Below, in pieces: positions 1 through 64,000 of a DNA stretch of 64,000 bases. The notes beneath the pieces were generated by a model. That model saw nothing but the letters and a program-made list of their open reading frames with translations, did no database searches and was not told the origin of the DNA. Source of the DNA: Omphiscola glabra (taxonomy: Eukaryota; Mollusca; Gastropoda; Lymnaeidae); the NCBI GenBank assembly GCA_964017045.1, contig OZ024798.1:24703347-24767346 (forward strand), read 5' to 3'. Within the stretch, counting starts at the first letter, position 1, and every line of letters starts with the position of its first letter. The position numbers and the translations under genes were made by a program.

Positions 1-100
1 AGACACGAGTTACTAGGAATTAAGGCCAAGCGCACAGTGATGTGCTACATGCTAATCCAGTGTCAGTGGGTGTAGGCCGGTTATAGTGCAGGCCTGGGCT

Positions 101-335
101 TTACCCACAGCTATCAACGTAATAAAAAGTTCACTTACCCACAGCTATCAACGTGATAAAAAGTTCACTTACCCACAGCTATCAACGTGATAAAAAGTTC
201 ACTTACCCACAGCTATCAACGTGATAAAAGTTAATTTCCCACAGCTATCAACGTGATAAAAGTTAATTTCCCACAGCTATCAACGTGATAAAAAGTTCAT
301 TTATCCACAGTAATCAACGTGATAAAAAGTTCAAT
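101..335 (+). repeat. 34 bp array
   Basis: About seven units of cccacagctatcaacgtgat plus aaaaagttcactta; two units are 31 bp. Confidence 0.9.
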
Positions 336-340
336 TACAA

Positions 341-2229
341 AAGTTTGTGTTAACTTAAAAAAACAAAAAAATGCACGATAACTAAAACAAATAAGAATTA
401 TAATAACAAAACGACGAAATGCGTTTTCAAAGTATCTTAACAAAATCGCCGAGTAAGATTCATTCTTGCTCTATTGGATTTTAAAATACATCTATAATTT
501 ACAGATGTTGCTGTCTTGTTATCTTCTTATTTTTTGAATGTTTTCATTTAGACTTAAGTGTATGTAACTGTATTATCCTTTGGGCATTTGGCATATGCTG
601 GCCTACTCATAGTACATTATTAAAGCCGTAGCTTTATCGGCTGTTAAAAATGACTGAAGTAAGTGAATTAGAATAAATTAAAACTTGAACAGACTGAGGA
701 TAAACATAAGCTACCCGGTGTTTGTTCAGAGCCTGATTTAATTCAGCAATTATAACCCGGACATGTTCTCATATTTTTAGGACACTATTTTAAAACATAT
801 CGTATGAGCCTAATCGGTTTCTTTAAGCTGAACACGTGTGTGTTGTATTGAAATTCATGAGCAACATGATGGTTCGTTAAATACGTTTTTCAGAGATTTA
901 AAACGCATACGTGAAAAATATTTTTTTCCTTCTGATTAAGACGAAAAATGATTTGCATTTAAACTATTTATATTGAAGGTAGACTAATGCCGGCTTCAAC
1001 AAAAAAAATATATATAAATCATAAGTCAAAAATGTTTTGTCCAAGCAGAGATTTGTGAGACGCACGGGGAGGAAAATTGGATAGAGGCTAGTGGTCTCAT
1101 CATGTCACTCGCAAGCAACCACTTGGTCTATATATTGCCGACTTCGTGCTACCAACACAAATATATATACTAACGACTTCGCGCTATCAACACACTATAG
1201 GACTAGGCTGCTGTCTTTCTCTACGAACACGAAATATATACTGACGTCTTTGAAAAGAATTATTATAAATATTGCCTTCAGTAGAAAATGTAAATGTTAA
1301 TAGTTAGACCCTACTAGCGAAATGTTTTTGAGTACGCGTTTACTCATAACGCTTATAAGATTTTATTCCGATTACAAACGTGAGCAAAGTCGGAATATTG
1401 GGTAATCTAACATAAAATGTAACTAACTATAAGAGCCAAGTTTTTCATAGTTGAATACATTTTATGTTATATTTTACAGATAATTTATTCCATCCCGGCA
1501 AAACCCGGGATCAGGCTCACTTTTATCCCGTTATCCCGGAATAAACGAGACCCCGGGACATAAAAATCCCTAGTTGAAAGGAGTCTCAGTGCCTCAGTGC
1601 ATCAAGTCCACTACTACTTCAACGTTAAGTTCTTCCAGTTACGGTTCAGTGACCTTTATTGGCAAGGCTAGGTGTACACACTGAACTTTCCAACAAAGAC
1701 TTAGCAAACTACACGCTCCCAACACGATTTTCTGTGGAATTATTTCTCAATAGACTATTGCGGTAGCTATCATAACGTGATAACACCACCAGTGGAAGGC
1801 ACACTGCCTTAAATGTTCCTTTTTAGCCTATAGCTAACATCTCATCTACAAAATTTAGTCATATTTTTTTAAAAATAAAATTTTTGTTATATTGTCTTGT
1901 ACAGAATACCGGTTTATGATTCAAAATAAAAAGTAGTTATTATAGTTCAATAGCGTATAATAGTTTCAATGTGTATGAACAAGCACAATATGGTGCACTT
2001 AAGTTAAAGTAGATATTCATCTTACTGTTAAAAAAAAACGTGTGTGTTTTAAACAACATAGTTGTGGGGGTTATTCAAAACCACATTGGTTGGAACACAT
2101 TCCTTATTTTCTATTGATAATTCCTGAATTGATATACCCGACTATGGCCCCTCGGGTATTGTCTAAAAATACTCTGGCTAGGTGTGATTTTAAGAAAAAG
2201 ATAAAACCATATTATTTGAAGATTTTTTT
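341..2229. other. No gene seen
   Basis: AT-rich sequence with only the short GC cluster at 1488-1575. No frame here has recognisable protein character. Confidence 0.6.
1488..1575. mobile_element. Possible short TIR element fragment
   Basis: A palindromic GC cluster (ccatcccggcaaaacccggg, atcccgttatcccgg, ccccgggac, aaaatcccta) stands out in AT-rich flanks and resembles a hAT terminus, but only one end can be recognised. Confidence 0.25.
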
Positions 2230-2990
2230 TGTTTAATATATGTATTTCTGCTGATGACAATGATTAGTAATGAATAAGAAATAGAGCACGCAATGTAAGG
2301 GAAAACACGAAGAAAGACGAAATCAAAACAAACAAAAAAGTTACATTTAAAAAAAAAAATTAAATCATCGGATGAATCTGACAGAAAGATTTAAATTGAT
2401 CACAAACACTTGATCAGTCTTAACGTAACCATCGCTTTGATCGTCATCTACTTCCATGGCGTCATCTTCTGGCACATTTTCGTCTATGTCCATGTCTTCA
2501 TTACCATCTGAATGCTCATTTATTTGGTGCACATTTACACGGTGAACACGATCAGTTTGCTTATCCAGAAAGTGGATCCCACAGTTTTGACGAGACCTGA
2601 TAGCACTGACAGATCTTTTACAAAGTCGTTTTGTTTTCATTTTTTTTTAACGATCCGTCGACATCTGTTCATCTCTTGAATAACTTTGCGTAGTTTTTTT
2701 CCTTCTATCCTGGCACGTTGCTTTTGAAATACGCCACAGGTGTGGTGGTGATCTATGGTAATCAGAGCGGGTTAGAGACTTCTGTAAATATCTCGTCTTA
2801 GCCTTTCAGTTTTTAGAAATATGTTTGTAAATCGTCCTTTTCCCCCTGTAACTATTGGAAGGCTATATATGTGATTTAAATAGCGCCGAGTTCCTTTTTT
2901 CTATCCAGCAGGTTAGGATTTCTTGTTATCCAATGTGTCAGTCAGGTATGATTGATATGAGCGTAATTTCTAAACATCCATGTCATATAC
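2230..2990. repeat. Duplicated segment, copy 1
   Basis: About 2230-2780 matches 5580-6200, and 2766-2990 matches 7209-7440 (shared cgggttagagac, aggatttcttgt, ccaatgtgtcagtc). Copy 2 is therefore split by about 1 kb of unrelated DNA. Both copies lie in the same orientation. Confidence 0.7.
2365..2708 (-). pseudogene. Decayed copy of the basic/acidic protein
   Basis: Homologous to 5709-6152 over its full length: KLRKVIQEMNRCRRIV then KTKRLCKRSVSAIRSRQNCG, and an acidic C-terminus ending VFVINLNL. The start codon is ATA where the other copy has ATG. An A-run near 2641-2649 puts the first 20 residues out of frame. It lacks the internal duplication seen in the other copy, so it preserves the older structure. 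Confidence 0.55.
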
Positions 2991-3161
2991 ACTGCGCGAT
3001 ATGCGCGACTAAAATTTAGAAGGGGACTCAACCCATAGGCAATTTGCTATACCTCAGTTCCTTACCTTTTGATATTGTGTTGGACAAACACTATTTAAGT
3101 TAACGCTCTTATTTTTTCTTAATAAAAAAACAAAATTCGGCACCAGCCCATTATTTTATAG

Positions 3162-3360
3162 CAGGGGTTCTCAACCTTCCTAATGTCGCGACCCCTTAAT
3201 ACAGTTCTTCAAAGTGTGGCGACCCCCCAGCCACAAAATTACTTTTGTTTCTACTTCATAACTGTAGAGTACATGTGTTTTCAGATGGTCTTAGGCGACC
3301 CCTGCCAAAGGGTCGCACGACCCCCAAATGGGTCGCGACCCCACAAGTTGAGAACCGCTG
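3162..3360 (+). mobile_element. SPIN-like hAT MITE, copy 1
   Basis: 199 bp non-autonomous hAT element. The left end caggggttctcaaccttcc and right end gttgagaaccgctg form terminal inverted repeats. Internal landmarks are cttcataactgtag and gatggtcttaggcgacccc. Flanks are ttttatag (3154-3161) and tcttatag (3361-3368), an 8 bp target duplication with one mismatch. Ends and interior match the SPIN family as I remember it. Orientation is opposite to the other two copies. Confidence 0.85.
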
Positions 3361-3774
3361 TCTTATAGGCTACATTTTTACCATCACCAAACAACATTTT
3401 TTTTTTTAACCAGTTGCTTAATTTTTAATACATTATTCAAGTACAAAAAAAAAAAAAATAATTAAAAATAGGAATTGAAAAAAACAACAAAACACTAAAT
3501 TTTTTTATTAGACTTTTATTCAGACAAAAACATAGATCATAATTTTAATACCAATTTAGTCAGTGCTACGGTATATCTACTACATCGTCAAATAACCAAA
3601 GCTGAACTTAAACCAGATGTATTTATAATGCACACGTCACGGCTTTGAACCCTTAGTAGATATGTATACAGAGTTTCCATTTGGCGTTTCTTGAAAAATA
3701 ATTTGAAAATGAAACAACCAGCTGATGACTGTGAGATGTTTTTATTCCTCTTTCTTCACACAACATTGAAAGGC

Positions 3775-4497
3775 TTTAGTTTTGAGGTTACTATCACACA
3801 TGACAATGAACGTATTTTAGTTTTGAGGTTACTATCACACATGACAATGAACGTATTTAGTTTTGAGGTTACTATCACACATGACAATGAACGTATTTTA
3901 GTTTTGAGGTTACTATCACACATGACAATGAACGTATTTTAGTTTTGAGGTTACTATCACACATGACAATGAACGTATTTTAGTTTTGAGGTTACTATCA
4001 CACATGACAATGAACGTATTTAGTTTTGAGGTTACTATCACACATGACAATGAACGTATTTAGTTTTGAGGTTACTATCACACATGACAATGAACGTATT
4101 TAGTTTTGAGGTTACTATCACACATGACAATGAACGTATTTTAGTTTTGAGGTTACTATCACACATGACAATGAACGTATTTAGTTTTGAGGTTACTATC
4201 ACACATGACAATGAACGTATTTAGTTTTGAGGTTACTATCACACATGACAATGAACGTATTTTAGTTTTGAGGTTACTATCACACATGAAAATGAACGTA
4301 TTTAGTTTTGAGGTTACTATCACACATGACAATGAACGTATTTAGTTTTGAGGTTACTATCACACATGACAATGAACGTATTTAGTTTTGAGGTTACTAT
4401 CACACATGACAATGAACGTATTTTAGTTTTGAGGTTACTATCACACATGACAATGAACGTATTTTAGTTTTGAGGTTACTATCACACATGACAATGA
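3775..4497 (+). repeat. 40 bp array
   Basis: About 18 units (ttttgaggttactatcacac, atgacaatgaacgta), alternating 39 and 41 bp by one TT. Confidence 0.92.
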
Positions 4498-5579
4498 AAG
4501 TAAACATCACCCGAACGCCTCACAGGAGAGCTGTATAGTGAATGACGCTATAAAAACCTTACAGTCGCGTGGCGCAATAGGTTCCCGTTTAACATGTCTA
4601 TTTTTTGCCACATATTTCACAGACGCATATTGAAAATAGTGCCTCGTCACTTGTCACTGGCCGTAGTGTGAAGTTTTGGGCAGAATTGTATGTGGTTTCC
4701 ATTTTGTGAATGATAAGAAATAATTAGGCAGCGACACCATCTGATGCTTCTCTACGGTTCTTAAGTGCGTAATCTTGAAAATCTGATCTCAGGGGTAGGA
4801 GACTTTCCCCAAAAGATAATGAAGATTTAGAAACGATGGTGTCTTGCGCCATTAGATGTCGGATGAAGTTCTGGTAATATTTTTGAAACCTTGTTCTTCA
4901 CACCAAAATTGAAATGCTTTAGTTTGTTAACATCACTGACGAGGACGCCCGTTGAAGTCAACCGGACGTGTCACGGGTGCTTTTATAGCAACGGACTTCA
5001 CCACCTGGCAATCAGCCTGCATTGGCCAATCATATCAACACCTTCTAAGCCTCGTTGTCACATGGCAGCGCACCAGCGCCTAGTGTCGCGGTAAAACCCA
5101 TACTCCCACATTTTTTTCGTTTCAATTATGTTCCGGCGCTGTCGTGATTTAAATACTTTAGCTACGAATCACAATGATGACACGCCATAACGAACCAGCG
5201 ACGATAGGAGCTTTTGGGATCGACAACATTTTGAATACCGTATTCATTCTACGACCGCCCCGCGAGACCACTGGGAAGCGAATGTGTTTCTTCGCAGCTT
5301 TCGTAGCGTGGGTTAGCAAATCATACAAGTGCTGTAGTTTTAGATCCAAGAACGTCGACCGACATAAAAGTGTGCCAAAAACCAAAACTTGTTGTCGATT
5401 CAAATTGTTATCATCACTGATATAGTGACTTGATTTTCTCGTTATATTTCATATCACATTATCAAACATCGCAACCAATTTCTTTATTTACAAATGGTAA
5501 TTGTGGATAATTGACAGTGAATTATAATAAAAATACAAAATACGTAAATACATTAAGAAAAAGAAAGAAACATATCATT
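4498..5579. other. No supported gene; somewhat higher GC
   Basis: Open frames on both strands at 5158-5425 overlap and neither shows a known motif. A stretch at 4890-4935 repeats sequence from 3755-3780 (cttcacac.a, attgaaaggctttagttt). A CCAAT-type attggccaatca lies near 5022. Confidence 0.4.
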
Positions 5580-7440
5580 TGAAGATTTTATATATTTAAT
5601 ATATGTATTTCTGCTGGTGACAATGATAAGGTAATGAATAAGACATAGAGCACGCAATGTAAGGGAAAACACGAAGAAAGACGAAATCAAAACAAAGAAG
5701 TTATATCTTTAAAATTCAACCATCAGCTGAATCTTAGAGTCAGAAAGATTTAAATTGACCACAAACACTTGATCAGTCTTAACGTAACCATCGCTTTGAT
5801 CATCATCTACGTCCATTGCTTCATCCTCTGGCACATTTTCGTCTATGTCCATGTCTTCATTACCATCTGAATGCTCATTTATTTGGTGCAAATTTACACG
5901 GTGAACATGATCAGTTTGCTTATCAAGAAAGTGGATCCATGTCTTCATTACCATCTGAATGCTCAATTTTCTTTGCAAATTTAAATGGTGATTATGATCA
6001 GTTTGCTTATCTAGAAAGTGGATCCCACAGTTTTGACGAGACCTGATAGCATTGACAGATCGTTTACAAAGTCGTTTAGTTTTCATTTTTTGTACGATTC
6101 GTCGACATCTGTTCATCTCTAAGATAAATTTGCGGAGTTTCTTTCCTGCCATCTCGGCAGGTTGCTTTTGAAATACGCCACAGGTGTGGTGGTTATCTAC
6201 GCTTCACTGGTGACAGTTTAGCGGTCACGAATCGCTTGTTTTGTGCCGCTGATAATTGGAGGGATTTGGAAAGATTTTCAAAATTAGTCATGATTTAATG
6301 ATAACGTAGGCCTAGAATTTCCTCTTATAAAAATGTTTCCATCTATTTTAAAATACATAAAGTTCCAAATTATAACAATTTTTTTTTTTTTAATCTAGCA
6401 AAATTGTCAAAGTTAAAATAATATAAACTATTGTATAATGCGTACAGATATTAGGTTAGTTAAATTTGATACATTATTGTTATATTTATTTAAGTAATTG
6501 TGACATTTTTTTGTACGGTGCATAAATGTTTGAATTCCAGATGATTCTTTAGAGATTTAAAGCACTTGAGTTTATACTTTTTGAGGGGACTTGGATTTTA
6601 AAATGTATACTAATGGCAACTTTCGGTTAAATATAAAAGAGGAAATAAGGAAGTTACTAAATTTAGAATATAACACCACCATGTTATCGCTAGCTTCAAC
6701 AATCGATAACATTCATGTTGATTCTTATGAAGGGTGAAATTGCTAGTTTGCAAAATCTGAATATATATATCGTTGGATCAACCCTCCACACCTTCCTTTC
6801 TCTCTATCTAAGCTTGTAGCAGTGGTTGTTAATATTTCAGCACATATACATCAAGTGCATCGCAAAGAAATTAACCACACACACAGAAAAAAAAAAAATT
6901 CGAAGGGAACAATTTTTAGTTTTAAAACAAATTCAATTATTTTAGTGTCTCAGTTGCTTTTCCACATTGAGTAGTCGCACATAACTGAAAACTTGTATTT
7001 AAAAAGACAGTCATCTATTTTATTTTCGGCGATAGCATTTTAAAATAAGTGTCTTTACTCTACATAGTGCTGAAGGCAACACTGGGAGCGCACGGCTCAG
7101 TGGATTCATTCAAACGTGTTCTTTTCCTACGCCCAAACCAACGATATAGCCTGGCCGTGGGAGAGAAGCGACCAGCACGAAAAGAATTTTTCTTTCTTTC
7201 TTTCTTTAAATCAAAGTAGCAGATCGGGTTAGAGACGTCTGTGTATAAAAAACCTCTTCTTACCTGTTTTTTACAAATAATGTTTGTCGATCGTCTTTAT
7301 CGCCTGTAACTTTTGAAAATATATTCATGGGATCTGAATAGCATCGAGTTTTCGTTTCTGACAGGCTAGGATTTCTTGTGTTCCAATGTGTCAGTCGGTT
7401 ATCTAAATACTATGCGTGAAATGCGAAATTATGCGCGATT
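5580..7440. repeat. Duplicated segment, copy 2, interrupted
   Basis: Matches 2230-2780 at 5580-6200 and 2766-2990 at 7209-7440. The intervening 6200-7209 has no counterpart in copy 1 and shows no gene; it contains a short (TTTC)n tract near 7190. Confidence 0.65.
5709..6152 (-). CDS. Unknown small protein, basic N-terminus and acidic C-terminus
   Basis: A 147-residue open frame starting in a good context (gccgagATGg). The N-terminal 45 residues are strongly basic (MAGKKLRKFILEMNRCRRIV). The C-terminal half has acidic runs (GNEDMDIDENVPEDEAMDVD) and ends in a VFVVNLNL segment. I do not recognise a family. A related copy lies 3.3 kb away (2365-2708) but has lost its start and is frameshifted. 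Residues about 53-82 arose by a local duplication: the same nucleotides are read once as HSDGNEDMD and once, shifted, as SIQMVMKTW, and the frame remains open. Homologous flanking sequence extends well outside the frame, so the whole locus was duplicated. It could be one exon of a longer gene or part of an unrecognised mobile element. Confidence 0.4.
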   Translation of the reverse strand: MAGKKLRKFILEMNRCRRIVQKMKTKRLCKRSVNAIRSRQNCGIHFLDKQTDHNHHLNLQRKLSIQMVMKTWIHFLDKQTDHVHRVNLHQINEHSDGNEDMDIDENVPEDEAMDVDDDQSDGYVKTDQVFVVNLNLSDSKIQLMVEF

Positions 7441-7949
7441 ATGCCGGGGATACGATTTCTAAAGGCCTAATACAAAAAAAAAATAATATAATAAAGTAAT
7501 TTTAAAAAGCATATTTAAAAAAAAAATCCAACTAACGCATGGAAAAACTTTAATTTTAAAATAAAATGAATAGCACAGAGTGCAAATTATTACACAAATC
7601 ATTTTCACAGACAAAAATGTATGCTAAAAAGTAAACTTTTAACGGTAAGCTTTGATGTCTTGTTTTCTTCGAATGCGTAATTACTTTCATAAATATAAAC
7701 TTTATAATAAGTTATTAGTTTTATTAGTTATGGTCATTTATAGCGGACCCTTTGGAAGTCTACAAGTTAAAACCTTCGTGTGCGTGTGGGGGAGGGGGTG
7801 TGAGGCGGGAGTGGTAACGCAATGAGTACGCCTCCTGGGGTGCCACAATCCTAGTGTAGCTGCTGTATAGCGTGAATAATAACGTGTTTGACATCCCTTC
7901 AATTAGGTGCCCAGGATTCTCCTCCCCTCCACAGCTTAGCTCGACCCTG

Positions 7950-9002
7950 GCTGTTAGTGTCAATTTAGCCACTGGGGCTGTTAGTGTCAGTTTAGCCACT
8001 GGGGCTGTTAGTGTCAGTTTAGCCACTGGGGCTGTTAGTGTCAATTTAGCCACTGGGGCTGTTAGTGTCAGTTTAGCCACAGGGGCTGTTAGTGTCAGTT
8101 TAGCCACTGGGGCTGTTAGTGTCAGTTTAGCCACTGGGGCTGTTAGTGTCAGTTTAGCTACTGGGGCTGTTAGTGTCAGCTTAGCCACTGGGGCTGTTAG
8201 TGTCAGTTTAGCCACTGGGGCAGTTAGTGTCAGTTTGGCCACTGGGGCTGTTAGTGTCAGTTTAGCCACAGGGGCTGTTAGTGCCAGTTTAGCCACTGGG
8301 GCTGTTAGTGTCAGTTTAGCCACTGGGGCTGTTAGTGTCAGTTTAGCTACTGGGGCTGTTAGTGTCAGCTTAGCCACTGGGGATGTTAGTGTCAGTTTAG
8401 CCACTGGGGCAGTTAGTGTCAGTTTGGCCACTGGGGCCGTTATTGTCAGTTTAGCCACTGGGGCTGTTAGTGTCAGTTTAGCCACTGGGGCTGTTAGTGT
8501 CAGTTTAGCCACTGGGGCTGTTAGTGTCAGTTTAGCCACTGGGGCAGTTAGTGTCAGTTTGGCCACTGGGGCTGTTATTGTCATTTTAGCCACTGGGACT
8601 GTTAGTGTCAGTTTAGCCACTGGGGATGTTAGTGTCAGTTTAGCCACTGGGGCTGTTAGTGTCAGTTTAGCCACTGCGGGCTGTTAGTGTCAATTTAGCC
8701 ACTGGGGATGTTAGTGTCAGTTTAGCCAATGAAGCTATTAGTTTCAGTTTAGCCACTGGGGGCTGTTAGTGTCAGTTTAGCCACTGGGGATGTTAGTGTC
8801 AGTTTAGCCACTGGGGCTGTTAGTGTCAGTTTAGCCACTGGGATGTTAGTGTCAGTTTAGCCACTTAGGCTGTTAGTGTCAGTTTAGCCACTGGGGCTGT
8901 TAGTGTCAGTTTAGCCATTGGGGCTGTTAGTGTCAGTTTAGCCACTGGTGCTGTTAGTATCAGTTTAGCCACTGGTGTTGTTAGTATCAGTTTAGCCACT
9001 GG
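7950..9002 (+). repeat. 27 bp array
   Basis: About 39 units of gctgttagtgtcagtttagc cactggg. Long open frames on both strands arise because 27 is a multiple of three. Confidence 0.93.
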
Positions 9003-9414
9003 CTGGGTTATTGGTGATGGAAAATATTTTTTTTTCATAAATGACATTTATTTTGGATAGTTTCCGCTTTTTTAAAAGAAAGTAAATGGTCAAAAATATA
9101 ATTAATATGCCCCCCCCCCCAACCCATACTGAAATCGTTAATATATTTTTAAAACCGAAAAATTTAAAATATTCGCTGTCAAATTACGTATTCCCGATTA
9201 TTAGAATCTATCATAATAGAAAATCTTGATTATTTGTAAAAAAAATAAAAATTCCTAGAATCTTCCGATACAATTCTTAACAGACCGTAACAAAATTTTG
9301 CGAACGAAAATTCTAGAATATTCTGAGGTCTTCCTAATTTTCGGACTAGTATTATGATGTATTGCATTTCTTGATATATTTCCTTTCACATTATCATACG
9401 TTCTTCGTGCTGAG

Positions 9415-9712
9415 GATAACTGTATGAAAATGACAATGAACTGTATGAAAATGTCTATGAACTGTATCAGAATGACTATGAACTGTGCGAAAATGACTCT
9501 GAACTTTAGGAGAATGACTTTGAACTGTAGGTAGGAGAATGACTATGAACTGTATGAAAATGACTATGAACTGTATGAGAATTACTATGAACTGTATGAG
9601 AATTACTATGAACTGTATGAGAATTACTATGAACTGTATGAGAATGACTATGAGCTTTATTACAATGACTATGAACCGTATGAGTATGACTATAAACTGT
9701 ATGGGAATGACT
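9415..9712 (+). repeat. 21 bp array
   Basis: About 14 units of aatgactatgaactgtatga g, diverging to both sides. Confidence 0.9.
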
Positions 9713-12700
9713 TGGAACATTTCAGATAACATTTCAAGTTTTTCTAGAAAAGGAGATAAGCAGATTGCGAAAACATTTAAACAAACCAAGTCTTTCCTAA
9801 GAAGACCAAGAAACCTCTATAATTATAATTACGGTCAACATTGCATATCTGTTCTTAGGTTTAATTTGATAAAAAAAATTATACTATGGATTTCATTATT
9901 GGGAAAGTCATAATATTGTCCACGGGGTATTAAAAAAATGACTGTCAAAGAAAGCTAACGTTATAGTTAGCAGTCCTAGCAAGATTTATGCATCGTTCCG
10001 AAAACCTGTTTATTTTGTTGAATGTTTTGATGTTGAGATCCAATAAAGGCAGGAAGAAAAAAAAAAGTCTCCAAGAAGTACCAGAAACATGTGAGATCAT
10101 AACCCCAATGCACACATGAAAAGGGATACTTTAGTCATTGAAGATAAGTCTCCAACAGCTCTAGCACTTGTTGTTGTTGTTGCTCGTCCGTCAAATCGAC
10201 TAGGACCATCCAGTCATCCGGTTAGGGGGGGGGGGGTGGGTTACGGTGGGTTCGTAGGTGGCTTGCCAATCCTATGCGTGCTCGGAATAATCTGTGGCAC
10301 CGCGGGCCGGGGATAGTTGGTGCAGTCGTGGATTTAATAATGCACTTGTAGCTTATGAGGATATGCCACCAACATATTTTACTGTGCCAAGTTCACAGAA
10401 TGAAAATATGCTTCCACTTCCATTCTACATGGTTGAATTGTTAATGTATACTATAATGGCACGCAATATCTATTTGATTCACAAAAGCTCATCTTACTGG
10501 CTCGCTGATTTTTGCCGTACTTGCCACATGAGCCCATTGTACTGTCTCACAATTTATGATAAAATTGTAAATACTTGAACGTTATGGGCCTATGATATAA
10601 TGCCTTGCTCTCAGCATAACATAATATCATTTCACATTAGCAAAACATACATGATAAAGAGAAACTTGAGGATAATGACTATGATTAAAGGGAAACAAAT
10701 GCATGCTATTAACAATACTGTGACTATACTTTTAAATGTGTGTCTCAAATGTGTCAATAAAATGTAAGTTATCCCTAGAGCACAACTATTAAGGATAATA
10801 AAAATATCATTTAAATTGAAAAAAATGTGTTTTTTTGCCATTATCTTAATTCATTAAATAGCTGTACATATTTTCATCATAACTAAAATTATATGGGATT
10901 TTCATTTTGTTATAATCACACAATAAACAAAACATAACAAAAAACTAATACAACCAATAAAAATAGAACCTGAAAACCATGCAAGATTACTTCTTCCAAA
11001 TTGAGAATTGTTAAATGACATAAGGGACATAGATATCATAAGTCACTTTATTTTTTAACAATAAATGATACATAAGTAGATGAATAAGTCAGAAAATACA
11101 ATTTTTGTGACTAAACAATTTCCAAATCTTAGGTAATTTATTTTCCATTAGATCTCTTTGAAAAAAGCAGTCATTCAAGCATTAACAATACATCTCTACA
11201 AGAACTCCGATGGTTTCAAACATTTAGGAATGATAAGTATTTTATTGATCTGCTCTATTGTACTATTGTTACTTTAAAACCTGGTGTTTCCTTTAGTTTT
11301 CATTTCATTTTTTTCTATAAAAATGAGTCCACAGAAAAATATAAACTCATGTATTGCCTTTAACAGAAATCTTGATTCAGCTCTGATGACGGATGAAGAC
11401 ACTTTTGATCAATCAAAAGACGGAGATGAATTTTCGTAAGAGTTTCCGAGTCACAACCACCAACCAGGTTGGAAGGTACAGGAAAACATGGTACCGGTAA
11501 GAAGAATTTGGTTAAGATCTGTTTAATATGTGTTTTATATGGCATTTTATTGATGGTTTATATCAGCAAGTAAAAGACCACAAGTCCATGTTACTTTCAA
11601 GTAGAGTGGACTGCCTTCCCATTGGACTGTTAGGAACGCTTGGGGTGATGAGATAGAGGAGTATTTGTGGAGATACGGTTGGGTATTTACAAATCTCAAA
11701 GATACCATTTTCAGCGTATAGTTATATATAACCTTTCTGATAACGTAAAGATACCATTTTCAGCGTATAGTTATAGAAAACCCTTCTTACTCTGATAAAG
11801 ATAACAATTTCCAATGAGATCAATTCATGACTAATATTATCTGACAAAGAAAAAATAAGGAAATTACCCTGACAAATTTAATTTCTAATATTATTTCAGT
11901 ACATTTTAATTTCATATAAATGATAAGTTTTTTAAAATTAGTTGTAGAAGTTAAAAGCCGACTGCACAAAATTGCTCAGCTACAATCCTAATGGACGAAA
12001 ATAAATAATCGTATTATTTTATTCACACGCTAGGAAGAAAAGAAAGCAAACAATGATGAAAGACTTGTGGGTCTTTATATACTAGATGGATTTTAGCACC
12101 AGAGAACAACTTTCAAACAAGGCTTCGGGAACATAGTAAATTTATTTTTAAAAAACATTCACTTTTTATTTACATGTCAATATCATTAATATCAATATTT
12201 ATTTTTAAAATATGATAATGCAAATTACTTTAATATTCCAGCTGATATATTTCAAGCTAACAAATATTTTCTTTAGAGAAATATTGTCACATCTTACAAC
12301 ACAGTGTTTTAAATATTTATAAATTACAGTAATCTTCCATTGATTTTTCCCTATAAAAAATAATTAATTTAACATGCTGACTAACTTTTTTTGTAGCTCT
12401 ATATAAATCTCCGATAGATTTTCATAAAATAAAACAAAGTCTTAAACTGCTATAATATTAGTTAGTTAATATATTCGTTGGATTTATATTTGCTAAGCGT
12501 TACTCATCTCACTGCAACTCTTTATTCAACATCCAACTAACATCAGGTTGTGTGGCATTTGATCAAACGATATCCCAGTCCCTTAGTTCTCAAATATCTT
12601 AACGCAGAAAACGTTTAGCCTGTATCAACTACAGACAGAATAATGGTGAGTTTATGTTGAAATAGTTCTCATTATAAAAAGCAGTGTGATCCAATGTTAA

Positions 12701-13048
12701 AGAGCAAAACACTCATCACATAAATCTTTTTTTTCAATCAATCCTAAACGTATCTTGTTACACTAGATATTTTTCTATGTATTATATATTTAGAACTCAG
12801 TTACTGGAAAATAGAAATGGGTAGAACTTTTTTATTTAACTCCTATTAATTGATAGAAAGAAAAGAAACTATCCCTGTGTTTTAGTATTCAAGCGGCGCA
12901 ATGTCTGCACACTATCAGGAGATTGCTGTCTGCTAACAGATACTTGGATGAGGATGTCAGTAATAACTCTTTGTGGTGGTAATGATGTCTTGATTTTGAA
13001 AGAGATGGAAACAAAAATGTTCACACAAGAAAAAGTCCATAAGACTGA
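9713..13048. other. No gene seen
   Basis: AT-rich. A 55 bp block (aaagataccattttcagcgt, atagttata) is tandemly doubled at 11699-11780. A G-run lies near 10206. Confidence 0.55.
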
Positions 13049-13272
13049 AAGACTGACAGTGACAGTGACAACAACAAAGACTGACAGTGACAACATCAGA
13101 GACTGACAGTGACAGTTTCAAAGACTGACGGTGACAGCATGAAGACTGACAGTGACATCTTCAAAGACTGACAGTGACAACATCAAAGACTGACAGTGAC
13201 AGTATCAAAGACTGACAGTGACAGCATCAACGACTGACACAGACAGCATCTAAGACTGACAGTGACAGCGTC
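13049..13272 (+). repeat. About 22 bp array
   Basis: About ten units of agactgacagtgacagcatc. Confidence 0.88.
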
Positions 13273-13473
13273 TAGTTGTGGAGAAGATAAATATAATTTT
13301 AAGATAACACATTTCCAGTGTTTGTAGGTAAATCAATTTTCCCCAACAAATGGGATGAGGCAAATACTTTGAAATTGAGAGTTGTTGCAGTGCTGCAAAA
13401 AATGTTTAAGAATCACTGATCTAAAAAGTCATTGCCAGTAGCTACTTTTTATTTGTTTTAACAAGTGAAGATA

Positions 13474-13733
13474 TGCCTGTGTCTGTGTAGCTAACTATAA
13501 ACCAGGCCTGTGCAGCTAACTATAAACCAGGCCTGTGCAGCTAACTATAAACCAGGCCTGTGTAGCTAACTATAAACCAGGCCTGTGTGGCTAACTATAA
13601 ACCAGGTATGTGTAGCTAACTACAAACCAGGCCTGTGTAGCTAACTATAAACCAGGCCTGTGTAGCTAACTATAAACCAGGCCTGTGTAGCTAACTATAA
13701 ACCAGGCCTGTGTAGCTAACTATAAATCAGGCC
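13474..13733 (+). repeat. 25 bp array
   Basis: Ten units of gcctgtgtagctaactataa accag, nearly uniform. Confidence 0.92.
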
Positions 13734-14547
13734 TCCACAACTCAACATGTAAGGTCGGCCGTAAGACTTTATGAAAAACTTGTGCAGGCCGAAAGATAAT
13801 AGGTCCGGGGGGGGGGGGGGGGGGTGGTGAAGCTGTTAAGAAAATGATAATACGGAATATTTTGTTCCTTCATGGGCCGCAAAGTGTGTGCTGGCGGGCT
13901 GTATGTTGTGCAGGTCTGCTATAAAACACACAGTCCGTGTGTCAATCAATTCTGTTTTTTGTGTTTCTTTCCCTCTTGTCTTGTAAACCCGCACTCTTAA
14001 CATCGGTCTAACTCAGCCTTAGAGCGTGGTTTAGTTGGATAAAATCGATCGAGTTTATTAACCTTATTTTATCGCTCACCCTAGGACTAGTGATAGTGAT
14101 ACACATGCTAGTCTAGCGATGGTAGGGTAGTCCTCAGAAGAAAAAGAGGACACTCCAAAATGTTCATCAAATCCAAGTATCAACACGTAGCATGCTCCTA
14201 GAGCTACGTCAATGCAAAGTGTTGTACAAATTAAATTAAAGTTAAACGACATAAATTTAGTGTTCTTATTTTGAATAGATTTAATTATAAACTTGTATTA
14301 AGTCAGTGTTCATTACACATTGCATTAAAAATTTTTGTGTGAAATCTGAGAATTCGATTTATAAAAATTAACACTCGACCACTGTAGTCCATTGATTTTA
14401 AGCTATGATGGTGAGAAAAACTAAATGTTTTTTGTTTGTCCATGATATCAAGATAAGTTCATATCTTTCTTGGGATTATTATAAAATGAAATAGTTTAGA
14501 CAAATAAATAGTTTAAATAAAAATTATAGAACATAATTATTTACCCA

Positions 14548-14768
14548 TGCCGATGATTTTAGCTACGCGGCCGTGAGAAAGCCGCTCCTAGGCAACCGTT
14601 TCGTCCCGCCACTACTCGTCCCGACCGAAAAACTCCCTGGGCGGTGGGGGTGGTAACGCAACACTTACCCCCCGGAGTGGAAGCAAAACCGTCCTGACTC
14701 ACGGAGATTGGACTGCGGACGCTTTAAACGCAGCGTCCTCGGTCGACCGGGCTTCCCCTAGGGCCAAA
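14548..14768 (+). repeat. GC-rich dispersed element, copy 1
   Basis: Matches 61390-61750 in reverse: atgccgatgattttagctac, gcggccgtgagaaagccgct, ggtaacgcaacac, ggagtggaagcaaa, gctttaaacgcagcgt, ctcggtcgaccgg. A small hairpin (gacgct/agcgtc) is shared. Far more GC-rich than its surroundings. Not recognised. Confidence 0.65.
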
Positions 14769-15835
14769 TGAATATATCGTATTAATCCCACTCCCCCCCT
14801 CAACAGGGTTTTAAAAAAATTAATCATTCACTGGATTGTAATCCCTTTACTTACGCAAAAACAATTTTATTGCATTTAATATGCTTTGTTCTTATTTAGA
14901 TGAGAGATAAGTGCTTTAAAAATGCTATTTGGCTACGTAGTTTTGCTGCACCAATTTAATTAAACGGCATATTCTTATTAAAATTATTTTAGATGTAGAG
15001 TTTTCACTACTTTATAAATTTCATAAAAGTTTGTTTTTGGAATGAACAAAAGTAAAAACGTATTAAATGTTAAAAATACAAAGCTAAATTTGTATTTGAG
15101 TTTGGCAATTTAAAAAGCAATCAATGCTATTTATTAATTTTACTTTCAAGAAGGGGAATATACATTATCAGTTTGTCACGCTCTTTTACTAAATCAGAGA
15201 ACTTTTAGCTTAGGCTAAATAGGCAATTCGCACTATGACGTCATTTGTTTGATTATTTAGAACTTATTAATTTTATTTTTATTTCGCCTTATTGACAACG
15301 CACTAAAGTAGTTAACCTTTCTATCTGACGGTTAATAGTGGTTTTAATCAGTTGCAATGAGCTGCAAGCTACGTTCTTGTATGACTAGCCACACTTGTTA
15401 GTTGTAGTTTTGATAAGCTTCACGGGAAAGGGTGGAACTCTTGGATTATGTTAGGGGAGGTAATTATGTCTTAAAGAGTAGGTACTGAAAAAATATAATT
15501 TAAAATGAAACTATAAAATCAAACATTTAAAAATGTAAATAATTAAGATTTTGTGATTGATTTATTTGACACTAAAAAATCTTCCATAGGAAACAGGGCT
15601 AGACTACCTGGCGTAAGTACTTCATTTTAAACATTCAAATACACCTGACGTGCACAAATAGCAAACAACATGGAAAGAGCTTGCTGTTAGTGTTAGCTTT
15701 ACACAGACATCAAGATAATCTTTCTATCACTTATAGAAGAAAAGTGAGGATTTTAAAAATGACATATAAATCACTATTAAAAATTTGTAATTAATTCCTC
15801 AAAACTGATCGAATTATTCGTCTAAATCAGTGGTT

Positions 15836-16227
15836 CTCAATCCGTGGTCCACGGAACACTGGTGCTCAGCGAAGCCACTTCATGTTCCTAAGTTATGTTC
15901 TAATTAATGATCTACACTCCTCTTTGATTTTTTGTCTTCTTCACAAACACAAAGGTAAACATTTTGCTGCACAAATAAATCATTTTTAAACAACACAAAT
16001 TATTCCTTCCTTGCACACCTAACTCTAACTTTTTTGTCATTTCTTCGGACAATTTTGTGGCCAAATCTACACGATAAATTGATGAAGCCTTGGCAATTAA
16101 AATTGATATAATTTCCTAATCAGCTAGTCTACATTCCATGATCACATAACATGGGGAGCCACCCCAAGTGGCCTTACATGCTATGTTATTGAAGAGTTAC
16201 CTCTCCGTGGGCCGCTTGTAACCGGTT
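15836..16227. mobile_element. Possible degenerate hAT element
   Basis: Left end cagtggttctcaatccgtgg is hAT-like, and ccgtgggccgcttgtaaccg near 16206-16225 is a weak inverted match. No target duplication seen. Confidence 0.3.
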
Positions 16228-16440
16228 AAAAAATATAATGAACTTTAAATAAAAGTTTCACCAAATTATTTTCATTAAAACCTTCATTTTCGTTATATTT
16301 ACCCAGAAATGAACACGAAAAGAAAAAAAATTCACTGATGCTGTAAATAAATTTTAAATGGATTTCTTATTGGCTCAATTCTATGCAGTGTATTTAGTCT
16401 CTAATATGGTACTGGCCCAGTTAAATTGAAAAATAAACAA

Positions 16441-17048
16441 GGGGGCGTCCATTAATTAAGTTAAACATGTCTATAAAGCTTTTGAACCCCTCCCCTTTGC
16501 CAAGATTGTCAAACTTTCAATGACCCCAGCCCCCAAGTAATTATGTCAACATTTCAAAACAGCCATCCCACCCAAAAAAAATGTATTGTAATATAAATAA
16601 ATATATACATACATTTTACTTTGTGCTGATCTATTTAAATGACGCATAATATTGTAGGAAAAACATTTTATTAAACAGTTTATTGTTAAACAACAAGTTA
16701 AAAAGATTTTACACTTAACTTTTATAATGCAGAATCAATTAAAAGGTTTTTAAAGACTAAATATCATTATTTGTGAAAGTATAAATAGGATTATTGTAAC
16801 TATAGCTGAAAATTGTAACACAGTTTCTATCTGCTATCATCTTCCCGGGGAGTAGCCAGGTGTTGCTCTATCGTAACATCTGGCATAGTAGCTGGTTTAT
16901 CGTTTTCATCTTGCGGAACTGATATACCAGACAAGTAAAATTCATCCTCATCTAATCATTCAGCACTTAAAATAGAAGCATTGTCAGTGAGAGCAATAAT
17001 TGCCATAATCTCTCTCTGTCTCCTGGCAGCTACTTGCATTGGTCGAAT

Positions 17049-17096
<48 letters not shown>

Positions 17097-17440
17097 AGAA
17101 GCAGGTGCTAATTTTTTATGCTCAATAGTACATTGTCGGTGCAGTTGAACATGCTTTTTCAACATGACTTGTGATGCAAAATAGTTGTTTCAGATTTTGC
17201 AAATCAATACAAGCAGCGATGTTATTATTGTTACTCACTTTACTTTCCCCCAATTCTCAAAATATCGTATTTCTACTCTGTCAATATTATTTATCTTGAC
17301 TACGAATGACATTTGAACCTTGTCCTTGTTCCATACCTGCAACATGATCGCAAACATACCGCCCTCGTCTTTTGCGACAAACGGAATCTACAGGTGAAGA
17401 GAGGCCAACTTTTGACTTCTCTTGCACTAACAAAGTGTGC
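16441..17440 (-). mobile_element. Decayed second copy of the zinc-finger transposon
   Basis: The end at 16441 (gggggcgtccattaat, then a C-rich tract) resembles the right terminus at 38905 reversed. On the minus strand, 17201-17140 encodes CKI-stop-NNYFASQVMLKKHVQLH. This matches the finger in the other copy; here the second Cys is TGA but both His (H-x3-H) are kept. The C-terminus TMPDVTIEQHLATPREDDSR ends with a stop at 16830-16828, with one in-frame stop before it (near 16965). A poly-T run (17051-17095) has expanded inside a lysine-rich part of the gene. The distal terminus was not found; a LINE insertion begins at about 17441. Confidence 0.65.
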
Positions 17441-17928
17441 TAACATTCTTCTTCTTCTTCTATATATTAAGGGCCCACGATCAATTTATTGATCATTATG
17501 GCTCCTATGAATGTAGATGGGATTTGCAATGCCTCTGTGCCTGGTGTTGATGAGGATATTTCACTGGTTAAAAGAGTAACTGTTTGAGTGTATCATGCAC
17601 TAGGGGTTGGAAGGCCTGAGGCAATAGACGCAAATGAGTCAAGTGTTGTTGCCTCAACGGTTCCTTTTGGAAGCTTGTTCCAGTCCCTGATTGTCTTTGG
17701 TAGGAATGAGAAGTTCCTATACTGGATTCTCGCTGGTATGAGCCGGAACTGCCTGTCATGGCCTCGTCGCTGTCTATGGGGGAGAGGGACGAGTTTCTGT
17801 TTAATGACAGAGCAGTGGACTAGCCCATTATTTATCTTGTAAATCATGGAGAGCCTGGACTGTCGTCGTCGTTCCTCCAATAGTGACCTCGAACATTCTG
17901 ACCAGCCATCTGCAGTGCATAGACACAC
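17441..17928 (-). mobile_element. 5'-truncated LINE, end of ORF2 and 3' tail
   Basis: Minus-strand frame 17928-17593 reads as the extreme C-terminus of a non-LTR (CR1/jockey-like) reverse transcriptase: EERRRQSRLSMIYKINNGLV, then RNFSFLPKTIRDWNKLP, ending LPTPSA and stop. The 3' UTR contains a palindrome (tgatcaataaattgatc near 17480-17496), followed by a (GAA)n tail (17447-17463), typical of target-primed insertion. Only the last 111 residues remain, so it is inactive. Confidence 0.8.
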
Positions 17929-20868
17929 GTTAAATAAATCTTATATTGTTAAAAGCCTAAAAAATTACATGACTATTTAAACACATTATTATTTTTTAAT
18001 ACTATAATAAGCGCTCAATTTTTAAGATTAAAATTTTAATAGCGAAAACATGATCCGGGGCGATTAAGTTCATTTGACATCGCTATTCCAGGCTCTTTAT
18101 TTTTAGGTTTCACTATGCCAAAAAAACATTATATCTATTTATGTGTAGTGTTCTCGGGTTGGAAAAAGGGGTGGGGGGAGGGAAATTCAAAGTCCGCTTC
18201 TGGTGGCACAGTTTCCGCTACACTTACAACACACAAAACAGTTGGCTTTACGTTTTAGCATTTTAACAAATTTAATATTGCGAACAGAAAAAGTACACAC
18301 TTTGAGAAATTGTTACTTTGGGAGCTGATTTTTTTCCCTTCTATTTATAATGAAAAGCAAGACAGAACAAAGTAAACAAAAATGGCGTGAAAAGAAAACA
18401 CACTAGAAAACAACAAGAAGAAATGTGGTAGGGCAACTTATGTCTCCTGGTTGACTGATTTTTAAAAATAAACTTGACGGGAGGAAAAAAAAAACACCCT
18501 GGGAGTTGTCGCTCCTGACGATTCATTGGTGGGTATTTTAGTAACTTGACATTCAGGTTTCCATTGGCGTAACACAGAATAGGGCCACCCTCGGTGTGGA
18601 GGAACTTAACATCTAGAAATTTCTTGTTATGGAATTTTCAGTAAAAATCAGAACTGAATGACGTTGGCATAGAAAGAGAAAACACACTAATCATTGACTG
18701 CACACTGGACGTGTATGCTCCTGACACATAAATTCTAAAATAGATAACACATACATTTATAGTTTTGTTTTACCAATTTATAGTCAAACAATGTGTAATA
18801 ATTAAACAGTAATCGTGTCTCTGTTTAAAAAGAAAAGATTCTTTAATTTTTTATAAGTTTTACAGCAGAGCCGGGCCTGGCGCTATTTTCCCCTGCATGA
18901 GGCAGGACGATAAAGTTTGTAACATTATGACTAGGGTCAGAGTGTCCAAATCGAGGCGGGGATTGAAAAAAAAAAGGGGGGGGGGGGTTTGCGACAAAAT
19001 TGGTTGGAAAAAAAATTAAATCAATTATATTAAAAATAAATTTGTTTTCAACATCAGCTGTATAATCATTTTTTCCACCACCAAGTGCCATTTAAAAAAA
19101 AAAGCAATGAGGTTTGCTGAAAGTTCTGTTCTCCGTTCTTCCGCAAAGCATATACGCCCCTGAAGAGTCCCATCGCAATGAATGTCTCAGACGGTGGGTT
19201 TATAGACCATTTCAGGGGATGCATTGCATCTTAGTTTACTCAGAATTATAAAAAAAAGGGGGGGGGGGCATTTTGTTGTTTGGCATTGTGGGGCGTCATG
19301 CAGTAGGCTACACGAAGTAGACGCCACAAAGCAGGTTGATTGAGATGATGTCCCAGCAAATGTAAGTAGTCTGATCGATTAAATGGGTTTATGGGTTCAG
19401 TTGTTTCATGTCTTATTAGTTCTCTCGTGTTACTCTTCACCTCGGCTGATGCTTTATTGCTTTTTATTATGGAAGTTTTTTTGATTTCACGATTTTTATT
19501 TTCATCTTGGTTGAGTTAAAAAAAAACACGATTTCTTGACTTGTGAGTCTTGTTGGGTCTTATGACCCCCGACCTCTCCCCCACTTTCGCTCGGGAGAAA
19601 ACTGTGTGGACAACATCTCATGCGCCCCGTCGATCAAAGGTGACAGTGACTGGCATCCTTCTCTATTGTACAAAATGCACTGATAATAAATGTATATATC
19701 GTTAAATTTCAATTTTAACCATACAATTTATTTACATGTGTGTTGGCATAGAGGGGTAAGTTTGCTTAGCAACAAAGAACAGGTGTCCAACCTTACAATA
19801 ATCCTAAGCATTGACACGTACAGTAGTGTATATTATATAGATATACATTATTTTATTTGTTGTGCTGAGACTAGACAGCTCATATAGCAAGTGTTTATGT
19901 AGACAGTGGAGACTATAGACAGCTAAGATAATCAGTGTTTATGGAAACAGCTAAGATGGCCAGTGTCTACGTAGACATCAGAGACTAGACAGCTAAGATT
20001 ATCAGTGTTGATGTAGACAGCTAAGATAATCAGTGTTTATATAGACAGCTAACATGGTCAGTGTCTTTGTAGACATCAGAAACTAGACGGCTAAGATAAT
20101 CAGTGTTTATGTAGACAGTAGAGACTAAACACCTAAGGTGGACAGTGTTTGTGTAGACACTGGAGATATGGGCCAATATTGCCAACGATGTTATAAGACA
20201 TAAAATACTGCCCTAGAAATTTAAAAAATATTTAATGATAGTTCCCTATCTTTATTTCCTTCGATGGTATAACACACGGACTGACACTTCAGTATTCCCA
20301 TTGATACAGTGGCATAGCTAGGTTTAGTTTTAATATTTTCATAGATGGTCCCACTGTAATAAAGACTGACAGTTCAAACGTTTCATAGATAGTCCTATTG
20401 TTATAAAGAACGACGGCTCACCATAGAACAAAGTTAACCGAGGGACATAACTGCCGTTGATCAATACAAAAGACGGGATATCTTTCTTAATTTTATATAC
20501 TTCAGTTCTCTAGCACACAACACGCAAAAAGCGGTGACTGCTCTACAGGTATGGGAAATGTCCTCCTGTGTGTCACCAGAGAGGTAGTGAGAGAAGGGGG
20601 CGGACTGTTGCTCTATTTCTCAAAATAGACACAAGGAATTAAAAATCTGCTGCATTCATTGAACAATCACTAAGCCGACTGAAGGTGCATGGATGAAACA
20701 TTTTGGACTTAAAACGAAATTTGTACTGGAAATTCACCAGACCAGGTCGCTTACACACGTGATGATGTCACGTCAATGTGCTCTAACGTGATCACACCGG
20801 GCGGCTATATCGAGCACAGCGCCATAAACTGACGTTTGACGTTTATGTAATGACTACATTATATTTGT
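17929..20868. other. No gene seen
   Basis: AT-rich, with G/C homopolymer tracts near 18978 and 19260 that look like transposon remnants, and the irregular array listed separately. A segment at 19880-20165 is repetitive; the rest is unremarkable. Confidence 0.5.
19869..20165 (+). repeat. Irregular array of about 42 bp
   Basis: Repeated agacagctaagataatcagt and gtttatgtagaca with deletions. Confidence 0.7.
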
Positions 20869-20933
20869 AAACCTTGGCATTACATAAAACTGTGGTACTC
20901 GGTGTATTCCTGCTTTTAAAAAAGCCATTTAAT

Positions 20934-21690
20934 CAAGTCGTGAGAAGAGAACAAACTCAGCTGAAGTTAAAATTTAAACAAGTCGTGAGAAGAGAACGAA
21001 CTCAGCTGAAGTTAACATTTAAACAAGCCGTGAGAAGAGAACGAACTCAACTGAAGTTAACATTTAAACAAGTCGTGAGAAGAGAACGAACTCAGCAGAA
21101 GTTAACATTTAAACAAGTCGTGAGAAGAGAACGAACTCAGCTGAAGTTAACATTTAAACAAGTCGTGAGAAGAGAACGAACTCAACTGAAGTTAACATTT
21201 AAACAAGTCGTGAGAAGAGAACGAACTCAGCAGAAGTTAACATTTAAACAAGTCGTGAGAAGAGAACGAACTCAGCTGAAGTTAACATTTAAACAAGTCG
21301 TGAGAAGAGAACGAACTCAACTGAAGTTAACATTTAAACAAGTCGTGAGAAGAGAACGAACTCATCAGAAGTTAACATTTAAACAAGTCGTGAGAAGAGA
21401 ACGAACTCAGCAGAAGTTAACATTTAAACAAGTCGTGAGAAGAGAACGAACTCAGCAGAAGTTAACATTTAAACAAGTCGTGAGAAGAGAACGAACTCAG
21501 CTGAAGTTAACATTTAAACAAGTCGTGAGAAGAGAACGAACTCAACTGAAGTTAACATTTAAACAAGTCGTGAGAAGAGAACGAACTCATCAGAAGTTAA
21601 CATTTAAACAAGTCGTGAGAAGAGAACGAACTCAGCAGAAGTTAACATTTAAACAAGTCGTGAGAAGAGAACGAACTCAGCAGAAGTTAA
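20934..21690 (+). repeat. 45 bp array with higher-order structure
   Basis: Seventeen units (caagtcgtgagaagagaacg, aactcagctgaagttaacat ttaaa). Unit variants cagctg, caactg, cagcag and catcag recur in order; units 8-12 and 13-17 repeat the same five-unit pattern. An open frame from 20874 spans the array because 45 is a multiple of three; its protein would be a very basic QVVRRERTQLKLTFK repeat. Confidence 0.9.
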
Positions 21691-21928
21691 AAGTGTGAGA
21701 CCCATTATTATTTTAATAAAATTGATATTTAGGGTAGCTACTCTCAAACTGCGGAACTCATACCACTAATTCCACTTCAGAATGTTTTAGGAGGGACACA
21801 GAAATGTATTTTAAGGGCAATAACGTGGCGTATCTATGGTTAGTGCCGTCCGGGGAGGGACATGATTCCCCACCACCCACGAAAAAAATCTGACAAATGC
21901 CGCCCATCAATACATAGTTTTAAAAAAA

Positions 21929-22251
21929 TATGTCTCTCAGGGCGGACCATGTCTCTCTGGGCACACCATGTCTCTCTGGGCACACCATGTCTCTCTGGGC
22001 ACGCCATGTCTCTCAGGGCGAACCATGTCTCTCTGGGCACACCATGTCTCTCTGGGCACACCATGTCTCTCTGGGCACACCATGTCTCTCTGGGCACACC
22101 ATGTCTCTCTGGGCACACCATGTCTCTCTGGGCACACCATGTCTCTCAGGGCTGACCATGTCTCTCTGGGCACACCATGTCTCTCTGGGCACACCATGTC
22201 TCTCTGGGCACACCATGTCTCTCTGGGCACACCATGTCTCTCGGGGTGGAC
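21929..22251 (+). repeat. 19 bp array
   Basis: About 17 units of ccatgtctctctgggcaca. Open frames on both strands are by-products. Confidence 0.92.
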
Positions 22252-22471
22252 CACATCCTCCACCCCACCCTTCCAAACTTCAGTGCGTATACAGAGATGC
22301 GAGTGAACAATGAAATCTTGACATAATAGTTCCAAGATATTTTGGTAGTTACTTTACTAGTTGAACATTTTTATTACATGTGAAACTTCAATACTGTGCA
22401 TAAATTTTAAATAGAATTTAACTTGTGTATATTTGGAACACATCTCAAGAAGATATTTTGGATGCCAAACT

Positions 22472-23945
22472 CAGAGGCGTCACCATGTCCACCTGTGCTG
22501 TAATCTCATGGTTTCATCCCCCTTTTTTCCGGATTCGCCCCCCCCCACCCCATGCCTGCACCCAGTAATTCTTAACCAGATAATACATGACCTCTTATAG
22601 AATTGTGTGTAATTTAAGCTCTAACCAAGGTCAAGACGAAACTATAGAATTTAAGGCAAAAGCCTTTAAAAATTCAAGAAAAATTACTGCGTATTGAAAC
22701 ATTACATTTTACATTTCAAACTTTGCCTTCCTGGTCTTCAAAGACACAAACATACAAATCACTTCATCAAAATCAAAAGTCTTCACCTTATATCTTTAGT
22801 TTCACAAAATCGCAAGACCAGAAAGCCAGAATTGTTCCGTGGTCGTTCGCAAATTGTTCTTTTTAAGTTTCAGTTTTGAAAAGCGCCTCACATTTGAAAC
22901 CACTGACACACAGATCGTGATAAATGCAGTGTATACCAAAAGTAACATTGCTGAGACCCCAACATCTTTAGAGGGAGAGCTCGTACATTTTGTTTGACAC
23001 CACGTGTTTCTAGTAGTGAACAGAAAGATTCGTTGGACAGTTGTAGTTGGAATGGGGTTCCTCATCGAGGGAAAAGGTAATAATGGTGGAGAATAATTTT
23101 TGATCGTAAGTTATTGGTCGTGAATGTGGACCGAGTTAGAAAGAGGTGGCAGAAGAATTCCAAGAGATTTTTAAACGCCAAATTGTCGCCGTCCTGGACA
23201 GGCCACCTGTCAACGGAGTGGGAAATATCATAGCCCGTAAGTGTAACTGACTCTCGTCTGAGACTAAACTTTCCTTAAAACTTTGAATCCCCGTACACCT
23301 TGGCAAATATGTTGTAGAGTACATCATTCCGGCTTGCACATCTAGCACCGCCAGGCGATGTCTAATTTAAAAATTCTCTTACGCCCTGACAAATTGTCGA
23401 AAGGAGGTTAAATTTCAAGGATGGTCTTCTTTACAATTTGTATGGGCGAATGAAGCGAACTTGTATGGTACTCCATTGAAACGTGGTACTCCATTGAAAC
23501 GTGGTACTCCATTGAAACGTGGTACTCCATTGAAACGTGGTACTGCATTGAAACGGGGTACTCCATTGAAACGTGGTACTCCATTGAAACGTGGTACTGC
23601 ATTGAAACTTGGTACTGCATTGAAACGTGGTACTCCATTGAAACGTGGTACTCCATTGAAACGTGGTACTCCATTGAAACGTGGTACTCCATTGAAACGT
23701 GGTACTCCATTGAAACGTGGTACTCCATTGAAACGTGGTACTCCATTGAAACGTGGTACTGGTCAACCACAGTCTTTTCTCTCCCGTTGACACAGTACAC
23801 TTAAAGAGCGGTAACATTTTGAAACATGAGGCATCCTACCTGCGCTAATTCGTGCCATTGAATAACATTTTCTATCGGAATTTGTTCTTCAACTTTGTTC
23901 TTATATTTAACTGAGTTCTATTATGAAACTGACTAGGGTGAACTT
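22472..23945 (+). mobile_element. hAT-like element (cagaggcgtcac family), copy C, rearranged
   Basis: The left end cagaggcgtcaccatgtcc and blocks such as cttcatcaaaatcaaaagtc and agaccagaaagccag match copies A and B. The right part (ttcttatatttaactgagtt, gaaactgac) reappears at 23895-23930 after an 18 bp array. The right terminus is lost. Several hundred bases between are unmatched. Confidence 0.5.
23467..23760 (+). repeat. 18 bp array
   Basis: About 16 units of ggtactccattgaaacgt, a few with gcattg. Confidence 0.93.
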
Positions 23946-23967
23946 GTTCATATGTTCATGTTCCACT

Positions 23968-24138
23968 CAGTGGCGTAGCGAGCTTAACTCGCGCCCGGGG
24001 CACAATACCTTTTTAGCGCCCGCCAATACCTTCTTAGCGCCCCCCCCCCCATTCGAAAACCATACAATATTATAGTAAAATATACCATTTGGCGCCCCTT
24101 TGTGAGTAGCCGCCCTTGCCCCCCTCACTACGCCATTG
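23968..24138 (+). mobile_element. hAT MITE, cagtggcgtag family, intact
   Basis: 171 bp with ends cagtggcgtagcgag and ctcactacgccattg, flanked by a perfect 8 bp duplication, gttccact (23960-23967 and 24139-24146). The interior holds gcgcccggggcacaatacc and a C homopolymer. It is the intact reference for the split copy at 58862-60069. Confidence 0.85.
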
Positions 24139-24414
24139 GTTCCACTTGGTGGCAACTCAACCTTCAGGGTGGCCAGCCATCCGTCAATTTATGAGAGGTC
24201 AAAAAAAATTTGGAATAAATTGATTTATCCGTAAATATCCTCAAGAACTTTAGAAATCTCCGTAAAAAATATTAGACCAAACAAAAAATACGGGATGTCC
24301 CAAATTCTATTGTCTAAATTGCTTGAAACTTGTGTAATCACAATTAGGAGAAATCCGACACTGATAATGAAGCCATACCACAAAATAAAGTTATATAATG
24401 TGCTCAAACGTGAG

Positions 24415-24570
24415 TCCTACAGACATAATCTTACAAACACAATTATACAGACATAATAATACAAATAGAATCATACAGGCATAATGATACAAAAATATGT
24501 TTGCAGACTTAATCATCCAAATATAATTATACAGACATAATCATGCAGACATAATCATACAAACACAGTC
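24415..24570 (+). repeat. Short degenerate array
   Basis: Repeated acagacataatcatacaaa of about 24-28 bp, poorly conserved. Confidence 0.6.
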
Positions 24571-25372
24571 GTACGAATTTATTAATTTATTCTTTTAAAA
24601 TGTTCCCCTTAAAATTGTGCAGATTGACATCACTTGTCCGTGAATGTAAGTTTTTTTTTAGTTGACAGCACTGCCTTCCTCTGAGGGTGTAACACCCTTT
24701 TGAGCCCACCCCTCTAGTGACGCCACTGGCAACAATAAACATCGAGCCACAAGGCAGTGCTCAACTTTAAAAAAAAAATTCGAACAAACTTCAGTTCGAA
24801 AATATCTTTGAAGGGAAACACTTCTTTCGGTTCAATAATAACTGGAGACCATTTTGTTCTTTACGGCATGAAGAGATTCATACCTACGACCGAGGCTTCC
24901 ATATTATGACATCGTTTGAGGTGATGCTTTTAAATATATATATATATATATATATATATTTAAAAAAACAACAACCACCAAATGCACGTTATAACATTTG
25001 TAGTTGGACAGATCAGCGATAATTTTCTTAATGCCGTTCACCCGAAACAGGGCTTATCCGAGCAGCCGCCAACAGAACATTGGGGTGCAAACACTGAAAG
25101 ACAACGTCCGACCCCCTTAAGCACAATCCGGGTATGCTATAGCATTGCATCGACGACACTGGGATATAACGCCACCAGCAAACTAACGTTATTTAATAGA
25201 AATGACAGAAAATACAACTGCAAGGCAAAGGTGACCTCGGGTATTGCTTTAACATCAGGTCATCTATTTTTTTGGAAACGGCCCCTGTTTGCCAAAAAAA
25301 AAAATCCTGACCTCACCGGTTTTTGTTTTTTTGGCGTGTTTTTTTTTTTTTTTTTCATTCAACGGATTTATT

Positions 25373-25436
25373 TCTTCTTCTTCTTCTTATGTTTGAGGGC
25401 CCACGATCAATTTATTGATCATTCTGGCTCCTGGTT
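25373..25436 (-). mobile_element. 3' tail of the same LINE family
   Basis: Matches 17447-17512: (GAA)n, gggcccacgatcaatttatt, gatcatt.tggctcct. Almost nothing but the 3' UTR hairpin and tail was inserted. It is followed by sequence not found in the first copy. Confidence 0.65.
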
Positions 25437-25640
25437 TGAATTCAAAGTTTGCCTTCTCTTAGATGAGTTACCGTCCAAGGCTAACGAGTCCCATCCACCC
25501 GGGAGTTGCCGGAATGTTTCATTATATCAATGTTATCCGCCTATCGGGACTCCATCTCCGGGTTTGAATTCAGAGTTTCCTTCTCTTAGATGAGTTGCCG
25601 TCCAAGCCTAACGAGTCCCATCCACCCGGGACGCACAATC
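25421..25640. repeat. Direct duplication with a dispersed relative
   Basis: The block tttgaattca.agtttgcctt, cttctcttagatgag and ccgtccaag.ctaacgagtc occurs twice (about 25434-25503 and 25563-25634). A diverged copy lies at 58068-58125. Probably a SINE or LINE 3' fragment. Confidence 0.5.
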
Positions 25641-25944
25641 CAGGTGTGATTAATACACTGTAAACTAAATCAACTTACGTGTATAATGTCGGAATTTAGT
25701 GTATGCTATGCACTAACTCCTTTAAAGCAAACTTTCCATGGGGGTGTTCCGTTATTCGAAAAATGGATTATCCGAAAAATAAAACCCGCTTTCGGTAAAT
25801 TCGGATAATCGACACTCTACTGTAACTGATTTTTTAAAAAAAATAGATATTGTACAGATAAAGGAATACGGAGAGCGTTTTCCGATCCATTAATCCGACT
25901 CCGGCACCACGAGGCTGAGTATTGGAGTAGGAGGGCATCTGTTT

Positions 25945-26250
25945 TTCTTTGTATGGAGGGGCGGCTCTCTCTTTGTATGGAGGGGCGGCTCTTTCTTTGT
26001 ATGGAGGGGCGGCTCTTTCTTTGTATGGAGGGGCGGCTCTTTTTTGTATGGATGGGCGGCTCTTTCTTTGTATGGAGGGGCGGCTCTTTCTTTGCATGGA
26101 GGGGCGGCTCTTTCTTTGTATGGAGGGGCGGCTCTTTCTTTGTATGGAGGGGCGGCTCTTTCTTTGTATGGAGGGGCGGCTCTTTCTTTGTATGGAGGGG
26201 CGGCTATTTCTTTGTATGGAGGGGCGGCTCTTTCTTTGTATGGAGGGCGG
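25945..26250 (+). repeat. 24 bp array
   Basis: About 13 units of gtatggaggggcggctcttt cttt. Confidence 0.93.
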
Positions 26251-27133
26251 CAATTTCAGATTACTCCAGGGTGTTTTTTTCGTGGAAGAGGGACAGCAAC
26301 AATATTGGTTCCTCTTCGGGTGGCACTTCCCTGGCTACGCCACTGACGATGCATTTCGGTGACTCCAGGTGGAACTGATTTTGAACATAATACAGACTCC
26401 AAAGGGTCCCTCTCCACAGTAGTCTTGACTATGACAACGTGCTGTAAATTATCTCATGAGCCCAACCCAGAAATGCCTGAAGGCGCTGACGTAGGTGGTG
26501 TCTAGCTTATAGGCAGTACGCCTGGCGGGAATCTTTGCTATGTTACGATTTAAACTGAGATTTTATGATCAAGGTATTCAATTGACATTTTTTTTTAACA
26601 TTAGGCTTACTGCATGTGTACGAACTGAATGTAAAAGGTAACGGGTTCTCAAATTGAATTTTCGGCAGTCATTTGCTTTAAAAAAAAAAGATAAACTCGG
26701 CTGCTTAGATTTTACTATTGCAGTGGTTGTCAACCTGTTTCAAAGATGGGTCTCTTTATATTTTACTAATCTAACATTTGAAACAACGCGCCCCTGAATT
26801 CGGCTCCCAAAAATTTTCTAACCAGATATGATATACAAAAGACTCGGCCCTCAAAAATATTGCTGGCCTATTGTGATACACGTACCACTAACGAGCCAAG
26901 GATCTCTAATTTGCTAGGGGGTCAGTAAGGGTTCGCTGTTGTTGTTGTTTTTTTAAAACCAAAATAGTCCTATTAAAGGAGGATATTTTCAAAGGCATCT
27001 GACAAAGTACTCTCAGGGAAATCCATGCTACCTTATTATGTGAGCCATAATTCCCTTAACAATATACCCCAAGTATTTTCATCCAGGATGTCATTCGATT
27101 TAAAGAAGAAGAAAAAACATTGAAGGAATACAA

Positions 27134-27372
27134 TGAAGGGCTCAAGGGAAAAACCAGTGATGTCAGGTTTTGAGAAAAATGATAATAAAGTTTGAAATAT
27201 CCTCACAAAATATTAAAAAAATTAAATGTCTAAATATTTATTTATTGACTACGCTGCTCTTTCAGTTGGACCTATGCGTCATATTATTCTATTGAATGGG
27301 ATGCAGCCACACGGGAGATAACTTGCAAATTTCGAAAAATTGACATCACTGGTTTTTCCCTTGAACCCTTCA
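27134..27372. mobile_element. TIR element of about 239 bp, unclassified
   Basis: tgaagggctcaagggaaaaa then ccagtgatgtca at the left, with its near-perfect reverse complement at 27343-27372 (about 31 bp arms, one or two mismatches). No convincing target duplication or coding sequence. Confidence 0.6.
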
Positions 27373-27894
27373 AATGTGTAAGTGGGCATTAAGTCTTGAA
27401 AATTAATTTCAAATAATTGAATCCACATAATGTAAAAACAATACTAAAAGATGCACACCAGCAAACCGAACGTATTATTTTAAGGACGTGAATGGGGCGT
27501 TGCACAACATTAAGTAATTATTTCTAGTGCATATTTGGGTGGAAAAGTTTGGAAATCACCGCTCTATAACGTACTGTTATAAGAAAAGAACAACAAATGT
27601 TTGAATTAATCTGTCAAAGAACACACGTAACGACATGGAAAATTATACAGTGTATTTGTTTTTAATTTTGAGAGCCCCTTACGTACGCCTCCAAAGAGGA
27701 AGGTTGTCGCAATGTGTCTTTCTGTTTTCGAGTGTTGAAATTGCTGCGTCAGTATTCACTGGCCATAGACGTTATATTAACCTGTAGCAGTTTCTGTGGG
27801 TTGACAGCCTTAGCTCTCGGATCATCAGGATATGCCTTGAAGTGTTGTGATGTTTCGTATTGGACTGTTCCATGTAATGGATTGGATACTCAAC

Positions 27895-28195
27895 ACGACT
27901 GTATTGTGTGGTTGACAGGACACTGTATCACTATATTGTGTGGTTGACAGGACACTGTACCCAAATATACTGTGTGGTTGACAGGACATTGTACCACTAT
28001 ATTGTGTGGTTGACAGGACACTGTATCACTATAATGTGTGGTTGAGAGGACACTGTACCCAACTATATTGTGTGGTTGACAGGACATTGTACCACTATAT
28101 TGTGTGGTTGACAGGACACTGTATCACTATAATGTGTGGTTGAGAGGACACTGTACCCAACTATATTGTGTGGTTGACAGGACATTATACCCGAC
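27895..28195 (+). repeat. About 33 bp array
   Basis: Nine units of actatattgtgtggttgaca ggacactgtatc. A three-unit block (acaggacatt, acaggacactgtatc, gagaggacactgtaccc) recurs. Confidence 0.88.
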
Positions 28196-28451
28196 TATAG
28201 CTTGTATTGGACTTTACACTTGAAATGACTAGATAATCTAATCGACCGAATGTTGTTGGCGTGTCCAATGCACAGTTCAAAACTTGGATTTGTCAATGTT
28301 GAATTCATCTATATAACTCGTGAGTCAAATACACTGTCGTAGTTCTTGACCTTGCTGGCAGGCATAAAGCCGTAGTTGCATGGACTGATCAGTAGATATT
28401 TTGAGATGAACAATAATGTTATATAGGATATTGCATTCACACAAATCAAAT

Positions 28452-28684
28452 GCAGCACTGAAAGTAGGTCACAAGTCAGCACTGAAATTGATCTGTATTA
28501 GGTCACAAGTCAGCACTGAAATTGATCTGTATTAGGTCACAAGTCAGCACTGAAATTGATCTGTATTAGGTCACAAGTCAGCACTGAAATTGATCTGTAT
28601 TAGGTCACAAGTCAGCACTGAAATTGATCTGTATTAGGTCACAAGTCAGCACTGAAATTGATCTGTATTAGGTCACAAGTCAGT
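28452..28684 (+). repeat. 34 bp array
   Basis: About seven near-identical units of taggtcacaagtcagcactg aaattgatctgtat. Confidence 0.92.
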
Positions 28685-29254
28685 AGCGAAAGAATATCTG
28701 AAAGTAAATTTACTTACAGTCACATGTGTGAATATGGCTACCCTGTTGACAAGTGTTCCCAGGTAGGCAATCAATATTAAGACACTACAGGGTTTGGTTT
28801 GCGGTGGATTATGTAGCGGGCTTGTATATATGATTGTGTAGATGATTGAGGGGGAAAGGGTTGTGCGGGTGAATTTGTAGGGGAATACTCTGGGTGATTA
28901 CATATACATAATTGAAATAGCATTTTAAAGCTATTTTTTAATGTCATTAATATTGCTTGAGGTATGACTCGAAGTTTGATCTACTAAAAGATCAGACACA
29001 GTGGTTCTCATGTTACCGATTCTATGATAATGACGTGTTAATTTAAATTTCATTGAGTGATAGGACGTACTCCTAAGTTACCCAATCTATGATAATATCG
29101 TCCAAGCGTAGCTAAGGATTATTGCCGCCCTTGGTGGGCCGAGATGTTTGCCACAAAATCTTAACCTACGAAAAGAAGTCTGCAGATGACCGAAGATGTC
29201 GCCCATCTATATATAGAAACCTTCGCCCCACCATTCCTAAGTCAGTGTCCCTAG

Positions 29255-29435
29255 GCTGCACATATCGCCATACATTCTGTCTCACCATGCAATGCTTGGC
29301 TTACCATGACAATCTACTGCACAAATCGACATATATTCTGTCTCACCATCCAACACTTGGATTACGATCCCAATCTACTGCACATATTGCCATACATTCT
29401 GTCTCACCATACAATACTTGGCTTACGATTCCAAG
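29255..29435 (+). repeat. About 60 bp, three copies
   Basis: Three diverged copies of gcacatatcgccatacattc tgtctcaccat.caatacttgg. Confidence 0.75.
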
Positions 29436-29903
29436 CTTCTGTTTTGTTGTTGTTTTCTTGTGGTTTTTTTTTAAAAGATTAATTTATTTCTTTAAGCTTC
29501 TGACGACAACAAACATAGCTGGATTGATACCCACTCAATGGCGTAGGAATTGTATTTTGGGGGATGTGGGGGGGGGGGCGGTCCGCTCCAGATGGCACTT
29601 TTCTTCTTTAAAAATGGGTGGGTGGCAGTTTTGGCCAAGTCAAACGAACGACAACACAATGATGAAAAGACGCAAGACATTATTTTATGTTACCATACAT
29701 GAGATACTGGAACTATGAAAACATTGGCCCAATGCTACACCGTGTCTTTAAGATAAATAGTCGGTCCAAGTTAAATAGAAATATTGGGAGGGAAATTAAA
29801 CACAACAAAATGTTGGGGAGGGGGGTATTTGTTTTACTCCTACGTCACATGTTTACGCCCTCATCTTTTTCTCGCTGTTACCAATGTATTTTCCTCCCAC
29901 AGC

Positions 29904-32900
29904 ATGGACTCACTGTTGGCTCGTGCTGCGAATGTCGTGTTCAATTCGCCCATCACGGGAGACGACTTCGTGGACAGACTCCATTACTTCGTCACCGTCG
30001 CCATCCTGGTGTGTTTCGTCATCGGAACTGGGTTGCAGGTGAGAAGGTCGTGGTGTCATTGAAAGGTCGTGGTGTCTTTGAAAGGTCGTGGTGGCATTGA
30101 AAGGTCGTGGTGTCATTGAAAGTTCCTGGTGTCATTGAAAGGTCGTGGTGTCATTGAAAGGTCGTGGTGTCATTGAAAGGTCGTGGTATCATTGAAAGGG
30201 AGGAGGGTGTCTCATGGCCCCCGGGGGGTTGGAATCATTTGCATGTGAAGCTTTATATGCATAGTGTTAATATTGCTAAAGTAGACAAATATACCGTATT
30301 TAATATTGGAGACACAGAAATGCCAATATTCAAAAGTGGCATAGGCAAAGCAATTTTTAGAAACTTAAAGGAGGGGTGGCATTATTGTCCTATTGTAGAG
30401 GTTATTTGTGAAAGAAGGGAGGATCGTTGACCAACCACGGGTGGCAGAAGACCTAACTAATAATGCCATCAGCAAACTCGTTAATTAATATAAATGGCAG
30501 AAAATACAACTGCAAGGCAAAGTTTGCATGTCAATGCCACATTGGCTTGGTTAGTGCACAATAGGGGTTACATGTTAATGAAATCTTTGTTTGCTTAGTG
30601 TACAACAGGGTTATATGTCTATGCCACATTGGCTTGGTTAGTGCACAATAAGGGTTACATGTCAATGACATCTTTGTTTGCTTAGTGTACAATAGGGGTT
30701 GCATGTCTATGCCCCATTGGCTTGGTTAGTGCACAATAGGGATTACATGTCAATGACATCTTTGTTTGCTTAGTGTACAATAGGGGTTACATGTTAATGA
30801 CATCTTTGTTTGCTTAGTGTACAATAGGGGTTACATGTCAATGCCACATTGGCATGGTTAGTGCACAATAGGGGTTATATGTCAATGACACAATGGCTTG
30901 GTTACTGCACAATTGGGGTTATATGTCAATGACACATTGGCTTGGTTACTGCACAATAGGGGATACATGTCAATGATACCTTCCAGTACACCAGTTCAAG
31001 AGTATGTGAACGTTGCAACCTGTCAGTGAACGAATCCGTGAGTTTTACAATCCAACATATCTTTCTTTAGTCTGCAAACCTAAAGATTTACTCCCCCAAA
31101 CATTAGAATTGGATATAAATAATCTCATTCAGACCATTCAGCATCACTCAATAATGACCTCTGACCCCAACCCCACACCCCCCTTTAGGAATATGTTGGG
31201 AACCCCATCAACTGCTGGACCCCGAACGACTTCCATTACGAGAGCTACCAGGCCCACGTTAACACCTACTGCTGGACACACAAGCTGAGGTATCCACAGT
31301 ACGAGAGGGAAGGGGTCATCAATCAGACGGAAGGTAAGGCCCGGGCCGACGTGAGGGCTCTGATCCCTTGCGACTTTTTACGGGGCCCGAAATGTCATGT
31401 TGGGGAAGGGGGGACGACTAGCCTTTCAAGGGGGTGGGGGCGTAAACCCTGAAATTGACAGTCTCGCGACGGCTCTGTCTGATTTGTATGTTAGAATTTG
31501 TTTGGGTTAACAAATTGTTATGTAGATAATTTAAAAGTCGTGATCTTTTTTAAGAATATTATATGAGTAGTTTTATGCGATGATTGGGTATGGTTTACTT
31601 TATGCGCATGTCGCTTTCAAATGTTGACAATATTATTTAATGTCGTAAAATATAAAAACTAATGTCTCTTGTTGTCTAAGGTTTCCCGTGATATCGATTA
31701 ATTATCACAAAACGTCGTTCACTGATCTAAATTAATTTAGTAGTCACACTCATCATGAAAAGATATCATCTCTCTAGGTCCGGTAGTTCTTTAGTCTCTA
31801 AGATAATTTATATATACAATTTCCCACTTTGAGCTTTAAATATAAAGATAGATAGATATACAAATTGCCAAAAGAATATATCATTAATTGATGAAACGTT
31901 GGGGTGCCATTTTTATGATTCCCCAGCCCCCCACCCCCCAGGCGCAGCTTTCCTTCAGCACGCCCCCATTCACAACTAGGCATCTTCAAGCATCCACGTT
32001 TGGATTTTTTCAGTTTCAGGGCAAGGGGTATTAGACGTGTCACGCCCACAGCCTCTGATTGACTTTGGCACCGCCTTCTTCCGGTGGGTGACGCTCATCT
32101 TTATAGTGCAGGTCAGTGCGGCATACTTAACTTAACACTACCCTGGACGGCTTGAAATCATGTGCGTGCTAAATATAAAAATAATTTCAATCCTAAAATG
32201 TCAGGGTAAACATGTTAAGAGAAGATAAGATAAGATTCTTTTATTGATCCAAACAAATGGAAATGTTTTTGATTGCATTGTATATTTTCAGCACATAAAT
32301 AAAACAATTTGAACACGAGACATCCACATTAAATTATTTCACTAGTGGAAAAAAAAACAGCCATTCAGTCAATTCTCTTAGACATAGTAGGGACATATTA
32401 GATCTCATTAAGATGTGTAAACATTAGTTGTTTGTATTGATTGTTCCTTCATCAAATGTCACGGTAAACATGCTCACGTAAACGTTAGTTGTTTGTATTA
32501 ATTGCTCCTTAATCAAATGTCACGGTAAACATGCTCACGTAAACGTTAGTTGTTTGTATTGATTGCTCCTTCATCAAATGTCACGGTAAACATGCTCACG
32601 TAAACGTTAGTTGTTTGTATTGATTGCTCCTTCATCAAATGTCACTGTAAACATGCTCACGTAAACGTTAGTTGTTTGTATTGATTGCTCCTTCATCAAA
32701 TGTCACGGTAAACATGCTCACGTAAACGTTAGTTGTTTGTATTGATTGCTCCTTCATCAAATGTCACGGTAAACATGCTCACGTAAACGTTAGTTGTTTG
32801 TATTGATTGCTCTCTCACCAAATGTCATGGTAAACATGTTCACGTAAACGTTAGTTTTTGTATTGATTGCTCTTTCACCAAATGTCACGGTAAACATGGT

Positions 32901-34570
32901 CACGTAAACGTGAGTTGTTTGTATCGATTGCTCTTTCACTAAATTAGTAAACTGTTCTGTCAGTGTTCTTCAAAGTCTGTTCTTGTTATGAAAGTGTCTC
33001 ACACAAACCTTCATTAGAGTAGCATAGTAGTGTTCTATTTTTAAATAATTTTTAGGACGTGATGAACATAGGTTGGAGCACATTATGCGTGATTAAGGAC
33101 GTACAATTTCAAGTGAGAAGGGTCCGGTATTCATTTAAAAGTAGGGGGGGGGGGGTCATTGATCCTGTGGGGGAATTCAATGGCACGTGCGGCTTGACAT
33201 GCATGATATTCTGAAGTAAACAAATATCCCGTAGGTAAAAGTAGAGACAAGGTAACGCCAATATTCAAAGCATTGGCATAGGAAAGGGGTGGAGGGGTAG
33301 TGCACCAGGGTTGGCACATTTTAAAAACTTTTATGGAGGGACAACATTGTTGGCCTATTGTAGAGTATTTTTTGTGAAAAGGGGGGTGGGGTCGTTGGCC
33401 TGGGCGTAACAAGTTTGTCTTATTCTGTTGTTGTTGTTTTTTTCCTGATTGTATATAGAACAATTTCTTATATTCTAGGCTTGTCTCTTCAAAATTCCAA
33501 ACTTCATCTGGCTAAGGCTGAGCGGCTCGTCCGGTGCCGACATCCAAAAGATCCGCGAGCTGGTCGTCCAGTCCCAGAACGCGTCCACCGACGACACCAA
33601 GAGGCTGAAGATGGACGAAGTGGTGAGCTACTTCGAGAACTGGATCACGGGGTACAGGTCCTACAAGTTCAGATTCATCGGCAAGCACTCGGCGAAGGTC
33701 CTGGCGGTCCTCTTCTGCCTCGGCAAGAAGTCCGGCAGCTACATGTCGTCTCTGTACCTGTGCTACAAGTGCATGAACATCATCAACGTCGTCGGGAACT
33801 TCATTCTCCTAACCGTCTTCTTGGACTTGAACTTCTGGAAATACGGTCTGGTCGTATTGAACAGTGTCATGACGTACGGCGACTGGCAGGACCCTTACAA
33901 CTTTCCTCGACTGCTCCTCTGTGATTTCATCCTCGAGGGCGGCACCGGGAAGGCTGTCGTCAGTGGTTCCCAGCCCGCCGAGTACCAGGTCCAGTGCACG
34001 ATGACCCTTAACCTACTTTTGGAGAAGGTCTTCGTCCTGGAATGGTTCTGGCTGGTGTTCCTGTTCATTATTACGATCGTAAATCTGATAGCGTGGTCGG
34101 TGAAGATCAAACCCCCGTGCTCGACGATACTGTTCGGCAAGACTTACATAAAGACCGTGGATTCGTATCCGTGTTTGGATATCGGAATAGCCTCGATGAT
34201 ATCCAGCGGTGCGTCCACGAGTTCCGGGAAAAATCTGCAGAGAGATTTCATAGAGAAATATCTGCGCAGCGATGGCGTTTTCATTTTGAGGCTGCTTGAG
34301 CAAAAGTCGGACAGGACTTTGGTAGCCGACGTGGTGGGGATGTTGTGGAACAGATACCGCGCGGTGCAGAAGAGAGCCGTGGGTTCAAATCTGGCGCTGT
34401 ACGGGGGAATGAGCTTCGGTAGCGACGTGGAGCTTGGAAAAGTCAAATACGATGCCGGAAGCGATGCGCAGCTGGCGAAAGACGACGGTGTTAACGTGCA
34501 GGCGGATACGATTCATTTTGGCAAGGAAGGAGTGACTTACGATGACGCCACTGCAGATACTAACACGTGA
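29904..34570 (+). CDS. INX: Innexin (gap junction / hemichannel protein), four coding exons
   Basis: Four-pass membrane protein of the innexin/pannexin family, which forms intercellular channels and hemichannels in invertebrates. Exons: 29904-30038, 31189-31333, 32014-32111 and 33479-34570. All junctions are GT-AG with phases 0, 1, 0, giving 489 residues. An alternative acceptor 6 bp inside exon 3 keeps frame. Visible: TM1 about residues 26-45; first loop with the Cys pair C54 and C73 (CWTPNDFHYESYQAHVNTYC); TM2 about 111-135 with FFRWV in place of the usual YYQWV; TM3 about 215-242; second loop Cys pair C274 and C299; TM4 about 310-332 (EKVFVLEWFWLVF); then a hydrophilic C-terminal tail of about 155 residues, somewhat long for the family. 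An acceptor-like cctcccacag lies 1 nt before the ATG, so a 5' UTR exon probably lies upstream. The last exon is noticeably more GC-rich than its surroundings. Introns carry three minisatellites and two copies of a dispersed repeat. Family is certain; orthology to a particular innexin is not. Confidence 0.95.
30044..30200 (+). repeat. 19 bp array abutting the innexin exon 1 donor
   Basis: About eight units of aggtcgtggtgtcattgaa starting six bases after the donor (30039). Each unit carries an aaag|gtcg donor-like step. Confidence 0.85.
30190..30520 (+). repeat. Dispersed repeat in innexin intron 1
   Basis: Homologous to 33140-33410 in intron 3 (gacatgca/gctttatatgcata, ccaatattcaaa, tggcataggaaag, cctattgtagag, gtgaaa.ggggg). 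Its tail (cagaaaatacaactgcaagg) also matches 25205-25225. Likely an unclassified transposon. Confidence 0.5.
30520..30985 (+). repeat. Irregular array in innexin intron 1
   Basis: Repeated blocks of agtgcacaataggggttaca, tgtcaatg and acattggcttggtt, alternating with catctttgtttgctt. Two related subunits alternate. Confidence 0.75.
32440..32945 (+). repeat. 61 bp array in innexin intron 3
   Basis: About eight units (tcacggtaaacatgctcacg, taaacgttagttgtttgtat, tgattgctccttcatcaaat); the last two are diverged. Confidence 0.9.
33140..33410 (+). repeat. Dispersed repeat in innexin intron 3
   Basis: Second copy of the element at 30190-30520, same orientation, ending 60-70 bp before the last exon. 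Confidence 0.5.
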
Positions 34571-34732
34571 TAGAAATAGAGAGAATGTTAAAATGAAACT
34601 GTTAACAGATGGGCGCAGTTGCTGATGAAGTAGGACACGAGATGCAGGTGTATTTTCTGATGTCGTGGGACATGACGTGTTCCAAATTACAAACGTCCGC
34701 TATTATTTTTTGTTAGTACCCGCAGAGGCGCC

Positions 34733-35583
34733 ACTAGGGTTGGTGTCACCTGGTTCGATAAACTGATGGTGTCACTCCCTTTCTGGTCTCCCCGACCTGC
34801 AAGGAGTAATCCTTAACGGTATCATCCAAAATGGCGTCTATTTTTGCTCGACAAGTAAGTCCTAAATCAACAATAGACAAAAGAAAACAGATTTTAAGAT
34901 AACACCTTTTTAAAAATTGCACACAAATTTACTTTTTATTGAAACATTCAACTCTACAGATACAACTTTACTTTCATGGTCTTCAGAGATGCAAATCTGT
35001 CAGTCACTTCATCAAATCACTATTTTTCACCTTATCACTTTCAATTGACAAAATCGCCAGACCGTAAAAGTGAAATGACTGAAGAGTAAGAGTTTATTGT
35101 TTATGGTTTTTCTGAAGTAAACGCCCCTAATTCTATGAACCGATTCTGGCGTCACAAAATTAAGAAACGCCACTGATCTTTTGGCTCCCTGTTCTGGTGG
35201 CTCCCTGTTCTGGTGGCTCCCTGCTCTGGTGGCTCCCTGCTCTGGTGGCTCCCTGCTCTGGTGGCTCCCTGCTCTGGTGGCTCCCTGTTCTGGTGGCTCC
35301 CTGTTCTGGTGGCTCCCTGTTCTGGTGGCTCCCTGTTCTGGTGGCTCCCTGTTCTGGTGGCTCCCTGCTCTGGTGGCTCCCTGCTCTGGTGGCTCCCTGC
35401 TCTGGTGGCTCCCTGTTCTGGTGGCTCCCTGCTCTAGTGGCTACCTGCTCTTGTATCTAACTGAAATATCTTGTGAAACCGACTCGAAGTGGCTTCATCA
35501 ATTTTGTAATTTATCCATGTGGTGTCCCTCACCCCCTGTGAGAATGTCATCCGGTGCGGCCCGCGCCCCTAGTCACGCCACTG
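34733..35583 (+). mobile_element. hAT-like element (cagaggcgtcac family), copy B with expanded array
   Basis: Starts cagaggcgccactagggttg and ends ctagtcacgccactg. Shared interior blocks with copy A include gttggtgtcacc, cttcatcaaa.c and ttcaccttatc.ctttcaatt. A 16 bp minisatellite (35181-35450) has grown inside. Target duplication is unclear. Confidence 0.6.
35181..35450 (+). repeat. 16 bp array inside a hAT-like element
   Basis: About 17 units of tctggtggctccctgc/t. Frames on the plus strand are open in all phases but are artefacts. Confidence 0.92.
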
Positions 35584-36689
35584 ATACACAGTATTGTTTG
35601 TAATTATCTTCACGTTTAAAAAGTAAACACGTCCCTTCTTAAAATACTGGCACGAAGGGAGTAAATAAAGTGTTTTCAATGAAACAATTTGAAATGTGTT
35701 GAGCACCTAGTTTTGGGCTGTTTGTTTTTTGTTCACTCCCTGCCCTAAGATTTGAGAGAGCGATACTTTTCCTCACCATACGGCTGTGGTTTGTGGGTGT
35801 TATGTTGTGAGCACAGAGAATAATACTAATATATCAATAACTTAATATCTCAAGTGGATGTTTGAATTGGGAATTTGCATTGATTTCGGTTTGGGGGGGG
35901 GGGGGGATTACTGTCTATACTTTCATGACAAAATTAAAAAAATAAATGTTAAAATAATCGATGTATCAGCACACATTTACCCACGATATTAAATGGACTG
36001 ATTTAAATTATGGCTAGACTAATGCAATGTGTATCAATATACTTGAACTGTTCAATATAATTAATGTACTGATTAGTACTGTTTATTAGAACTATTCTAA
36101 TATTATGACAACTTAACTTTAATTATCTTATATTAATTTACATTTAAAAATGATGGTTATTGTGACGTTAGTAAGGATTATTTTAATCTTAGAGATGATT
36201 AATGAATCTCTATGGTTTTGATTATAGTAATCTTAGTGTAAATGAAATGTTAGTTAGGATAATTGTAACATTAGTTTGAATTCATGAATTGTTAGGATTA
36301 TTGACGCTTTTGATGAATGTAGTGTTAGTTATTATAAATGGAGTGAGGATATCTCTATTATTAAATAGGAAAGATCATAGATGAGCCCAAAATTTAGAAC
36401 ATTTTATTTTTACATCCCCATTTTCTAACTAATAGAAAAAAAATTATCTACCTAGCCAATAAATTTTTAATTAAGGGGTCTGACCGTTTCTACTAACAGA
36501 GAAGGCACCACTTTAAAAAAAGAATCCTGCTAAAGGCACTTCCATGTTATACAACACTGATTAAAAATATTTATTTTACTTTAATTTTATGAACGTATTG
36601 TGAGTGCAATAAATATGTTCATACCATGCATATTATATTTAACCATATTTAAAAATCAATTCCTTGATATTTAGTCACTATGTTTCATG

Positions 36690-36952
36690 GTGGTGAAGAG
36701 ATGTCAAGTAAATGATAATACATGAGAAGCTATGATTCCAACCAAAGCTTTGTTCAGTGAAGAGATGTCAAGTAAATGCTAGTACATGAGAAGCTATGAT
36801 TCCAACCAAACCTTTGTTCAGTGAAGAGATATCAAATAAATGCTAATACATGAGAAGCTATGATTCCAACCAAACCTTTGTTCAGTGAAGAGATATCAAG
36901 TAAATGCTAATACATGAGAAGCTATGATTCCAACCAAACCTTTGTTCAGTGT
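36690..36952 (+). repeat. About 64 bp, four copies
   Basis: Copies of gtgaagagatgtcaagtaaa, tgctaatacatgagaagcta and tgattccaaccaaacctttg ttca. Confidence 0.9.
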
Positions 36953-36984
36953 CCTGTTTTAAAACATTACTCTATATTCTATAT

Positions 36985-37165
36985 CAGCGTTTGTCAACAT
37001 GTGGGGAGTCGCGCGACACTTTCTCAGGGGTCGCCTAAGACCATCTGAAAACACATATACTCTACAGTTATGAAGTAGCGACGAAAATAATTGTTTGGCT
37101 GGGATCGCCACAACATGAGGAACTGCATTACAGGGTCGCAGCATTAGGAAGGTTGAGAACCACTG
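36985..37165 (-). mobile_element. SPIN-like hAT MITE, copy 2
   Basis: 181 bp. Begins cagcgtttgtcaacatgtgg and ends ggttgagaaccactg. The 8 bp target duplication ttctatat is perfect (36977-36984 and 37166-37173). The body (cgcctaagaccatctg, ctctacagttatgaagtag) is the reverse complement of copy 1 with a few percent differences and small deletions. Confidence 0.88.
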
Positions 37166-37747
37166 TTCTATATCATTTTGACATTGTTGTAAAAACCATT
37201 GTCGGGCGTTGTCAATTTTTTTTTCTCATTCGAAGACGGTGGCCACCAAATCAAAACTTACCAGCATGGTAAGTGAATTTGGCGTTTTTGCTCCTAAAAA
37301 GAGATGTGAGTGAATGAAATTTACTCAATATGGTTTAATCGACAAAACTTAGTAGACAGAGTGGCGTGACACGTTTACAATGAAGTCAGAGAATTTCAGA
37401 GTGACGTGACAAAATGAAATTTCAACGTCATAACATGAGAGTGTGGTCCATGCCACGGTACTGCTTGAACATTGTTAGCTACATGCCTACATGCCTTCTA
37501 ACAACACAAAAGAAGGCCTAACTGATTAAGTTTCTATTAGCTATAGGCCTATTTAACATTTAACAAGAAGGAAGAAGGCATATTCGGTTAAGTTTATATA
37601 AGCTATAGGCCTACTACTGCGGCCTACTCCAAACAAGGTAATAATTTTAAATAAAGTTTATGGACATAATAAACGTTGCTCAGTCTTTAAAAAAAAAAAT
37701 AGTTGTTGCTATAATAATTATAATAAAGATAATTTAAATTACGATAA

Positions 37748-38905
37748 GGGGCCGTCCATAAAGTACGTCACGCTCCAAAAAAAAGGGGGGGGGGGTGTAA
37801 GAAAGTGTGACAGTTTGTGACAGGGGGGAGGGGGGTCAGGCCATGTGTGACGTCACACATTAAATTTTTAAAATTTTATTTCTAATTTTTTAATTTTTTT
37901 TAGTAGAATTAAATAGCTTTAAAAATAGTTTTCAAAAATTTTGTTAAATATTTATTCGTAAATTTCCTTCATTGTTTGTGGCACAAACTCTCAAATTTGA
38001 TGACATTATGCCGAGATCAACAGGAGTTTTCAAAGTGCAACCATATGATCTTTATTGTCCATCTTTGCAGACCAGCTTACTTGATCGAATTTGCAAAGTA
38101 TGTCACTTATACTTTGCCTCACAAACAATGCTAAAGAAACATTCAGGAAACACAGTGTTCAGGCTCAGGAACAATGTGCCAACCCAAACTGTTCCAGAAT
38201 CAATTCAAATAAAACGCAGGAAACGATGATGGTGAAAGATTGCTGCCAGTTGTAACCATGGATGAACACTTCACAACACCATGGATGGATGATGTCCAAT
38301 AAATATTTTTTGAATTAAACATAATTCATAGGCCCATAATAAACAGATTCAGTATAGCACAAGAGTTTGTCACATAATTTATCAATCTAGTCTTTTTTTA
38401 GTCAAATTGTTTTGTTTCCTTTTTATTATTTAATCACTGGGTGAGGTCAAGTTTCGCTAATCTACTTCTTATCCAGTGTAAAAAGATTGCATAATGGGAA
38501 GATTATCTAAAACTTGACCTCACCTACTGTAAATGAAAAAGCAGCAGATAAATGATGAGTATTATATAATTGTCTAGTCTAATTTTTGTTTTCAAATTCA
38601 ATCTAGATTGAGTTACGGCTTCAATGAATAACTGTGATAACTGTTGACAACTATTCGAATAGTAAAATTCATTTTAATAATGGGAACGTTCTTTTAACTG
38701 GAAATTTTATATTTTTATACAGTTTAATAGAGAAGTGTGTTTTAGATTAAATTTTAATTAGGTGTTAATTTCTAAAAAAAAAGTGTTCGAAAGTGTGACG
38801 TACTTTAGGTTGGGGCGTGGGGGGGCGGGGGGTTCCAAGATTTGTGACAGGGGGAGGGGGGGTTAAAATGGTCAAAATAGCGTGACGTACTTTATGGACG
38901 GCTCC
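37748..38905 (+). mobile_element. TIR DNA transposon with remnant zinc-finger gene, copy 1
   Basis: Left end ggggccgtccataaagtacg and the reverse complement of the right end ggagccgtccataaagtacg are near-perfect terminal inverted repeats of about 27 bp, each followed by G/C homopolymer tracts. TAA flanks both ends (37745-37747 and 38906-38908), consistent with a 3 bp target duplication as in PIF/Harbinger, although that assignment is not secure. Inside lies the 3' part of a zinc-finger gene. At 1.16 kb it is internally deleted. Confidence 0.75.
37972..38302 (+). pseudogene. C-terminal fragment of a C2H2 zinc-finger transposon protein
   Basis: The open part contains RICKVCHLYFASQTMLKKH, the first three ligands of a C2H2 finger (C-x2-C-x12-H); the fourth, His, has been lost (HSGNT). 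A frameshift near 38225 separates this from a conserved C-terminus reading LLPVVTMDEHFTTPWMDDVQ then a stop at 38300-38302. The copy near 16828-17201 shares both blocks, which shows the frame is real and belongs to the transposon. No catalytic domain is visible. Confidence 0.7.
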
Positions 38906-39720
38906 TAATCAATGTATCAATATATTTTTTGTATTAGAAACAATGGATTATTATTATTTATTTTAATAACTAGTTATTTTATGGCACGCTGAACAATGTC
39001 GGCGGCATTGCGTGAACTTCCATTCTACTTAAGTTAATTTACAAAATGTGTAATTTAAGTAAAGCATTTAACTGACAAGAATCCCAATTAGTGCTAACTC
39101 CCCCCTCCCCAGGTACGCCACGCACACTTTATTTTTACGCCACTGAAATATAATAATATTCTAATGCCTCAACCCCTGTTACACCGTGATCTTGTTACAT
39201 AATATTTAAATTGAGAATTTGAGACTATTTCCGTGAAACAAGAGAAAAGATTACGTACCAAACAAACCCTCGTTATTTTTAAGAATCTCATTTAGCGTAG
39301 TAATCAGTAATTTTACTTTGTGCGCTATTGTACTCGGAATAATTTAAATTGTAATTTAATTAAATTGACTCCACTCCAGTGACTGGTAGTTGAACATCAG
39401 AACAGGCAAAGAAGAAGAAGATATTAAAATTAAAATCTTTTAACAATTTTAAAATTTAATTTTTATAATTATTAATTATTAACTTTTACAGCTGCCTTCT
39501 TTTAGCTAATGAAAAAATCGGTAATTTCACATTAATCTTCTTTGATATAGTGTTAAATTCATGAATTTTCCAGAAAGCCGAAATCACTAGTAAACTTGAC
39601 GTTAGGCAGTTGAAAGGTCACACCTTTAAGGTGAAGGTTCAAGTTTGTTTTGAATATTTCATTCTTAACGCCTTGATTGCGATGGTGCGCATGCCCCTCG
39701 AGAGACTTCTATGCTTTGAG

Positions 39721-39757
39721 CGATATTTCCAGAATTCTCTGTTTTGTAGTATAAATA
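39721..39757 (+). promoter_or_regulatory. Heat shock element plus TATA box of the small HSP gene
   Basis: TTC (39727-39729) and GAA (39732-39734) are correctly spaced inverted HSF half-sites. They are flanked by imperfect units on both sides (GAT at 39722, CTC at 39737). TATAAATA follows at 39750-39757, which would place transcription start near 39780, about 95 bp before the ATG. HSE and TATA this close is the usual layout of heat-inducible small HSP genes. A perfect 26-27 bp duplication (39815-39866) lies in the predicted 5' UTR. Confidence 0.65.
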
Positions 39758-39874
39758 CTAATTCCAGGATGGATTGGTACAGTAAAACGAAATCTTTACA
39801 TGATCAAGACACGCTACTGTTAACTGCATACCTAGAGTAACTACTGTTAACTGCATACCTAGAGTAAAGAAAGA

Positions 39875-42705
39875 ATGTTTGCCATTTCACCACGTTTGAG
39901 TGTTGACGACTTCGGTCTTTTCCGACTTGCTGATGAGCTTTCGAACTACTGTGATCGCTCACCTCAAGCTTTTGGATTGAACAGAGAATCAGAGGTAGGC
40001 CCTTTTATTTTATAATTGATCATAATCAAATTTCCGCGTAGTGGGATCTTTTAATAAAGTTAAAGGCTTTTATTTATGAATCAAATCGAATATTTTCTTA
40101 GCTATGTAATGTTGTATATAGTATGATGTAATGTATGAATTGTATGGCATAGAAAACCTGTTCAGGACCCTTTATTATTATTTCTTTAAATTTTTAATAC
40201 GGGTTTTAACATTATTATTATTAGTAGTATTAGACCGTTTGACATGAAATTACGATAAGTAGATCTATAAAAAAATAATTTCATAATTAATTATTTTTTT
40301 TTTGCCCTTTATTTTTTGGTGTCCTATATCTTACTACTTAGTAATCTTAGGTACCTGGACACGAAATACTTAAAATACTTTAATTATGGTAAAAGCACTT
40401 CGTGATATGTGATATAGATGAAATTAAATTATTCAAGTCCCAAGTGAATAACTGAATAGACATAGGAGTATTAGACGAGACTCAAAGTAGTGTAAGAGAG
40501 TTAAGTTAAGCCTTTCTACTTCAGTAAAATGTTTATGCAGGAAACATTCTGCACCTTCAGTTTACCATCATCCGTACTAATAGTAATATACATATCATTT
40601 ATTTGTTTCCAGGTTCAAAATACTGACAAAGAATTCAGAATTCGCTTTGATTTAAAACACTACAAACCAGAGGAGATTAAAATTACATCTGATAACCAGC
40701 GGCTGACAGTCCAGGCAAAACATGACGAGAAGCAGGACAATCACGGCTTTGTATCTCGTGAGATCTGCAGAGTGTACAAGCTTCCAGAGGTAAGCAAGTT
40801 TATCAGCATGTAATTTAAATACAGCTAGTGCTCGACTTACGACCACGATTGCTTCCGACAGGCTTGTCATAACACGATATGATTGTAAATTGAGTACACT
40901 GTGTACAGTAATGTGAAGTGATGTTATAAAAATATTTAAGTTAAATTATGTCATATATTTCTTTTATTATTGTTATAAATCATACATTTTGATGTCCATT
41001 TTATGCCATTTGTATCATCGCTACACCATTTGTTCCACTGATAATTGAGGCAGAAATAAATCTGAAATCTAATATGACTAGGGATTGTGGTTGTAAAGTT
41101 TAATGGTCGTTAAGTTGCATAGGTCATATGTCGAGCACTAGCTGTAATATTAATCTCTCAACAATTCTACTTGGTTAATCCTTGTGGATAGGTATATTAT
41201 TGTGTCTATGAACACAAGCGGTGGACGTGCATACAAAATATTAATTTTTCAAAAGTGGAACAAGCATAGATAAATCTATTTTTCTCATTAGATTCATAAT
41301 TAATTTCTATGTAGTGATATGATTACCTGCTTTTGAAATCTAGAATTTTAAAATCATTTTATTCTTCATAGACATTAATTAGGCTCAAATTGTTTAAGAT
41401 CGGAAATGGATGGCATCAGGCACCTTAAATTCAGATTCAAAATATCAAGTGGCTATAATAATCTTTAATTGAATATTTTTGGAATTGTAGATATAAATGT
41501 TAAAAAAAGACAAATCTAGAGATGTGGTGCTGCTTGTTACTGCCATTTAGTAAATGTTAACAATGATCACATTTGTCATAACTACACAGACTGAAACACA
41601 CAATACAAGACCTAAATTTTACGATGGACATTAAAACACTGTTAGGTGGTCTATCAACTATTGTAAACTTTATTAAATTATGGGATTTTTGTAGTTTACT
41701 CTAAAAATTGATTAAAGCAATTTGCTTCCTTTCTTAAACAACAACCTTTAATTAAAAGGTTTTAATCATCTTAGATTTTAGAACCAGTGTTATTTTAACC
41801 GTATAACTGTCATAAATACCCCTTTTTGTGGTTTCACGGCCGATTTAATCGGCTGTTAGCAAAATCGACAGATTTGATCCCCAAGATCTTCCCCAAAGAT
41901 ATTTATGTTTGTATATGTTCTGGGGTATTAATTAATAATAAATGGATTTAAATTTAATAACTTCACATGAAAAGGAATTTTTGAACTCATTTTGTGCCTT
42001 CCCCCCTTGTATTATGTATGACAGAAATTTGAAGGTAGTGAATGAAAAATTTCACCAATATCACAATTTTCAATATAAGTAACTATAACTTGTCATTTTC
42101 TGAAAGGATAATGCTTCTTGTAAATAAAAAAAACCTTGATTTTATGATAGATTGAATAATTTATTTAGTATTTGGGGTTGGTTGAATTCAGAAGTTGAGT
42201 GTCAAATTTTAACTCACTCTTAAAAGGTCAAGATCAACATACAAATATAAAAATAAATTCCTTTCATACCATAAGATACCTTGTCCAATGTACTTTCAGA
42301 AAATGTCTACTTGTAAGGGTCTCTGAATTCATTTAGTCTGGGATATTTGTCATATTTGACAAGGATATGAAATTGCTAAAAATGGCTTGACACTATAGAA
42401 AATTGTCCTTGACAGTTTCTGGGTAAATGGCGCAACCTGCATCACATTTGGACTATTTTTAAAAAAAATCAACCTTTACGCATGAACTGTTTAATTTAGT
42501 TTTTATTTTGGATATTTTAGGATCAGTTCTAAATGTAGAAAATGCTCTATGTTAAAGCTAACGGTTGTCCATTATTTTTAAGGATGTTGATGCCAAATCT
42601 ATTACGTCCTCACTGAATTCAAACGGTGTCCTCAGCATCAAAGCCACCAAATGCGCTATTGAAGCTCCCAAAGAAACTGCTATTCCTGTTGAGTTTGCTA
42701 AGTAG
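39875..42705 (+). CDS. Small heat shock protein (alpha-crystallin/HSP20 family), three exons
   Basis: ATP-independent holdase chaperone of the sHSP family, expected cytosolic. Exons 39875-39994, 40613-40789 and 42583-42705, all phase 0 with GT-AG junctions, give 139 residues. Exon 1 (residues 1-40) is the variable N-terminal arm, starting MFAISPRLSVDDFGLFRLAD. Exons 2-3 hold the alpha-crystallin domain: strands around FRIRFDLKHYKPEEIKI and LTVQAKHDE, a loop with the ICRVYKLPE stretch, and the family signature GVLSIKA near residue 119. The C-terminal extension keeps the I-x-V anchoring motif as IPV (AIPVEF) just before the stop. The start is chosen because it follows the predicted 5' UTR and gives a typical short N-arm. 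Intron 2 (1.8 kb) contains a 323 bp TA-flanked MITE. At 139 residues the protein is short for an animal sHSP, but nothing essential is missing. Confidence 0.94.
40822..41144. mobile_element. Tc1/mariner-type MITE in small HSP intron 2
   Basis: 323 bp with ends cagctagtgctcgacttacg and the reverse complement of its right end, cagctagtgctcgacatatg. Both sides are flanked by TA (40820-40821, 41145-41146). CAG-starting ends with a TA duplication fit pogo/Tigger-derived MITEs. Confidence 0.7.
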
Positions 42706-43144
42706 TGTTGCACAATGTGCTTAAATGTCACATTCCTGTCTTGATAAGCATCTGTTCTTATCTTTTTAATTTGCATTTAACTTTTCTGTTTGCAGTATTA
42801 AGTGGTATATTATTTAAATTGTTTTTCTTTTTACAGTTGATGTACTATTTACATTACCACTTCATTGTCTTGTTTTTGGGAACTACCCACAAGTGAATAC
42901 CTTTTTTTTTGTTGCAGATTTTGTAACACAAATTTGTCACAATTTATGCATCTTTAAATTATACATCATCAAATATTAATCACACCCCCCCCCCCACGAT
43001 CTCTCGTCACTATGGACGAGTGCTGTTATTTATTCACTGTATCTATGTTGTATTCAAAATAGGAACTTTGTTTTTGCAGTAACTCACAAGGTCAATCAAA
43101 ACTGATTTAATTATTGTTGCTTAGCTGGATCAGTTTCATTTTGT

Positions 43145-43150
43145 AATAAA
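43145..43150 (+). terminator. Likely poly(A) signal of the small HSP gene
   Basis: AATAAA lies about 440 bp after the stop codon, with another AATAAA overlapping it. No earlier canonical hexamer was noticed in the 3' flank. Confidence 0.45.
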
Positions 43151-44499
43151 TAAAAATGCAATATCAAAATTAAAACCGTCTTGATATTTTTTTAAAAATG
43201 TCCAACCACTTCCACTCGGCAAATTTATAAGACATATTAGCAAAGACCATTCTGTTCTTTTATGTAAAAACTGTGCAAGCCGAGCCGCAAAGCCCCTATT
43301 TTCCATGAGTACATGGGACTGTGTTCTGTTTAGAAATAGTTTGTCAAGTTGAATACATGCAATTATTGTTGGTACCCAAATGCATTCAGAATATTTGTCA
43401 AAATCTAAAATCTATTTTATGGATGACAAAGACTCAAGAAACAAGCAACAACCAAATAAAAATGTTTACAACCCAGTTAAGATTAAATTATGTGAGGGTG
43501 AGTTGCTAGGGACTATAGACAAAAAGTTTAGGGCCCCAGAAATAGTCACTTTTGAATGCTTTATACAAATGCATCCACCAAGGTGTTCATTTCTACTACC
43601 TTGTGGATTAGGTAGAGTATGAGAAAGATTATTAAAAGGAAACTCGATATAAGCAATCATATTTTGTCTCTGGGTGTATTATATCCAGTTAAGGTGGATA
43701 GGGTTAATATTGGCAATTATTGGGGCACATAACTTCAAATATTTTAGCTAAAGATGTAACTTTTTTATAAGGTAATGCCCAATAGATTTTTAATATTAGA
43801 AACAAATATAGTCAAGTTATAATAGTTATATTGTTCTTGTGGATATAAAATTCATGTATCGGAGCTCTTCACAACATTGTGGGAAACCTTAAATTGTAGG
43901 GCAAATACCCAATGCCAAAGTAAAAAAGCAACTGTATTGTGCCTTCCTACTGACATGGATGGATCATCCTTGAGAACCCCAGATTTTCTCTAACAAGCTC
44001 CCCATTTCTTGGGTTATGCTTTTTTTTTTTATCCATTACTTCAATTGAACCCATTGTCAGTCATAAGGGCCATGGACAATTTTTTAACATGAAGTTTAAA
44101 GTGTAAAATTAAAATGACAAAGGAAATACCGGCTCACACAGAAGCATTGCTCCTCTCTTAATATAGAGTTTTTATTTAGTGGGAGACCTGTAACCAGACT
44201 TACAGGTGAAACTTGGAGGGTTTTTTTTTGGACCCCACTAAATTCACAGAGTAATCCCAGCTTTTTGTGTCTTCTCCTTTGCCTGTAAATGTTTGCTAAT
44301 GTTCAAGCTTTCATTATCCTATTGATTTTTGCAATATATATGCAAACAGAAACATGCATACAGACACATGCATACAGACACATGTATTTCGTTGAAATAA
44401 ATACCTTTATTTACAGATATAAATATATCAAATCGCCGTTAGAGCTACAAACAATGAACATTATGTTAATTATTGGCACCTCATTGTTTAAGTAAATAA

Positions 44500-44690
44500 A
44501 ATAATTTTAAAATATTTACGAAAATATTTGGACAATTATCTACTAAGAATATATTTTGACACTTATCTATCTGGTAATATATTTGGACAATGATATATCT
44601 AAGAATGTATGTGTACAATTATCTATTTGGTAATATATTTGGACAATTATATATCTAAGAATATATTTGTACACTTATCCATCTATGAAT
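44500..44690 (+). repeat. Degenerate array
   Basis: Repeated atatttggacaattatctat with taagaatatat, about 55-60 bp spacing. Confidence 0.6.
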
Positions 44691-45106
44691 GCCTTCAGGT
44701 AATCGCCTGCGTTGGGACATTTAAAAAATATATCTATGACTTTTACCAATGCACATTTATAATTTTATAAAAGTACATATTGTTTCCCATTATATCATAC
44801 ATATATTATAGTGGCCTTAATAGGGACATAATATGCTTTTGCGAAAATATTTTTTTTATAGCTACTCAGAAAATTTGGTCGAATACCAAAAAAAAAAAAA
44901 GAAGAGGAACACTATCAAATGCAAGTTATATAAAAAAATAACCCAAGGCAGCTAAGACAACGCCAGCCGGACATGTGCTAATGGACACCACTGACCGCGA
45001 TTCTGTGTTTTTTCTTGTTGTAGTTGTATGCTTGCTTAAGACTAAGATATGAGAGGGAGAGTAGAGCTACGAGAGTGGGTTGGTGGGAGAAACAAAGCAA
45101 ACAAAG

Positions 45107-48100
45107 TTATTGCTGGCTGGCTTCTATGGTCATGATTCCCGCCGACTCGTAGAGCCTGACCAGCTCTGACTGATGCTCCTCGAATACTTCCTTCATGTTC
45201 TCCTCAGATATCATAAGGTCAATCGCCATCATGGCCAGCGCCTTGCCTTGTACGATACTCATAAACTCGCATTCTTTTGATCCTGTGAAACAACACATTT
45301 TTCCTTCAATTATTTCTCTCTTCATCTTAAAAAAAAAAAATAGTTCACGTTTAGTTTTCTTGTTAAAAGTATTTAGAATTTGTAAATGTTTTATCTCAAA
45401 ATACCAGAAAGATTTCAATAATTACATAATCTCGTATTCTTTTTGATACTTTAAATTTGAAAGTAGAAAGTATTGCTTTAACTTACTTTAAGTAGAAAGT
45501 ATTGCTTTAACTTACTTTAAATAGAAAGTATTGCTTTAACTTACTTTAAGTAGAAAGTATTGCTTTAACTTACTTTAAGTAGAAAGTATTGCTTTAACTT
45601 ACTTTAAGTAGAAAGTATTGCTTTAACTTACTTTAAGTAGAAAGTATTGCTTTAACTTACTTTAAGTAGAAAGTATTGCTTTAACTTACTTTAAGTAGAA
45701 AGTATTGCTTTAACTTACTTTAAGTAGAAAGTATTGCTTTAACTTACTTTAAGTAGAAAGTATTGCTTTAACTTACTTTAAGTAGAAAGTATTGCTTTAA
45801 CTTACTTTAAGTAGAAAGTATTGCTTTAACTTACTTTAAGTAGAAAGTATTGCTTTAACTTACTTTAAGTAGAAAGTATTGCTTTAACTTACTTTAAGTA
45901 GAAAGTATTGCTTTAACTTACTTTAAGTAGAAAGTATTGCTTTAACTTACTTTAAGTAGAAAGTATTGCTTTAACTTACTTTAAGTAGAAAGTATTGCTT
46001 TAACTTACTTTAAGTAGAAAGTATTGCTTTAACTTACTTTAAGTAGAAAGTATTGCTTTAACTTACTTTAAGTAGAAAGTATTGCTTTAACTTACTTTAA
46101 GTAGAAAGTATTGCTTTAACTTACTTTAATTCATACAATTTAAAATAAACAAAAACAATTCTGAAGGTGGTGTTTCAAAGTTGATACACGTAGTATCATA
46201 TATAACCATGAAACCATCACACACAGAGGCGTCACTACGGTTGGTGTCACCCAGGGTGGTAAACTCATGGTATGACCTCCTACTAAGCTACGCCCGCCCC
46301 CGACCTGCACGAGCAGTTCTGAACTAGATCATACAGAATCACGTCTGCCGGCAGCACTGTCAGTAGATTAAGAACCAAGACAACAAAAGACTTTGGCAAA
46401 ATATAGTTTGAACTAACAGGCCTTTAAATTCACAAGAACATTACTTTTAATTGAAACATTAAACGATTTTTATTTTACTGTTAAAACTTTCAAATGGTAA
46501 CAAGGTTAGGTATAAGGAAATAAGCCAAACAAAGAATGGGAAACCCTGAAAAAAATAATCGCAACAAATCAACGATACTACATTGCAGCTAAGTGTTTAT
46601 TATTTTAATTTTTTTCTGTTGTTGTCTGTTTGATGAAGTAGGCTTCTTGCCGACTCCGTTCGACATTTGGTTGCGTCATTTTTTCAGGTTTTCCTATACT
46701 TTATTTCCTTGTTAAAACGTTAATTTTCCGGTCTTTAAAGACATGTCCATCACTTCATCATAATCAACATTCTTCACCCTATCTCTTTCAATTGCGAAAA
46801 TCGCAAGACCAGAAAGCCAGGACTGCTCTATGGTAGATCGCCATTATTGCTTAATAAGCTTTGCTTTTGAAAAAAAACACTCTCAATTAAAAATCACGAG
46901 GAAGTCCCATTCAGCTATGAATATCACAAAGTAAAATAGTATCGATCTTTGGCTTCGTCGAAATTAATATCTAATGTCTAGTGAAACTCTGTCATGGTAG
47001 CACCCTGCTCTGGTGCACTCTGTTTTGGTGATACGTTGCTCTGGTGACACTCTGCTCTTGTATTTAACTGAGTTCTGTTAAGAAACCGACTCGAGCGAAC
47101 TCTGCAATGCTCCTTTTGGTGTCACACCTGTGAGGTACATTCGATTCAGTCCACACCCCCGCGCACTCTAGTGGCTCCACTGATCACTCACACCGATACA
47201 TTTATTAAAGCCTTCACCAAGACATTGCATAAATGCATATACTTATAAGGAGTCGAGTGGAACATGGGCCAGTTACTTGAGTATGTCTAGACAGGTGGTG
47301 TTGTGTGTCTCACCATTGGCTATCATTAAATGCTTTTAAATGAACATTTGAAAACTTAAAATAATTGCAAATCGAATTAAAATATTACTTACTATATTTA
47401 TTGGTTTTTTTTTTTACATAAATGTCAATAATGGACAGGACTACGCTGGGCAGGACACTTAGAGAGAATACCAAATGACAGAGAAGTGAAGAGGGTGCAT
47501 CACCAATACCCCAGAGGAAAAAAGGCTTAAAGGCAGACCTAGGCTTAGATCAGCGGTTCTCAACCTGTGGGTCGCGACCCCTTTGGGGGTCGAACGACTC
47601 TTTACCAGGGGTTGCTTAAGACCATCGGAAAACACATATACGCTACAGTTAGGAAGTAGCAACGAAAAAAAAATGCGTTTGGGGGTCGCTAAAACATGAA
47701 GAACTGTATTAAAGGTTCGTGGCATTAGAAAGGTTGAGAACCGCTGGTTTAGATGGATGATGTGGAAAAAGATCTACAACAACTGAGAATCCAAGCATGG
47801 TTAGGTCTGAGTGGAGGGAAGCAGTGAGGCAGGGCCAAAGCCCTACATGGGCTGTAGCGCCACATTGATGGATGGAAGGAAGTAGTGAGGCAGGCCAAAG
47901 CCCTACATGGGCTGTAGCGCCACATTGATGGATGGAGGGAAGCATTGAGGCAGGCCAAAGCCCTACATGGGCTGTAGCGCCACATTGATGGATGGAGGGA
48001 AGCATTGAGGCAGGCCAAAGCCCTACATGGGCTGTAGCGCCACATTGATGGATGGAAGGAAGTAGTGAGGCAGGCCAAAGCCCTACATGGGCTGTAGCGC

Positions 48101-51100
48101 CACATTGATGGATGGAAGGAAGTAGTGAGGCAGGCCAAAGCCCTACATGGGCTGTAGGCCCACATTGATGGATGGAAGGAAGTAGTGAGGCAGGCCAAAG
48201 CCCTACATGGGCTGTAGCGCCACATTGATGGATGGAAGGAAGTAGTGAGGCAGGCCAAAGCCCTACATGGGCTGTAGCGCCACATTGATGGATGGAGGGA
48301 AGCATTGAGGCAGGCCAAAGCCCTACATGGGCTGTAGCGCCACATTGATGGATGGTCAATAATGTGATGGTTATTATATTCTTAAACATTTATTTTGCTT
48401 CGAATCTGTAATTTATAAATCTGAAATCATTTCTTTAAATCACACATTTTGGTAAAAAATATCAAATATCTTGAATACATATTTAATATTATGTACTTCT
48501 GATCATAACAACTGATTTCATCTTTAATATCTCTATATCCATCAACCTATCTACTAACGTAATCACTATCACACAATAATGACACACTATTAATCTATCT
48601 ACTGAAGTAATCTTTATCTATAGACCCATCTGCTGACGACATCTAAACCTATTAACGTAAAATGTGTTGTCTTCTGAATTTGATTGTACCTACCAGCATA
48701 TCTGCTGAATTTGATTGTACCTACCAGCATATCTGCTGAATTTGATTGTACCTACCAGGATATCTACTGAATTTGATTGTACCTACCAGCATATCTACTG
48801 AATTCATCTGTGCCGACCTCCACAGATGTTCCAGCGTAGTAAAATACTTTGAGCGTTGGCACAGAAGTAGTCATATTGGCAATGTCATCGGGGGCCTGGC
48901 AACACACAACAGACACGTTGTCAAATAAAGGACAGCATGGTATGAACAATGAAAACACCACGGAAAGCAGTTTAGCATTAAAGTCAAGTCAATGATAGAT
49001 CTTTAACATCGTGTTTATCAATTAGTCATTTAAACGTGGACACTCTTGAGACACTAGACTAGTACGTTCATGGAACATTATAAAAGATATAGTTTAAGTT
49101 AAAGTGACGGAGAGTTTAGATATAAATCAATTATTACTATTTTAGTTGCATTGTATGAACTTTTGACCAAATGTTTTCGAAGCTTCAAACAAGACGTACA
49201 ATTAGACCGAGAAAAAAAAGGGGGGGGGGGGTGCGGAAATGTCCTCCGATGGGATTCAAATAAGGGTCTCACCCTTGTCAGGCGAGTGCGGACTGAACAC
49301 CCTAACACCGACACGTATCGTCAGAGATCAACCGTTAAATAAACACCATATATTAACAGAAAAATATATGTTTCATGCAATCTTTTTTTAAAATTAAATC
49401 TTGTGATGAAGTGCCCATAAAGTTCCTAACTATAGGGAAACGATTATCAAAACGTATAATTCCCACTGCGTACTTACACTTGGTCAATTACATAGATGTT
49501 ACATGTGAGATCACTACTATTACCTCAGAAAGATGTTACAGATGAGATCACTACTATTACATCAGAAAGATGCTACAGATGAGAGCACTACTATTACCTC
49601 AGAAAGATGCTACAGATGAGAGCACTACTATTACCTCAGAAAGATGCTACAGATGAGAGCACTACTATTTCCTCAGAAAGATGCTACAGATGAGAGCACT
49701 ACTATTACCTCAGAAAGATGCTACAGATGAGAGCACTATTACCTCAATTCCCTTTTTCTTGTTGTGGAACGTAAACCCCATGAGAGCCGCGTTGTGCTTG
49801 TAGAGCTCCACCAGCCGGTGGCACGTGACGTTACAGAAAAACTCCTTCACGGTGGCATCGACCTCAAACTGTTTCAATATACGGATGGTGAAGATATAAT
49901 AAATCTAATTCAAAAACATATGTATCTCGTTTCTGTGAACAACACAGATTGAAATGAATCCTACACAAGAATTTTAAAAGCACACGGACTTGTAGTTATG
50001 ACGGAGACAGCCAAAAGATGGCATCAATGCTCAAAAGGGGGGAGAAAATGTGCGCATTTGCCGTGGATTTTCCCCTTAAATTAGATAAAAACTAAAATCA
50101 TGTCAACTGCCTTCTTCAGTTTTTACGTCTATATCTTCTGTATCTATTGCACTGGTGTTCCACCCACCCTTAATAGTTTATGAAGGTCCATGTATCCACA
50201 GAGAATAGTGTATCAATGTTTAATTATTTTTCTCCTTTGGGTCAAATTAAAAAAGATCATCCAAAAATTTGTCAGCTGTTAAAATCTTTTTTCCTTCACG
50301 CATCCCCCGTCCCCGTTTTTTTTCCTTCTCCATTTAAGGGCATTACCTCTTACCAAAAACAAACTGTCAAGACACTGTCATTGATATTCTCAGAAACCCA
50401 AACTCACCCTACACCCGCTCGCAATCGCCGCGGCCTCGTAGCACCTTTGTAGCATTTCGTTGACAATTTTCATCTCGACTGGCTTGGGGGCCTTCGTCAT
50501 GAACTCCATGGACGCGAATTCTGGCATGACGTCTGCTCTAGACCCCCCATCACAGATTATACCTGGCGGTAATAGACCGAAGAAAGCGTTTTAAAAAACC
50601 CGTCTCGTCTGTGGCTAACCCCTCAGAATGCTTTATGAACGATCTCCTCCTTTCTGTTTGGAATACCGGTATTATTTCTGTGCAAGAGCTTCTCTTATCA
50701 AACACATTTAGAGTTTTTTCCCCACAGATTTCAGTAATATTACCTTGAGCAGAGTCTGAACAATCCAACCGTTACCTTTGACTCCCTGAAAAATCCAACC
50801 GTTACCTTTGACGACCCAAACAATCCGACCGTTACCTTTGACGACCCAGTCCTCTTTGAACTGCTGTCTGATGGCCGCTATGTTTTGGTACGCCAGCACA
50901 ACTGCATTCACGGGGTTGGCAACTTCCCAGGGGCGGTCCCCATCCGGTCGACTTCGTCCACGAAATATAACCTTGTTCCTTGAAAAATGTCAAATTATAT
51001 TATATTTTGAATTCTTCCTTTTTTTTTAAAAATCGTGAACAATCATACCATTAACCGTACATTTTATATGAAATGCACTTATGTCACTGTCGTCAAATTT

Positions 51101-54100
51101 GAGGTATGAATTGTCCGGCTGCACAGCTGGTCAGGGCGTTAATGCGCTGCGCGGAACATTTTGGGTTCATCGGGAGGTGAGTGAGGTTTTTCGACAAAAG
51201 TTGCATTCACTTACTGTTCCATTAGATTTCCCTTTCGTTCATATAACCCCGTTTTTTTCTTTTCACCACCTCTTACGTATGGATGAAAATAATGCTTAAC
51301 TATGAATATGTGTTCCTCCGTTTTCAAAAAATATCTAACATTTTTCATTTCACTACTGGCTACTGGCAGCTAGATCTATACATCGTTGACAAACGTATTT
51401 CCGTGCTCAAGATGCGAGAATTCATGTATTGTATATATAGGTGAATATATATCATTATAGAAATAATCCTTTTAAGTGTTTGTTGTTTTCTTGGGTGGGT
51501 GGGTGGGTGGGTTGGGGGGGGGGGGTTTCCGCACTTTTGGGAGTTCACCTCAGTTGAAATTGTGTAAAGGTTCACGTCTGCGTTGGACGATTTCCTTTCA
51601 ACTTAAAATCCAAACCAGCAGTGGGTCAAACTTACATCTGCATGCCCATGAACTGGGGCTTGATGTTTGTGTGGTGGGATGGGTAAGCCGTCAGCAGAAA
51701 GTCAATGCCCTTGAAGCAGCCTTCGTCAAACATCAAGATCTTTCCAATGTTGTCTGCATGCCCGGAGCATCCTATCACGGTCACCTATAGATGGAAAGAC
51801 GAACAATTTTTAAGGTCTCAGCCAATGTGCCCTTTATATATATATAATTTTAAAGGTTTAATTCAACAATTCTAAAGGATACTGAGATAATCTTTTAAAA
51901 TCGGACAGATCACATCATGTCTCATGACGAAGGGTATCCCAGTTGAGCTCTCCAAGATGTTGGGATGATCTTTAAGACTGACTTCAAATAAGTCGACATA
52001 AGCCAATTAAATGTCAAGATAATAATATTTTTAATATTTCCTCGATGAAGGGCATAACGATGTATATATATTAAAAATAAACTCCTCATTATAAAGTAAC
52101 GAAGGTCATAAATACTCTTTTTTATAAAGTTGTTTCTTCTCTTATCAATAACATAAAAAGTATCTGCGGCTAAAAATCAACACGTAACAATTATATAGAG
52201 TCAAATATTTATTTCACCCCCCCCCCCCCCGGGTCCCCCTTTTTTTTGGGAACGCAAACAAGTCTTGTAATTACGATTCACGAGAGTTACGAGACAGATC
52301 TTGTCAAATGTTTACTTTTTTTTTTTTTAGTCTTTGAACATGTTGGTTAACCTGGGCTGAAATGTTGAAACAATTTACACGTGAAATAGAACAAACATTA
52401 TTATAAAACGTTTTTACAAACGTTATTTATATTATTTATAATATTTGCTGAATGTTTAAAAAACAACAAACAAACGATAGTTTATTTACCATGCCAATCG
52501 GCTCTGTAGCAAATTTGATGACCGTCTGCAGACCCAGGGCCGCTGTCAGAGCCACAACTGTGACCAGATTGTGTCCACGAGAGTGACCAGTGGCGTCGTC
52601 TGCATCGTACTGACATAGGAAGCCTATGTTCGGATGTTCAACGCCACCGACCTCACCCTCGCCAAATTCGGCCCTGGAGACACAAAAGGCAACCATGTCA
52701 AATGAATTATCCAAAATATGTGGTCAATTGGAGGCCTGTAATGAGAACTTAGCGGCTGTAATGTGTCTAGTGGCGGCCTGTAAGGGGATCATCGAGGCTA
52801 TTATATACTGTATCTAGGGTAGGCCTGGCAATGCTCCTTACTTGCCAACCATCCTATACAACAATCTGTAACAAAGCATTACAGTGAAAGCTAATGCAGC
52901 CGCTACATGCTATCGTATGGTAATGGCATCTGCGAACTACTAGCACCGAGTACTGATTAGCAGGCGTTTGACTCTCAGCTGGGGCGAAGAGATGCACAGA
53001 CGTCAAAAAGGATGACTATTACCGTCATCTAGTAGGTGATGCCCTTTCCCGTCCAGAGTCGAGTTTCGACGAGTTATCTGCATATTATATTCTCTACGTT
53101 CCAATTCATGTATTAATAAGACAATGCACTTGATATGTATGTTTATGTTAAGTACAATCTCCTGGAAATCGTGCTTGCTAGATATTGTTAACACAGTTAC
53201 TACTTACTGATATAATAGCGATCCCATGAAATCCTTTCACCTATTACACAAACACAACACATTACAGTGATTCTCCTTCCAATACACAAACACAACACAT
53301 TACAGTGATTCTCCTTCCAATACACAAAAAACAACACATTAGAGTGATTTTCCTTCCAATACACAAAAAACAACACATTAGAGTGATTCTCCTTCCAATA
53401 CACAAACACAAATACACATGCTCAACAAGACAGGATCCATGTGCTCAACAAGACAGGATCCATGTGCTCAACAAGACAGGATCCATGTGCTCAACAAGAC
53501 AGGATCCATGTGCTCAACAAGACAGGATCCATGTGCTCAACAAGACAGGATCCATGTGCGAGACAAACCTGAAAGATGTCTTGAAACCTTTAAAACGTTC
53601 GGTAACTTTAAAACCTTTCCTCTTCAGGAAACGGATGATCCGGTCGTGACATTTGTACTCTTTCCCTGGTTTCTCTCTCAAACGCCAAATATCTTTTCCT
53701 GGACATACAAAAGTTTTTCTTTTTTAACAGTGACTCCTAATGGAGTTTTGAAAAGTAACAAACGGGTCAGATTTAAAGGAGATGGCGTGTACTGTACGCC
53801 TATTGGATTAAATATACATAACTACATAAATAGAACTTATTGCAAAAATAAATAAATAAATAATAATAATTTATTCACAACGAAAGCCCATAACATTGTT
53901 TGTTGGATCGCAATTGATGAATGAACTAAATGTAGTGTTGAAACAAAATAAACAATGCTATTTAACATATTAAACGACGAGTGGCATAACTTAACCAGTG
54001 AAACATAAACCTAACCATATGACATAATAACTTTAAAGCCATAAACATAATATATAAACATATCAATGAGACGCATTCACCAGCCATTTATGCTTATACA

Positions 54101-54297
54101 TAAACGAATTGAACATCACACAGACGCACCAACTTACCTACAACCTAGCAATTTAGCCAGTGAACTTACCGCTTTAAACGAATACACCTACCAATGTTGT
54201 TGAGTTCATCCAGCTGTTGTTCTATAGCTGTAAACGCAATCTTTTTCTCTTCGGTTAGGATGGGTTCTTTCTCTTCTTCTGGCTTTTTCTTGGGCAT
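45107..54297 (-). CDS. PM20D2: PM20D2-like protein (M20 peptidase/amidohydrolase fold), nine exons, ligand residues mostly lost
   Basis: Exons on the minus strand: 54297-54192, 53698-53569, 52673-52490, 51784-51636, 50978-50836, 50562-50408, 49868-49743, 48895-48787 and 45282-45107. All are GT-AG with consistent phases, giving 425 residues, close to vertebrate PM20D2 (about 436). PM20D2 is described as a dipeptidase acting on beta-alanyl-lysine type side products. Landmarks: IWRLREKPGKEYKCH (39-53), GFLCQYDADDATGHSRGHNL (96-115), GCSGHADNIGK (145-155), RPWEVANPVNAVVLAYQN (205-222), GIICDGGSRADVMPEF (238-253), and C-terminal GSKECEFMSIVQGKALAMMA. By my recollected family alignment, the Cys of GHACGH is Arg111, the Glu-Glu pair is His149-Ala150, the His of ASHSA is Pro201 and the C-terminal His is Gly359; only His113 remains. 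The reading frame is intact through nine exons, so this looks like a pseudoenzyme and not a decayed gene. Four of eight donors carry tandem repeats. Intron 8 (3.5 kb) holds a LINE remnant, a SPIN element and two arrays. Confidence 0.92.
45461..46129. repeat. 29 bp array, very uniform
   Basis: About 23 units of aagtagaaagtattgcttta acttacttt with almost no variation, in intron 8 of the PM20D2-like gene, about 180 bp before exon 9. Confidence 0.95.
46224..47182 (+). mobile_element. hAT-like element (cagaggcgtcac family), copy A
   Basis: 959 bp; ends cagaggcgtcactacgg and tctagtggctccactg are inverted repeats. Flanks atcacaca and atcactca match at 7 of 8. No transposase frame is seen. Near 46995-47060 it has four rough repeats of a ctctggtg.cactctg type unit, equivalent in position to the 16 bp array of copy B. 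It lies in intron 8 of the PM20D2-like gene. Confidence 0.7.
47431..47815 (+). pseudogene. LINE ORF2 C-terminal remnant interrupted by SPIN
   Basis: Encodes LRWAGHLERIPNDREVKRV (the RWAGH motif common near the end of LINE ORF2), then GRPRLRW up to 47550. After the SPIN element and a frameshift it continues DDVEKDLQQLRIQAW. The following W-R-E-A-V-R-Q block, stop codon and gatggatgg tail are what the 60 bp array repeats. Confidence 0.75.
47551..47746 (-). mobile_element. SPIN-like hAT MITE, copy 3, inside a LINE remnant
   Basis: 196 bp. Begins cagcggttctcaacctgtgg and ends ggttgagaaccgctg. Flanks gcttagat (47543-47550) and gtttagat (47747-47754) match at 7 of 8. Removing the element and one flank restores a continuous LINE coding remnant. 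It lies in intron 8 of the PM20D2-like gene. Confidence 0.88.
47811..48352 (+). repeat. 60 bp array built from a LINE 3' end
   Basis: Nine units of exactly 60 bp (agtgaggcaggccaaagccc, tacatgggctgtagcgccac, attgatggatggagggaagc). The first unit continues directly from the LINE remnant at 47755-47815, and the unit spans its last codons, stop and tail. Confidence 0.92.
48671..48806 (-). repeat. 31 bp array copying the exon 8 3' end and donor
   Basis: Each unit repeats the last ~18 exon bases (attcag.agatatgctg) and the donor gtaggtac. Four candidate donors lie 31 bp apart; the first is the real one at 48787/48786. Read-through meets a stop after eight codons. Confidence 0.85.
49491..49745 (-). 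repeat. 37 bp array copying the exon 7 donor
   Basis: About seven units. On the minus strand each carries gag|gtaatag, the same junction as the real end of exon 7 at 49743; two copies have point changes in the donor. Reading past the true donor meets a stop in the first unit. Confidence 0.8.
50731..50850 (-). repeat. 30 bp array copying the exon 5 donor
   Basis: Three exact-length 30 bp units (50761-50850) and one diverged unit. Each contains the end of exon 5 and its donor: gtcaaag|gtaacgg three times, then ctcaag|gtaata. The units are open in the exon 5 frame, so using a downstream donor would add about 10, 20 or 30 residues without changing phase. Confidence 0.85.
53250..53412. repeat. 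38 bp array
   Basis: Four units of a ccttccaatacacaaa, cacattacagtgattct type, in intron 2 of the PM20D2-like gene, next to the 23 bp array. Confidence 0.8.
53418..53567 (-). repeat. 23 bp array abutting the exon 2 donor
   Basis: About six units (ggatcctgtcttgttgagca type on the minus strand). The first, diverged unit begins within a few bases of the donor at 53568, and its tttgtctcgcacatgg is the apparent parent of cttgttgagcacatgg. Confidence 0.75.
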
Positions 54298-56154
54298 CTT
54301 GGTGGGTTGCTGTTTTTTACTGGTTGGCTGACTGTGCTAACGGGTTGTTCTTGACGCTGACTAAACGACTGGGATAACATTTGTGGAGAAAATAAAGCAA
54401 ACTAGAAAAAAATAATCATTATTTGAGTTCAGTTTCAGATACAATCGTATCTTATAATTATGATAAATTACAAAGGGTAGCACATAATTATTTTAGTGAC
54501 ATTCTAATCTGTTTATGATTAGCTCCCCCCCCACTCCCCTTCAAATATTTCTGGTTTAATTTTAAATGCTTAAAGAAAAATTTGTTGTACCTTAAAAAAA
54601 ATGTGAATAACAATGATAGAAAGGAGCCCCAAAGACGCATCAGTGTGGTAAACTGCTGCAGTTGATATATTTTTTTCGTCTTCAATTTTGACACAATCAT
54701 GGTCATCTAAACACAACTTGACACAACTTAAAAGTCTTAACAGTTAACACATTTTATAAGGAATGACCAGTTGCTAAACTTTTCCGAGTTAAGCAAACAT
54801 GGTAAGATTTTATTTTAAAATGATTAGGTAAAACCCATTTCGTGCACTGTTATAGCCTGTGTGTTGACCTAGTTTTCGTTTACCAAAAGCCATGGCAAGC
54901 ATTTTCTTTCTTTAAATAAATTAGGTCACCGATTAAATGCGCAGAATTCTATCATTAACCCCCTTTCATATGATTGGGACAATTTTAGTGACGTTCTAAT
55001 TTGTTCTAAAGCATGCTATCGGGTGATGCGATTTCTAGAATTGCTTCTGGGCGGTTCTAACTACATCTCTTTTAAGCTGGCACCTTTCTCCGGCAGGAGA
55101 TTTTTGCTAGATTTCCTAGACAGGAGACATATTACGTGAGTTGATATACTTATCGAAGCCTTTCAAGATGGTACTATTTGTGTGTGTGTGTACATTGAAA
55201 TGTGTATCTTTCGAAAGATATACGTTTTCACTTGACGTGCAATAAGTTGGTATAGTTTTTTTGTTTCTGCTTTTTTAATTTTTTTTATATTTATATAAAG
55301 TTAATACTAATATAATAAAATTGAATATTCCTAATATAACTAGATTTGCTTTTTTTTTTCCTTTGTATACTTTATAAAGTCAATTATTACATACTGTTCA
55401 TCTAACGAGCCAAATCTTAAAACATATTAAATTTGCAAAACCACATAACGGTATATTAATTATTTTTTTTACATTCCTTTTTCAACTGAACCACCGACAA
55501 TGTCAGGTCACAGTCGAATGAACGGACAACAATGTTTCATTTTTTTTTCTAATGATTGGACAAAAGACTTTGCAGAACAAGGTTGAGTGTCAATCCTCAA
55601 AGTATCGGTACCGCCAGTAGGATAGAATTTCACAAGTTGGTTTATTGAATCCCGACATAACAAGTGTGATTAACTTGGGTTCAATGCCTACGCACATATC
55701 AGAACACTACAATTAACTGTATATCGAGGTTAGCGGAAATTTGTTTGATCGTCGGAAGTATCATCGAACGGAATTTTTTTTCCAGTTCACACGATCAAAT
55801 TTGAGTCAAATTTCTGTTTGAACGCACTATACTGTATAGTATAACAAAAATAATGCGTTAAAAAAATTAGAAGTAAAATTTGAGCGAGTAAACTAAAAAA
55901 AAAAAAAATCGATCAATCTTCCGACGATCAATTTTCCGTCGACGAAATTTCTTTCACACAAATTTACGGATACGGTGTATGGAGCATCGATTTCAGAGAT
56001 GGATTCTGAAAAAAATGGATTCTGGCACACATTGAATCCCCGTGAGCTGGCGTTGTTTCTGTAACTGTTTTACCAGTTGTTGACAGCACTAAATATATTA
56101 TTTTTTTAATATTTTTTTTTACCTCGCCTGGGCTCTGCGTGGTCTTTTGCCGTA
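54298..56154. other. Upstream region of the PM20D2-like gene
   Basis: AT-rich. Expected to contain the promoter and 5' UTR (transcription leftward), but no clear TATA or initiator could be assigned. Confidence 0.4.
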
Positions 56155-58016
56155 GCAGCTATCGTCGTTCAGTGGAATTGTAACTCAACACAAATTGCAA
56201 CAACTTCTTTCCAAATACTATCCCAAAATATGCTATCGTCGTTCAGTGGAATTGCAACTCAACACAAATTGCAACAACTTCTTTCCAAATACTATCCCAA
56301 AATATGCCATCGTCGTTCAGTAGAATTCCAACTCAACACAAATTGCAACAACTTCTTTCCAAATACTATCCCAAAATATGCTATCGTCGTTCAGTGGAAT
56401 TGCAACTCAACACAAATTGCAACAACTTCTTTCCAAATACTATCCCAAAATATGCCATCGTCGTTCAGTAGAATTCCAACTCAACACAAATTGCAACAAC
56501 TTCTTTCCAAATACTATCCCAAAATATGCTATCGTCGTTCAGTGCAATTGTAACTTAACACAAATTGCAACAACTTCTTTCCAAATACTATCCCAAAATA
56601 TGCTATCGTCGTTCAGTGGAATTGCAACTCAACACAAATTGCAACAACTTCTTTCCAAATACTATCCCAAAATATGCCATCGTCGTTCAGTAGAATTCCA
56701 ACTCAACACAAATTGCAACAACTTCTTTCCAAATACTATCCCAAAATATGCTATCGTCGTTCAGTGGAATTGTAACTCAACACAAATTGCAACAACTTCT
56801 TTCCAAATACTATCCCAAAATATGCTATCGTCGTTCAGTGGAATTGCAACTCAACACAAATTGCAACAACTTCTTTCCAAATACTATCCCAAAATATGCC
56901 ATCGTCGTTCAGTAGAATTCCAACTCAACACAAATTGCAACAACTTCTTTCCAAATACTATCCCAAAATATGCTATCGTCGTTCAGTGGAATTGTAACTC
57001 AACACAAATTGCAACAACTTCTTTCCAAATACTATCCCAAAATATGCTATCGTCGTTCAGTGGAATTGCAACTCAACACAAATTGCAACAACTTCTTTCC
57101 AAATACTATCCCAAAATATGCCATCGACGTTCAGTAGAATTCCAACTCAACACAAATTGCAACAACTTCTTTCCAAATACTATCCCAAAATATGCTATCG
57201 TCGTTCAGTGGAATTGTAACTCAACACAAATTGCAACAACTTCTTTCCAAATATTATCCCAAAATATGCTATCGTCGTTCAGTGGAATTGCAACTCAACA
57301 CAAATTGCAACAACTTCTTTCCAAATACTATCCCAAAATATGCCATCGTCGTTCAGTAGAATTCCAACTCAACACAAATTGCAACAACTTCTTTCCAAAT
57401 ATTATCCCAAAATATGCTATCGTCGTTCAGTAGAATTGCAACTCAACACAAATTGCAACAACTTCTTTCCAAATACTATCCCAAAATATGCCATCGTCGT
57501 TCAGTAGAATTCCAACTCAACACAAATTGCAACAACTTCTTTCCAAATACTATCCCAAAATATGCTATCATCGTTCAGTGGAATTGCAACTCAACACAAA
57601 TTGCAACAACTTCTTTCCAAATACTATCCCAAAATATGCCATCGTCGTTCAGTAGAATTCCAACTCAACACAAATTGCAACAACTTCTTTCCAAATACTA
57701 TCCCAAAATATGCTATCGTCGTTCAGTAGAATTCCAACTCAACACAAATTGCAACAACTTCTTTCCAAATACTTTCCCAAAATATGCTATCGTCGTTCAG
57801 TGGAATTGTAACTCAACACAAATTGCAACAACTTCTTTCCAAATACTATCCCAAAATATGCTATCGTCGTTCAGTGGAATTGCAACTCAACACAAATTGC
57901 AACAACTTCTTTCCAAATACTATCCCAAAATATGCCATCGTCGTTCAGTAGAATTCCAACTCAACACAAATTGCAACAACTTCTTTCCAAATACTATCCC
58001 AAAATATGCTATCGTC
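56155..58016 (+). repeat. 74 bp array with trimeric higher-order repeat
   Basis: About 25 units of 74 bp. Three variants alternate: A (gctatcg, ggaattgtaac), B (gctatcg, ggaattgcaac) and C (gccatcg, agaattccaac), mostly in the order A-B-C, a 222 bp period. 222 is a multiple of three, which gives long open frames with no biological support. Confidence 0.93.
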
Positions 58017-58861
58017 GTTATTGTTATCCCAAGCGTTATTGTTTCGAAATGCTTAATTAAGATCTGATGATTTCAGAGTTGCCTTCTCTTAGATGATCTG
58101 CCATCCAAGGTTGTGTCCCATCCTTCTAAGTTTGATTTTCTGCAGTCCTAGAGACTGATACCTAGTACAATTAATTATTTTACCAAATATTCAGGTAATA
58201 TAATTTAATTATATTTACTTTTTATGTGACCATAAATATTCATGTTGTGCGGACCGGCAACTTAGGGCTCGTAAATCCGTCCCAGTCCACGGTCCGCCAT
58301 TTGAAGAACGCTGCTAATGCTATATAAAATGATGATTAATTGTTTTTCTTTTTTCCAACTCTATTTTTTTTTTAAATGGATACAACTTGAGCCAAAAAAA
58401 CTTAACATCAATTAGAATTATACATCACTCAAGACAGAAATGACAAGAAGAAACTATTAACCTTAATTGTTTCTGTTACTATATCTGGTTGTTCTATTTA
58501 AAGTCCACGGACAGCCGTGTCCTCCATGGACGGGAAAGCCATTCAAGTTCAGGATATGACGTCATGGGGGTGCATCCAGCGAGCTTCGACAACACCACAT
58601 TACATGACGTCATTGCTATCTTTTTAAAACATACATAAAGATATGTTAGATAAGCTGCTTTTACTTATGATTAAATAAATGGAAATTTGATTTGATTACA
58701 TTTGCACAAATTGTTGTCAGTCTTAAGAGTCTGAGTTTTCGTTATATTTTAAAATGTGTCTGTAGCAAGACGTTAGGGCAAACCATTGGTTTTTCGGAAG
58801 CCTTAGGCGTTAGGTGAACCATTGTTTTGGTAAGAAGAAGATAAAATGTTTGCTGTGTGGG

Positions 58862-60069
58862 CAGTGGCGTAGTGTGGGGGGGCAAGGGGGTGCATCATGC
58901 CCCGGGCGCTACTCACAAAGGGGCGCTAAATGAGAGGCATGATGTGGGGAGCCAGTGTTTCGCAGATGATACGCAACTATACAAGCATACCCATCCCTCT
59001 CTTGTAGATTCAGCTGTCCGGACTTTGCAGGAGTGTATTAGTGATGTCAAGTCATGGATGACACTCAGCAAGTTGAAACTTAACGATGACAAAACGGAAG
59101 CACTTCTTATTCATGATCACAAATCATCCTCTAACTCAGCTCTCCCCACCTCATTTCAAGTAGGTAACTCAGACATACAGTTTACATACTCAACTAGGAA
59201 TCTTGGTTATATTCTGTCTAACAAAATGTCTCTAGATAAACATATATCTTACATTTGTCGCTCTGCATACACTGCTATCCGTCAGATCAGCTCCATCCGC
59301 CACTACCTCACAGTTAGTGCAACAAAAACCTTAGTCTGTGCTCTTGTTCTCTCTCGTCTTGACTACTGCAACTCTCTTCTGCTAGGCTAGTTTTAAAGGC
59401 AAGAAAACGTGATCACGTCACACCACTACTTCATTCACTTCATTGGCTCCCTGTACAAGCACGGATTGATTATAAACTCTCTGTTCTGTGCCACCACTTT
59501 TTCTCGAATTCCTGCCCTTCATATCTAACCGAAATTCTCTCTGTCTATTCACCCCTTCGACAGCTTCGCTCCTCCGCAGACGATCGTATTCTTTCTGTCC
59601 CTGAGACTCGCACAAAAATATACGGTGAAAGATTTTTCTCTTACTGTGCCCCCAAACAATGGAATTCTCTTCCACTACACATCAGAAATATATCAACCAT
59701 CACAGCCTTCAAAACTGCACTCAAAACACACCTCTTTAAACTTTACTATCCTGACTGATTCCCCCTCTGAAAGTTAAACGAGGCTGCTGAGTGCCGTCCA
59801 TGGCTTCACATGTAAATTGTTATGGAATTGTTGGTTTTTAATTTATATTTTTTAAGTTCATTTTAATTTGCATGTACAGCGTGGTGAGCCCAGCCCTAGG
59901 CTGGGGTACCACGCTATAGAAAACTACCCATAATAATAATAATAATAATATATTTTACTATAACTATAATATTGTATGGTTTTCGAATAGGGGGGGGGCG
60001 CTAAAAAGGTATTGGGGGCGCTAAAAAGGTATTGTGCCCCGGGCGCGAGTTAACCTCGCTACGCCACTG
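58862..60069 (-). mobile_element. hAT MITE (cagtggcgtag family) split by a LINE
   Basis: Outer ends cagtggcgtagtgtggg and cgctacgccactg are flanked by a perfect 8 bp duplication, tgtgtggg (58854-58861 and 60070-60077). The two halves align with the complete element at 23968-24138 in reverse orientation. The break is after gcgctaaatg and before tatattttacta, where the LINE sits. Confidence 0.85.
58934..59948 (+). mobile_element. LINE fragment (CR1/jockey-like reverse transcriptase), nested
   Basis: Begins inside the reverse transcriptase at the FADD catalytic box (CFADDTQLYKH, the family's Y/FADD) and continues LSKLKLNDDKTEALLI and later LVLSRLDYCNSLLLG to a stop at 59388-59390. The continuing frame resumes just after (HSLHWLPVQARIDYKLSVLC; APKQWNSLPLHIR; LKTHLFKLYYPD, stop near 59757). 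A strong stem-loop (59878-59915, arms agcgtggt/accacgct and cccagcc/ggctggg) precedes an (AAT)n tail. It is 5' truncated with at least one internal stop, so it cannot move on its own. Confidence 0.88.
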
Positions 60070-60149
60070 TGTGTGGGCTGTTGAGTATACGTAGGCGTTT
60101 CGAACAGTTTAGGATTTTAATTCTAACGAAGTCCTCTTTCTTTCCAAGA

Positions 60150-61160
60150 TTATTGATTATGTCTGCAGCCAACTTGTCTTCGTGATAGTCACAATGTGAG
60201 TAGCCAACTTGTCTTTGTGATAGTCATACTGGGAGTAGCCAACTTGTCTTTGTGATAGTCATACTGCGAGTAGCCAGCTTGTCTTTGTGATAGTCACAAT
60301 GTGAGTAGCCAACTTGTCTTTGTGATAGTCATACTGTGAGTAGCCAGCTTGTCTTTGTGATAGTCACAATGTGAGTAGCCAACTTGTCTTTGTGATAGTC
60401 ATACTGTGAGTAGCCAACTTGTCTTTGTGATAGTCATACTGTGAGTAGCCAACTTGTCTTTGTGATAGTCATACTGTGAGTAGCCAGCTTGTCTTTGTGA
60501 TAGTCATACTGTGAGTAGCCAACTTGTCTTTGTGATAGTCATACTGTGAGTAGCCAACTTGTCTTTGTGATAGTCATACTGTGAGTAGCCAACTTGTCTT
60601 TGTGATAGTCATACTGTGAGTAGCCAACTTGTCTTTGTGATAGTCATACTGTGAATAGCCAACTTGTCTTTGTGATAGTCATACTGTGAGTAGCCAACTT
60701 GTCTTTGTGATAGTCATACTGTGAGTAGCCAGCTTGTCTTTGTGATAGTCATACTGTGAGTAGCCAGCTTGTCTTTGTGATAGTCATACTGTGAGTAGCC
60801 AACTTGTCTTTGTGATAGTCATACTGTGAGTAGCCAACTTGTCTTTGTGATAGTCATACTGTGAGTAGCCAACTTGTCTTTGTGATAGTCATACTGTGAG
60901 TAGCCAACTTGTCTTTGTGATAGTCATACTGTGAATAGCCAACTTGTCTTTGTGATAGTCATACTGTGAGTAGCCAACTTGTCTTTGTGATAGTCACAAT
61001 GTGAGTAGCCAACTTGTCTTTGTGATAGTCACAATGTGAGTAGCCAACTTGTCTTTGTGATAGTCACAACGTGAGTAGCCAACTTGTCTTTGTGATAGTC
61101 ACAACGTGAGTAGCCAACTTGTCTTTGTGATAGTCACAATGTGAGTAACCAACTTGTCTT
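60150..61160 (+). repeat. 35 bp array
   Basis: About 29 units of gccaacttgtctttgtgata gtcatactgtgagta. Marker variants (gtgaatagcc at 60652 and 60932) recur 280 bp apart, eight units; cacaatgtg units cluster at both ends. Confidence 0.93.
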
Positions 61161-61389
61161 TGGTTGGTGTTTTTGATCCCACCATTTGTATCCAAGGTGG
61201 TGGTGGCGTGTATTGGTGAATTCTTCATATGTCCCCCAATGAGATTTAAATCTTGTTTTTTAAAGTAAAAAGAACACTTTTATTAGTCCAAAGCGTATTA
61301 AACACTTTCAATATTCCTTGATTCCAAAGAAAATACCATACACTTTTAACAGAGTTTTAAAAAGTTTTTAAAATCCACAAATGTATTAT

Positions 61390-61750
61390 AGGAGAAGGCG
61401 TCGGTGGGCCATCGAGCGCGAGCTCTTAATGCCCCCCCCCCCGGCACGCCTCCATACGGGCCAGACGCCGGGTTTCCCCGCCGACAGACCGCGCGGCGGC
61501 TCGCCGGAAACCTCCCCTCTGGCCTGGGGGACGTCCGGTCGACCGAGAACGCTGCGTTTAAAGCGTTCGCAGTCCACTCTCCCAAGGGTCAGGGCGGGTT
61601 TGCTTCCACTCCGGAGGGAAGGTGTTGCGTTACCCCCCCCCCCCCCCCCCCCCACCGCCCAGAGAGTCTTTCGGTCGGGACGAAAAGCTGGGACGAAACG
61701 GTTGGCTAGGAGCGGCTTTCTCACGGCCGCGTAGCTAAAATCATCGGCAT
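61390..61750 (-). repeat. GC-rich dispersed element, copy 2 (longer)
   Basis: Reverse-oriented counterpart of 14548-14768 with about 130 extra GC-rich bases at its far end (ccgccgcgcggtctgtcgg). Overlapping open frames on both strands have no recognisable motif and follow from the high GC content. Confidence 0.6.
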
Positions 61751-62140
61751 TGGCTTTGACCGCCACCCAAGCCTCATATCCATTAACGGCAACAAATAAT
61801 CATTTTAGCCACTGCTACTCCCGTTGCGTTGGGAGTCACATATAAAATATGCGATATATTAATATGTTTCTTCTGTCTGCTACTACCAGGTAGGCGCTCG
61901 GGGAGGTAGAGTTAGCGATCTACAGCAAAGTGCTGTGATCGTTGGAGTGTCATGTGTATGGACATAAAGTTTATTTATTAACATAATAACCCCGTTTTTA
62001 CGCCAATACAATAAAAGGAAAGCACATTTCATGAATGAGACATTTTTTGTCAAGCATTTCATGTCATAAAATTCTTGATGGCACATGTGTAGGGCTATTT
62101 ATAATTTTTACATTAATAAAAATATACACAACTTCAGGAG

Positions 62141-62327
62141 CAGGGCCGACCCTAACAATTGCGGGGCCCTATGCGAAACGGATTGCGCGGGGCTCTTTCT
62201 GGTTAGGAATAAGGATAATAAGTGAAAATTAAGATTTTGTATTAGAAAATAAATTCGGGGCGGGGCCTATGAAAGTGCGGGGCCCATTGCGGCCGCATAG
62301 GTTGCAATGGCTTAAGGCCGGCCCTTT
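62141..62327 (+). mobile_element. hAT MITE, cagggccg ends
   Basis: Left cagggccgaccctaac and right ttaaggccggcccttt are imperfect inverted repeats. An exact 8 bp duplication, ttcaggag, lies at 62133-62140 and 62328-62335. GC-rich ends surround an AT-rich centre. 187 bp, no coding capacity. Confidence 0.8.
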
Positions 62328-62666
62328 TCAGGAGCGCTTGTGCATTTTTATGTCATTAGTACAACTCAGCGGAAACGATCTAATCTCGAAACAAATAGAT
62401 TAAAAAACAAACACATGAAGCTGCAATAGAATAGTTTCAAAAGAGTCTCGTGTCAGAATAATAAACCTCTTTATTTGTATGCATTTTTTTAATTTTTAAT
62501 TTTTCTTGATGGGAATCCAGTAGAAAACATCATGGAAAATCTTTTTGCAAACTAGAGATTCGTTTATTCTAGAAAAATTGTTTCCAAATATTTGGATTCT
62601 AGTTATAGAATAAATTAAATGGATCTGTTTAAAAAACAATTCCATATATCGAATTCCATATATATA

Positions 62667-62791
62667 CCTCTTCGATATATGGAATTTTTTTTATTTTTTA
62701 ATTTTTTTAAAACACATCCATTTAATTTATTCTAGTTATAGAATAAATTAAATGAATGTGTTTTTAAAAAAAATTCCATCTATCGAAGAGG
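62667..62791. repeat. Near-perfect long hairpin
   Basis: cctcttcgatatatggaatt at 62667 pairs with aattccatctatcgaagagg ending at 62791. The arms of about 55-60 bp meet around atttattctag/ttatagaataaat near 62735, leaving almost no loop. A partial extra copy of one arm lies at 62598-62667. Confidence 0.75.
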
Positions 62792-64000
62792 TACTTTGTA
62801 ATCAATTTGAAGAAAGTTAATCAGCTTGATAATCCAAACAAACATTTTATGGCAACTGAATTTTGAGAAATGTTTGCATTATATTTATACGATTTCCCTT
62901 GGATAATACCACACACTGAACATACGATGTCTTAAGTAAATTTATCATGTCGTCTTAACATATTTATGTCATTCTCATACGATTAATAGAAATGACCGTT
63001 TTAAAAATCCTAGCAAAATGAAAAGCCATTTCTACATGACAGATGTTAAACGTTTTGTTATGATTGATTTGTTCTGACAGAAGATAGACATTTTTACACA
63101 TTTAATGGTGAGTGTGTGACAGAACGGGTGTTACGGAGGACGGCTCCGGTCCTGTTTTGACGTAGTAGTGGTGAGTGCAAGACCACTGCTCTCTGTAAAT
63201 TATAATTTGATTTGGGTATCTAGGCGTTGACACAGACAGAAGCACAACGCTGAGACAGACACAAGTACAAAACCTATTACAAGAGGGATAATTCATTTTA
63301 TAATAATTAAACAAATTAATTTTATCACAGTTGTTTCACAATGAAATATGTTTGAGACCTACTGCTCATAAAGTTTCATTTTTAGTCACCAGAAAGAAAA
63401 CAATTTAAGGGTCAACAGATATCGCACTTAGGAACCATCGACTTAGGTCCTTGTCGATATATTTGTCTTTTTCATCTTTTTTATTTTCATACTTTATTAT
63501 TATTATTTTTATATTAATTGCATTTATTTGTAAAAAAAAAAAAAGTTGTATTGTTTAGCTTCGACCTAGTCCCAACTCCCACATGCACCCATAAACACAC
63601 GAAAGTTATTATTCTAACGCAAGTTATTGAGATGATATATTATGTATTCGCCTTAGTTGACAAATGTGCTGTTTTCTGAAACTGAAGGTTATTCTTTCCT
63701 CTACGTCATTTGTCCAAAGATGTATCCACTGACTTCATTTTAACAATAAGTCTTAGACGAGTGTTGACATCAAGGAGTAACCAGGAGCGATGGGGACACA
63801 CGAGCGTACGAATACGTCACCGGTGGGCCAGATCTCCTTCCGAACTTGAAGGCAATGATTCAAACTTTGAACCCCAACGTTATTCTGTCAAAGTGAACTG
63901 ACATTATTTAAATTTTCAGACTTAAATGAAAGAGGTACATGCCATAGTTAAAGAAAAGAGTTAATCCTGTCAAAACATTGTGAACGTTGGCAAATAAGGA
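62792..64000. other. No gene seen
   Basis: AT-rich, without repeats of note and without frames that look coding. Confidence 0.5.

Follow-up and report, generated by a model that had tools for sequence, protein, structure and literature searches.

The minisatellites at donor sites of the PM20D2 gene of Omphiscola glabra are probably local tandem duplications in a genome dense in such arrays, some of them laid across exon-intron junctions and kept because the exon-proximal donor gives the normal protein. The evidence comprises the anatomy of the arrays, a reading frame that is intact and a protein that is conserved, similar structures at some other genes, and sampled rates at donors and acceptors that do not differ. 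For the most part the arrays look like a by-product of a tandem-repeat-rich genome, not like a feature special to donor sites. The window, i.e. the whole stretch of 64,000 nucleotides that was analysed (C5:24703347-24767346), belongs to an assembly of 745 Mb in 37 contigs.

The PM20D2 gene lies on the minus strand, with nine exons running from 54297 to 45107, a coding sequence of 1278 nt with an intact open reading frame, GT-AG borders in 8 of 8 introns, and phases that agree throughout. The encoded protein is 88% identical to that of Physella acuta and 83% identical to Biomphalaria glabrata PM20D2. The other genes placed in the window are an innexin (exons 1 to 4), whose main exon shares 96% identity with Lymnaea stagnalis innexin 6, and one Hsp20 exon; by eye, a further Hsp20 exon is likely. 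The exons needed below are as follows.

54192..54297, minus strand: PM20D2 exon 1 (from the ATG), gene model
53569..53698, minus strand: PM20D2 exon 2, gene model
52490..52673, minus strand: PM20D2 exon 3, gene model
51636..51784, minus strand: PM20D2 exon 4, gene model
50836..50978, minus strand: PM20D2 exon 5, gene model and protein alignment
50408..50562, minus strand: PM20D2 exon 6, gene model
49743..49868, minus strand: PM20D2 exon 7, gene model and protein alignment
48787..48895, minus strand: PM20D2 exon 8, gene model and protein alignment
45107..45282, minus strand: PM20D2 exon 9 (last, with stop), gene model
29904..30038, plus strand: innexin exon 1; the exon shows 96% identity with Lymnaea stagnalis innexin 6

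Five minisatellites, delimited with TRF, touch or adjoin donors of these two genes.

50756..50846, minus strand: 30-bp unit, 3 copies, across the PM20D2 exon 5 donor, 11 nt exonic
49494..49738, minus strand: 37-bp unit, 6.6 copies, at the PM20D2 exon 7 donor, TRF edge at +4
48670..48804, minus strand: 31-bp unit, 4.4 copies, across the PM20D2 exon 8 donor, 18 nt exonic
53419..53559, minus strand: 23-bp unit, 6.1 copies, 9 nt past the PM20D2 exon 2 donor
30044..30199, plus strand: 19-bp unit, 8.2 copies, 5 nt past the innexin exon 1 donor

The exon 5 donor, TCAAAG/GTAACGG (the slash marks the exon-intron border), recurs at +30 and +60, giving two intronic copies, and a diverged copy, CAAG/GTAATA, follows at +92. 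The exon 8 donor, ATGCTG/GTAGGTAC, recurs at +31, +62 and +93, with one of the three copies starting ATCCTG. All five intronic copies at these two exons have a donor score equal to that of the exon-proximal site. A DNA search of the own genome with 48600-48900, which contains the exon 8 array, returned only the self-match, simple repeats and very common words being skipped in such a search. The exon 7 donor, TTGAG/GTAATAG, is the weaker, borderline case, as the repeat takes in no more than the final three bases of the exon. Its short motif has six further copies between +34 and +219, four reading GAG/GTAATAG, one GAT/GTAATAG and one being without GT; the 22-nt junction window of this exon has no good copy (best 14/22, none at 70%). 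In neither the exon 2 array nor the innexin exon 1 array was a copy of the adjoining donor found, and in neither case is the junction spanned. The window thus holds two clear junction duplications (exons 5 and 8), one borderline case (exon 7) and two neighbours (exon 2, innexin). The original prediction of donor copies in three PM20D2 arrays therefore stands for exons 5 and 8, and for exon 7 it reduces to a repeated motif with just three shared exon bases. In line with its statement, the units of these three arrays look unrelated, and the arrays that it placed within 10 bp of the exon 2 and innexin exon 1 donors were found at +9 and +5. Copies within single arrays differ from each other.

Concerning donor choice, the Physella protein aligns to the predicted one without gaps from end to end, every junction included, as expected if the exon-proximal donors are used, and none of the five gastropod PM20D2 proteins aligned with the predicted one has an insertion at the exon 5, 7 and 8 junctions. 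Computed use of a downstream donor at exon 7 or 8 leads to a stop codon within 11 codons; at exon 5 the frame stays open and 10 or 20 residues are added. From frame and conservation we infer that the spliceosome would use the exon-proximal donor at exons 5, 7 and 8. A processed PM20D2 copy informative on donor choice was not found in a search of the own genome, where matches beyond the gene itself are distant, exon-sized and at most 44% identical. The PF07687 profile gave no match in the own genome despite the presence of the PM20D2 gene, in keeping with the fact that a profile search can miss split exons.

The origin of the arrays can be rationalized along these lines. Minisatellites would begin as tandem duplications, each local and a few tens of bases long, in a genome whose array density is very high. 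The duplicated segment would have crossed the exon-intron border at exon 5, at exon 8 and, to the extent of 3 nt, at exon 7, so that each further copy carried a donor, and slippage or unequal exchange may then have multiplied the copies. The copies sit in the intron and would leave with it, the exon-proximal donor making the normal protein, and arrays would persist because that donor still does so. The exonic part of the exon 5 unit encodes VVKG and that of the exon 8 unit EFSRYAG, and both match other snails wholly or nearly; since this is protein sequence common to other snails, copying presumably went from exon to intron, and most likely the exon is the source and the intron copies are derived.

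How unusual the window is can be judged from array counts. It contains 39 arrays (period at least 9, TRF score at least 50), which amount to 0.61 per kb and occupy 20% of the sequence, as compared with 0.42 per kb in kinesin loci and 0.54 in P450 flanks; the 30 P450 loci come from single-exon matches and served for array density only. Two large P450 clusters, with the domain within one open exon, were seen at C13:8.3-8.5 Mb and 15.9-16.4 Mb. Of the 12 placed donors, 5 have an array edge between -30 and +20 nt; none of the 12 acceptors does, the closest edge there being 178 nt away. Around the Hsp20 donor and acceptor and the ends of innexin exon 3 the arrays are at least 300 nt away, and placement shifts of 1-47 nt there leave the counts unchanged. 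At a background of 3.1%, 5 of 12 donors has a chance of about 2e-5 in a window picked for its pattern, and the comparison with the 160-exon sample described below (Fisher p 0.001) likewise concerns a window selected after the fact. With about 11,600 such windows and 12 donors each assumed, one would expect 0.2 windows of this kind at the 3.1% background and 3.6 at the sample donor rate of 5.6%. The window may be a chance-like cluster or a local hotspot.

Several other features of the window were recorded in passing. At 56158-58019 lies a 74-bp array with 25 copies, whose units, by eye, alternate among a few variants in a higher-order pattern. Two copies of an acidic protein sequence (LCKRSV..AIRSRQNCGIHFLDKQTD..) are found on the minus strand at 2368-2646 and 5712-6203, the latter carrying an internal 87-bp duplication (5848-6025); neither has a Pfam match. 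Open reading frames at 17596-17940 (minus strand) and 59007-59760 (plus strand) look by eye like retroelement coding sequence, and Pfam gave no match for 17596-17940 and 59007-59390. Rfam at gathering thresholds gave no match in the window.

Donors and acceptors were compared across 160 exons of about 50 genes of the same genome, namely 110 kinesin exons (from 132 matches) and 50 myosin head exons (from 84 matches). Of 115 kinesin exons taken, 110 were used, five rows without sequence or without a 100-nt flank being dropped. After the 30 best kinesin matches, further regions were mostly picked for close exons, which favours short introns and may lower the array rates at both exon ends. Splice sites were computed from the reading frame and a simple hand-written splice-site matrix; the neighbouring exon fixed the site for 71 of the 160 donors and for as many acceptors, and the remainder rest on the matrix. 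Random non-coding points, excluding those deep inside arrays, provided the background, which for array edges amounts to 3.1% pooled (3.8% in the window, 2.5% in the kinesin far flanks).

An array edge was found within -30 to +20 nt of 9/160 donors and 7/160 acceptors (Fisher p 0.80), and among high-scoring splice sites alone at 8/121 donors and 6/134 acceptors. Arrays spanning the junction occur at five donors and two acceptors (p 0.45). A displaced 22-nt junction-window test at two settings gave 5/160 and 6/160 donors, and 2/160 and 3/159 acceptors; its random background of 10-18% counts points deep inside arrays, is not comparable, and was left unused. Measured in this way, the distance of arrays to donors gives no significant excess over acceptors, and the proposed hotspot at donors rather than acceptors is not supported by these counts, nor by acceptor junctions that are themselves copied (L124, L125). 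The five donors of the original prediction were recovered, out of 12 placed donors rather than 13. Its observation that no array sits at an acceptor holds for the window; since arrays and junction copies do occur at sample acceptors, this absence is a feature of the window and not of the genome.

Some junctions elsewhere in the genome resemble those of PM20D2 in anatomy. At donor L083 the junction is copied in a 34-bp unit with 22 of 22 bases, and donor junction copies also occur at L108, L105 and L029, and weakly at L119. Among the five donor-spanning arrays of the sample, those at L083, L105 and L108 keep intact donor copies. At L096, a myosin exon (C19:19705369-19705521), the array spans the donor and has three intronic copies reading AAG/TTAAG, such that GT is present only at the true site. 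At L029, a kinesin exon (C10:29035164-29035310), the donor AAG/GTGAGCTC recurs 42 nt downstream, where the copy coincides with the start of a 39-bp array of 18.6 copies. On the acceptor side, the junction is copied at L124 and L125, with a poorer copy at L082. Outside the counted range fall the L029 donor (copy at +42), the weak L119 donor (copy at +113) and the L124 acceptor, whose array extends 36 nt into the exon. A 22-nt junction-window copy above threshold was found neither at L069, a donor-spanning array, nor at L109, nor at acceptor L008; the last is one of the two spanning acceptors, and its placement is uncertain, the pair fit being off by 30 nt.

Exon-intron junctions, donors above all, could be hotspots of duplication, owing for example to R-loops or replication stalling. 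The array edges at 5 of 12 window donors speak for this idea, as do the sample donors, which tend to exceed the pooled background (p 0.06), and the two junction types taken together (16/320, p 0.04; upper limit 8.0%, or 2.6-fold). This limit rises to 10.4%, or 3.4-fold over background, when donors are considered by themselves; taken separately, neither donors nor acceptors (p 0.22) depart significantly from the pooled background. Against it, donors and acceptors behave alike, the window was chosen for its pattern, and spanning arrays do not significantly exceed their background of 1.7%, at which about 2.7 per 160 are expected (p 0.14 for donors, 0.76 for acceptors). As an account of the arrays we regard such a hotspot as unlikely, and in its donor-specific form it was rejected as the main explanation, given 9/160 donors against 7/160 acceptors. 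The 5 of 12 window donors and the 16 of 320 junctions over background may still reflect a local hotspot or an effect of junctions that is modest in size.

It is far less probable that the donor copies are functional, i.e. that competing donors tune splicing or make protein variants such as an exon 5 longer by 10 or 20 residues. The equal donor scores of the five intronic copies at exons 5 and 8 would suit such a role, as would the exon 5 array, open in frame with its 30-bp unit, but distal donors at exons 7 and 8 run into early stops, the five other gastropod proteins have no insertion there, and the L096 copies are without GT. Tandem arrays are generally difficult to assemble, and repeats could have been collapsed or expanded, or exons misplaced; an artefact of assembly or annotation is nevertheless scarcely credible, given that array copies differ mutually, that the PM20D2 coding sequence is intact and conserved, and that similar structures occur at several of the about 50 sampled genes. 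Local duplication in an array-dense genome, with tolerance of what regenerates a donor, remains the preferred reading. Such tolerance, one of the explanations originally offered, fits the frame and the conserved protein obtained from exon-proximal donors, and also the finding that spanning arrays are not rarer than the array-edge background (5/160 and 2/160 against 1.7% expected).

What the sample adds is an estimate, with a background, of how often arrays contact donors and acceptors in such a genome. Only tentatively can it be extended to the statement that a few per cent of snail junctions, donors and acceptors alike, lie in or at arrays, many of them copying the junction, at about 1.6-fold over other non-coding DNA in the sample. 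If true, natural tests of spliceosomal choice between identical sites lying side by side would number in the thousands over the whole gene set, and junction-copying arrays would be standing raw material for new introns. The sample is in any case a concrete set for asking which of several identical donors is used.

In this context one should recall a minisatellite in an interferon-induced transcript, published in 1995, which reportedly belongs to gene 6-16 (IFI6), has units of roughly 12 bp and supplies donors that are used. By its title it resembles the snail arrays in supplying several splice donors; it differs in that its copies are reportedly used, the snail arrays being known from sequence alone. 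PMC2572611 and PMC3618361 both list the 1995 paper, on multiple splice donors in a minisatellite, among their references. Introns may also be gained when an AGGT segment is duplicated in tandem (Rogers 1989, Hellsten 2011, both through the potato RdRp paper PMC4974935). This route is similar in that tandem duplication multiplies splice signals, and dissimilar in that, going by that citation, the duplicated segment becomes a new intron, whereas in the snail an existing junction is copied, with no sign of a new intron. Among the literature matches listed (titles and abstract starts) for mirages, minisatellites and splice sites in molluscs there was no mollusc report, which is weak evidence of absence, most subscription journals being outside the coverage.

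Structures of the same kind as the snail arrays have been described before, in a different phylum. According to the available parts of the amphioxus reports, mirages are tandem duplications of exon-intron boundaries in Adh3, the globins BflGb6 and BflGb9, TnC and PGBD5; 5' and 3' boundaries are both affected, many units bear extra splice signals, copy number varies between haplotypes, and Adh3 data together with globin RT-PCR suggest that regular splicing is undisturbed (PMC3087553, PMC3902484). Units measure 10-72 bp in Adh3 and 150-160 bp in the globins, and it has been suggested that new introns can arise from mirages (PMC3087553); the originally suggested link between AGGT duplication and intron gain is reasonable as an idea. 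As far as those parts go, the snail units of 30, 37 and 31 bp fall in the Adh3 range, the unit spans the boundary at exon 5 (-11) and exon 8 (-18) and borderline at exon 7 (3 nt, TRF edge at +4), and frame and conservation agree with use of the exon-proximal donor. Donor copies (L083, L105, L108) and acceptor copies (L124, L125) both occur in the snail genome, the window having donors only. Unlike mirages, the arrays at PM20D2 exon 2 and at innexin exon 1 do not span the boundary, and the snail is a mollusc, with counts made on 160 exons against a background and with arrays known from the sequence of one assembly. The mirage reports, in the parts available, concern single amphioxus genes, and the snail arrays occur near the background rate, which suggests that junction arrays will appear wherever minisatellite turnover in a genome is high enough, and that a series of near-identical donors is something spliceosomes can handle.
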